The notes below the pieces were generated by a model that worked only from the letters and a program-made list of their open reading frames with translations, was not told the DNA's origin and ran no database searches. Position numbers and translations under genes: made by a program. A stretch of DNA of 39,291 nucleotides from Gemmatimonadota bacterium (GTDB lineage Bacteria; Latescibacterota; UBA2968; UBA8231): the NCBI GenBank assembly GCA_002712305.1, contig PATE01000127.1:1-39291 (forward strand), in the 5' to 3' direction. Positions 1-39,291 of the stretch are shown piece by piece (positions within the stretch are counted from its first letter, which is position 1; the number at the start of each line of letters is the position of its first letter).

Positions 1-42
1 CTGGCGCAGTCGTAGCCCAAATGGGGTCCTTGGTCGCCTCCG

Positions 43-78
43 AAAAAAAACCGGGCGCGCCGCTGCTGGCGCGCCCGG
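43..78 (-). terminator. Strong intrinsic terminator for a leftward transcript
   Basis: An 11-bp perfect GC-only stem pairs 51-61 with 68-78 around the six-base loop 62-67. On the minus strand it is followed directly by eight T residues (complement of A43-A50). This is a textbook rho-independent terminator for a transcript running right to left. No conventional protein gene lies upstream of it on that strand, so it ends either a small RNA or an attenuated leader. Confidence 0.92.
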
Positions 79-156
79 GATACCTCAAGGTCACTGGCGT
101 ATTAGGCCAGCAACACTGCCAGGTGGGAGACCACCTGGTCCTAACTCAAGTGGACG

Positions 157-195
157 TTAGGTGGTCTCACCTCCTGCGGGTATACAACTACTCAA
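157..195 (-). CDS. Possible 12-codon leader peptide
   Basis: A TTG start at 195-193 opens the reading frame MSSCIPAGGETT and ends in TAA at 159-157. The start lies six bases downstream of AGGAGG within an unusually long Shine-Dalgarno match (minus strand 209-197). The 3' half of this small frame overlaps a second AGGAGGTGA and the 9-base element that can pair back with the first Shine-Dalgarno. Translation would therefore be expected to alter the folding of the RNA. Ideal start spacing and placement inside the switch-like structure favour a leader peptide. Its short length means it could also be chance. Confidence 0.4.
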   Translation of the reverse strand: MSSCIPAGGETT

Positions 196-374
196 AGACC
201 ACCTCCTTTCATATCGGCGCTTCAAGTCATTACACCGGCCCGACAGCGGGTGGGCCGCCGCGATACAGGTGACTCTCTACGCTCGTCCACGGCCGTGCAG
301 CACTTCACCGCATAAGCGGCGGGATTTACGGCCGGTAGCAAATGCTTGGGCCGATGATTTTCATCGACGCCTGA

Positions 375-404
375 AATGTAGCCCGGTCGTGGAATCAGCG
401 TCAA
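375..404 (-). promoter_or_regulatory. Sigma70-like promoter for the leftward small transcript
   Basis: On the minus strand TTGACG (404-399) and TACATT (380-375) are separated by 18 bp; reading the -10 as CTACAT gives 17 bp. The predicted start is near 368. It is the best promoter match in the first 450 bases and points toward the structured region and terminator. Confidence 0.6.
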
Positions 405-410
405 GTCAAT

Positions 411-446
411 TGTCGAAATTGATCATAACGAATAGTTTTTTCGACA
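411..446. promoter_or_regulatory. Inverted repeat just upstream of modA
   Basis: TGTCGAAA (411-418) and TTTCGACA (439-446) form a perfect 8-bp dyad with a 20-bp AT-rich centre, ending eight bases before the modA ATG. The position suits an operator overlapping the modABC promoter or its 5' leader. The centre contains ATAACGAA, which only loosely recalls part of a ModE box, so I do not name the regulator. Confidence 0.4.
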
Positions 447-453
447 CTTGCAG

Positions 454-1194
454 ATGAAGAATCGACTCTGGATCCTCCTGATCGCCCTGTTGAGTGGCGG
501 CTGTTCTAACGACTCGGGCGATGCCGTCGTGATCTCGGCGGCCTCGAGTCTGACCTATGCCCTCGAGGATCTTGTCGGTGCATATCGTCAGGCGAATCCC
601 TCAGCACCGCCGCTGCGCCTCAACTTCGGCGCCACCGGTGTACTCGCTCAGCAGATCCGCCAGGGCGCCCCCGTCGATCTGTTCGTCGCCGCCGATAGCC
701 GCGAGTTCGACTCGTTGCGACTAGAGCAGTACCTGACTGACGATGAGATTCGCTTCGAGGGTCGCCTCGTCATCTGGTGTCGACAAAACGCAGCCTGTCC
801 CGAGAACCTGGGTCAACTCGATCAGCCGGAGATCCGCCGTATCGCCATCGCCCATCCCGAAATCGCGCCCTATGGACAGGCAGCCGTGACGGCACTGCAA
901 ACCCTCGGATCGCACGATAGACTCGTCCCTCGGTTGATTCAGGGCCAGACGGCGCGAGCGGCCCTGCGCTATGCGGAAACCGGTGACGCCGATGTCGCCC
1001 TCACCGCGCAGTCGCTGGCCCAGTCTGTGGGCGGTCGTTGGACGGCCGTGGACGATGCGCTCTATCCGCCCATCGAACAGGGCATTGCCGTGGTGAAACC
1101 CTCATCTCAACCGGCGCAGCACTTTTTCGATTTCGTCGGGAGTCCAACAGGGCGCCAGATCCTCGACCATCACGGCTTCCACGGGGTGCGATGA
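454..1194 (+). CDS. modA: Molybdate ABC transporter, substrate-binding lipoprotein ModA
   Basis: ModA captures molybdate (or tungstate) outside the inner membrane and delivers it to ModBC. The 246-residue product starts with a lipoprotein signal (MKNRLWILLIALLSGGC), with the lipobox cysteine near residue 17, so it should be membrane-anchored. The mature part opens with the ISAASSL segment whose serines bind the oxyanion in this family. It continues with LNFGATG and PVDLFVAADSREFD, all typical of ModA. A TTG two codons earlier is possible, but the ATG gives a cleaner signal peptide. The stop overlaps the modB start (ATGA), which indicates translational coupling. Confidence 0.93.
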   Translation: MKNRLWILLIALLSGGCSNDSGDAVVISAASSLTYALEDLVGAYRQANPSAPPLRLNFGATGVLAQQIRQGAPVDLFVAADSREFDSLRLEQYLTDDEIRFEGRLVIWCRQNAACPENLGQLDQPEIRRIAIAHPEIAPYGQAAVTALQTLGSHDRLVPRLIQGQTARAALRYAETGDADVALTAQSLAQSVGGRWTAVDDALYPPIEQGIAVVKPSSQPAQHFFDFVGSPTGRQILDHHGFHGVR

Positions 1195-1841
1195 TCGACC
1201 CACTCTGGTTGTCGCTGAAGGTGACCGCTGTCGCCGCGATCCTCATCTTCACCATCGGCACCGCCCTCGCATTGTGGTTGGTGCGACACCAGCCCCGGGG
1301 GCGAACCGTGATCGAGACATTGATCATGCTCCCCTTGGTGTTGCCACCCTCGGTGGTGGGATACTATCTGCTCATCGTCCTCGGTCAGCAGGGCCCCATC
1401 GTCGGTTGGCTGGGCATTCAGACGCTCTTTTCTCCTGCCGCCGCCATCATTGCCGCCACTGTCGTCGGCCTGCCACTGATGGTGCAGGCGGCGCGCGCCG
1501 CGCTGGCCAGTGTGGATCCCGCCCTCGAGCAGGCGGCCAGAACCCTGGGCTGCAATGAGGCCATGGTCCTGTGGCGTGTATCCCTACCATTGGCTCGTCG
1601 TGGACTGCTCGCCGGCCTCGTATTGGGAACAACACGGGCCCTGGGAGAATTCGGCGCCACCCTGATGGTGGCCGGCAACATCCCCGGCCAAACGCAGACG
1701 CTCCCGCTGGCCATCTACGACGCGGTGCAGACCAACCAGCACGATCTGACGACCCAGATGGTCCTGCTCATGACCGGACTCGGCTTCGTCAGCCTCTGGG
1801 CGGTCCGTCGCTGGGAACCGAGCGTTGGACGCGCCAAGTGA
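1191..1841 (+). CDS. modB: Molybdate ABC transporter permease ModB
   Basis: ModB is the inner-membrane channel of the molybdate importer. The 216-residue protein begins MIDPLWLSLKVTAVAA, the usual start of ModB, and has about five hydrophobic segments. The EAA loop that docks with the ATPase is visible in its last third (EQAARTLGCNEAMVLWRVSLP). Shortly after it comes GATRALGEFGATLMVAGN-like sequence, here GTTRALGEFGATLMVAGN, which is highly characteristic of ModB/CysT permeases. The start chosen is the ATG that overlaps the modA stop; a longer frame upstream only reads through modA. The modC start lies eight bases beyond the stop. Confidence 0.93.
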   Translation: MIDPLWLSLKVTAVAAILIFTIGTALALWLVRHQPRGRTVIETLIMLPLVLPPSVVGYYLLIVLGQQGPIVGWLGIQTLFSPAAAIIAATVVGLPLMVQAARAALASVDPALEQAARTLGCNEAMVLWRVSLPLARRGLLAGLVLGTTRALGEFGATLMVAGNIPGQTQTLPLAIYDAVQTNQHDLTTQMVLLMTGLGFVSLWAVRRWEPSVGRAK

Positions 1842-1848
1842 ACAGTTC

Positions 1849-2925
1849 ATGAGTCGCCTTCAAGTACACGCCCATCGGCGCTCTGCAGATTTCGAACTCG
1901 ACGTTGACTTCGACATCGATGGAGGCATCCTCGTTCTGTTCGGTCCGTCGGGAGCCGGCAAGACCTCGACGCTGAATGCCATCGCGGGACTGCATCCTCT
2001 GGACGACGGCAGAATCGTCGCCGACGGTACCGTCTACTACGACCGTGCTCAGGGCATCAACCTGCCGGCACGCCAGCGTCGCCTCGGGTACGTGTTTCAG
2101 AACTACGCCCTGTTCCCCCACCTGACCGTGCTCCAGAACATCGCCTTTGGCCTCGGTCGACACCGTGATCGATTTGAGCATGCCCGCCAGTGGTTGTCTC
2201 AGATGCACATGAAGGAGTTTGTCGATCGGTATCCCCACGAGCTTTCTGGGGGTCAGCAACAGCGGGTCGCACTGGCTCGTGCCCTGGCCCATCGCCCCCG
2301 GGTGCTGCTGCTCGACGAACCTTTCGCCGCCCTCGATCGCGTTCTGCGCGAACGATTGCAGGCCGAACTTCGACAGCTGCAGAAGGATCTGTCCCTCGTC
2401 GTGGTCTATGTGACCCACTCTCTCGACGACGCCTTCGCCGTGGGCGATCGCATCGCCGTACTCCAGGAGGGCAGAGTTCTGCAGCAAGGCCCCCTCGACG
2501 ATGTCTTCCAGCGCCCACAGAGTGAACAGGTCGCCGAGATCCTCGGGATCCGCAATCTGTTCCGTGCGGACATTGTCGGCACGAACCTCGATTGGCTGGG
2601 ACTGACGCTCCAGGCAGAGGTGACCGAGCGCGATAGCGGGAACGTGGCCGTGTACATTCAGCCCTCGGAAGTAAAGATCATTTACCCAGAAGCTCCGGTT
2701 GCCGAGGGTTTGCTCGGCAATCTGTTCGACGCCGAGATCATCACTCGGCAACGGCACGCCGCAGGCTGGTCCGTACGGGTTCGATTGAGCAACGAGCAGA
2801 TGATCGAGATCCATCACGCCACGACGGCCTACAGCAAACTCGATCTCAGCACCGGCACCACAATCCGTGTCGCCTTGAGACGCGAGGCGCTGCAGATTCT
2901 TCGACGGGGTGACCCTGCCTCATAG
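1849..2925 (+). CDS. modC: Molybdate ABC transporter ATP-binding protein ModC
   Basis: ModC is the cytoplasmic ATPase that energises molybdate import. The 358-residue product has Walker A (GPSGAGKT, about residues 33-40), the Q-loop (YVFQNYALFPHLTV), the ABC signature LSGGQQQRVALARAL, Walker B (VLLLDEPFAALD) and the H-loop YVTHS. The C-terminal 120 residues match the regulatory TOBE/molybdate-binding region of ModC by position, including VYIQPSEVKI. I chose the ATG at 1849 over an in-frame TTG at 1825, which would overlap modB. The order modA-modB-modC with overlaps or short gaps indicates one operon. hemY follows after 48 bp and may be cotranscribed. Confidence 0.93.
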   Translation: MSRLQVHAHRRSADFELDVDFDIDGGILVLFGPSGAGKTSTLNAIAGLHPLDDGRIVADGTVYYDRAQGINLPARQRRLGYVFQNYALFPHLTVLQNIAFGLGRHRDRFEHARQWLSQMHMKEFVDRYPHELSGGQQQRVALARALAHRPRVLLLDEPFAALDRVLRERLQAELRQLQKDLSLVVVYVTHSLDDAFAVGDRIAVLQEGRVLQQGPLDDVFQRPQSEQVAEILGIRNLFRADIVGTNLDWLGLTLQAEVTERDSGNVAVYIQPSEVKIIYPEAPVAEGLLGNLFDAEIITRQRHAAGWSVRVRLSNEQMIEIHHATTAYSKLDLSTGTTIRVALRREALQILRRGDPAS

Positions 2926-2973
2926 AGGTGGGTTGAAGACGGTGCAACTCGGAATTCAGGGAGTGGGTGGGAC

Positions 2974-4434
2974 TTGATCGAAGCCAGTGAAGGACGCGGC
3001 GAACGGGCGGACGACGTCGAACAACGAGACGTCGTGATCGTCGGTGCCGGCGTTTCGGGTCTCGCCACGGCGCACTTTCTGCGCAATCAGGGCGTCGACG
3101 GCGTACTGCTCATCGAAGGTGAAGAGCAGGCGGGCGGCACGATCCAGACGCGGCAACTGGATGGGTTCCTCTTCGAGCCCGGCCCGAACAGTATGCTCGA
3201 CAACTCACCGGCCATGAAGCGATTGATCGGCCAGCTCGGACTCGACGATCGGGTCGCCGTCGCCGCCGACGCGGCCAAGAAACGCTACATCGTGCGCGAT
3301 GGACGACTGCAGCCGCTGCCCATGAGCCCGCCGTCGCTGATCAAGAGCAGATTGTTCTCGTGGGGCACAAAGTTGCGCCTCGCCCGCGAGCCCTTCGTCT
3401 CCGCCGCACCGGCCGATGCCGAAGAAACGCTCGAGCAGTTCGTTCTGCGTCGTCTGGGCCGCGAGTTCCTGCAATACGCCATCGATCCTTTCGTGGCCGG
3501 CACCTTCGCCGGCCGTCCCGAAGACCTGTGCGTACGCACCGCCTTCCGCCGGCTGTGGGATCTCGAACAACATCATGGCAGCCTCATCCGCGGGGCCATG
3601 CAATTGGCCAAACAGCGCAAGGCTGCCGCCAAAGCGGCGGGCAATGCTTCTGGCGACGAAGGTGAGATTCAGGCGGGGCCGAGTGGCAAGATGCTCTCCT
3701 TCGAGGGCGGCCTACAGACCCTGATCCAATCCCTCGCCACGCCGTGCAGAGAGAATCTGCGCACTTCGCTGGCCTATCTCGGAGTGCGTCGCAGCGACTT
3801 CGGGTATCGCGTCACCAGCATGGACGTGGATGGAGCTCACGAGATAGATGCCCGTGTCGTGCTGCTGACCTTACCCGCTCACACGTATCCGTCGCTCGAA
3901 TTCGACGACATCAACATGCCCCTCGATGAAATCGGTGCGATCCCTTACCCACCGGTGACAGCCGTGTTCTTCGGTTATCATCAACGTCCGACGGAGGAAC
4001 CGCTCGATGGGTTTGGTTTCCTCACACCCCGGCTAGAGAGTCGGCGAATTCTCGGCACCCTCTGGAACTCGGTCGGGTTCCCCGATCGCGCCCCGGAAGG
4101 AGGTCTTGCCATGACCACTTATGTCGGCGGTATGCGACAGCCGGAGAACACGCAGTGGTCGGATGAAGAAATGGTCGACGTCGTCTTCGAGGAGTTGCGT
4201 GACCTGATGGGGATCCAACTCCGCCCCGATGTGGTGGCCGTACATCGTTGGACTCGGGCGATTCCTCAGTATGTGATGGGACATCGACAATTGATGGAGA
4301 AAGTCGATGCTGCCGAGGTCGAAGCCCCCGGTCTGTTTATCGGTGGCAACTTCCGCGGTGGGATTTCTCTCGGTGACTGTGTCACCCGCAGCGAGGAGTT
4401 GGCCGAGCAGATCGCGACATTCCTGCGCGACTGA
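2974..4434 (+). CDS. hemY: Protoporphyrinogen oxidase, HemY/PPOX type
   Basis: This enzyme oxidises protoporphyrinogen IX (or coproporphyrinogen III in some lineages) late in heme synthesis, using FAD and oxygen. The 486-residue protein has the dinucleotide-binding start VVIVGAGVSGLATAHFL (about 20-36) and the PPOX-type segment GGTIQTRQLDGFLFEPGPNS near residue 60. Further conserved pieces are FVAGTFAGRPEDLCVRTAF and the C-terminal FAD motif GLFIGGNFRGGISLGDCV. The start is a TTG preceded by a G-rich ribosome-binding stretch; no ATG is available upstream of the FAD motif. The distinction between HemY and the coproporphyrinogen form HemG/CgoX cannot be made by eye. hemA is located nearby, separated by a divergent gene. 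Confidence 0.88.
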   Translation: MIEASEGRGERADDVEQRDVVIVGAGVSGLATAHFLRNQGVDGVLLIEGEEQAGGTIQTRQLDGFLFEPGPNSMLDNSPAMKRLIGQLGLDDRVAVAADAAKKRYIVRDGRLQPLPMSPPSLIKSRLFSWGTKLRLAREPFVSAAPADAEETLEQFVLRRLGREFLQYAIDPFVAGTFAGRPEDLCVRTAFRRLWDLEQHHGSLIRGAMQLAKQRKAAAKAAGNASGDEGEIQAGPSGKMLSFEGGLQTLIQSLATPCRENLRTSLAYLGVRRSDFGYRVTSMDVDGAHEIDARVVLLTLPAHTYPSLEFDDINMPLDEIGAIPYPPVTAVFFGYHQRPTEEPLDGFGFLTPRLESRRILGTLWNSVGFPDRAPEGGLAMTTYVGGMRQPENTQWSDEEMVDVVFEELRDLMGIQLRPDVVAVHRWTRAIPQYVMGHRQLMEKVDAAEVEAPGLFIGGNFRGGISLGDCVTRSEELAEQIATFLRD

Positions 4435-4450
4435 CACGCCCGCTCGCGTC

Positions 4451-5392
4451 TTATCGTGGCCCCGGAAGAAACCTTCCTGCGTCGAAACCCGTGGACACGC
4501 CGATGATCCACTGACGGCCGGCCGGGAAATTGCGTCCGCCCAGTGAAGTGCGAACCGCCCCTTCCACCCACGTGTCCCCACGAATACGAACAGCCACCGT
4601 CGGTGCCAGATAACTGATCCGTTTGATCAGTGTGGCGGAGCGGATTCCGAAGGTCTCGCCTTTCCCCGAGCGCAGCAGCTCGTATTTCAGCGCCATCGTT
4701 AACCACGATCGCGGCTGGGCACCGATCTCGGCATTCACCAGCCACTCATCACCCGGGTCTCGGTCAATCTCCTCGTTGATCTTCCGGATTCGATACCCGA
4801 CGTCGATGTTGGCATAGGCAGGCAGCGGCCACAACGATCGACCCGCCTGCACGATCACATCGAAATCCCACTGACCTTCACCCACGGGGATCAGGCCCTC
4901 TTCATTGCGAAACTCGCCTGTGGGGATCTTGGCCCCCAGCTTCAGCGTGAGTAGCAGCGGCTTCTGCAGCAGACGCGTCTTGGCGAAAACCCGCATGTCG
5001 CTCCATCCCTTGTCGGACGGATCGTCGGAACGGGTGTCATCCTCGAAGGCCTGATCGAAATAGGGGACCTGTACACCCAGGTCGAACCAGTCCGTGACGC
5101 CGAGGAAACCCTCGATGAACAGGGCACGACTGTCGTATTCCCCATTGAATCGGTAGGGTCTGCGGGTACCGATCGAGTGCGTGCCAAAGGTGCCGTCATC
5201 TAACAGCACCGGTTCCGGTACATCGATATACCACTCCTGGGCCGTCTGACGGAACCAGGACACCTTCGTCCAGACCCGCCCCTTGGGCAGGGTCCAGGCG
5301 CCCGCATCCACCGGTGCGGGCGCTGCCATCAAGCCTGCGAGAAGGCATCGAAAGCCACTCACAAAAGCCCTGTTCGTTGCCGTTCGTCCCAT
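4451..5392 (-). CDS. Predicted outer-membrane beta-barrel protein
   Basis: The 313-residue product has an N-terminal signal sequence (hydrophobic stretch about residues 12-30, likely cleaved before GAWTLPKGRVWTK). It is followed by alternating hydrophobic and polar strands rich in aromatic residues, including FIEGFLGVTDWFDLGVQVP and LTLKLGAKIPTGEF. This pattern resembles small outer-membrane barrels of the phenol-degradation MetA/transporter-like class. No enzymatic motif is visible. It is convergent with hemY (16 bp between stops) and divergent from hemA (176 bp). I infer an outer-membrane location but cannot name a substrate. Confidence 0.7.
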   Translation of the reverse strand: MGRTATNRAFVSGFRCLLAGLMAAPAPVDAGAWTLPKGRVWTKVSWFRQTAQEWYIDVPEPVLLDDGTFGTHSIGTRRPYRFNGEYDSRALFIEGFLGVTDWFDLGVQVPYFDQAFEDDTRSDDPSDKGWSDMRVFAKTRLLQKPLLLTLKLGAKIPTGEFRNEEGLIPVGEGQWDFDVIVQAGRSLWPLPAYANIDVGYRIRKINEEIDRDPGDEWLVNAEIGAQPRSWLTMALKYELLRSGKGETFGIRSATLIKRISYLAPTVAVRIRGDTWVEGAVRTSLGGRNFPAGRQWIIGVSTGFDAGRFLPGPR

Positions 5393-5568
5393 CCCTGCGT
5401 TTCTTCTCTGTATGGATTGACGCGCTCAGCAGCGTATCACTTGCGTGTCTTTGCCTTTTGGATGCCCAAACCCTTTTGGGGGTTCGCAAGCAAGCATCCA
5501 GGATGGTCGACCTCTCTGGAGATTCGACCTCTCAGAGTCCTCACTCGCTCGCCACAGACTGAGGCGCC

Positions 5569-6852
5569 GTGCATCTGCTCACCCTCGGCCTCAACCATAA
5601 TACAGCACCCGTCGAGGTGCGCGAGCGTCTGGCCTTCGCCGAGGGAGACCAGCCCGATTCGCTGCGCCGCCTGCGGGAAAACTACGGTCTCGCCGAAGCG
5701 GCGATTCTATCGACGTGCAATCGTTCTGAGATCTACGCCGCCAGCGAGGAGACCCACTTCGACGGTGTGCAGGCGTATCTGAGCGAACACCACGCCCTCG
5801 AACTGGTGCACATCGAGCCTTGTCTCTATCGACATACCGACGCCGAGGCGGCGACGCATCTGTTTCGCGTCGCTTCCGGGATCGATTCTCTCGTCATCGG
5901 TGAGTCGCAAATTCTCAAGCAGGTCCGCGAGGCTTTGGAGATGTCACAAAGTACGGGATCGGCACGCCTGGTCATCAACGAGGTTTTCCAGCGTGCCCTG
6001 CACGTCGGCAAACGAGCCCGCTCCGAAACCGACATCGGCCGCGGACGGTTATCGGTGGCGACGGCGGCTGTCGAACTCGCCGGCCAGATTTTCGATCGCC
6101 TCGAAGATCGTCGCGCCCTGCTGCTCGGCGCCGGCGAGATGATGGAACTCACCGCCCAATACCTCGTGGAAGCAAATCTCACGCAGTTCACCGTGGCCAA
6201 CCGCACCGTAGAACGCGCACAGGACCTGGCGAGTCGTTTTGATGGAGATGCCTTATCTCTCGACGATCTCGAACATCGACTGACCGATGCAGATATCGTC
6301 ATCGCGTCGACGGCGGCCCCCGACTTCGTCATCACCGAGAGCGCCGTCCGCTCGGCCATGTCGGGGCGCCGGGGACGGCCGCTTTTTCTCATCGACATTG
6401 CCGTGCCCCGAGATATCGATCCCGCCATTCGTGATGTGGACAATATCTTCCTCTTCGACATCGACGATCTCGAGAGTGTCGTCGCCGCCAATCGCAGCGA
6501 GCGTGAAGATGAGATCCTGCGGGTCCAGTCCATCGTCGACGAAGAGTTGAACGAATTCCTGCACTGGTTCAACTCGCTGAGTGCCGGCCCCCTGATCAAG
6601 GCGCTGCGTCAGCAGGCCGCCGACCTGCAAGGGGACGAACTCGGGCGCTGGCAGGGCAAACTCGCCCATCTGAGCGAGGACGATCGAAAACTCGTCGAAA
6701 CAATCCTGCGCGGATACGCTAACAAGCTGCTGCACCAGCCGCTGTTGCAGATCCGTAACCTGGCCAATCGCGAAGACGGCTATGTCCGCCTCGACACGGT
6801 TCGTCGACTCTTTCACCTCGACGACACTGTCGACGACGAGGAGACGTCATGA
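5569..6852 (+). CDS. hemA: Glutamyl-tRNA reductase HemA
   Basis: This enzyme reduces glutamate on tRNA-Glu to glutamate-1-semialdehyde with NADPH, the first committed step of the C5 heme pathway. The 427-residue length is normal. It begins MHLLTLGLNHNTAPVEVRER. The catalytic cysteine lies in LSTCNRSEIYA (Cys50), followed by GESQILKQVREA and a Rossmann domain around LLLGAGEMMELTA. A C-terminal helical dimerisation region with LLHQPLLQIR completes it. The start is GTG; the family N terminus fixes it. The last codons overlap the next gene (ATGA at 6849), so the two are translationally coupled. Confidence 0.96.
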   Translation: MHLLTLGLNHNTAPVEVRERLAFAEGDQPDSLRRLRENYGLAEAAILSTCNRSEIYAASEETHFDGVQAYLSEHHALELVHIEPCLYRHTDAEAATHLFRVASGIDSLVIGESQILKQVREALEMSQSTGSARLVINEVFQRALHVGKRARSETDIGRGRLSVATAAVELAGQIFDRLEDRRALLLGAGEMMELTAQYLVEANLTQFTVANRTVERAQDLASRFDGDALSLDDLEHRLTDADIVIASTAAPDFVITESAVRSAMSGRRGRPLFLIDIAVPRDIDPAIRDVDNIFLFDIDDLESVVAANRSEREDEILRVQSIVDEELNEFLHWFNSLSAGPLIKALRQQAADLQGDELGRWQGKLAHLSEDDRKLVETILRGYANKLLHQPLLQIRNLANREDGYVRLDTVRRLFHLDDTVDDEETS

Positions 6853-7727
6853 CCACAAGTTGTCTCATCGTTCTGGGTATTTCTCTGCTGCTGTATCTCA
6901 CCGCATCGCTGCTGATGCAGATCCGGCTCTGGTGGGCTCATGCCAGCGCTCAACAGTGGAGCCACCGAGTGCTGATCACGGGCGTCGTCGTCCACATCGT
7001 CGGCATCGGCCTTCACGTCGGTTTCTCAGGTCAGTCACTCCTCGGGCACATGACTTCCGTCATTTCGCTGGTGGTCGTCGCTTTTCTCATCGTTGGACTG
7101 TGGATCGAACAGCGAACATCGGTTCGCAACCTGACCCTCTTCCTCGCACCGATCGCCTTCCTCGGCCTGCTCTATCCCCTGTTGATGCCCGTGCGCTTCG
7201 AAGATGCAGGGTCGATGCTGGTGCGATATCCCTGGCTGGGCGTGCACGTCTTCGTCACCCTTTTGGGTCACGTTGGTTTCGCCCTCTCCTTCCTCGGTGC
7301 CGCCGTGTATCTGCTGCAGCGTCGTGCCCTGAAGCGTGGCCGGCTGAATCACTACCTGCCCGCCCTCGACTCGGCCAGTCAGGTCACCTTCTACAGCGCC
7401 GGTGGCGGGTTCTTCTTCTTCACGATCGGACTGGGCATGGGCGCTATCTGGCTTTTCGGTGCCCCAGGCGAATATCTGGGGGGTACGGACACGAAGATCA
7501 TCCTCGCCATTCCGACATGGATCGGCTTCGCCCTCTACCTGTATGCGCGAGGCGTACGCCGAATGCATGGCAGCCGCCTCAAGTGGGTCGTCATCTTCGC
7601 CTTCAGCGTCGCAGTCGCCAACTACCTGCTGGTCCCCCACCGTTTCGACATGGAAGAGGGCACCCCCCACACGGAAAGTGCCCTCGGAATGCCAACTGCT
7701 GTAGAGGCACCGCTCGAAACCAGCTAG
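6849..7727 (+). CDS. CcsA/HemX-family cytochrome c assembly membrane protein
   Basis: The 292-residue protein has about eight hydrophobic segments and is coupled to hemA, the standard position for hemX/ccsA-type genes. Family members handle heme at the membrane for cytochrome c maturation, or influence glutamyl-tRNA reductase levels in the HemX subgroup. The conserved segment HVFVTLLGHVGFALSFLGA with its histidine is present. The tryptophan-rich heme loop of CcsA (WGxYWxWD) is degenerate here: GAIWLFGAPGEYLGGTD. This favours the HemX-like subgroup rather than a full cytochrome c synthase, so I give no gene symbol. Confidence 0.82.
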   Translation: MTTSCLIVLGISLLLYLTASLLMQIRLWWAHASAQQWSHRVLITGVVVHIVGIGLHVGFSGQSLLGHMTSVISLVVVAFLIVGLWIEQRTSVRNLTLFLAPIAFLGLLYPLLMPVRFEDAGSMLVRYPWLGVHVFVTLLGHVGFALSFLGAAVYLLQRRALKRGRLNHYLPALDSASQVTFYSAGGGFFFFTIGLGMGAIWLFGAPGEYLGGTDTKIILAIPTWIGFALYLYARGVRRMHGSRLKWVVIFAFSVAVANYLLVPHRFDMEEGTPHTESALGMPTAVEAPLETS

Positions 7728-7812
7728 CCTGGCCCGACACTTCGTGAAGTAGCTTACCCCCCCTCTAGTGAGCGGTCCAACTAAGGGGATGTTTCGCGCA
7801 GCAAACTCCAAT

Positions 7813-7830
7813 GATTCGCTTTAGCGAATC
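7813..7830. repeat. Perfect hairpin at the 3' end of the oxidoreductase gene
   Basis: GATTCGCT (7813-7820) and AGCGAATC (7823-7830) form an 8-bp perfect stem with a two-base spacer, and the stop codon of the minus-strand gene lies inside it. It sits between convergent genes and could stall or terminate transcription from both sides. There is no T-run, so a canonical intrinsic terminator is not supported. Confidence 0.4.
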
Positions 7831-8891
7831 ACAACTTCCCGGCCCTTCTCGGCCGACGCGTAGATTCCGTCCAACATCTTCTGCACCATGAGTCCATCCT
7901 CAGCGGGGGCCATGGTGGGCGTGTTGTAGAGACAGTGTTCGACGAAGTTGCGCATCTTCATGCCGAAGGCATCCGCATTGGGGCCCGATGGCAGCCAGTT
8001 GGGCTCGGCGTTCATCATGTAGCCCCCGTCGTCGCTGAACAGTCCGGGCGGATCCCAGTTGGCCCCCGCTTTCTCGCCCATGAGGGTGAAGTTCCACACA
8101 CCCTTCTCGATGTGAGCTGCGAAGGAAGCCTCGATGCTGATGATGGCGCCATTGTCGAAACGAATCTGGCCGATGGCGAGATCTTCTACCGTGTAGTTCT
8201 TGTGGTCCCAGTTGGGCCACTGCGAAACGACATCCGATTTCCGATCACCGAGATACGTGAACGTGCTGCCACTGGCGGCCACCGGTTTCGGCGATCCCAT
8301 GACGAAGTGAGTCATCTCGAGGGCATGGACGCCGATATCGATGAGCGGACCACCGCCCTGTAGGTCCTTTCGACCGAAGACACCCCAGTTCGGAATGCCA
8401 CGGCGGCGCAGGGCCTGAATCCGTCCGTACACGACCTTGCCCATCCGTCCCGCATCGACGGCGTCCTTGATGAACTTCGTCTTCGCATCGTAGCGATACT
8501 GAAACCCGATGACGAGCTTGCGACGAGCCGACTTGGCGGCGTTGATCATCTTCTGCGCCTCGCCGGCGGTCATGGCCATCGGCTTCTCGACCAGGACGTG
8601 AGCGCCTGCTTTCGACGCCGCGATCGAAGCAACCGCATGTAATCCATTCGGCGTACAGACACTCACCGCATCCGGTTTCACATCGCGCAGCATTTTGCGA
8701 TAGTCAGTGAAGGCACCGTCGATGCCATACTCTTCCTGTCGCGATGCCATGCTATCTTTGGAGATATCGGCGACGGCAACCATGTCCACGTCGTCCATCT
8801 CCGACAGATATCTCATGTGCGCACCGGCGATGCCTCCAGAGCCGATAAACGCGATGCGCAGCTTCTTCTCCCGACTACTCCCCTTCGCCAT
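7821..8891 (-). CDS. Gfo/Idh/MocA-family NAD(P)-dependent oxidoreductase
   Basis: Members of this family oxidise or reduce sugars, inositols and related polyols with NAD(P). The 356-residue protein has a Rossmann start IAFIGSGGIAGAHMRYL (about residues 13-29), the nucleotide- and substrate-site motif VLVEKPMAMT with its conserved lysine, and the GGGPLIDIGVHALE motif carrying the conserved Asp and His. I chose the ATG at 8891 because the family N terminus starts there; a longer frame runs into the adjacent gene. It is the last gene of a minus-strand cluster after a GH116 glycosidase and a nucleotidyltransferase, so it may process a sugar released by the glycosidase. The exact substrate is unknown. 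Confidence 0.88.
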   Translation of the reverse strand: MAKGSSREKKLRIAFIGSGGIAGAHMRYLSEMDDVDMVAVADISKDSMASRQEEYGIDGAFTDYRKMLRDVKPDAVSVCTPNGLHAVASIAASKAGAHVLVEKPMAMTAGEAQKMINAAKSARRKLVIGFQYRYDAKTKFIKDAVDAGRMGKVVYGRIQALRRRGIPNWGVFGRKDLQGGGPLIDIGVHALEMTHFVMGSPKPVAASGSTFTYLGDRKSDVVSQWPNWDHKNYTVEDLAIGQIRFDNGAIISIEASFAAHIEKGVWNFTLMGEKAGANWDPPGLFSDDGGYMMNAEPNWLPSGPNADAFGMKMRNFVEHCLYNTPTMAPAEDGLMVQKMLDGIYASAEKGREVVIR

Positions 8892-8950
8892 CTTCTGCCT
8901 CTCTACGTTGTGAAATGGACGCCCCTCTGGCGTCCGATGTAGATCGACTT

Positions 8951-9577
8951 TCACTCATCAGCAAGCGCCTCGTTGTGCAGATCTCGAACACGCGCGGCCA
9001 GCAGAGCCCAGGCGTCATCGGCGTCGTAGATCGTCTCGACGAGGGCGAGAATCTGATCGGGAACCGTTCCCCCTGGAACGGGGATGTGAATCTTCTCGAA
9101 TCCTCGACTCACCAGACCGGCAGCAGCGGCAGGATCGTCGCGCAGCAGCGCTTTGATCGCCGCCACGGCACCCATTAGCGCGCTGTGTGTCTGCGACCAG
9201 GGCTGATCGACCGGTTGGGGTGAACGCAGCATGGAGTCTCCTTCGGCCTGGATCTCCAGGTAGACCCGCCAGAAGAGTGGATCCTCGGCAAAGCGGACGA
9301 AAACCAACCGCCGTCTCAGATCATCGACCTCCGGATCCCAGCGCAGCGATTCGATCCGGTCGATCGAGCCGAGGGTGTGTGCCAGTTCGTCACACGCGGG
9401 ACCAAATCGCGCCGCAGCCACGTGCCATACCAGGTCGATGTCCGAATAGAGATCTGCCTCGTCGCGCGCCAGCGATCCACGCAACTCCACGCGGCTTGAG
9501 TCGCATGCAGCGGTCAGCGTGGATTGCAGTTGCTCAAGCCGCCGGGATCTGCCGACAGCATCTAGATGTAGCGCCAT
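8951..9577 (-). CDS. Nucleotidyltransferase-fold protein
   Basis: The 208-residue protein carries the polymerase-beta-type nucleotidyltransferase signature: VELRGSLARDEADLYSDIDL, in which GS is followed by the DxD metal-binding pair (SDIDL), near residues 31-50. The rest is mostly helical. Proteins of this shape transfer nucleotides to small molecules such as aminoglycosides, or form antitoxin-type pairs. Nothing here fixes the substrate. It starts six bases after the upstream GH116 gene stops and 59 bases before the Gfo/Idh gene begins, so it probably belongs to that operon. Confidence 0.7.
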   Translation of the reverse strand: MALHLDAVGRSRRLEQLQSTLTAACDSSRVELRGSLARDEADLYSDIDLVWHVAAARFGPACDELAHTLGSIDRIESLRWDPEVDDLRRRLVFVRFAEDPLFWRVYLEIQAEGDSMLRSPQPVDQPWSQTHSALMGAVAAIKALLRDDPAAAAGLVSRGFEKIHIPVPGGTVPDQILALVETIYDADDAWALLAARVRDLHNEALADE

Positions 9578-9583
9578 TCGGCC

Positions 9584-12109
9584 TCAGCTCGCCTGAGGAA
9601 CTCTGATCGTCAGCGAAGAACCCGCCTTGAGTCGACGCATTCGCGGCAACCGAACCTCCCCCCACTTCTTCAACACGAGATCACGCACCTCCAACTCACC
9701 CCCAAGAATCTTCAAGGTCCACTCCATCGATGCACCCCGACGTTGTAGTTGGGCTGATCCCCAGGCATGACCCGTGGAGACAAACCATCGACCGGGTCGC
9801 GCGGCCATGCGCAATCGCCGCTGTATAGCGTGGTAGTGGAATCCCGTCCATGCCAGATGCGCAGACCAGGCGATCATGGCCCGTGCGTAGTGGTGACCAC
9901 ACTCGGCTTCGTCAAAGGGATTGCGCTTGCGCCCATCGTAGCGATCGCGAATATCGGCGATGTGCCGCAGACCTGCCGCCTCCTGTCCCTCATATAACAT
10001 GCCAATTGCGGCCGTGTATTCGAATCCCGTCATCACTTCTGTGAAGTAAGGGAAGGGATTGTCAGGGCGTTGGTCCGGATAACTGGCCATCAGCAGCGCC
10101 GCCTCGTCTCCAAGGGCGTAGGATCGCAGCACGTTGAAGTGACCTTGTAGCGTGGAACGCCCGTTGTGTTTGGAGATACTGCGCAGCGTCTTGCGCACGT
10201 TGCTTCGGTCGAGCAGGTATCCCAGATCGCAGACGTGCGCCAGAAGCTGGCCAATCAGCTGATCCACCAGGCAACCCGAGGCCAGTTGATAATCTGGATT
10301 GCGCACGTCGGCGGCCCCTGCGCCGAGTCGAAGAGCTGGGGCTACGTCGGCCGCCCGGCGAGGCGGTCGCACCTCATGTTCGTAGTACTCGCCATTGAAC
10401 AGGTGTTCGTCGATCCATTCTCGGCCACGTTCGTAGAGGGTGCCACAGTGCGAGGCGAATTCATCCTCCCCGAGGCAACGCGCCATCTGCTCCGCCGCCC
10501 GCAGCGCTGCCAGATACCACGCACCCATCTGCGGATTCGGACCGAAATACTCCACGTCCATCGTATTGTGCTGGCAGCCCTCCATGACGCCATCCTGATC
10601 GGCATCCCAGCCACCCGGAATCCAGCAGAATTCCAACGCGCGCCGAACATGCGGCCATAAGCGTCGCAGCCACTCGTCATCGCCACACAGCTGCCATTCG
10701 CGATACACCTTGACGATGCAACCCATCTGGCCGTCGGCGGCTCCCTTGCCGAACTGCTGCGCTCGAGACAGGGGCAGGTGGACCCGAAAACTCATCAGTC
10801 CATCGTCTCCCGTGGCGTGCTCGAACTCGACTTCTCGCATTCCACGAGCCAGATCGCCGAAGAGGAAGGCCAGACTCTGTTCGTAGTTCCACACATGCGT
10901 ACACGATCCGAGGCAGCAGCCGCTACGGTCGAGATACCCTTCGAAGCCATACAGATAGCCGTCGGGCGTGCGGAAGCAGGTCTGCGTCCGCAACGTGCTC
11001 AGGTTGAACAGGGCCGCTTCCTTCACGACGGGCGGCAGATCACTGCCGCAGAAGGCATCCACGAATTGCACGGTCCGGCGCTCGAGGTCGGCAAGCTGTG
11101 GTAACGTGCGCCGCGCCACGTCCCAGGCATTGGCGAAACGCTCGGTGTATTCGTTACCGATCAGATCATCGCTGGCCTGGCAGCCGTCTTCGTCCTCACC
11201 ACAGGGCGTCCAGGAAACGCGGTTTGGAAAGTGCCACGCCAACAGAAACGTGATCGATCGTCGACCACCAGCGGGCACACGCGTCTCAGCCGCCAGCGAT
11301 GCGATCGGCATCGGCTCGTTCCCCGCCCTTCGATCGTTGAGACGACCGTCACCGTGGAAGTCATCCCAGAAGTCGAGGACCGACGTGCCCCAACCGGCTT
11401 GTTTCCACGCCAGGCGGGAGGTCGTCGATTTGGCCGTCGTGGCCAGCGCCAGACTCCCCCACTGAGGGCTGCTCTTGTCGACACCGGTCGAGTCCATCAG
11501 GATGCCCTGCGTGCCCCCGGCCTTGCGGCGGCGATTGCGGTTCTTCACGCACTCCCCGTCGGTCCCATCGTGGCCTACGAAGTTTGGCACCGACAGACAG
11601 ACAGAAGCGCGCACGGCGCGTGTGCCGGGATTCTCCAGCACGCACCGTACCACCGCGACGGGCAGAGAGGACGATTCCACATCGGCGGGAACAAAGGGAT
11701 TGAACGCCTCGAGCCGCACGCGCAGGGGAACGTCCGGATCGCGCAGATGCACCTGACCGAGGGGATACGCCGTGTCGAAACGAGCGTGGCCAAAACGTGG
11801 CATCCCATGATTGGGCGCCACCGATCCAAAGTCACCCTGAATCTCGTGCGCCGGCACGGGACCCTCTAGCAGGCGAGTGACGGCGTCGCCTCCTGCGGGT
11901 TGGGCACGCAGGCAGAGAAAGGGCGCGCCACTGAACCGGGGGCCCGGGACAAACCCCTTGGCAGGCCGGTTCATCACTTCCCAGTCGGTCAGATTCCCTC
12001 GACCACCAAGGGAGACCGTGCCAGTGCCAATACCTCCCAGCGGCAGGGCGATTCTCTGCAGGTGCTCACCCTCATAGGATCGCAGGACCGGCCAGCTCTT
12101 TGCCGTCAT
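9584..12109 (-). CDS. GH116-family glycosidase (GBA2-like)
   Basis: GH116 enzymes are retaining beta-glucosidases, beta-xylosidases or N-acetylglucosaminidases related to human GBA2. The 841-residue protein has the N-terminal beta domain starting RIALPLGGIGTGTVSLGG and an (alpha/alpha)6 catalytic domain from about residue 350. Visible catalytic-domain motifs are GSCTHVWNYEQSLAFLF (about 401-417), GCQHNTMDVEYFGPNP (511-526) and NPFDEAECGHHYARAM near the C terminus. Asp518 lies where GBA2 has its acid/base aspartate in QTYDGW (alignment by eye). No signal peptide is seen, so it is likely cytosolic. A good ribosome-binding site (GGAGAGG) precedes the ATG. It heads a minus-strand operon. Confidence 0.88.
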   Translation of the reverse strand: MTAKSWPVLRSYEGEHLQRIALPLGGIGTGTVSLGGRGNLTDWEVMNRPAKGFVPGPRFSGAPFLCLRAQPAGGDAVTRLLEGPVPAHEIQGDFGSVAPNHGMPRFGHARFDTAYPLGQVHLRDPDVPLRVRLEAFNPFVPADVESSSLPVAVVRCVLENPGTRAVRASVCLSVPNFVGHDGTDGECVKNRNRRRKAGGTQGILMDSTGVDKSSPQWGSLALATTAKSTTSRLAWKQAGWGTSVLDFWDDFHGDGRLNDRRAGNEPMPIASLAAETRVPAGGRRSITFLLAWHFPNRVSWTPCGEDEDGCQASDDLIGNEYTERFANAWDVARRTLPQLADLERRTVQFVDAFCGSDLPPVVKEAALFNLSTLRTQTCFRTPDGYLYGFEGYLDRSGCCLGSCTHVWNYEQSLAFLFGDLARGMREVEFEHATGDDGLMSFRVHLPLSRAQQFGKGAADGQMGCIVKVYREWQLCGDDEWLRRLWPHVRRALEFCWIPGGWDADQDGVMEGCQHNTMDVEYFGPNPQMGAWYLAALRAAEQMARCLGEDEFASHCGTLYERGREWIDEHLFNGEYYEHEVRPPRRAADVAPALRLGAGAADVRNPDYQLASGCLVDQLIGQLLAHVCDLGYLLDRSNVRKTLRSISKHNGRSTLQGHFNVLRSYALGDEAALLMASYPDQRPDNPFPYFTEVMTGFEYTAAIGMLYEGQEAAGLRHIADIRDRYDGRKRNPFDEAECGHHYARAMIAWSAHLAWTGFHYHAIQRRLRMAARPGRWFVSTGHAWGSAQLQRRGASMEWTLKILGGELEVRDLVLKKWGEVRLPRMRRLKAGSSLTIRVPQAS

Positions 12110-12135
12110 TCCAGCCTCTCCAGAAACAGACTCTC

Positions 12136-12164
12136 AAAAAAAAAGCCCCTCCGATATTCGGGGG
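12136..12164 (-). terminator. Intrinsic terminator after the lipoprotein gene
   Basis: On the minus strand a stem with one bulge (147-149 pairs 162-164, 151-154 pairs 158-161 of the 12,0xx block) is followed by nine T residues (complement of 12136-12144). It lies about 40 bp past the lipoprotein stop and just upstream of the GH116 gene on the same strand, so it separates the two transcription units. A further perfect hairpin, 12184-12189 with 12192-12197, lies between the stop and this element. Confidence 0.75.
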
Positions 12165-12204
12165 ACTAGAAGGAACACCGAAGCGTCCGAGCGGACGGCG
12201 AGTG

Positions 12205-12549
12205 CTATTTGTTCAGCGCATCAGCGCGTTTGCTCAGGTCGTCGGCGCGTTTCTTCAGTTCAGCCGCTTCCGCCTTCAGGTCTTTCGCCTGCTGCGCCAT
12301 GGCCTCCCATTCGGCCTTGGCCTCGTCGGCTTCCTTCTGTAGCTCGTCGTAGGTCTCTTTCAGAGACGCCGCTCTCTCCGCAGCGCGATCAGCCGTGTCG
12401 GACATCTTGCTCGCCTGATCGGACAAGACATCTGCCTGTGCCGCGACTTCCTGTCCCACAGGTTCACTGTCGCCCAGGCCGATCAGATCGCAGGCGCTCA
12501 GCCCCCATACGGCAGTTAGTGCGAGCAGGATGTGAGGACGTCGTATCAT
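12205..12549 (-). CDS. Small coiled-coil lipoprotein
   Basis: The 114-residue product has a lipoprotein signal MIRRPHILLALTAVWGLSAC, with the lipobox LSAC around residue 20, then an Ala/Lys/Glu-rich helix. Regular heptads such as LKETYDELQKEADEAKAEWE and AAELKKRADDLSKRADAL predict one long coiled coil to the C terminus. This design resembles Lpp-like or periplasmic spacer lipoproteins, but sequence homology to Lpp cannot be claimed. I prefer the ATG at 12549 over a longer frame that lacks a signal sequence. The predicted transcription start is only about two bases before this ATG, so the mRNA may be leaderless. The gene has its own terminator. Confidence 0.82.
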   Translation of the reverse strand: MIRRPHILLALTAVWGLSACDLIGLGDSEPVGQEVAAQADVLSDQASKMSDTADRAAERAASLKETYDELQKEADEAKAEWEAMAQQAKDLKAEAAELKKRADDLSKRADALNK

Positions 12550-12557
12550 GGAGCAGC

Positions 12558-12586
12558 ATTGTACGCCACCCTGTGCAGAGCGGCAA
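12558..12586 (-). promoter_or_regulatory. Sigma70-like promoter of the lipoprotein gene
   Basis: On the minus strand TTGCCG (12586-12581) and TACAAT (12563-12558) are separated by exactly 17 bp. The expected start point (about 12551) is almost at the ATG (12549), and no Shine-Dalgarno sequence precedes the gene, so initiation may be leaderless. Confidence 0.7.
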
Positions 12587-12659
12587 CCCGCCCGTGCCTG
12601 CGGGCAGCCCTGGCACCGATTCAGGCTGGCAGGGCGGCAACGACGTCCTTCGGAAGCGC

Positions 12660-12689
12660 TTGCCCAATCCATCGACCACGCACGATAAT
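12660..12689 (+). promoter_or_regulatory. Sigma70-like promoter upstream of the sulfatase gene
   Basis: TTGCCC (12660-12665) and GATAAT (12684-12689) are 18 bp apart, giving a predicted start near 12696 and a leader of about 60 nt before the sulfatase. The same -35 core, spacing and -10 occur upstream of the enolase-superfamily gene at the right end of the window. Confidence 0.55.
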
Positions 12690-12758
12690 CCCCATGCCTT
12701 TGAGGCCCTTGGCACACCGCCATTCGCGTAGAGCTCCGGCACCTTACCCAGGAAACTC

Positions 12759-14249
12759 ATGAGAATCCTCTACCTCGATCTTGACGCCCTGAATCCCAGC
12801 CATCTGTCGTGCTACGGCTATCATCGACAGACCAGTCCCACCATCGATGACGTCGCCGCCGAGGGGCTTCTCTGCAACAACGTGTATACCTGTGACGCGC
12901 CCTGTCTTCCCTCGCGTACTGCGTTCTATCAGGGACGGTATGGTATTCAGACCGGCGTCGTGGGCCACGGTGGAACGGCGGCCGATCCGAAGCGACAGGG
13001 AAGATTGCGCGGCTTCCGATCGCAGCAGGAGGAGGCGTCCTATCCACGTCAGATGCAGAAGGCCGGGCTGCACACGGCCATGATCTCTCCTTTCGGGCAA
13101 CGCCATGCAGCCCATCAGTTCTATGCCGGTTTCAACGAGATGCACAACACCGGCCAGGGGGGCATGGAGCCCGTCGAAGTGGTACAGCCTGTCGTGGATC
13201 GTTGGCTTGATCAACACGCCGCCGAGGACAACTGGTATCTGCACGTCAACTACTGGGACATCCACACGCCTTATCGCACGCCTGACGACTATGGAAATCC
13301 CTTCGCCGACGACCCCGTGGACGATTTCTTCACCGATCAGATCATCGACCAGCACGTGCAACGATACGGCCCGCACTCGGCGCAGGACCTCGGCATGTAC
13401 TCGGACAACGACACGGAACGGTTTCCGCGTCTGCCCTTGCGCATCACCGACCGAAGCTCACTCAAGCAGTGGATGGATGGCTATGACGTGGCCGTGCGGT
13501 ATGTGGATGACCAGATCGCCAGAATCATCGGCAAGTTGAAGGCAGCCGGTGTCTACGAGGAGACAGCCATCATCATCTCTGCCGACCACGGAGAAAACCA
13601 GGGCGAACTCGGGATCTACGGCGAACACGGAACCGCTGATGTGGGCACCTGCCACATCCCCATGGTGATCAAGTGGCCCGGAGGCGCCGTGGGTAAGGTG
13701 GACGACCAGTTCCACTACAATCTGGACTGGGCTCCCACCTGTATGGAGATGCTGGATGCGAAACAGCCCATCCCCGAACTGTGGGATGGCCAGTCCTACG
13801 CACCCACTGTGCGCTCAGGCAACGGACCTGGTCGTGAAGAGTTGATCATCAGCCAGTGCTGCCACGTCTGCCAGCGTGGTGTGCGCTTCGACAAGTGGAT
13901 GTATATCCGCACCTATTGTGACGGTTTCCATCCCTTCGCAGACGAAATGCTCTTTGATATCGAGGCAGACCCCTTCGAGCAGAATAATGTGGCCGACCAA
14001 TATCCTGAGATTGTGCGCGATGCGGCCTACCGGTTGACGAACTGGCACGATGCGCAGATGCAGAAGATGGCCATCCACTGCAGCGATTCGGTCGATCCCC
14101 TGTGGACGGTGATGCGGGAGGGAGGGCCCAATCACGCGACCTTCGAACCAGGGCGATCGCCGCTGCCGAAATACCTCGAACGTCTCGGAGCGACAGGGCG
14201 CGCGGCAGGGGCGGCCGAGCTGCGCTTGAAATATCCGGATCTCGCCTGA
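12759..14249 (+). CDS. Type I (formylglycine) sulfatase
   Basis: Type I sulfatases hydrolyse sulfate esters using a formylglycine made from cysteine in the motif C-x-P-S-R. Here it is CLPSRTAFYQGRYG, with Cys49 as the residue to be modified. Other expected elements are the N-terminal metal-site start MRILYLDLDALNPSHLSCYG and the metal-binding segment IIISADHGENQGELGIYGEHG. The C-terminal body (496 residues in total) is normal for the family. No clear signal peptide is present, so a cytosolic enzyme acting on imported sulfated sugars is possible. It lies beside two sugar-acid dehydratase-like genes, which fits use of sulfated glycans. A sulfatase-maturating enzyme is not found in the window. 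Confidence 0.93.
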   Translation: MRILYLDLDALNPSHLSCYGYHRQTSPTIDDVAAEGLLCNNVYTCDAPCLPSRTAFYQGRYGIQTGVVGHGGTAADPKRQGRLRGFRSQQEEASYPRQMQKAGLHTAMISPFGQRHAAHQFYAGFNEMHNTGQGGMEPVEVVQPVVDRWLDQHAAEDNWYLHVNYWDIHTPYRTPDDYGNPFADDPVDDFFTDQIIDQHVQRYGPHSAQDLGMYSDNDTERFPRLPLRITDRSSLKQWMDGYDVAVRYVDDQIARIIGKLKAAGVYEETAIIISADHGENQGELGIYGEHGTADVGTCHIPMVIKWPGGAVGKVDDQFHYNLDWAPTCMEMLDAKQPIPELWDGQSYAPTVRSGNGPGREELIISQCCHVCQRGVRFDKWMYIRTYCDGFHPFADEMLFDIEADPFEQNNVADQYPEIVRDAAYRLTNWHDAQMQKMAIHCSDSVDPLWTVMREGGPNHATFEPGRSPLPKYLERLGATGRAAGAAELRLKYPDLA

Positions 14250-14329
14250 GACGAGCGGCATCGCCAGTCATCATCTGGCGTCGCGACTCGGTGAACGCGA
14301 AGTCTCAGTGGGAAGCGGCGTCCGCGGCG

Positions 14330-15472
14330 CTACCAGTCGGCGACACTGCCGTCCGATTCGTAGAAATACTCGCCGCCCAGCTCTTCCGTGTACTCGGTGT
14401 GTTGTGTCACCGCCGACTCGTCGATCTCGAAACCGAGGCCGGGCTTGGAAGGCAGATCGATGTGGCCATCCACGACCTCCCAATCCTGCTGGAACAACCC
14501 ACCGCCAAGGCCCTGGTCGATCTGTTCCTGGGCGAGAAAGTTTGGCACCACCGCATCCACGTGGAGAGAGGCTGAGAACGCGACGGGGCCGATGGCGCAG
14601 TGGGGCAGGATGTGCATGTAATACACCTCCGCCATGTTGGCGATCTTCTTCAACTCTGTGATGCCACCTGCATGAGATGTATCCGGCTGCAGATACGCGG
14701 CGGCCTGTTTCTCGATCACTTCCCGAAAACCCCAACGCGTAAGCAGCCGTTCACCCGTGGCGATGGGAAAACTCACCTTGTCTGCCACCTGCTTCAAGGC
14801 ATCCACATTCTCTTGGGGAACGGGCTCCTCCACGAACATGGGACGCATCCCCTTCAATTCGTGACAGACTTCAACAGCCATGGCGGGTGTCATCTTGCCG
14901 TGGAAGTCAAAAGCAAGCTCTACATCAGGGCCCACCCACTCGCGCATCAGAAACGCGCGCTCCACGAACTCGTCGATCATCGACGGTGGTTCGTGGGCTC
15001 TCCACTTGCCACCGGGACCGGACTTGAAGGCCGTGTAGTTGCCTTTGCTCATCAACATGTCGAGCCGTTCGCGAGCGGATGCCTTAACCTCGTCCGACAG
15101 CGAGCCGATGCCCCAGTGGGCGTACACGCGAATCCGGTCGCGCACGGCCCCGCCCAGCAGGGCATGCGTCGGTACGCCGTAGTGTTTGCCGGAGATGTCC
15201 CACAGGGCCTGGTCGATTCCTGACAGGGCCGTCATCAGCACATTCCCGCCTCGAAAGAAGGCCGAGCGATACACATGCTGCCAGTGATGCTCGATACGCA
15301 GGGGGTCTTTGCCGATGAAGTACTGGGCCAGCTCCTCCACGGCGGCCACCACCGACGCCGGTTTGCCTTCCAACGTGGTCTCGCCCCAACCGACCAGACC
15401 ATTGTCGGTGGTGATCTTCACCAGGCGCACACGCGGCAACGGGAAAAACTGCTCGATGGTGGCAATCTTCAT
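14330..15472 (-). CDS. dgoD: Galactonate dehydratase-like enolase-superfamily enzyme
   Basis: DgoD-type enzymes remove water from D-galactonate to give 2-keto-3-deoxygalactonate in the De Ley-Doudoroff pathway. The 380-residue protein follows DgoD closely: LVGWGETTLEGKPASVVAAV at the N terminus, then GIDQALWDISGKHYGVPTHALLGG. The metal and acid/base segments are LAFDFHGKM (Asp and His), MFVEEPVPQEN (Glu) and PIATGERLLTRWGF (Glu), then PHCAIGPVAFSASL (His). I chose the ATG at 15472 where the family begins. Related sugar-acid dehydratases share this pattern, so the substrate assignment is an inference. It is convergent with the sulfatase and downstream of a broken secreted-protein gene on the same strand. 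Confidence 0.85.
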   Translation of the reverse strand: MKIATIEQFFPLPRVRLVKITTDNGLVGWGETTLEGKPASVVAAVEELAQYFIGKDPLRIEHHWQHVYRSAFFRGGNVLMTALSGIDQALWDISGKHYGVPTHALLGGAVRDRIRVYAHWGIGSLSDEVKASARERLDMLMSKGNYTAFKSGPGGKWRAHEPPSMIDEFVERAFLMREWVGPDVELAFDFHGKMTPAMAVEVCHELKGMRPMFVEEPVPQENVDALKQVADKVSFPIATGERLLTRWGFREVIEKQAAAYLQPDTSHAGGITELKKIANMAEVYYMHILPHCAIGPVAFSASLHVDAVVPNFLAQEQIDQGLGGGLFQQDWEVVDGHIDLPSKPGLGFEIDESAVTQHTEYTEELGGEYFYESDGSVADW

Positions 15473-15486
15473 CGTCTGTTCTCGCT

Positions 15487-15969
15487 TCAAGGATGGAGGG
15501 AGGATTCGGCTGAGACGCGACGTTTCACACTCGCCCAACGTTCGTCGGAAATGGCGGTCACGGCGCTGGGTAACAGCGTACCTGGCGGTGCCACCGTCAA
15601 GTGTGCCTGATACGTTTCTTCCGTGGGCGGTGCGGCCAACGATGGCTCCGGCGAAACTCGATCGAGGCGGATCGTGAATCCGGCGACCTTGCCCAGTGGC
15701 GGAACGGCCTCCCGTTCGGGCAGCCGCAGGACGAGGGAGGTGCTGTCAGACCCCTTACTTACATGCAGACGCAGTTCGATCTCACCTGCCCAGACGCACA
15801 CCGCGTCAGTCGGGCACCGTGAGTCCGTCACCACCTCGTCCCAGCGCAACGTCAGGGCGTTCCCGTCAGACCACGTGAGCACTTCAGGCTAATTCAACGG
15901 CAGATCAATCGTCTCAGGCTGGGCCATCACGGCCGTGGCCATGAGCAGCAGGATCGTGAAACCTCTCAT
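15487..15969 (-). pseudogene. Secreted protein interrupted by an in-frame TAG
   Basis: An ATG at 15969 opens a clean signal peptide (MRGFTILLLMATAVMA) followed by QPETIDLPLN. A TAG at 15891-15889 comes next, after which the same frame continues for over 130 codons. The downstream part includes the conserved-looking SRCPTDAVCVWAGEIELRL, as found in small secreted bacterial proteins of unknown function. Signal peptide and domain are therefore in one frame, split by a single amber codon. Possible explanations are a recent nonsense mutation, a base-call error (a single change to CAG would restore it) or read-through. TAG terminates other genes in the window, so genome-wide recoding is unlikely. 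Confidence 0.7.
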
Positions 15970-16073
15970 CTTGTCGTCTCCATCATAGTCGTCTATACGT
16001 AAGGGTCAGTCCTGTAACACCACCAGAACGTCAAAGTGTCCCAAGGACCCTTTCCGCCAGCGGAGGCCCCGCC

Positions 16074-17309
16074 GTGAAAATCACCGACATCCGAGCCGTC
16101 AAACTCCAGATGCCGAACACGACCCGCTCGTCGTCTCCGGCCGCCGCTTCCGTCACCTCTCCGCAGCATGCGGCAGGTCACCCGGCGTCGACGCCAAAGA
16201 CGCCGCCACGTCGTACAGGTTGGGCCGAAGACGCAGAGGTGGCCAACCCCATGTCTCGATATCCCCATGTGAAGCGGCATCGCAGCATGTGGCTGCCAAA
16301 GGATTGGGGGGCCGTCTGGTGCAAGGTCACCCTCGAGGACGGCACGTGGGGCGTGGGTTCCACGGCCCACGGGCGACCCGTGGCGGCCGTTATCGATGAC
16401 CATCTCGCTCCGCAGTTGATCGGCCAGGATGTGATGGCCGGGGAGAAGCTGGCGGACATGATGTTCCGCCTGACCAAACCCTATGGCACGGTCGGTCTGG
16501 CTTCCTATGCGATCAGCGCCGTCGATCTGGCCCTGTGGGATGCTCGCGGCAAGGCCCTTCAGAAGCCGGTGTATGAATTGCTCGGAGGGCCACAGAAGGA
16601 AGCGTTGCCCTGTTATGCGACCGGCAATGATGTGGACTGGTATCGCGAACTCGGCTTCAAGGCCTTCAAACTTGCCTGCCCCTACGGACCGGCTGACGGC
16701 CTCGACGGTCTGAAGAAGAACGAAGACTTCATCGCCCGCGCACGCGAGCAGATCGGCGCGGATTCTGAACTGATGCTCGACTGCTGGATGGCCTTTGATG
16801 TGGAGTACACGGTGCGCCTCGCCGAGCGCCTGCGTCCATACGGCCTGAAGTGGATGGAGGAGTGTCTGCTGTCAGAAGACCTTGATGCGCATCTGGCGCT
16901 GCGCCAGAGACTGCCCTGGCAGGGCTTGGCCACGGGCGAACACTGGTATACGCACATGCCTTTCCAGTGGGCCTGTGCGCACCGGGCCGTCGACATCCTG
17001 CAGCCCGATCTAACCTGGGTTGGTGGCTTGAGCACGTGTGTGAAGATCGCTGCATCGGCCGATGCGGCGGGCATCACCGTCTTGCCTCATGGCGGCGGAG
17101 GTACCGCCTTCGGTCAACACTTCACCATGGCCATGGGATGTTCGCCGTTGGCGGAGTACTTCATCGGTTCTCCACCGGGCGTCCCCCTCGAAGAGTTACC
17201 CGGCTTGCCTGGGGTAGCGATCGCGAAGGACGGGGTCGTCATCCCCAGCGACGCCCCCGGCTTCGGCCTTCAGGTCGACGAAGGCTGGCTGGAACCCTTC
17301 TTCGCCTAA
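16074..17309 (+). CDS. L-rhamnonate dehydratase-like enolase-superfamily enzyme
   Basis: RhmD-type enzymes dehydrate L-rhamnonate to 2-keto-3-deoxyrhamnonate. The 411-residue protein resembles RhmD throughout: NPMSRYPHVKRHRS near residue 60, YAISAVDLALWDARGKAL, CYATGNDVDWYRELGFKAFK, and the metal ligands in LMLDCWMAFDV (Asp), KWMEECLL (Glu) and ATGEHWYTHM (Glu, then His). DILQPDLTWVGGLSTCVKIA and the catalytic-type PHGGGG follow. A histidine that precedes the ATPMS-like motif in enterobacterial RhmD seems absent here, so specificity may differ. The start is GTG after a good GGAGG seven to eight bases upstream. Its stop overlaps the convergent penicillin-acylase gene by 4 bp. Confidence 0.85.
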   Translation: MKITDIRAVKLQMPNTTRSSSPAAASVTSPQHAAGHPASTPKTPPRRTGWAEDAEVANPMSRYPHVKRHRSMWLPKDWGAVWCKVTLEDGTWGVGSTAHGRPVAAVIDDHLAPQLIGQDVMAGEKLADMMFRLTKPYGTVGLASYAISAVDLALWDARGKALQKPVYELLGGPQKEALPCYATGNDVDWYRELGFKAFKLACPYGPADGLDGLKKNEDFIARAREQIGADSELMLDCWMAFDVEYTVRLAERLRPYGLKWMEECLLSEDLDAHLALRQRLPWQGLATGEHWYTHMPFQWACAHRAVDILQPDLTWVGGLSTCVKIAASADAAGITVLPHGGGGTAFGQHFTMAMGCSPLAEYFIGSPPGVPLEELPGLPGVAIAKDGVVIPSDAPGFGLQVDEGWLEPFFA

Positions 17310-19699
17310 TCAGTACCGGACAGAATCTGCACAGATTCGGCGTCCGCCTCGATCTGTGGCCATTCCCAGAGCATGGGGATGTACTCCAGCGCCGCCCAAC
17401 GAGCGGCCTGATCGACGTAGTGCGGGCTCGCCGGATGACCAGAGGCGCCCAGGGGCACGATCCACCTGCTCTGGACCCAGTCCGATGGATCCATCACATA
17501 ACGATTGACCGAAGCCGTCGTCACGACGTACGAATTCAGCCCATAGTTGCCCGAAAGCGGCGTGTCTCCATCTCCGTGGACCGGACGCGGATCCGGATCG
17601 AGATCCATCGAGGCATCGGGAAACACCACCGACAGAGGATGCCGATGCTGCGTGTGATGCAGCCGCCCCCACTGCCACTGCGACACGTCGTCTCCGAGCC
17701 GCTCTGACAATTCTACAAGGGCTGCGTCGAAGGCGGCATTCAACAGATCATCCCAGCTTCGATCGGGCGGCAGCAGTTGAGTGCCCTCTGTCTCGCCGGC
17801 CAGGGCGCGATGCATCGCCTGCAGAACGAGGCGCTCATGCGTTTCGCCACCGACTTCCCCGCTGAGAATGCCCTCGGCGGCAGCACCGCCGACACGAATC
17901 AACAGCCTCCGCGTCAGTGCGCGGCGGGCCACGGCATAGATCGTCGGCGCCACCTGGTCGTGGTCCATTCGCAGATCCCATGCTCGCAGAACCTTCAGCG
18001 CTTGTACACGCTGCTGCGGCGGAATCTCTCCGCCGGCCCTCGTCAGATCTGGCACTGCGGCCAGCAGGCGTTCCATGAAAACCTGAGCCGGCAGGGACAG
18101 ACGTTCTGCGTGCACTCCGGCCATGTCGTCGACGGTGGCCGAACCGTCATCAAGCGCCAACAGTCGGTCACGCACGCGGCAAGCACGATAGTCGGAGGGG
18201 AAATACAACCCCACGAAATAGGGATACTCCGCCCCGGCGACACGCTGGTTGCAGGTAACCGCCCAGCCCACGTCCGGGTCGATGGCCTGCGGCAACTCGT
18301 CTGCAGGAATAATTCCCTGCCAGTCGTGTTCTCCCGTCCAGCCGGGCACGACGGCCCAGCCATTGGCCGAGCCACGGATGGGAATTCGCCCCTCGTGCAG
18401 ATAACCGAAGTGACCGCCCGTATCGGCGACGCCATAGTTGTTGACGCGGTCATTCCAGTTGCGAAAGGCATGATGGAGCGAGTCGATGGAATCGGCATGC
18501 ATCGCATCCCGCGCCGCATCGAGCCACAACGTGCCTTCGATGAGACCGGGATCGCAGATCGCCACGCCCCACCCGGAACGGGTGTCTCCGGCGATAACCG
18601 GACCGTGATCGGTGACGGTCACATTCAACTGCACATCATCGCCGTCTCGCACGCGGAGGGTTTCAGCAAAGACCTGCGTGGCGCGCCAACCATCGGACAC
18701 GGCCACCTCGCGTCCATCGTCACGGAATCGCTCGAGATACAGATCCTGCGTGTCCGCTGAACCGTGGGTCATGCCCCAGGCGACGTGTTCGTTGTGGCAG
18801 AAATGCAGGGCACCGGGCACACCGGGCACTGAATGCCCGATCACGTTGAAGGCGGGGCAGGCCAGGTGGACCTGGTAGTAGACATTGGGTGTATCGAGGG
18901 CGCGATGAGAGTCTCCCCCGACCAGAGGTTGACCCGACGCGGTGCGTGCGCCCGAGATCGACCAGCCATTCGAACCCGAATCCCCATCGGCCGGCAGCGC
19001 CCCTGGCGACAGCAAATCTGGATCGACCGACAGTTCAGACAGTGCGTCGTGCGCCGCTTCGAGAATCGCTCGTCCATCCAGAGGAGGGCCGTCGTATTCG
19101 GCCGCCGGAGGTACCGACAACAGCTGTCCCGGTGCTGATCCCTCACCGACGAGCGCCAACACTTCGTCGACACCGGCTTTCAACAGCCAGCGACTGCGCC
19201 AGAGTTTGGGTTCGAAGGTGCCCAGCAGCGAGTTACGAATCTTGTAGACGGCCACGCAGTGCCAGGCCTCCCACGGTTCGGGTGATTCACCGAGTAGCGT
19301 GTATTCGATCGGCAGGGCTGCAGTCGATTCGATGAAGGCATTCACACCCGCCGTGTAGGCGTCGACCATCGAACGCGCCGCGTCACTGCAGGCCTCCAGA
19401 TCGAGCAGCGCCGTGCGCGCCATTCCCGCCGAGCGCAGCAGACGATCGCGCGCCAGACCCCGCGCACCGACCCATTCCGACCAACGCCCGAGAGCCTGAT
19501 GCCGATCGGCATCCATGTGCCAGAGTCGATCCTGCGCCGTGGCAAAACCCTGCGCGAAGTAGAGATCGGACTCGTTTCCCGCTCGAATGTGCGGAATCCC
19601 CCACGCATCTCGATGAATCGTCGCTTCTCCTTCAAGGGCGTCGAAGCGCTGAGGTGTGGTCACATCGGGCAGAGCGGATTGCAGTTGATCGTCGTTCAT
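17306..19699 (-). CDS. Penicillin acylase-family Ntn-hydrolase
   Basis: Family members hydrolyse amide bonds (beta-lactam side chains, acyl-homoserine lactones, other N-acyl compounds). They mature by self-cleavage that exposes an N-terminal Ser/Thr nucleophile. In this 797-residue protein the alpha-chain start is visible (IHRDAWGIPHIRAGNESDLY and AQGFATAQDRLWHMD). The cleavage site lies in GSNGWSISGARTASG, making Ser243 the predicted nucleophile. The beta chain includes a typical GDSHRALDTPNVYYQVHL. No signal peptide is apparent, unlike periplasmic penicillin G acylases, so the location is uncertain. The substrate is unknown. The stop codon overlaps the convergent dehydratase gene (CTAA). 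Confidence 0.9.
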   Translation of the reverse strand: MNDDQLQSALPDVTTPQRFDALEGEATIHRDAWGIPHIRAGNESDLYFAQGFATAQDRLWHMDADRHQALGRWSEWVGARGLARDRLLRSAGMARTALLDLEACSDAARSMVDAYTAGVNAFIESTAALPIEYTLLGESPEPWEAWHCVAVYKIRNSLLGTFEPKLWRSRWLLKAGVDEVLALVGEGSAPGQLLSVPPAAEYDGPPLDGRAILEAAHDALSELSVDPDLLSPGALPADGDSGSNGWSISGARTASGQPLVGGDSHRALDTPNVYYQVHLACPAFNVIGHSVPGVPGALHFCHNEHVAWGMTHGSADTQDLYLERFRDDGREVAVSDGWRATQVFAETLRVRDGDDVQLNVTVTDHGPVIAGDTRSGWGVAICDPGLIEGTLWLDAARDAMHADSIDSLHHAFRNWNDRVNNYGVADTGGHFGYLHEGRIPIRGSANGWAVVPGWTGEHDWQGIIPADELPQAIDPDVGWAVTCNQRVAGAEYPYFVGLYFPSDYRACRVRDRLLALDDGSATVDDMAGVHAERLSLPAQVFMERLLAAVPDLTRAGGEIPPQQRVQALKVLRAWDLRMDHDQVAPTIYAVARRALTRRLLIRVGGAAAEGILSGEVGGETHERLVLQAMHRALAGETEGTQLLPPDRSWDDLLNAAFDAALVELSERLGDDVSQWQWGRLHHTQHRHPLSVVFPDASMDLDPDPRPVHGDGDTPLSGNYGLNSYVVTTASVNRYVMDPSDWVQSRWIVPLGASGHPASPHYVDQAARWAALEYIPMLWEWPQIEADAESVQILSGTD

Positions 19700-19887
19700 G
19701 GGATCCCCGGAGTCAGTGTGTCGGCAGGACCAGTGTAGGCAATGTGTCGAAATCGGACGAGTCTGCGTGGCAATCGTTGCATGTCATTCTCACCCATGGC
19801 GAAAAACTCGGGTAACCGATGCACCTGAATTTGGGTCTGTCCATATGAAGGCACTTCACATGATCCTCTGCACAAGGTGAGCACATC

Positions 19888-20790
19888 GTGAACAAGCAGC
19901 TGGACATCCAGTTCGGCGAGGCTGACGGGCGACCCCTGAAACTGGATGCGTTGGCTCCAACCCATGTTGATGGACCCTTTCCGACGGTTTTGTGGCTTCA
20001 TGGTGGCGGATGGCAATCAGGAAACAAGCGCAACGCCATTGACGGGTACTTGTTGGACTATCTGGTCTCCAGTGGATACCTGATCGTGAGCGCCGAATAC
20101 CGCCTCTCATCGGAGGCCACCTATCCGGCCCAGATTCACGATGTGAAAGCCGCGATCCGCTGGCTACGCGCCGAATCCCGTGTCCTCGACGTTGATGTCG
20201 ATCGAATTGTCGTGGCAGGCTTCTCGGCGGGAGCGCATCTAACGGCTCTTGCGGCCACGCCAGAGAGTGTACCAGCGCTGGAGGGGAACTGCGGATCAGC
20301 GGGGGTTCCCTCGAACGTTTGCGCTGCCATTGCCTGGGCGGCACCCACCGATTTCCTGCGCAATCCTGCCGTTGAGGATACCGCGCTCAATGCCCTGATC
20401 GGTGAGGGAGATGTCTCGGGTGAGGAGAAGCTGCTTGGAGGTCCGGTCAGGGAGAATCCTGACCTTGCGCAGCTGGCAAATCCGTGCGCGTTTGCGAGTC
20501 CGGATGGCCCGCCGGTACTGGTGATACACGGTACGCACGATGAGGTTGTCCCGGTTTCGCAGGCGGATCTCCTGGTCGATGCCTGCGAGGCGGCCAAAAC
20601 GTCAGTATCGTATCTCAGGATTCGACATGGAAACCATGGAGGTTGGAGAACGGGGACTCCCTATCCTTCAGATCCGGGTCCTCGGGAGATCGAGGATTGG
20701 ATTGTACGATTCCTGGACCGGTGTTGCCGAAACAAAGGAGATCTCGGTATCATGGGTCGGCACACCATTGCGGCCCCCATCCCAGCCTGA
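19888..20790 (+). CDS. Alpha/beta hydrolase, esterase/lipase type
   Basis: The 300-residue protein is a serine hydrolase of the acetyl-esterase or hormone-sensitive-lipase-like group. It has the oxyanion motif WLHGGGWQSG (about 36-45) and the nucleophile elbow VVAGFSAGAHL with Ser113. The acid residue is in VIHGTHDEVVPVSQA and the histidine in RHGNHGGW. The last 30 residues after the hydrolase core are unusual and may reflect a shifted stop. Start is GTG after an AAGGTGAG ribosome-binding site. No signal peptide is seen. The following gene starts 22 bp later on the same strand, so the two are probably cotranscribed. Confidence 0.85.
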   Translation: MNKQLDIQFGEADGRPLKLDALAPTHVDGPFPTVLWLHGGGWQSGNKRNAIDGYLLDYLVSSGYLIVSAEYRLSSEATYPAQIHDVKAAIRWLRAESRVLDVDVDRIVVAGFSAGAHLTALAATPESVPALEGNCGSAGVPSNVCAAIAWAAPTDFLRNPAVEDTALNALIGEGDVSGEEKLLGGPVRENPDLAQLANPCAFASPDGPPVLVIHGTHDEVVPVSQADLLVDACEAAKTSVSYLRIRHGNHGGWRTGTPYPSDPGPREIEDWIVRFLDRCCRNKGDLGIMGRHTIAAPIPA

Positions 20791-20812
20791 AGAAGAAGGA
20801 GAGGGGCGACGG

Positions 20813-21709
20813 ATGATGTGCCTCTCGTGGATCCTCGTGGCTGTCATTGTCGTCATCCCGTCTAGTCACGCCGCCAGTGAAGTGGAGAACGACATCAGAA
20901 TCATCAGCTACAATATCTGGAATGGTTTTGAGTGGGGGAAACACGAGCAGCGCCATGCCGCCTTCATCGACTGGATGAAGGCGCAGGATGCCGATGTGGC
21001 TGCCCTGCAGGAGTTGTGTGGCTATGACATGAAGAAACTGCAGGCTGACGCAGCGCAGTGGGGCCACCCCCATGTGGCGATCCTGAAAACCGAGGGATAT
21101 CCCGTGGGCCTCACTTCCAAGGAGCCCATCACAACCAAGGAGCGCCTCCTCGATGGGTTGTGGCACGGCATGCTCCACGCCGAGACCTCAGGCATCGACT
21201 TCTTCGTCGTCCACCTGTCGCCGGCAGATGCAGAGATTCGCCTGAAAGAGGCACGAATCATCACCGAGTATGTGGCGGCCGCCGAAGTAGTGGACTTTCT
21301 CATCCTCGGGGACTTCAACGCCCACTCTCCCGCCCATGCCGATCTCGATCGCAAACGTCAGTCGCTCCTTGAGCGATACCGCCGTTCAGACGAGGGCCAC
21401 GAACAGCACCAGAATCTCCTACTCGGTGAATTCGACGTGAGCGTGATCTCGAGATTCCTGAGCCTGCCCGCCATCGACGTGAGCCTGGGGCGTGTGGATG
21501 CGGCGCGGCGCTTCAGCTATCCGGCACCGGCCCTGGTCGGCCATTACGAACAGACGCCAGAATCGGTGGTCGAATACCGTGAACGAATCGACTACATCCT
21601 GGCCAGTCCCGGCCTGGCAACCCGCTGCACGAGGGCAACTATCGTGAATTCGGGTGCCACGGAGGGTTTGTCTGATCACTTCCCTGTCGTGGCCAAGTTC
21701 AGTCGTTAG
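20813..21709 (+). CDS. Secreted endonuclease/exonuclease/phosphatase-fold hydrolase
   Basis: This superfamily cleaves phosphodiesters or phosphomonoesters with a divalent metal (DNases, sphingomyelinases, inositol phosphatases). The 298-residue product begins with a signal sequence (MMCLSWILVAVIVVIPSSHA). It has the conserved order IRIISYNIWNG (Asn), DVAALQELC (metal Glu), FLILGDFNAHSPAHAD (Asp and Asn), RIDYILAS (Asp) and the terminal LSDHFPVVAKF (Asp-His pair). I chose ATG 20813, after GGAGAGG, because upstream in-frame sequence lies in the hydrolase gene. The likely location is periplasmic or extracellular. Substrate not determinable. The stop overlaps the convergent M81 gene (TTAG). Confidence 0.88.
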   Translation: MMCLSWILVAVIVVIPSSHAASEVENDIRIISYNIWNGFEWGKHEQRHAAFIDWMKAQDADVAALQELCGYDMKKLQADAAQWGHPHVAILKTEGYPVGLTSKEPITTKERLLDGLWHGMLHAETSGIDFFVVHLSPADAEIRLKEARIITEYVAAAEVVDFLILGDFNAHSPAHADLDRKRQSLLERYRRSDEGHEQHQNLLLGEFDVSVISRFLSLPAIDVSLGRVDAARRFSYPAPALVGHYEQTPESVVEYRERIDYILASPGLATRCTRATIVNSGATEGLSDHFPVVAKFSR

Positions 21710-23184
21710 CCCTCCAACTCCTCGAAGGGATACATGGGCCGGCGACGATACGTGTAGTCGAAGGTGCGCATGTCGGCCGCCGTCGCACCTGACGTATTCA
21801 CTCTGATCAGCTTGGTACACACAGGCTCGAACGCGGCGACGGGCGCGTGTACGCCTTTGGCCACCAGGATCTGAAAGTCTGCCGGATCCAGCCCGATGCT
21901 CGTCACCACACCGAGGCTCACCGGCACGATCCGCTGAGAGGTCAGGCTGATCGTGAGCCCCGTGCCGGTCTCGACCACGGCCGTCGCCCCCATCTCGAAG
22001 TGGATGTACCCCCCGTGACGGATCTCCGATTCCTCAAAGTTTCCGTTGTGGAGACTCTTGACGATCACTTCCGTCTTCAGCGGCGTGCCGTGTCGATCGT
22101 CCGTCTTGCCACCCATGGCCAGCGTGATTCGAGTGCCGTGACCCGCGGCCCGGGCCAGATCTTGTGAGGCAGGATCAAAGAGGCAGACGAACCCCGTCGT
22201 GTCAGCTCGACGATGGATCTCGTGCGCGATGAGCGTGCTGTCCGCCGCCGACCCACCACCGACATTGTCCCCCATGTCCAGCAGGCAGACGGGCCCGTCC
22301 GTCGCCACGGCCTGCCGGACTGCCTCGACTTCGTCGATGTACTCACCGACAAAATCCGCACGATGGGTCAGCATGTAGGCCGTCAGTTCATCGGCCAGCT
22401 GCTGTGCCAGTTGCGGGTCGTTGTCGGTAACCACCACCGCCGATGAGCCCATCTCTTCAACATCTGAATAGGGAAAACCGAGGACAATGCTGTTGGAGAG
22501 CACGCCGGGGCGGGCAAGCTGTTCGTTGGCCAGCTCATAGAGCGGTAGACATGGCCACAGGGTCGTGCCCTGCCGTTCGATGTTGATACCGAAGGTGGGG
22601 AACGACGCCCGCTGCACCGGCCGTATTTCGCCACGCAGTGTACGAACGATCAGACTCGCCGCCTCCAGGCCGCGTTCCCTTTGGTCCAGGTGGGGATTTG
22701 ATCGATAGGCGATGGTCACATCACAGGTGTCGACCATGCGTTCGGACAGATTCGCGTGGGGGTCGATGACGCAGATGATGGGGACGTCGGGACCCACATG
22801 GTCTCGCAGCTTCGTCAGCCAGAACCCATCCAGATCACGATAGTCGTCTCCCTCGCCAGCATTCGCGCCGTGGGGAGAGACCAGAAATCCATCGAGTGGC
22901 CCCGCTTCATCCAGTGCGGCAAACATCCTCTCGATCAGCTCGTCACAGGTGGATCGGGTGATTGTCCCAGAGGGCGAGGTGGAAGCGTAGAAGACCGGTA
23001 CCGCCTCGATCCCTGTCTCATCGAGACCATCCATAAAACCGGTGATCTGATGCAGGCCACCTGCGAATTCCTCACGCACGGCTTCACCGGTGAACAGACC
23101 GTCCCGTTGAAACAAATCGATCGTCGTCGGCGTCACGGCGAAGGTGTTCGATTCGTGTACCAGCGAAAGTATTCCTACGCGCAT
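21706..23184 (-). CDS. M81-family (MlrC-like) metallopeptidase
   Basis: M81 proteins are zinc enzymes related to MlrC, which hydrolyses linearised microcystin peptides; most homologues have unknown substrates. The 492-residue protein starts MRVGILSLVHESNTFAVTPT, then shows VSPHGANAGEG, VIDPHANLSERM and LLDMGDNVGGGSAADST. These segments carry the Asp and His metal ligands in this family. The C-terminal DUF1485-type half is also full length. Two adjacent ATG codons (23187 and 23184) are possible. The first overlaps the stop of the preceding frameshifted gene (ATGA), and an AAGGGG lies just upstream. I expect a cytosolic enzyme. Confidence 0.9.
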   Translation of the reverse strand: MRVGILSLVHESNTFAVTPTTIDLFQRDGLFTGEAVREEFAGGLHQITGFMDGLDETGIEAVPVFYASTSPSGTITRSTCDELIERMFAALDEAGPLDGFLVSPHGANAGEGDDYRDLDGFWLTKLRDHVGPDVPIICVIDPHANLSERMVDTCDVTIAYRSNPHLDQRERGLEAASLIVRTLRGEIRPVQRASFPTFGINIERQGTTLWPCLPLYELANEQLARPGVLSNSIVLGFPYSDVEEMGSSAVVVTDNDPQLAQQLADELTAYMLTHRADFVGEYIDEVEAVRQAVATDGPVCLLDMGDNVGGGSAADSTLIAHEIHRRADTTGFVCLFDPASQDLARAAGHGTRITLAMGGKTDDRHGTPLKTEVIVKSLHNGNFEESEIRHGGYIHFEMGATAVVETGTGLTISLTSQRIVPVSLGVVTSIGLDPADFQILVAKGVHAPVAAFEPVCTKLIRVNTSGATAADMRTFDYTYRRRPMYPFEELEG

Positions 23185-23590
23185 CATGTCCCCTTGGTTT
23201 TCTCGATAAGTTCTCGAACGAAAGACAATTCCACGGGCTCGCGACTCGGGATCATCACGGCCCTGGGTTCCTCGTGGAGGCTCTCCAGAACGGACGCCAA
23301 CATCCTCGTCAGACCGTACTGTAGATTTTCGAGTGTGTAGAAGACGCTGCCCTTCCAGCCTCGGAGAATCCACTCGTCAAGGAGACCGATCAGTTGTTTG
23401 GTTGCCTCGTAGTCGGCGCCCTGCAATTCGGTCACGAGGGACACGACATACTCGATCGTCCCCTCCGTGATGAGATCGAGCGACAGCGCCTCTGGGCATA
23501 TGCCACGACATCTGAGATTTCGGCAACGCCGGAGCTACGAACCTCGATCAGATTCAAATCCTTGTGCACTTGATAGCTGAAACTCGTCAT
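23184..23590 (-). pseudogene. Frameshifted small protein gene of unknown function
   Basis: Two adjacent frames on the minus strand make one plausible protein. An ATG at 23590 gives MTSFSYQVHKDLNLIEVRSS and continues to VVAYAQ. A second frame then continues from about 23485 with EALSLDLITEGTIEYVVSLV and runs to the stop at 23184. The second frame has no good start of its own except a GTG at 23444. A single-base indel near 23480-23500 would join them into a protein of about 135 residues, with a layout like small STAS-like or RsbR-associated proteins; that resemblance is weak. The stop overlaps the M81 start, suggesting it was an operon leader gene. It could be a real decay event or a sequencing error. 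Confidence 0.5.
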
Positions 23591-23851
23591 GCTCTTCGCA
23601 ATCCCGTCGCTTGAACCCTCATGTCGAGACTCCTATCACTCTACAAAGTCCAACTTCCCGACACCAGGCCACGCTGGAAACCCATCTGGGCATTCACATA
23701 CGGACTGAATGTCTGATAGCGCGCCAGACCCATGTCCTGTCCTTCACGCACCCGCTTGCGGATCACACTTTGTACCCCACGTCGAACCGACGGCCGGCGT
23801 GGCGACGCTCCTCCTCGTGTGCCAGATTATGGGTAAGGAGCATTCATTCAC

Positions 23852-25264
23852 ATGCACGTCTCACCTCTGACCATCCCCAGCTTCCGCCGCCTCTTCGCCG
23901 CGCAGGTCATCGCGCTGGTGGGGACCGGTTTGAGTACGATTGCCCTGACGCTGCTGGCCTTTGATCTGGTCGGGGGCAACGCGGCCAGTGTGCTGGGCAC
24001 GGCGCTGGCCTTCAAGATGGTCGCCTACGTCGTGTTCGCGCCCATCGTAGGGGGCCTCGCTCACCGATTCGCACGCAAGCGATTCCTCGTCGCCATGGAT
24101 CTGGTCCGCGCGGCGACGGTGCTGCTGTTTCCACTGGCCACGCAGGTCTGGCAGATCTATCTGCTCATCTTCTTGCTGAATCTGTTTTCGGCCGGATTCA
24201 AACCGGTCTTCACAGCCACCATTCCCGATATCGTCACCGACGAGCGTCAATACACACGGGCTCTGTCCATGTCGAGGCTTGCCTACGATCTGGAAAACCT
24301 TCTCAGCCCCCTCGTGGCCGGACTCGCCCTGCTTTTCGTCACCTATTCCGGTTTGTTTGCGGCCAACGCCGTCGCCTTCGTCCTGTCTGCGTTGCTGATC
24401 CTGATGACGCGTCTTCCCCTCAGCGCACCGAGCGATCGTCTGGGCACCCTGCGGCAGCAGATCAATTTCGGCCTGCTCGCATATCTCAAGACGCCTCGAT
24501 TGCGTGGCCTGCTGGCGCTGTATGTCTCGGTGTCGAGCGCCAGCGCCATGGTCATCGTCAACACCGTCGTGTATGTGCGGGAGACGCTCGGCCGGACCGA
24601 ATCCGACGTGGCCATCGCCCTGGGCGCTGCCGGCACGGGATCGATGCTCGTCGCCCTGCTCCTTCCACGACTGCTCGACAAGCGCCCCGACCGGCCGGTC
24701 ATGCTGGGTGGCACAATCCTGATGGCGGCAGGCCTGGCGTGGATGGGAACGGGGCCTGACCTGCTGGCCCTGCTGATGGCGTGGTTTCTCGTGGGAGCGG
24801 GCTGGTCAGCCGTGCAGACACCGGCGGGAAGACTCGTGAATCGCTCGGCCTCCCCCGGGGATCGTCCCGCGTATTTCTCAGCCCAGTTCGCCTTGTCTCA
24901 TGCGTGCTGGCTCGTGCTGTACTCCGTGGCGGGTCAACTCGGCACCCGGATCGGGATTGAGACCACCGCGTTGGTGTTGTCGGCGACGGTCGTTGTGTTC
25001 GCCGTCGTGGCAGCCGCCTTGTGGCCTGCCCGAGACGACGAACCGCTGCCTCATGTACACGACGAACTGGATCACGAGCACGAACACGTTCACGACGAAC
25101 ACCACGATCACGAACATGAAGGCTGGGAGGGTGACGAGCCTCATCGGCATCCTCATCGTCATGGACGCGTCAAACATTCACATGTCTTCGTTATCGACGA
25201 CCATCACCAGGCATGGCCACGATTTCGCGTCGCCGACCAGCGACACGCACATTCACATGACTGA
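23852..25264 (+). CDS. MFS transporter with histidine-rich C-terminal tail
   Basis: The 470-residue protein has about 12 hydrophobic segments of the major facilitator superfamily (first 400 residues), including the loop GGLAHRFARKRFLVAMDLV, which matches the family loop between helices 2 and 3. The last 70 residues form a hydrophilic tail with 21 histidines mixed with Asp and Glu, for example HEHEHVHDEHHDHEHE. His-rich tails occur in NreB-type and other metal exporters, so export of nickel, cobalt or zinc is a reasonable hypothesis. It is not shown by the sequence. AAGGAG lies 11 bases before the ATG. The downstream DUF5069 gene begins 19 bp after the stop. Confidence 0.85.
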   Translation: MHVSPLTIPSFRRLFAAQVIALVGTGLSTIALTLLAFDLVGGNAASVLGTALAFKMVAYVVFAPIVGGLAHRFARKRFLVAMDLVRAATVLLFPLATQVWQIYLLIFLLNLFSAGFKPVFTATIPDIVTDERQYTRALSMSRLAYDLENLLSPLVAGLALLFVTYSGLFAANAVAFVLSALLILMTRLPLSAPSDRLGTLRQQINFGLLAYLKTPRLRGLLALYVSVSSASAMVIVNTVVYVRETLGRTESDVAIALGAAGTGSMLVALLLPRLLDKRPDRPVMLGGTILMAAGLAWMGTGPDLLALLMAWFLVGAGWSAVQTPAGRLVNRSASPGDRPAYFSAQFALSHACWLVLYSVAGQLGTRIGIETTALVLSATVVVFAVVAAALWPARDDEPLPHVHDELDHEHEHVHDEHHDHEHEGWEGDEPHRHPHRHGRVKHSHVFVIDDHHQAWPRFRVADQRHAHSHD

Positions 25265-25283
25265 CCCTTCAAAAGGAAACTCC

Positions 25284-25739
25284 ATGGCCCCCGACATCGC
25301 CGCACCCGATCTGACCCAGCGTCCTCCCCGTTCACCACGCGTCAAGCTCGGTGGTCTTGTCCTACTGCCGCGAATGCTCGACAAGGGCCGCGCCACGCTC
25401 GTCGGCAAGAACGGTGACTATTGCTACGACTGCCCCATGGACAAAAGACTCCTCGCCTTCATCGGCATCGACGCGGAGTCGGTGAAACAGCAGCTCGCCA
25501 CCGGCAAAGGAGACGGTGAGATGCTGGAATGGATTCAGGGAAATTGCGAAACCCCGCGCGAGCCCTGGGAGATCGACCAGTGGTCGGCCTATCACGCAGT
25601 GCGGGCACCAGGAGATTCCGAGACGCGAGGCTACTTCGATGGCCTGATCCCGGAGTCAGCCAAAGAGCGAGAGGACATCACAAGCTGGTTCGATGTGCTC
25701 GATGTGGACGATCACGTCAGCTTTGGCGGCAAGGCATAG
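25284..25739 (+). CDS. DUF5069-family protein
   Basis: The 151-residue protein matches the DUF5069 pattern: PRSPRVKLGGLVLLPRMLDK, followed by YDCPMDKRLLAFIGID and a helical C-terminal half. The function of this family is unknown. I chose the ATG at 25284, three bases after AAAAGGAAAC, over an upstream ATG at 25257 that overlaps the transporter stop. It is probably cotranscribed with the transporter. A diverged partial second copy of its 3' end lies about 810 bp further right (26459-26559). Confidence 0.78.
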   Translation: MAPDIAAPDLTQRPPRSPRVKLGGLVLLPRMLDKGRATLVGKNGDYCYDCPMDKRLLAFIGIDAESVKQQLATGKGDGEMLEWIQGNCETPREPWEIDQWSAYHAVRAPGDSETRGYFDGLIPESAKEREDITSWFDVLDVDDHVSFGGKA

Positions 25740-25745
25740 CCTCAG
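25646..25745 (+). repeat. Direct repeat copy A: 3' end of the DUF5069 gene
   Basis: This segment, which covers the last 31 codons, the stop and a few following bases, is repeated in the same orientation at 26459-26559. The two copies agree at roughly four bases in five by eye, with stretches such as GTGGACGATCACGTC and GACATCAC identical. Copy A is the intact coding copy. Confidence 0.7.
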
Positions 25746-25755
25746 AAGGGGGGAG

Positions 25756-26313
25756 TCACACGTCGAGCCTACCCACTGCACGTGCGACGAGCTCCTTACC
25801 GGTCCCACTCTCGCCAGTGATGAGGACGGCCGTCGTCGTGCCTTGCAAGCGCCCAATACTGCTGAGGATCTTCTTGATCGTCGTGCTTTGCCCGACAAAG
25901 CCCGCGATCCCCCAACGTCGCGCCTCTTCGTCTGATACGTGCGACAATCGATCCGACAGTTGGTCTCGCTCCGACGTCAACTGATATTCCGGGCGAGAGC
26001 GGCCTCGAGGGCCTCGTTTCTCTCCTGAAGGTCGGCCATGGCCCTCTTCAGCCGGATCTGGGTATCAACACGAATGAGCAGCTCTTCTGCACGAAATGGC
26101 TTCGACACATAGTCGACGGCAGGTCTCGAAGCCGTCCATGTCGGGCATCATAACGTCGAGCAGAATCAGATCGGGAATCATTTCGCCGGCTAGTTCGATA
26201 GCAGCAGGGCCGCTGATCGCCACCCGAAGGTCGAATCCCTCGGGGGCCAGAGTTGCTATAATGACATCGAGATTCTCTGGCTGATCGTCGACGACGAGAA
26301 GACTTGGCTTCAT
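25756..26313 (-). pseudogene. Decayed response regulator with AAA+ (sigma54-type) domain
   Basis: Starting at ATG 26313 the minus strand encodes a receiver N terminus (MKPSLLVVDDQPENLDVIIA and LILLDVMMPDMDGFETC). At 26118 the text jumps, in another frame, to VDYVSKPFRAEELLIRVDTQ. About 34 receiver residues are therefore missing. A coiled-coil linker (LQERNEALEAALARNIS) ends in a stop. A third frame then resumes with LTSERDQLSDRL and reaches the sigma54 AAA+ Walker A, ITGESGTGKELVARAV, at 25770-25820. It stops at once after that, so the rest of the ATPase and any DNA-binding domain are gone. At least one deletion, two frameshifts and a truncation are visible. It cannot make a working regulator. 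Confidence 0.8.
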
Positions 26314-26458
26314 ACGATCTGCCTCGACCTCATTCACACAGCACCCCATTCCGTATCGGTCCTTTGATTCAACTGCCACACCCGGGCGGGCGCGTCGACG
26401 CGTCACGAAATGTCTCGATATTGTCACGGCCCTGCAACAGAACCGCCTCTGCGCCATG

Positions 26459-26559
26459 GATCTCGGAGTCAGCAAGAGAGCGATAGGACATCACGGGTTG
26501 GTCTGATTGCTTAACGTGGACGATCACGTCCAGCCTTCGGCAGCAAGGCGTAGCCCCAG
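26459..26559 (+). repeat. Direct repeat copy B: broken duplicate of DUF5069 3' end
   Basis: This diverged copy of 25646-25745 has several indels that destroy the reading frame, including a missing base near 26510 and an extra C near 26530. It ends in the same TAG and CCCAGA-like context. It lies on the far side of the decayed response regulator. The layout suggests a segmental duplication, or an insertion between a gene and its paralogue, followed by decay. Confidence 0.7.
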
Positions 26560-26573
26560 AGAAGTACTGCTGC

Positions 26574-27392
26574 CTATCCAAGCCCCAGGTAGTCGATCGG
26601 CTCGTCGGTAAAAGCCGCATTGTGATCCAGCACGCTCTCTGGGAAAGCGCTCTCACAGCCTCGCTCATAGGTCACGGGACCTCGTTGCCTCAGCCAGCCG
26701 ATGTTGTGAATCATGGCGATCATGTGGCGCGGATGGTCGGACTGGTTCGGCACGCCACGGTGCCACACGCGCATATCCCGAATCAGGACACTGCCCTTGC
26801 GGGCGTTGGCTTGAGTGGGTGGTGCGATGGCTCGACGCGCCGCTTCTTCCTCTGCATCGGGCACCGAACCTTCACTCGGATCCAGATGTGTGCCGGGCCA
26901 CAGTTCGACGCCGCCATTCTCGTCGCTCACGTCATGTGGGGAGATGTTCACGACCAGACTGGCCACCGGGTGTGCTACTGTCAGCTCCGGCCATAGATGA
27001 CCGACATCTCGATGCAGAGGTTGAGTCCCGCTGCCGGGGCAGTTCGTGTTGCCACTGTACAAGCCATTGAAGAAACCGTCGCCGAGCATGGCGTGACTGA
27101 CCTGCACCACGAAGGGATTGGCAACGATGTCGCGAAACACGAACGGGGCCAGAGGCGGCGCGCCCAGTTGAAGATGGCCGGTGACACCACCAGCTCCCCC
27201 CCACCGTTCGGCGGCGATCAACTTCTGTGCGTCCTCATCCATTCGCTCGTGCAGTTGGTCCAGATGGTCGTGGGCAACGATATCCTCGATGAGCACGAAG
27301 CCATCCTCCCGAATAGCGGTGACGGCGCGTTCGAGATTCGCCGTCGAGAGCGTTGAATCTGCCCGTTCCTTCTTGCTGAGTGTGATGGACAT
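26574..27392 (-). CDS. Phytanoyl-CoA dioxygenase (PhyH)-family enzyme
   Basis: PhyH-family proteins are Fe(II)/2-oxoglutarate-dependent oxygenases that hydroxylate lipids, osmolytes and natural products. In this 272-residue protein the iron ligands are visible as H127-x-D129 in PLHRDVGHLWPE and His211 in MRVWHRGVPNQ. Arg222 follows in HPRHMIAM as the likely 2-oxoglutarate contact. The N terminus REDGFVLIEDIVAHDHLDQL is typical. The ATG at 27392 has a strong AAAGGAG eight bases upstream that overlaps the stop of the preceding gene. It is thus the second gene of an operon with the large glycosidase-like protein. The substrate is unknown. Confidence 0.88.
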   Translation of the reverse strand: MSITLSKKERADSTLSTANLERAVTAIREDGFVLIEDIVAHDHLDQLHERMDEDAQKLIAAERWGGAGGVTGHLQLGAPPLAPFVFRDIVANPFVVQVSHAMLGDGFFNGLYSGNTNCPGSGTQPLHRDVGHLWPELTVAHPVASLVVNISPHDVSDENGGVELWPGTHLDPSEGSVPDAEEEAARRAIAPPTQANARKGSVLIRDMRVWHRGVPNQSDHPRHMIAMIHNIGWLRQRGPVTYERGCESAFPESVLDHNAAFTDEPIDYLGLG

Positions 27393-27406
27393 CAACCTGT
27401 CTCCTT

Positions 27407-30400
27407 TCAATACCGTCGGATGCCGACGAGGCGCACTTCGTTCGGCGACAAGTCGCCCACGGTCAGGGTCCGGCCATGGAAGTCCAGCACCGACGCGGGT
27501 GCGCTCTTGTCTGCCGACCACAGATCGCGAATCCGGACGAACTCCTGCCAGGGCAGCTGTGGGGCCAGCCCCAGGGCGTCGAGGTCGACCTGCAGAACAG
27601 CATCCCGAGTGTCGTCAGAGTCATTGCGGACGGTGAGCATCACGCGGTCGGGCAGACGCCACATCGCCACATCGATCGTGTCATCGGATTTCACACCCGG
27701 CGCATCGCCCGGTGCGAAACGAACCGCCTCTGCGTCGACGAGACCGAAGCCGGTCATTGCAGACAGAAGCTCCCTTCCTTGTCCCACCTCGGCAGGCAAT
27801 GCCATCACCGCGCGCTCGAGTTCCTTGTAGACGGGGGAGTCCAATCCGATGAGAATCAGCCGGTGACCTGGAAGGCTCTCGACCTGGAGGGCGCCTGTCT
27901 TGGCTTCGAGGGTTGCCTGGCCCGCTGACTCGACCCACAGCGTTCGAGCCGTAGTCTGATGCGGACTCAGCCCGAGGGCCTGCAGGTCGACCTCGAGACG
28001 CACATCCTTAGATTCATCCTTGTTGTAGTTGAACACGCCCAACATCGCGCGTCCGGGCATCAGCCATAACGAGACGAGTACATCGTCGTCTGGACTGGAG
28101 ACATGCGAGTTGCGCCAGTAGGGGTGATAGACGGTCTCGACATCATTGACGCCCCAATTCAGTACGGGGTCGGGCATGACGGGCAGCTGCGGGATATAGG
28201 GATTGCGCCACGAGTCGTGCATCCACACCCACTGACCCTGCACGCGCTTGGCGGCGTCGATGGCCTCCTTGTCCTCGGAGTCGTAGTTGGCCATCCAGCA
28301 GATTGCCACGCCCCAGCTCTGGGGGATGCTCATGCTGCGCATGCGGTCGATGGGCATGTTGTCGACCCAGTCGAGCGGCGTGGAAGCCAGATCGTAGTTG
28401 CGCTCGCCGTCGAGCACGGCATCGAGCCACGGCATGGCCACCGGTACATAGGCGTTGGTCGAATGGGATCCGTTCGCGCCAGGGTAGAGACCGGCTTCCT
28501 CCTGCAATGCGTAGAGGCGCATGTTGAAGCGGCGCAGATTCCACCCGTGATAACCTGCCTGTACGCGGCCGTCGGGAAGACGGTAGGCAAGCCCGGTCAG
28601 CAGATCGGTAAAAGGCATCGGGAACAGGAGATCCCAATACGTCGACCGCACACCGCCCCGATGGAAGGCCGAATCGAACAGATACATCGCGTAGTCGGTA
28701 TAGCTCTCGTGCCAGGTGTCGGGTTCCCACTCGGCACCGAAGTAGTCGTAGAGATGATCCTCCAGCGTCTTGCGGCCGTACCCGTAGATCTGAAAGGACA
28801 TGTGCGTGAAGCTGGCGCTCCCGCGCACCGCATACGGATCTTGCCACTGCAGTCTGTGAGCGACCGAGTCGGCGGCTTCCCAGCGGCCGAAGCCTTCGGT
28901 GCGCTGCTGGTGCCACAGATCTTCCCACTCTTCCGGATAACGCGACTCGGGGTGGATCCAGTTCACGTGCAGCAGACCGCCGCCCGGATTCTGGAAGACC
29001 TTCTGCCCCGTCTTGGAATCGGTGCGCACATTGCGGAAGGGCTGGTGAAAGGTGCCGTCCGCCGTCGCCATGGCCATGCGCCATCCCTTCGGCATCGGCT
29101 TGAAAGGGGTGGCGATCCAGCTGAGGGAAAGGGTGCGTGGTTCGGCAAGCGTCGACGGCTTGCCGACGATGTGGTTGATGAACACGACGGCGCCATCCTT
29201 GCGGACCGCTTCGTGGGCGGGGACGGCGTTGTTCTGGATCCAACCCCGATCGTTGTCGGCCCACCAGAGGAAGCCGCGACGCTCGCTGCCGATCCACACT
29301 GTGGGGTAGAACGAGCCCACCGTCATGCCGCTGCCATTGATGCCGGTGTCGAGAGTCGACCAGAGTGAGCCTTGCTCGTCGTCCGGCAGCAGCATGGTCG
29401 TGCGACTGGAGTAGTTCGCGCCCGGGCCGATGCAGAGCAGACCGTCCGCATCCTCTTCGGCCAACGGGTATTCGAGTCGCAGCGCCTCGATGGTCACCGG
29501 TTCGCCGGCGGGCTCGTAGGTCAGGTCGGTGTAGACGAGGCCGTCCTGCTCGATCCAGCCCATCGCGGTGAAGCGGAGTCCGGCGCCCTCGGCCGAGCCG
29601 GTGAAGCGCACGCGCCAGTCCGTCGTCTCGGTGATTTCCGGTTCGCCCAGGTTGATGGCATGCTCGACCCCGTCGATGACGACGATGACACTGGCCGGCT
29701 GCGCACTCACCGCTTCGCCATTCGACACGATGCGACCGGGCAGGCCCAGGGCATTGATCTCGTATTCACGACCGAGGCTCTCTACGGTGCTGCCGCGTGT
29801 CTTCAGGGCCGTGTAAGGTGGCAGGACACGCTCGATGTCACCGTGTTTCTTCCCCCACCAGTGGGCGTATTCCTTCGCCTCGTCCTTCTTCACGAAGATC
29901 GCTGACATCGGGCCACGCGTTCGGCCGCCGGTCAGTTCCATCGTCCCTTCGACCCGATACGTCCCGGACGCCAGGGCAGGCAACTGGAGCATATCCTGCA
30001 GGAAGTAGTCAGCCACGAGAGTGATATGTCCTTCGGCGACGGGCTCCGCCTCGGCAAGGGGCTCTCCATCGTCGTCGAGTCGGACGACCTGGTAACGCAG
30101 TGCCTGCGCCTCGGAGGAATCCTCCAGGTAGTAGGTGTCACCCTTGATGAGCAGCCACGAGCGCACCGGGTTGAATCGCGCCTCAAAAACGAAGGAGGTC
30201 GTGTCCGGCGGGCTCGTCGGACCCAGCAAGAAGCCGTATGCCCCGACCTCGAAGGGCACGACGTAGTCATAGAGGGAGCGTTCGCCCTCACGGACCTGTA
30301 CCGTCGCCTTGCCAGCGGTCAGCCCTTCAGGGAGCGCCTCGTCGAGGCGATAGTCGACACGTTGGCCCGGAGGGACATGCAAGGTTTCATCGCGCTGGAT

Positions 30401-31291
30401 GACGCTGGCGATGTCGATGCTCAACGACAGATCGGCCGGCTCGTTTGTAGGGTTGTACGCGCCGACCGTGATCGCCGCGGTGCCGTCGGTGGCGAGGTTG
30501 CTCAGACTCTCCATCGTCACCTGCACTGCGGGTGTTTCTTCGGCGAGGGTCATCACGTTGTAGCCATGCGGATCGAGATACGGGCCGCGACAGGGAACAC
30601 GCGCCTGCATCCAGCCCGGGAAGTGGTTGATCCCCAGCATGATCTTCCACTGGTCGCCGGCCTGGTGCGGTCCGTCGAGCTCGAAGTCCTCGGTGGTGGC
30701 ACGCATCTCCATCTCCCACCACCGCCCCCCATCAGGCGCCGAGCCGGGCTCGGTGAGGCGAGCCTCAATGACGAACTGCGGGTTCCAGCTCTTGAACTGC
30801 TGACCCACGGCCAGGCGCGAGGTATCTCCTATGAAACCGAGCGCATTGAGGAACCACTTGTAGGAGTTGGCCTTGTTCTCTGCCGGCACGTTGGCACCCA
30901 TGGGATGCCAGTTCAACTCGAGCGCGTCGTCCCACACGTAGGCGAGGCCATGCGAGCGCCCGACCGGGATGTATGGCTTATAGCCCTGCTTGATGTAGGT
31001 CCGGCTGGCGAAATACATGTGGTCGGGATCCCAGCCCAGCAGGAACGTTGTCGGCCGTGGAATCAGCGGCTTGCTCATGTCCGTCGATTGGTCGGCGACG
31101 CCGCCAATGGCCAGCGCTTCCTGCCACTCGACGGCATCGATGACCCCGTCGATGGTGGGCGGCTCACTCATCCGGGTCACGGTGAAGGACGGAACCTGCT
31201 CAAGCGACGATGGGGTGGTTGTCGTAGCACCAGCCCCTGCACTCATCCACAGCCAGAGGAGTACTGCACCTGTCAGCTTTCTTGTTTTCAT
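27407..31291 (-). CDS. Large secreted glycoside hydrolase-like protein
   Basis: This 1294-residue protein begins with a signal peptide (MKTRKLTGAVLLWLWMSAGAGA). An N-terminal CBM9-like module follows (PPTIDGVIDAVEWQEALAIG and LELNWHPMGANVPAE). The centre contains beta-rich sequence and a putative catalytic region of the DUF6067/GH123-like type, with segments such as GSFYPTVWIGSERRGFLWWA, LSLSWIATPFKPMPKGW and AGYHGWNLRRFNMRLYALQE. The C terminus has repeated beta modules (LRLEVDLQALGLSPHQ-like and LQVDLDALGLAPQ). I recognise the architecture but cannot name the substrate or prove catalysis. The start is the ATG at 31291, with AAGGAC upstream. It is followed after 14 bp by the PhyH gene. Confidence 0.72.
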   Translation of the reverse strand: MKTRKLTGAVLLWLWMSAGAGATTTTPSSLEQVPSFTVTRMSEPPTIDGVIDAVEWQEALAIGGVADQSTDMSKPLIPRPTTFLLGWDPDHMYFASRTYIKQGYKPYIPVGRSHGLAYVWDDALELNWHPMGANVPAENKANSYKWFLNALGFIGDTSRLAVGQQFKSWNPQFVIEARLTEPGSAPDGGRWWEMEMRATTEDFELDGPHQAGDQWKIMLGINHFPGWMQARVPCRGPYLDPHGYNVMTLAEETPAVQVTMESLSNLATDGTAAITVGAYNPTNEPADLSLSIDIASVIQRDETLHVPPGQRVDYRLDEALPEGLTAGKATVQVREGERSLYDYVVPFEVGAYGFLLGPTSPPDTTSFVFEARFNPVRSWLLIKGDTYYLEDSSEAQALRYQVVRLDDDGEPLAEAEPVAEGHITLVADYFLQDMLQLPALASGTYRVEGTMELTGGRTRGPMSAIFVKKDEAKEYAHWWGKKHGDIERVLPPYTALKTRGSTVESLGREYEINALGLPGRIVSNGEAVSAQPASVIVVIDGVEHAINLGEPEITETTDWRVRFTGSAEGAGLRFTAMGWIEQDGLVYTDLTYEPAGEPVTIEALRLEYPLAEEDADGLLCIGPGANYSSRTTMLLPDDEQGSLWSTLDTGINGSGMTVGSFYPTVWIGSERRGFLWWADNDRGWIQNNAVPAHEAVRKDGAVVFINHIVGKPSTLAEPRTLSLSWIATPFKPMPKGWRMAMATADGTFHQPFRNVRTDSKTGQKVFQNPGGGLLHVNWIHPESRYPEEWEDLWHQQRTEGFGRWEAADSVAHRLQWQDPYAVRGSASFTHMSFQIYGYGRKTLEDHLYDYFGAEWEPDTWHESYTDYAMYLFDSAFHRGGVRSTYWDLLFPMPFTDLLTGLAYRLPDGRVQAGYHGWNLRRFNMRLYALQEEAGLYPGANGSHSTNAYVPVAMPWLDAVLDGERNYDLASTPLDWVDNMPIDRMRSMSIPQSWGVAICWMANYDSEDKEAIDAAKRVQGQWVWMHDSWRNPYIPQLPVMPDPVLNWGVNDVETVYHPYWRNSHVSSPDDDVLVSLWLMPGRAMLGVFNYNKDESKDVRLEVDLQALGLSPHQTTARTLWVESAGQATLEAKTGALQVESLPGHRLILIGLDSPVYKELERAVMALPAEVGQGRELLSAMTGFGLVDAEAVRFAPGDAPGVKSDDTIDVAMWRLPDRVMLTVRNDSDDTRDAVLQVDLDALGLAPQLPWQEFVRIRDLWSADKSAPASVLDFHGRTLTVGDLSPNEVRLVGIRRY

Positions 31292-31311
31292 GTGTCGAAC
31301 TGTCCTTCGTG

Positions 31312-31875
31312 TCACTTTTTGGTCTGAGCCTCCTCGATCCCCTTCCCGATGGCCTCGATGATAAACCTCAGCACCACCAACGCCCCGAGAACGCCGAGAA
31401 CCTTGGCGAAATTGATGGCGATTCTCGTCCAGAATTTCTTGCGCTCGCTCGCCCGCCGCTGCTCGTGATTGAGACTACGACCCGTATCGTCCATCAGGTT
31501 GACGTGGTGGTCTGTCAGACCATCGACGGACGTTCTGACCAGCTGTGCGATGTTGCTGATCTGTGAACTGGACAGCGAATCCGGACCGGACATGGACAAC
31601 ACAACAATCGCCTTCATCTAGTGCTTCCCGGAGGGAAGGGCCGAGTCGTTCAGCGTGACCTCCACAACCTTGACGATCGACAGAGCCGCAAGGGACGCCT
31701 TCGATCTGGCTCTCATAGCCGTCGAGCTGCACCCGTCGCTGCTCACCGCTCTCTATGGTGGACTTGGGATCGGCCGTCCTGGGGGCTGTGTACCCAGGAC
31801 GGCGCCGAGCACGAGCCCACCGACCAGGTAGATCACCGCGATGTGACGCCTGTAGAACGAGGCTGTGTCAGTCAT
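31312..31875 (-). pseudogene. FliF/YscJ-like ring protein remnant
   Basis: One frame opened by ATG 31875 has an N-terminal hydrophobic helix (HIAVIYLVGGLVLGAVLG), a TAG at 31755-31753, then VKVVEVTLNDSALPSGKH, a second TAG at 31620-31618, and finally MKAIVVLSMSGPDSLSSSQI running to 31312. The last part has the ring-building pattern LSSSQISNIAQLVRTSVDGL and HVNLMDDTGRSL of FliF/YscJ proteins. It ends with a second hydrophobic helix. Between the two stops another frame (DPKSTIESGEQRRVQLDGYE) looks more protein-like, so a pair of compensating frameshifts is an alternative to two nonsense codons. The 101-residue downstream part could be expressed from its ATG at 31617. No other flagellar or secretion gene is nearby. 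Confidence 0.5.
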
Positions 31876-32064
31876 GGAGCCCCTGGGCAAGGTGTGCGGA
31901 TTGGCGGTTTGGCCACAAGATATCCATGGGAACAGGGTTGCTCAAAAACCGTCGCTCTACAGAGGGCAGATGTCTTGGGGAGATCGGCTCCGGGCAGTAC
32001 GAGTTCGCTTTCTCCTGCCGACGCGATTCTCTGCAAATGTGAAGCGACAGCCCCGGTGAGGCGG

Positions 32065-32335
32065 CTACAAATACTGCCTGAGCCACTCGACGATGCGGCC
32101 TGGAAGTCCGGGATTGTCACCGAAGATTTCCGCCACGCCATGTCCGCTCCCCTTGACGATTTCGACCCCTCTGAGTTCGGCGGTCATGGCGTGTAACTCT
32201 GTTGCCCATTCGGCTCGCTTGCCGCCGCCATTCCCTTCCGAGGCGATATGGAAGACGGAACGCAGCTTGAGAGAATCGGTGCCAGCCAGAGCGTGCCGGA
32301 GGATCCGGGCTTGGGCGTCGGTCTCGACCGAGGTG
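32065..32335 (-). pseudogene. C-terminal fragment of an alpha/beta hydrolase
   Basis: About the last 85 residues in this frame read like the end of an alpha/beta hydrolase: LRSVFHIASEGNGGGKRAEW, then ELRGVEIVKGSGHGVAEIFG with the catalytic-type histidine in GSGHG, and a terminal PGRIVEWLRQYL. Upstream the frame loses any protein-like character, and the nucleophile half of the enzyme is missing. It is therefore a truncated remnant. The precise left boundary is uncertain. Confidence 0.5.
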
Positions 32336-32658
32336 AACTCGAGAGATTGGAGAGCCTCCGCGTGCCCAGACCTGACAGGTGGATCGTCAAATCCCGGTTC
32401 GACAACGGGTCGCGCATGTACAACATTGCAGATCCAGACGAGTCGATCTTCATGGTGCGCCCCGACAGCCGACGACTGATGCCCATGAGCTACGTCGCGC
32501 CGATCACAACCGAGTATTGGGACGACGACGGCTCGGCGGAGTACCGGGCCATGTTCGGACGCATCGAGCGGGAAGGGTTTGTGCTCGAAGGGGTTAGGCC
32601 AACCAACTCCGCCAACCAGTTTGCACAGATACGTTCCTCGCCACCGGGGGCACGATAG
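32335..32658 (+). pseudogene. Unidentified protein remnant on the plus strand
   Basis: A frame without a convincing start has coding-like composition from about 32335: it includes RMYNIADPDESIFMVRPDSR, MSYVAPITTEYWDDDGSAEY and FGRIEREGFVLEGV, then stops at 32658. Codon use resembles the intact genes (G/C at third positions). The family is not recognised. It abuts, head to head, the hydrolase fragment on the other strand, which suggests a rearrangement junction near 32335. It may be a chance frame, but the amino acid composition argues against this. Confidence 0.35.
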
Positions 32659-32660
32659 CG

Positions 32661-33863
32661 TCACTCGTCGCTTGATGAGGCCGATGTGGTCGTCGAAATC
32701 TGCCAATCCGACGGCGTCGCGACACATCGATCCGATCCCCTCTCCCAGGCGACGGCCTCCCCGTCGCGATGCTCGACGCGCTCCACGCCCTGCCAATCTG
32801 CCGGAATCTTCATCAACAGAGCCTGATAGTTGACCTCGATCGTGTGGCGGGCCGGTGCCGTCCCGAAACGTGGCGTATCGAGCAGGGGGCCGGCGGTCAG
32901 TGTCTCCATCAGCTTCACCGCCTGGGCCACAGAGCCGAACTCCACACCCCACGTTGTGGTCTCGCTGTTGTAGGGAGGAAAGTCGGACGCCCTGTGTTCG
33001 AACCACAGGTTGGTCCATGGAAAGATCTTACGAGGAAAGACATAGACCAGCAGCAGTCCGATTCGCGGGTTCGAAACGGCGGTAAAGGCGTGACCCTGCT
33101 CGTCTGGTTCCAGCAAAGCCGTGGCGCTGAAAGCACGATGCTCCTCAGGATACAGTCGCAAGTCGTGGGTACCTCCGCCCTGTAGCGGCGCATGCGGCCA
33201 GACGTACGGCTGATCCGGCTCCAGAGGGTCGGTGTCGCCAAGGCCGATCGAGCTGGTCTGACCCCGTTGGGCGGGCAGGTCAAGGCGGGAGACGCCCCCT
33301 TCTACGAACGGCGGTCCCATGGTGACATGCTGCTGGCAACAGAACGGCGCGTCCGAGCGCCTCAGGTTGGTGGTACGCTCGCTCAGATAGAGGGTGGATT
33401 CCCCTGGGCGAATGCGCAGGATGCGTCGAAACCGCATCTGTGCGTCGGGCAGATCCAATCCGTAGTCCAGCTTGGCTTCGGCCGCATCGGCGCCTTGTTC
33501 GAAAACCGTCCACGGCAGATTGGAGGCCTCGCCGTGATAGTAGCCTTGAGCGGCCTCCTCGGTTTCGGTGAGATCACCAAAGTGATTGAGGCAGAGGTTG
33601 TGGCCTGCCAGCGATGCCAGCAGCCGGCCCTCTCCCGGACCGTAGCGTTCCAGGTGTTTGTCCGCGTCGAATTCCCCCGGCTCGATCAATGGCCACGGCG
33701 GCTCCCAGAGTGGGTTCACATCCACGTCGGGGATTCGAAGGCTGGCCAGATGGCCGCAGCCGGTCATGGTCACGACCTGAAAGGAATCGCTTTCCAGACA
33801 GACGGCCTGGCGGTCGCGGAAGGTGGTGTTCCTGCAATCAAGGCTCAAAGGAATCGGCTCCAC
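32661..33863 (-). CDS. Galactose mutarotase-fold, carbohydrate-related protein
   Basis: The 400-residue protein resembles the galactose-mutarotase/aldose-epimerase fold. It is beta-rich, with CGHLASLRIPDVDVNPLWEP near the N terminus, RILRIRPGESTLYLSERTTN in the middle and LLVYVFPRKIFPWTNLWFEH towards the C terminus, and has histidines and acidic residues where that fold places its sugar site. The assignment is by general pattern and is tentative; no exact catalytic pair can be claimed. The start is GTG at 33863 without a clear ribosome-binding site. It is the last gene of an operon with the SDR gene (36-bp gap) and the GH32-like gene, so a role in sugar handling fits. Confidence 0.55.
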   Translation of the reverse strand: MEPIPLSLDCRNTTFRDRQAVCLESDSFQVVTMTGCGHLASLRIPDVDVNPLWEPPWPLIEPGEFDADKHLERYGPGEGRLLASLAGHNLCLNHFGDLTETEEAAQGYYHGEASNLPWTVFEQGADAAEAKLDYGLDLPDAQMRFRRILRIRPGESTLYLSERTTNLRRSDAPFCCQQHVTMGPPFVEGGVSRLDLPAQRGQTSSIGLGDTDPLEPDQPYVWPHAPLQGGGTHDLRLYPEEHRAFSATALLEPDEQGHAFTAVSNPRIGLLLVYVFPRKIFPWTNLWFEHRASDFPPYNSETTTWGVEFGSVAQAVKLMETLTAGPLLDTPRFGTAPARHTIEVNYQALLMKIPADWQGVERVEHRDGEAVAWERGSDRCVATPSDWQISTTTSASSSDE

Positions 33864-33899
33864 TCGAAGTGAGATTCAGGCGCCCCAGGATTCGAAACG

Positions 33900-34697
33900 T
33901 TACCAGGCTGTCCACCCGCCGTCGATCGTCAGGTTCTGACCGGTCATGTAACTGGATGCGCCGCTGGCCAAAAACACGATGGCGCCCTTCAGCTCTGTCG
34001 GCACTCCCATGCGCCCCATGGGGCATTTGGTTTCGAGACGTTTCACCAACGCAGCGGGCGCTCCGGCTGGGTTGGGGAATGCACCCGGGCTCAAGCAATT
34101 CACACGCACGTTGTCCTGAGCCCAGTAGACGGCGAGGTGTCGGGTCATGTGGATGGTGCCGCCCTTCAGGGCATGGTAAGCGACAGAGCTCGCCGAGCAA
34201 ATCCCCTCATACGCGTCGGGATAGGATCCGACCTGGCCGTACATGGAACCGATGTTGATGACGCTGGCCTCCGCCCCACGCTGCACCGCATGATCGTGCT
34301 GCAATTTCGCCAGTTCGAAGTAGCCGGCGTTGTTCGCCTGATGCTGGGCAAACTCTTCAAAGGAGACCTCCGTCAGATCCTTGCCTTGAGCGTCCAGCCC
34401 GTTGTTCACCAGGACGTCCACCTGCCCTGCAGCTTGGACGGCCACCTCGAATCCATTTCGTAGAGCACCGCTGTCCATCTGATCGAGTTGAACGGCGTGA
34501 TGGGAAGCGCCTCCCGGGGCAGGCAGTTTCGAGGCTGCGTCGCGACCGCGTGCTTCGTCACGGCTGCTGATCACGACACTGGCCCCGGCTTCGGCCAAAG
34601 CGTGACTGAAGGCCGTGCCCAGATAGCCGGTACCACCGGTGACGAGAGCCACCTTGCCGCTCAGATCAAACAGTTCTTGGATGGTTCGTCCTGCCAT
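33900..34697 (-). CDS. Short-chain dehydrogenase/reductase (SDR)
   Basis: Classical SDRs oxidise or reduce alcohols, sugars or steroids with NAD(P). This 265-residue protein has the cofactor motif TGGTGYLG (20-27) and NNG at 98-100. The catalytic Ser151 lies in INIGSMYG, with Tyr174 and Lys178 in the YxxxK motif SVAYHALKGG. The C terminus AIVFLASGASSYMTGQNLTI followed by DGG is typical. AAGGAAT precedes the ATG. It lies between a GH32-like gene (39 bp upstream) and a mutarotase-like gene (36 bp downstream), on the same strand, so it probably oxidises a sugar or polyol in that pathway. The substrate is an inference. Confidence 0.9.
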   Translation of the reverse strand: MAGRTIQELFDLSGKVALVTGGTGYLGTAFSHALAEAGASVVISSRDEARGRDAASKLPAPGGASHHAVQLDQMDSGALRNGFEVAVQAAGQVDVLVNNGLDAQGKDLTEVSFEEFAQHQANNAGYFELAKLQHDHAVQRGAEASVINIGSMYGQVGSYPDAYEGICSASSVAYHALKGGTIHMTRHLAVYWAQDNVRVNCLSPGAFPNPAGAPAALVKRLETKCPMGRMGVPTELKGAIVFLASGASSYMTGQNLTIDGGWTAW

Positions 34698-34736
34698 CGG
34701 TCAGATTCCTTGAGTGTGGGTTTGTTGTCCGCGCAG

Positions 34737-36164
34737 TCAATGATTTGTATCCGTCAGCCCGCTCATCTGCCACGCTCTGAGACGCCGAAAAAACGTGGGC
34801 CCGCCGCGGCTGTAGAGCTTCACGTCCAACCCGCCAGGATGGGTGGGAAAGATCCGCTGAGCCAGATAGCGCTGATCACCAGCGAAGACTTCCAGAACCG
34901 AACGGTCGAGGAAGACTCGCAGCTTGAAGCCCTCTCCTTGCTTGAGATCGAAAGGAGCCGCCTGGATTCCGGGTTCTTGATGATTTAGATCGTCGCGCAG
35001 ACTCGCCATGCGAAAGTCGATTTGGATCGTCTGCGGATCGAGCGTGAACGAGACGAGCGTCTCTTCCGAACCATCCGGAGCACAGCGCACCTTGAGACCA
35101 AACTCCGAGGCGCCTCTCGGTTCCATTTCCAGTTCGAATTCCAGACTGTCGCCTCGCGCCTCCGGCAACAGGAACTCTGTGTCAGTCTCGACGACGACAT
35201 CGTCGCGCTGCGTCAGATCCTGCCGAAGAGTCTGCAGTTCGGTGGCCGGCTCATAGCAGATCCTGTCTTCATCCGGGTTCAGGGAGATGACGACCGGCAA
35301 GCTCAGGACGCCCATCCAACCCGCCGCCATGCAGGCGCTCATGCTGCGACCCTCGTTCAGATTGGCAAACAGAATCCTTCGCCCCTTCTCGTCGAGCATC
35401 GTTCGGGGGGCGTGCAGGTTTCCACCTGGCCAGTTGATGCGATCAAAGGCTTCCGGATAGAAACGCTGATCCTCAAAGCGCCCGAGATAATATCTGCTGC
35501 CATGCGGTTGGTTGTGACAGTAGTGCAACAACATCCTCTTGGAGCCCAGTTCGAAAAAGTCCGGACAGGAACAGTCGTCTTTATCGCCCGTCCAGCGTCT
35601 CTCCGACTCATAGAAACGGTCGACCTGTTCCCAGTCTGCCAGGTCGCTCGAACGGAACAGATGCAGCGTATCCCCCTTGCCCGGTGTGTCTCGGGTACCG
35701 GTCAATGCGTAACACCACTCCCCTTCCTGCCAAGCGGTGACGTCGTTGTTGTCCGGGTACAGGCCCGTCCCCTGGACGGGATGCCGCAAGACGGGGTCCG
35801 CGGGCTCGAATCGCCAATCCATGAGGTCCCCGCTGGGATTGCTGGCGATGCAGCTTGCACCTCCCCCGTCCGGGTGGGGAAAGATGATGGTTGGTGTCCC
35901 GTTGAAGAGAAAGATGTTGCCCGTTTGACCACGTTCGATGGCGTTTGGGTGGTGATCCCAATGGACCAGGTCGGCGGAAGAGATGTGCGCCCAGGCTTTA
36001 TACATGTATCCGTCGGGGCGGCGCGGCGGGCCGTCGTGGGCCCATGAGCTGTGGAGATAAAACAGATGGTATCGCCCCTTCCAGAACAGGGCAGCGCACG
36101 GATCCCAGAGCAGCCCTTCTGGAGGGAGGTAGTGATAGATCGGGCGATCGTTGTCCTGGATCAT
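34737..36164 (-). CDS. GH32-like beta-fructosidase homologue with altered acid/base site
   Basis: GH32 enzymes hydrolyse fructans and sucrose with an N-terminal five-bladed propeller and a C-terminal beta sandwich. This 475-residue protein keeps the propeller start LLWDPCAALFWKGRYHLFY, with Asp21 at the nucleophile position, and ALTGTRDT with Asp159 at the transition-state stabiliser position. It also has a GH32C-type sandwich (LRVFLDRSVLEVFAGDQR). At the acid/base motif, normally ECPD, it reads CSCPDFFEL, so Ser199 replaces the glutamate. It may be an altered hydrolase, a lectin-like protein or a distinct subgroup. No signal peptide is seen. It is the first intact gene of the operon, 26 bp after a broken kinase gene. 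Confidence 0.78.
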   Translation of the reverse strand: MIQDNDRPIYHYLPPEGLLWDPCAALFWKGRYHLFYLHSSWAHDGPPRRPDGYMYKAWAHISSADLVHWDHHPNAIERGQTGNIFLFNGTPTIIFPHPDGGGASCIASNPSGDLMDWRFEPADPVLRHPVQGTGLYPDNNDVTAWQEGEWCYALTGTRDTPGKGDTLHLFRSSDLADWEQVDRFYESERRWTGDKDDCSCPDFFELGSKRMLLHYCHNQPHGSRYYLGRFEDQRFYPEAFDRINWPGGNLHAPRTMLDEKGRRILFANLNEGRSMSACMAAGWMGVLSLPVVISLNPDEDRICYEPATELQTLRQDLTQRDDVVVETDTEFLLPEARGDSLEFELEMEPRGASEFGLKVRCAPDGSEETLVSFTLDPQTIQIDFRMASLRDDLNHQEPGIQAAPFDLKQGEGFKLRVFLDRSVLEVFAGDQRYLAQRIFPTHPGGLDVKLYSRGGPTFFRRLRAWQMSGLTDTNH

Positions 36165-36190
36165 CGTTTCGATCTCGCAGGCCTCGGGCT

Positions 36191-37195
36191 TCAGACCGCC
36201 TTCTCGAGCTCCTCCCGCAGAGCTTTAGAGAATTCCCGCATCGTGAAAGGCTTGTGCAGAATCCGCGTTCCCGGAAATGGCTCCACGAGCCCCCCCAAGC
36301 CGGTCATGAGGACGACAGGCACAACTGCACCTTCAGACCGAATCTGGGCAATCAACTCGGATCCTGACATTCTTGGCATGGATTCATCGAGGACGATGAT
36401 CCCGATCTGTGCGGCATGCGATCGATAGGCCGAGAGTCCCGACTGCCCGTCATCAGCCTCGAGCACTTCGTAGCCGTGCTGCCGCAAGGCACGCGCAACC
36501 GACGAGCGCACGACCTGTTCGTCGTCAATGAGGAGCACGGTTTCCGTTCCACGGTACTCGTCCTCTCTTGATTCCGTGTCGCCAGTGAGACTCGGATCAG
36601 TCTCCGTGGCCAGCAGGGGCAGGAACAACCGGAACTCGGTTCCCTGTCCCACAGTGCTTCGACAGTCGAGCCAGCCATGATGACGTTCGACGATGGCATA
36701 GGCGGTAGAGAGCCCCAACCCGGTCCCTTTGCGCACCTCCGGCGACATTCCGACGCCATTGTCACTGACGGTCACAAGCAGGTGATCTCCAGCGCGATCG
36801 GGTGTCGTGGCTGAAAGTCTCCGCATCGCGTGCATTGAGCAGGAGGTTGAGGATCACTTGCTCGACCTGCTCCGCTTCGCACTCAATGGCTCCCGTGCCC
36901 TCGTCAATCGTCTCGAACAGATTGAGGCGGCGTCAAAAGTGGCCCGGCTAAGCGCAACGGCGCTCCGAACGAGGTCACCCGCATCCGCCTCAACGCGCCT
37001 GCCGGGATGATCTCGGCGAGAAAAGACCATCAGCTCCCGTACGAGAGCCGCCGCACGCATGGCAGCCTGCGAGCTCTCGCTGACAAGGACGGCTTCCTCA
37101 CAGTGTAACTGTAGCTGCTCCAGATTCGCAAGGATCCCCTGGAGAAGATTGTTGAAGTTGTGGGCGATACCGGCCGTCAGTTGGCCGACGGCCTC
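36191..37195 (-). pseudogene. Frameshifted hybrid histidine kinase C-terminal part
   Basis: Read right to left on the minus strand, three frames join into one kinase. A dimerisation segment TAGIAHNFNNLLQGILANLE with the phospho-accepting His continues to LVRELMVFSRRDHPG. A second frame holds LFETIDEGTGAIECEAEQVE and the N box VILNLLLNARDA. A third frame (36835-36191) has DNGVGM, KGTGLGLSTAYAIVERHHG and a receiver domain (TVLLIDDEQVVRSSVARALR, Asp in IIVLDESMP, Lys in HKPF). Two frameshifts, near 36930 and 36830, break the protein. The N-terminal sensor part is missing, replaced by a DyP peroxidase fragment at about 37195. It cannot encode a complete kinase as it stands. Confidence 0.75.
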
Positions 37196-37199
37196 CGTG

Positions 37200-37605
37200 C
37201 GCTGCGAGCCTGCTGTGGCAAGTCGGTGAATCGATCCAGGTCATGGACCCAGCGTTGCACGGCGGCAAAACTCGAGCCATCCAGCCCCTGGCGGGCATCT
37301 CGTACAATCGCCGCCGCTGTGGCATCCTCTCCCTCCGGGTTCTCGGTGCCATCCTCGTAGCCGGTCAGGTCGCGACCACCTCGATACTGAAAGGCATCAA
37401 CCACATCGTCCAGCAGGAGAGCCGGCGAGAGCAGCGACGCAGGGCGGCGACGACTGCCGGACCGATGCCGACAACGACGGCCTGGCCATCGACGCATGCG
37501 GCCAGAGACTGCAAGCCCTGACCCAACTGAGTGAGCCAGGTGCGAGACGAAAGGTCAGGATCTGGCCAGGCGCGGGACAGGGTGGAGGATGCCTGGCTGA
37601 TGCGT
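37200..37605 (-). pseudogene. DyP-type peroxidase N-terminal fragment, frameshifted
   Basis: DyP peroxidases are heme enzymes; their GxxDG motif lies in the N-terminal half. Here the minus strand shows NLTTHQPGILHPVPRLARS, then in another frame LQSLAACVDGQAVVVGIGPA, then in another FQYRGGRDLTGYEDGTENPE with the GxxDG motif. A family-typical FAAVQRWVHDLDRFTDLP follows. The sequence stops there and runs straight into kinase sequence. The heme-ligand histidine and the remaining half are missing, and at least two frameshifts are needed. This is therefore a truncated pseudogene fused, by deletion or recombination, to the decayed kinase. Confidence 0.7.
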
Positions 37606-37639
37606 GGTCAGGTTGGCTGGTCCGATTCGAAAGTCACCG

Positions 37640-38896
37640 TCAGTCGAACACGGGCCCTTGTTCGGCCGCTCGGCTCTGCAGTTCGTCCCAGTCCTTCGAG
37701 CCGTCATCAGCCACGTATTCGAGGCGGGAGCCGGCTTCGTGAATCGGCATGTTGCCGTTCAGGGCATCCGTCCAACATTGGTGGATGTTGGCGTAGTAAC
37801 GGCGGCGATCATTGGGCCAAACGAGGGCCAGCAACAGACGGAGGGGTGGATGTTCGTACGGCGGCTCCATGCGCAGACGTGTCAGGGCCTCCTCGTCTAC
37901 GTCGATTCCGAGCCCCGGCCTATCAGGCGTCTGGGCATAGCCGCCTTTGATCGTCAGCGGTGTCGCCAGCAGATCCTCTTCGTAGATATTCATGCAGTTC
38001 ACCGCCGGCCACTGTGCGTGACTGAGGACTGATCCGAGTTGCAGTGACAGAGCTGTCGTGATGCCCGTGCCCACGATCTGCAGGAAGAAGGGTTTGTCGA
38101 AGGCTGCAGCCTGGATGCCCTGCTTCAGGACACCGGCGACACCGCCACCCACCACAAACCCGTCACAGACCTCGTCGCGCACCACCGTCGGAAAGGGCGG
38201 GTTGCCGAAGTGGTGGGCAATGGGCCTGGAGATCTTGCTGCGGAGCTGACGATTTCCCTCGACGTCACCCTGAGGAATCGGCGACTCGTAGATATCGACG
38301 ATCGGATACTCGTCCAACCGCTGCAGCACCGGTGTGGCCCGGCTGGCGTTGACGAGCATCTGGTTCCAGTCGATGTCGAGATGGTAGTAGTCCGGCGTGG
38401 CATCGCGGACGGCCTCGATCTGGGCGTAGATGTCCCACCAGGGGCGGCCCTTGATTTTGTGCGATGTGTAGCCGCGGGAAACCGCTTCAGCTGCCTCGGC
38501 GGCGAAATCCTCCGGGGACATGTCGACATTCCACCAGGAGATCGGGCACCACTGCCGGATCTGGGGCTGGTGGAACAACTTGTAGGCCGGCACCTCGAGG
38601 GCCTTGCCGACCAGGTCGTAGATGGCCATCTGCAGACCGGCCCCCAGCGAATCGTCGCCGAGGAAGTCCATGGCATTGGCCCCGGTCACACGGGCAATGG
38701 ACTCATCGGTGACCTTGCCCCATGTGTAGTGGAGCATCGTCTCGCCATATCCGACGATGTCTGGCACGTCGGTGGTGACCCGAACGACTTCACTGATGTC
38801 CCATTGGTACTGTTCGCGGGCACACCACACCTTGCAGCGAGGTGTGAATGGCACGTGGACGGTGATCCTCTCGACATCCTTGATCGTGATCTTCAT
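37640..38896 (-). CDS. MR/MLE enolase-superfamily enzyme
   Basis: The 418-residue protein is a mandelate racemase/muconate lactonizing enzyme-type member that removes a proton alpha to a carboxylate, often as a sugar-acid dehydratase or epimerase. It has the N-terminal cap (ERITVHVPFTPRCKVWCARE), then a barrel with the base motif YTSHKIKGRPWWD (KxK type), YHLDIDWNQML (Asp), IYESPIPQGD (Glu) and IAHHFGNPPF near the third ligand. I cannot assign a reaction: it differs from both other dehydratases in this window. AGGGAG lies upstream of the ATG at 38896. A TTGCCA/GATAAT promoter lies 72 bp further upstream. No downstream partner is intact. Confidence 0.85.
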   Translation of the reverse strand: MKITIKDVERITVHVPFTPRCKVWCAREQYQWDISEVVRVTTDVPDIVGYGETMLHYTWGKVTDESIARVTGANAMDFLGDDSLGAGLQMAIYDLVGKALEVPAYKLFHQPQIRQWCPISWWNVDMSPEDFAAEAAEAVSRGYTSHKIKGRPWWDIYAQIEAVRDATPDYYHLDIDWNQMLVNASRATPVLQRLDEYPIVDIYESPIPQGDVEGNRQLRSKISRPIAHHFGNPPFPTVVRDEVCDGFVVGGGVAGVLKQGIQAAAFDKPFFLQIVGTGITTALSLQLGSVLSHAQWPAVNCMNIYEEDLLATPLTIKGGYAQTPDRPGLGIDVDEEALTRLRMEPPYEHPPLRLLLALVWPNDRRRYYANIHQCWTDALNGNMPIHEAGSRLEYVADDGSKDWDELQSRAAEQGPVFD

Positions 38897-38968
38897 CGGT
38901 CGCTCCCTGACTCTTGTGAAGACGATGTATCGGCCTGCCCCAGTCGGCGGACGGTCACTTCAAGCGGC

Positions 38969-38998
38969 ATTATCGGGGGTCTCCCGGGTTCTTGGCAA
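38969..38998 (-). promoter_or_regulatory. Sigma70-like promoter of the right-end enolase-superfamily gene
   Basis: On the minus strand TTGCCA (38998-38993) and GATAAT (38974-38969) are 18 bp apart, with a predicted start near 38962 and a leader of about 65 nt. The elements and spacing match the sulfatase promoter at 12660-12689, differing in one -35 base. Confidence 0.65.
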
Positions 38999-39291
38999 GC
39001 GCTGGGTCACTGCCCTGCTTTCTTGGCCTGGTGCAGAAAAGGGCATATCGTGGGTTTTGCCCTGCTCAAACGCAGCTGATAGGAAAGTGTGGCAGGAAGG
39101 GAAAATCCTGCCGATAGTCAGAGTATGCGGGCAAGGTTTGTCCGGTCACTTCTCTTGGTCTGGTAATTGCATTAGACAGCAAATCACTCGGTGCCACTCA
39201 TTTTCTGATAGTCATCTGACATTCTGATCTCTCTCTGTGGTCCTCGCGACGCTGACTTCAAGGTCTCGAGAGAGTTTCAGGATATGCGGCC
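38999..39291. other. Non-coding stretch at the right edge
   Basis: The window ends here. I find no frame with family resemblance, no RNA gene and no clear repeat. The local base composition is more AT-rich than the gene bodies. Sequence such as GGGAAAATCCTGCCG shows no recognisable regulatory motif. A gene start may lie just beyond the edge. Confidence 0.5.

Follow-up and report, generated by a model that had tools for sequence, protein, structure and literature searches.

A conserved small RNA gene of Latescibacterota with two ribosome-binding sequences and a 12-codon frame, probably akin to Ms_IGR-5

A stand-alone RNA gene at the left end of the contig

The window, that is, the whole stretch of DNA analysed (39,291 nucleotides, the entire contig PATE01000127.1), carries at its left end a stand-alone RNA gene on the minus strand that occupies positions 43 to ~368 and has an expected transcript of about 326-333 nt. 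The initial annotation had described a self-contained RNA unit bracketed by a promoter and a strong terminator; the unit has its own promoter and its own terminator and is conserved in relatives, and a check of the sequence places every element named in that annotation where it had been reported. The features are as follows.

375-404, minus strand: sigma70-type promoter from a consensus scan, TTGACG (404-399), 18-nt spacer, TACATT (380-375)
211-368, minus strand: structured 5' domain of ~155 nt, specific to the window's Latescibacterota family by DNA identity and comparison
197-210, minus strand: SD1, also arm 1, GAAAGGAGGTGGTC, an extended complement of the 16S rRNA 3' tail
157-195, minus strand: sORF of 12 codons with TTG start and TAA stop, peptide (M)SSCIPAGGETT, from the sequence and from homologue geometry
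179-183, minus strand: ATACC, 5' strand of what may be a long-range closing helix, whose pairs 7 homologues retain
168-175, minus strand: SD2, AGGAGGTG, within the sORF and ending 8 nt 5' of the stop codon, from the sequence and from homologue spacing
159-171, minus strand: arm 2, GGTGAGACCACCT, 5' strand of helix c, from 2:3 covariation
125-136, minus strand: arm 3, AGGTGGTCTCCC, 3' strand of helix c, from 2:3 covariation
119-138 (138-131 with 126-119), minus strand: possible 3:4 hairpin, CCAGGTGG-TCTC-CCACCTGG, alternative to 2:3, in the minimum-energy fold, without covariation support
80-84, minus strand: GGTAT, 3' strand of the possible long-range closing helix, pairs kept in 7 homologues
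43-78, minus strand: intrinsic terminator from a terminator scan and aligned relatives, CCGGGCGCGCC-AGCAGC-GGCGCGCCCGG plus T8, 11 pairs

Given the promoter, transcription is expected to start at about position 368. TTGAC and TA..T boxes recur 5' of the element in other family members, and in other phyla such boxes directly precede SD1; in aligned family members the terminator is in the equivalent position. A congener shows 87% DNA identity across the whole element. Other families lack the 5' domain, and their expected transcript start is ~6-10 nt away from SD1; the domain may serve as a sensor or form an RNA part of its own. Sister genera partly keep it, in the GAAGNGCTGC region.

The initial annotation had singled out an exceptional match to the 16S tail, and this match holds against the 16S 3' ends of four other members of the family, one of which belongs to the same genus (the window's own MAG yielded no 16S 3' end). 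These ends read GGATCACCTCCTTTCTA, with which SD1 pairs at 15 positions, one of them G-U, at -25.8 kcal/mol, and SD2 pairs at -19.0 kcal/mol. The sequence AAAGGAGGTGRTC has a single occurrence in the 4.77-Mb genome, at SD1, which is the longest ribosome-binding match of its genome (14-15 pairs to the 16S tail), and GAAAGGAGGTGGT is invariant across a 17-sequence family alignment. SD2, the second ribosome-binding sequence, is likewise present (AGGAGGTG(A) at 175-167 when the following A is counted), and both repeats are conserved in homologues. The frame that contains SD2, which the initial annotation had also seen, reads TTG AGT AGT TGT ATA CCC GCA GGA GGT GAG ACC ACC TAA (195-157). Its last part overlaps a 9-base portion of arm 2, AGACCACCT (167-159), that is complementary to both copies of AGGTGGTCT, at 204-196 and at 136-128, and thereby to SD1 as well as to arm 3.

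Distribution of the RNA and its relation to Ms_IGR-5

A DNA search found diverged copies within the window's family, and a covariance model built from 7 window-type copies (R1) matched 22 of 25 family genomes, with one strong copy in each. A pattern scan for the wider layout (extended SD, sORF mostly beginning NTG-AGT, GAGGTG ~30-40 nt later, nearby stop and structured 3' part) showed that this layout recurs in Acidimicrobiia, Binatia, Sumerlaeota and Planctomycetota. A second covariance model, R2, followed, and found one copy in each of the 16 test genomes from which the pattern-scan loci had come. R2 matched 41 of 47 genomes of the window's Latescibacterota class (13 of 13 among those of best quality) and 112 of 296 sampled Actinomycetota genomes. 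Among 386 further sampled genomes of every degree of kinship, it matched 19 that lie outside the phylum, and all but a few of these have the complete layout. Each genome has a single copy; in the window's own genome the sole R2 match is the window locus, with SD1 contributing 27 bits, much of the total score. Homologues of the kind that the initial annotation had proposed to seek in related genomes are thus found in family and class, and also in other phyla. We conclude that the locus almost certainly encodes a real, conserved RNA of ~330 bases. Seven candidate loci were set aside: L007, at the start of RNase G, and three pattern matches in Hydrogenedentota and Rhodothermaeota (L051, L088 and L100) resemble ordinary protein starts, and L219, L226 and L146 are unlikely members.

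Ms_IGR-5 (RF02471 in Rfam) is an actinobacterial sRNA of unknown function, and at the Actinomycetota loci RF02471 matches the same places as R2. Outside that phylum, the best genome-wide match of RF02471 falls on loci of the present family in Binatia (E = 4.5e-7), in Latescibacterota family f3 (8.8e-7), in Acidimicrobiia (7e-8 to 9e-7), in Sumerlaeota (3e-4 and 0.002) and in one planctomycete (0.002); bit scores are 38-39.5 in f3 and 38.7 in Binatia, against an Rfam gathering threshold of 45. Within the window's own family, f1, RF02471 matches the locus only in one genome, G015, with E = 0.9; it has no match in the window and none at the locus in the window's own genome (G000), and the window copy thus stays below the gathering threshold of 45 bits. 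Rfam scans of the window at gathering and at low thresholds returned chance-level matches only.

The anatomy of the two RNAs corresponds closely. The window-type RNA, as Ms_IGR-5, is an independent gene with one copy per genome, a terminator and no fixed downstream gene, and the window copy contains the complete Ms_IGR-5 layout of 5' extended SD, sORF, SD2 in the GAGGTG region and nearby stop. Shared further are the stop 11 nt after the GAGG of GAGGTG and the GGTGRCTG:CAGYCACC helix, and the Rfam consensus itself holds GGAAGGAGGUGGUCC and an open sORF ending GAGGUGGCUGCCCGCUAG. The helix between the GAGGTG region and the (C)ACC strand is present and covaries. The window copy differs from Ms_IGR-5 in its ~155-nt extra 5' domain, in an arm 2 that is complementary to SD1, in an sORF frame that reads GG. 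rather than EV., in a score below the Rfam threshold and in a continuous helix c that has no AATCC internal loop of the type seen elsewhere, this loop being reduced or absent in window-type copies.

RF02471 by itself gives only a weak signal on window-type copies (E = 0.9 in G015 and no match in G000), the window helix has no AATCC loop, and SD1, being fixed by the 16S tail, could converge; a strong ribosome-binding site before a small ORF might, accordingly, have arisen independently of Ms_IGR-5. We consider such independent origin rather unlikely, since canonical copies are found in f3 and f4 of the same class and an R2 search found no second canonical copy in f1 genomes, since the order promoter, SD1, sORF, SD2, stop, helix and terminator is the same, and since the G015 match of RF02471 lies exactly on the locus, with a single copy per genome. 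Because a chain of copies runs from family through class to other phyla, because the anatomy is shared and because f1 has no other canonical copy, we conclude that the window RNA is very probably akin to Ms_IGR-5, as a distant and unrecognised relative. Rfam would then cover only the actinobacterial part of a widespread RNA family, and the window RNA would belong to that family's branch in Latescibacterota. The family name and the actinobacterial part were already known; comparison of sequences now appears to join this orphan sRNA to unannotated RNA genes in Latescibacterota, Acidimicrobiia, Binatia, Sumerlaeota, Planctomycetota and other bacteria.

Published expression and ribosome association concern the actinobacterial members: Ms_IGR-5 transcripts are reported in S. 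lividans (PMC8079986), S. avermitilis (PMC8780764) and M. smegmatis (PMC10454040), and homologues are ribosome-protected in M. abscessus and M. smegmatis (PMC4974804). A search of open-access papers on Ms_IGR-5 found neither a function nor a mention of the sORF. An identity with Streptomyces scr2736, considered on account of the neighbourhood, was dropped; Rfam assigns RF02471, and S. lividans lists both RNAs at different places (PMC8079986).

CC2171 (RF01867), a Caulobacter sRNA, resembles the family in its 5' end, GAAAGGAGGUGAUCCAGUG, and in its terminator, and the best genome-wide matches of RF01867 fall on family loci in three genomes (G545, G610 and G088; loci L222, L223 and L220). Its consensus differs in having neither SD2 nor a short sORF, and the window scores 11.4 bits against a gathering threshold of 75. 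We do not claim homology, because only SD1 and the terminator align (L222); CC2171 may likewise be a translated RNA of this type.

SD2-to-stop spacing and pairing of the SD2-to-stop strand

To define the geometry of the sORF we used 86 homologues less than 80% alike, and scored an sORF of 9-16 codons that starts 5-13 nt after SD1 and stops 9-12 nt after the GAGG of SD2. This geometry is present in 79 of the 86, against a mean of 1.5 and a maximum of 7 in spacer shuffles, a count that is partly ascertained, because the models hold columns around SD1 and the stop codon, and that is uncorrected for phylogeny, the homologues not being phylogenetically independent. The 12-codon frame of the initial annotation is accordingly one instance of a conserved mini-ORF. 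Of 85 homologues, 84 have 6-9 nt between the end of GAGG and the last sense codon, and 62 have exactly 8 nt. The frame of SD2 relative to the sORF is EV. in 63 of the 85, GG. in 12 and GR or similar in 10, so that the GAGGTG segment is read in three frames in different clades and gives unrelated peptide ends, while its nucleotides and its distance from the stop stay constant. SD2 occurs in all three frames, yet the stop distance is fixed, and it is therefore the spacing, not the peptide, that is kept. Judged from the sequences compared, the SD2-to-stop spacing is the most constant feature of the family. The 8 nt between GAGG and the last sense codon resemble the spacing between an SD and a start codon, and this geometry suggests that SD2 would be in register with the anti-SD of a ribosome at the stop codon.

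Start codons of the homologues are often weak: TTG (34), ATG (22), GTG (14), CTG (12) and ATC or ATT (3). In L129, L140 and L155, the sORF apparently starts with ATT or ATC, like infC. The ATT and ATC starts, together with the many CTG starts, hint at sensitivity to initiation fidelity (IF3).

The initial annotation had proposed mutually exclusive hairpins, to be judged by covariation of their stems. The 333-nt transcript is predicted to fold more stably than shuffles (z = -4.9). Pairing of arm 2 with arm 3 and of SD2 with arm 4 forms a single long bulged helix (171-159 with 136-125), and the real alternatives are therefore 1:2 and 2:3. Helix 2:3 stands up well: in 17 family copies, pairs form in 97% of cells and 22 cells are changed on both sides, a result that 0 of 500 shuffles reach. 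The 1:2 pairing can form in 96.6% of cells in the same copies, with no double (compensatory) changes, and has no independent support, because arm 1 hardly varies. The 3:4 hairpin appears in the minimum-energy fold, is absent from the centroid and gives nothing above shuffles in the covariation test. Of the proposed hairpins, one stem, 2:3, is thus borne out by compensatory changes; 1:2 is borne out as pairable, and 3:4 gains nothing.

In a comparison of 85 homologues, pairing of the SD2-to-stop strand is better with the downstream sequence of the same homologue than with those of others (29 in the top tenth, 8.5 expected). Masking of SD1 by a downstream arm reaches z < -2 in 10 of the 85, mostly acidimicrobial members, and we rejected universal masking of SD1 in favour of a lineage-specific property. 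A possible long-range pairing, ATACC:GGTAT (183-179 with 84-80), links the middle of the sORF to the base of the terminator; 5 of 5 pairs are kept in 7 of 7 homologues, and 4 pairs are doubly changed, all in one sequence (the L008 lineage). For a closing helix b:b' across the whole family the swap test was not significant; several lineages have plausible pairs.

Proposed translation-gated folding and its alternatives

Kin in several phyla with the same start-stop layout suggest that ribosomes translating the mini-gene control the fold of the RNA, and our best reading, which we put forward tentatively, is a translation-gated RNA. According to this hypothesis, a 30S subunit would bind SD1 through nearly the whole 16S tail, initiate, in most members at a codon other than AUG, and give rise to a ribosome that reads 9-16 codons to a stop at which SD2 is in register for the anti-SD. 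SD2 would probably hold the ribosome there, before or after release. The size of the pausing caused by SD sequences is debated, and it is from the geometry that we infer holding at stop codons by SD-like sequences. A ribosome over SD2 and the stop region would prevent formation of helix c (2:3), and helix c would close in the absence of ribosomes or after their rapid departure. An arm 2 free of helix c could, in the window's lineage, pair with SD1 and thereby shut the site of ribosome loading, and opening of helix c would expose this anti-SD arm. The fold would then reflect how available ribosomes are, or how they terminate or are recycled, and one of the two states would presumably be the form in which the RNA acts in trans. 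The logic of a ribosome-responsive switch, suggested in the initial annotation, is in this form retained as the preferred mechanism, with conserved SDs, mini-ORF and covarying helix 2:3 in its favour; masking of SD1 shrinks to a lineage-specific trait and the 3:4 hairpin falls away.

The initial annotation had also raised attenuation of a gene to the left, and the leader-peptide-like anatomy, the alternative pairings and the terminator would suit a cis attenuator or leader. As the window spans the entire contig, the left gene is not visible in the window's own genome; in the neighbourhoods of relatives, the lineages have no downstream gene in common, many neighbouring genes are convergent (such as the response regulator that comes next in the congener), the terminator is complete and forms a fixed 3' end, and no anti-terminator is seen. 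The RNA resembles trp-type leader-peptide attenuators in having a short ORF and arms 1, 2, 3 and 4 with alternative pairings, but differs from them in having no conserved downstream gene, a terminator outside the alternative hairpins and no run of regulatory codons. Because no downstream gene is conserved, we conclude that the RNA is an independent gene; a cis attenuator is very improbable, and largely refuted already. In genus g7 (L061, L067, L070, L089, L093 and L098) a co-directional oxidoreductase-like gene starts just past the terminator, and a lineage-specific read-through effect may occur in that genus. On the other side of the element in the window lies a divergent modABC-like operon (448-2925, plus strand) for a periplasmic substrate-binding protein, a permease and an ABC ATPase; G002 has a similar divergent binding-protein gene beside the element.

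Three further explanations concern an independent RNA. The RNA might exist for its peptide (of the SEVAEA, GTLEVAGR or SSCIPAGGETT type), its structures only tuning translation or stability: the sORF is retained in nearly all homologues, many members end in EV(A/T/P)xx and mycobacterial homologues are ribosome-protected (PMC4974804). Such a small mRNA is nevertheless unlikely, given that the GAGGTG segment is read as GG., GR. or EV. with nucleotides and stop distance constant, that N-terminal residues vary freely and that helix c covaries. The RNA likewise resembles dual-function sRNAs (SgrS/SgrT, VcdRP) as a small RNA carrying a short ORF, and differs from them in that the SD-stop spacing, not the peptide, is conserved and in having no known target. 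Titration of 30S subunits had also been raised in the initial annotation. A 30S sponge or hibernation RNA, whose SD1 and SD2 would do no more than sequester free 30S subunits or reduce the capacity for initiation, could account for two strong anti-SD partners, one of them unique in the genome, and for a single copy per genome with its own promoter. For a pure sponge, an open frame, a fixed stop distance and a covarying helix would be superfluous, and titration would require an RNA level near that of ribosomes; we consider this possibility slightly less likely still. Base-pairing with target mRNAs is a common mode of action for bacterial sRNAs, and a stand-alone gene with a terminator, carrying an arm 2 (AGACCACCT) and CACC segments complementary to SD sequences, could act through these CACC or anti-SD-like strands, with translation of the sORF only regulating availability or turnover. 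No conserved single-stranded seed is seen beyond the anti-SD-like segments, however, and the helix strands covary, so that the sequence of each strand is free to drift; we judge this explanation to be about as improbable as a sponge.

Taken further, the translation-gated reading would make the RNA one of a widespread, single-copy class of ribosome-state-sensing RNAs across several phyla, partly filed as Ms_IGR-5, in which two SDs matched to the start and the stop of a 9-16-codon frame load and then hold a ribosome whose occupancy is coupled to a conserved switch, and in which non-AUG starts add sensitivity to initiation fidelity. We regard this extension as possible but doubtful. The design feature itself, an SD whose distance from the stop of a mini-ORF hardly varies, whichever frame it is read in, is not mentioned in the open-access Ms_IGR-5 papers searched and is testable: since the family has members in Mycobacterium smegmatis and Streptomyces, existing ribosome profiling and genetics could test SD pairing at termination in a natural RNA.

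A second, minimal version of the design is found at L171-L174 (G004, G011, G008 and G017), L030-L032 and L225, and some genomes have both versions. It consists of a strong SD, a 10-12-codon sORF that ends ..TWRCAV, ..TWRATAR or ..TRRWVV with TGGAGG or AGGAGG inside, a stop codon in or beside a strong hairpin, and a terminator.
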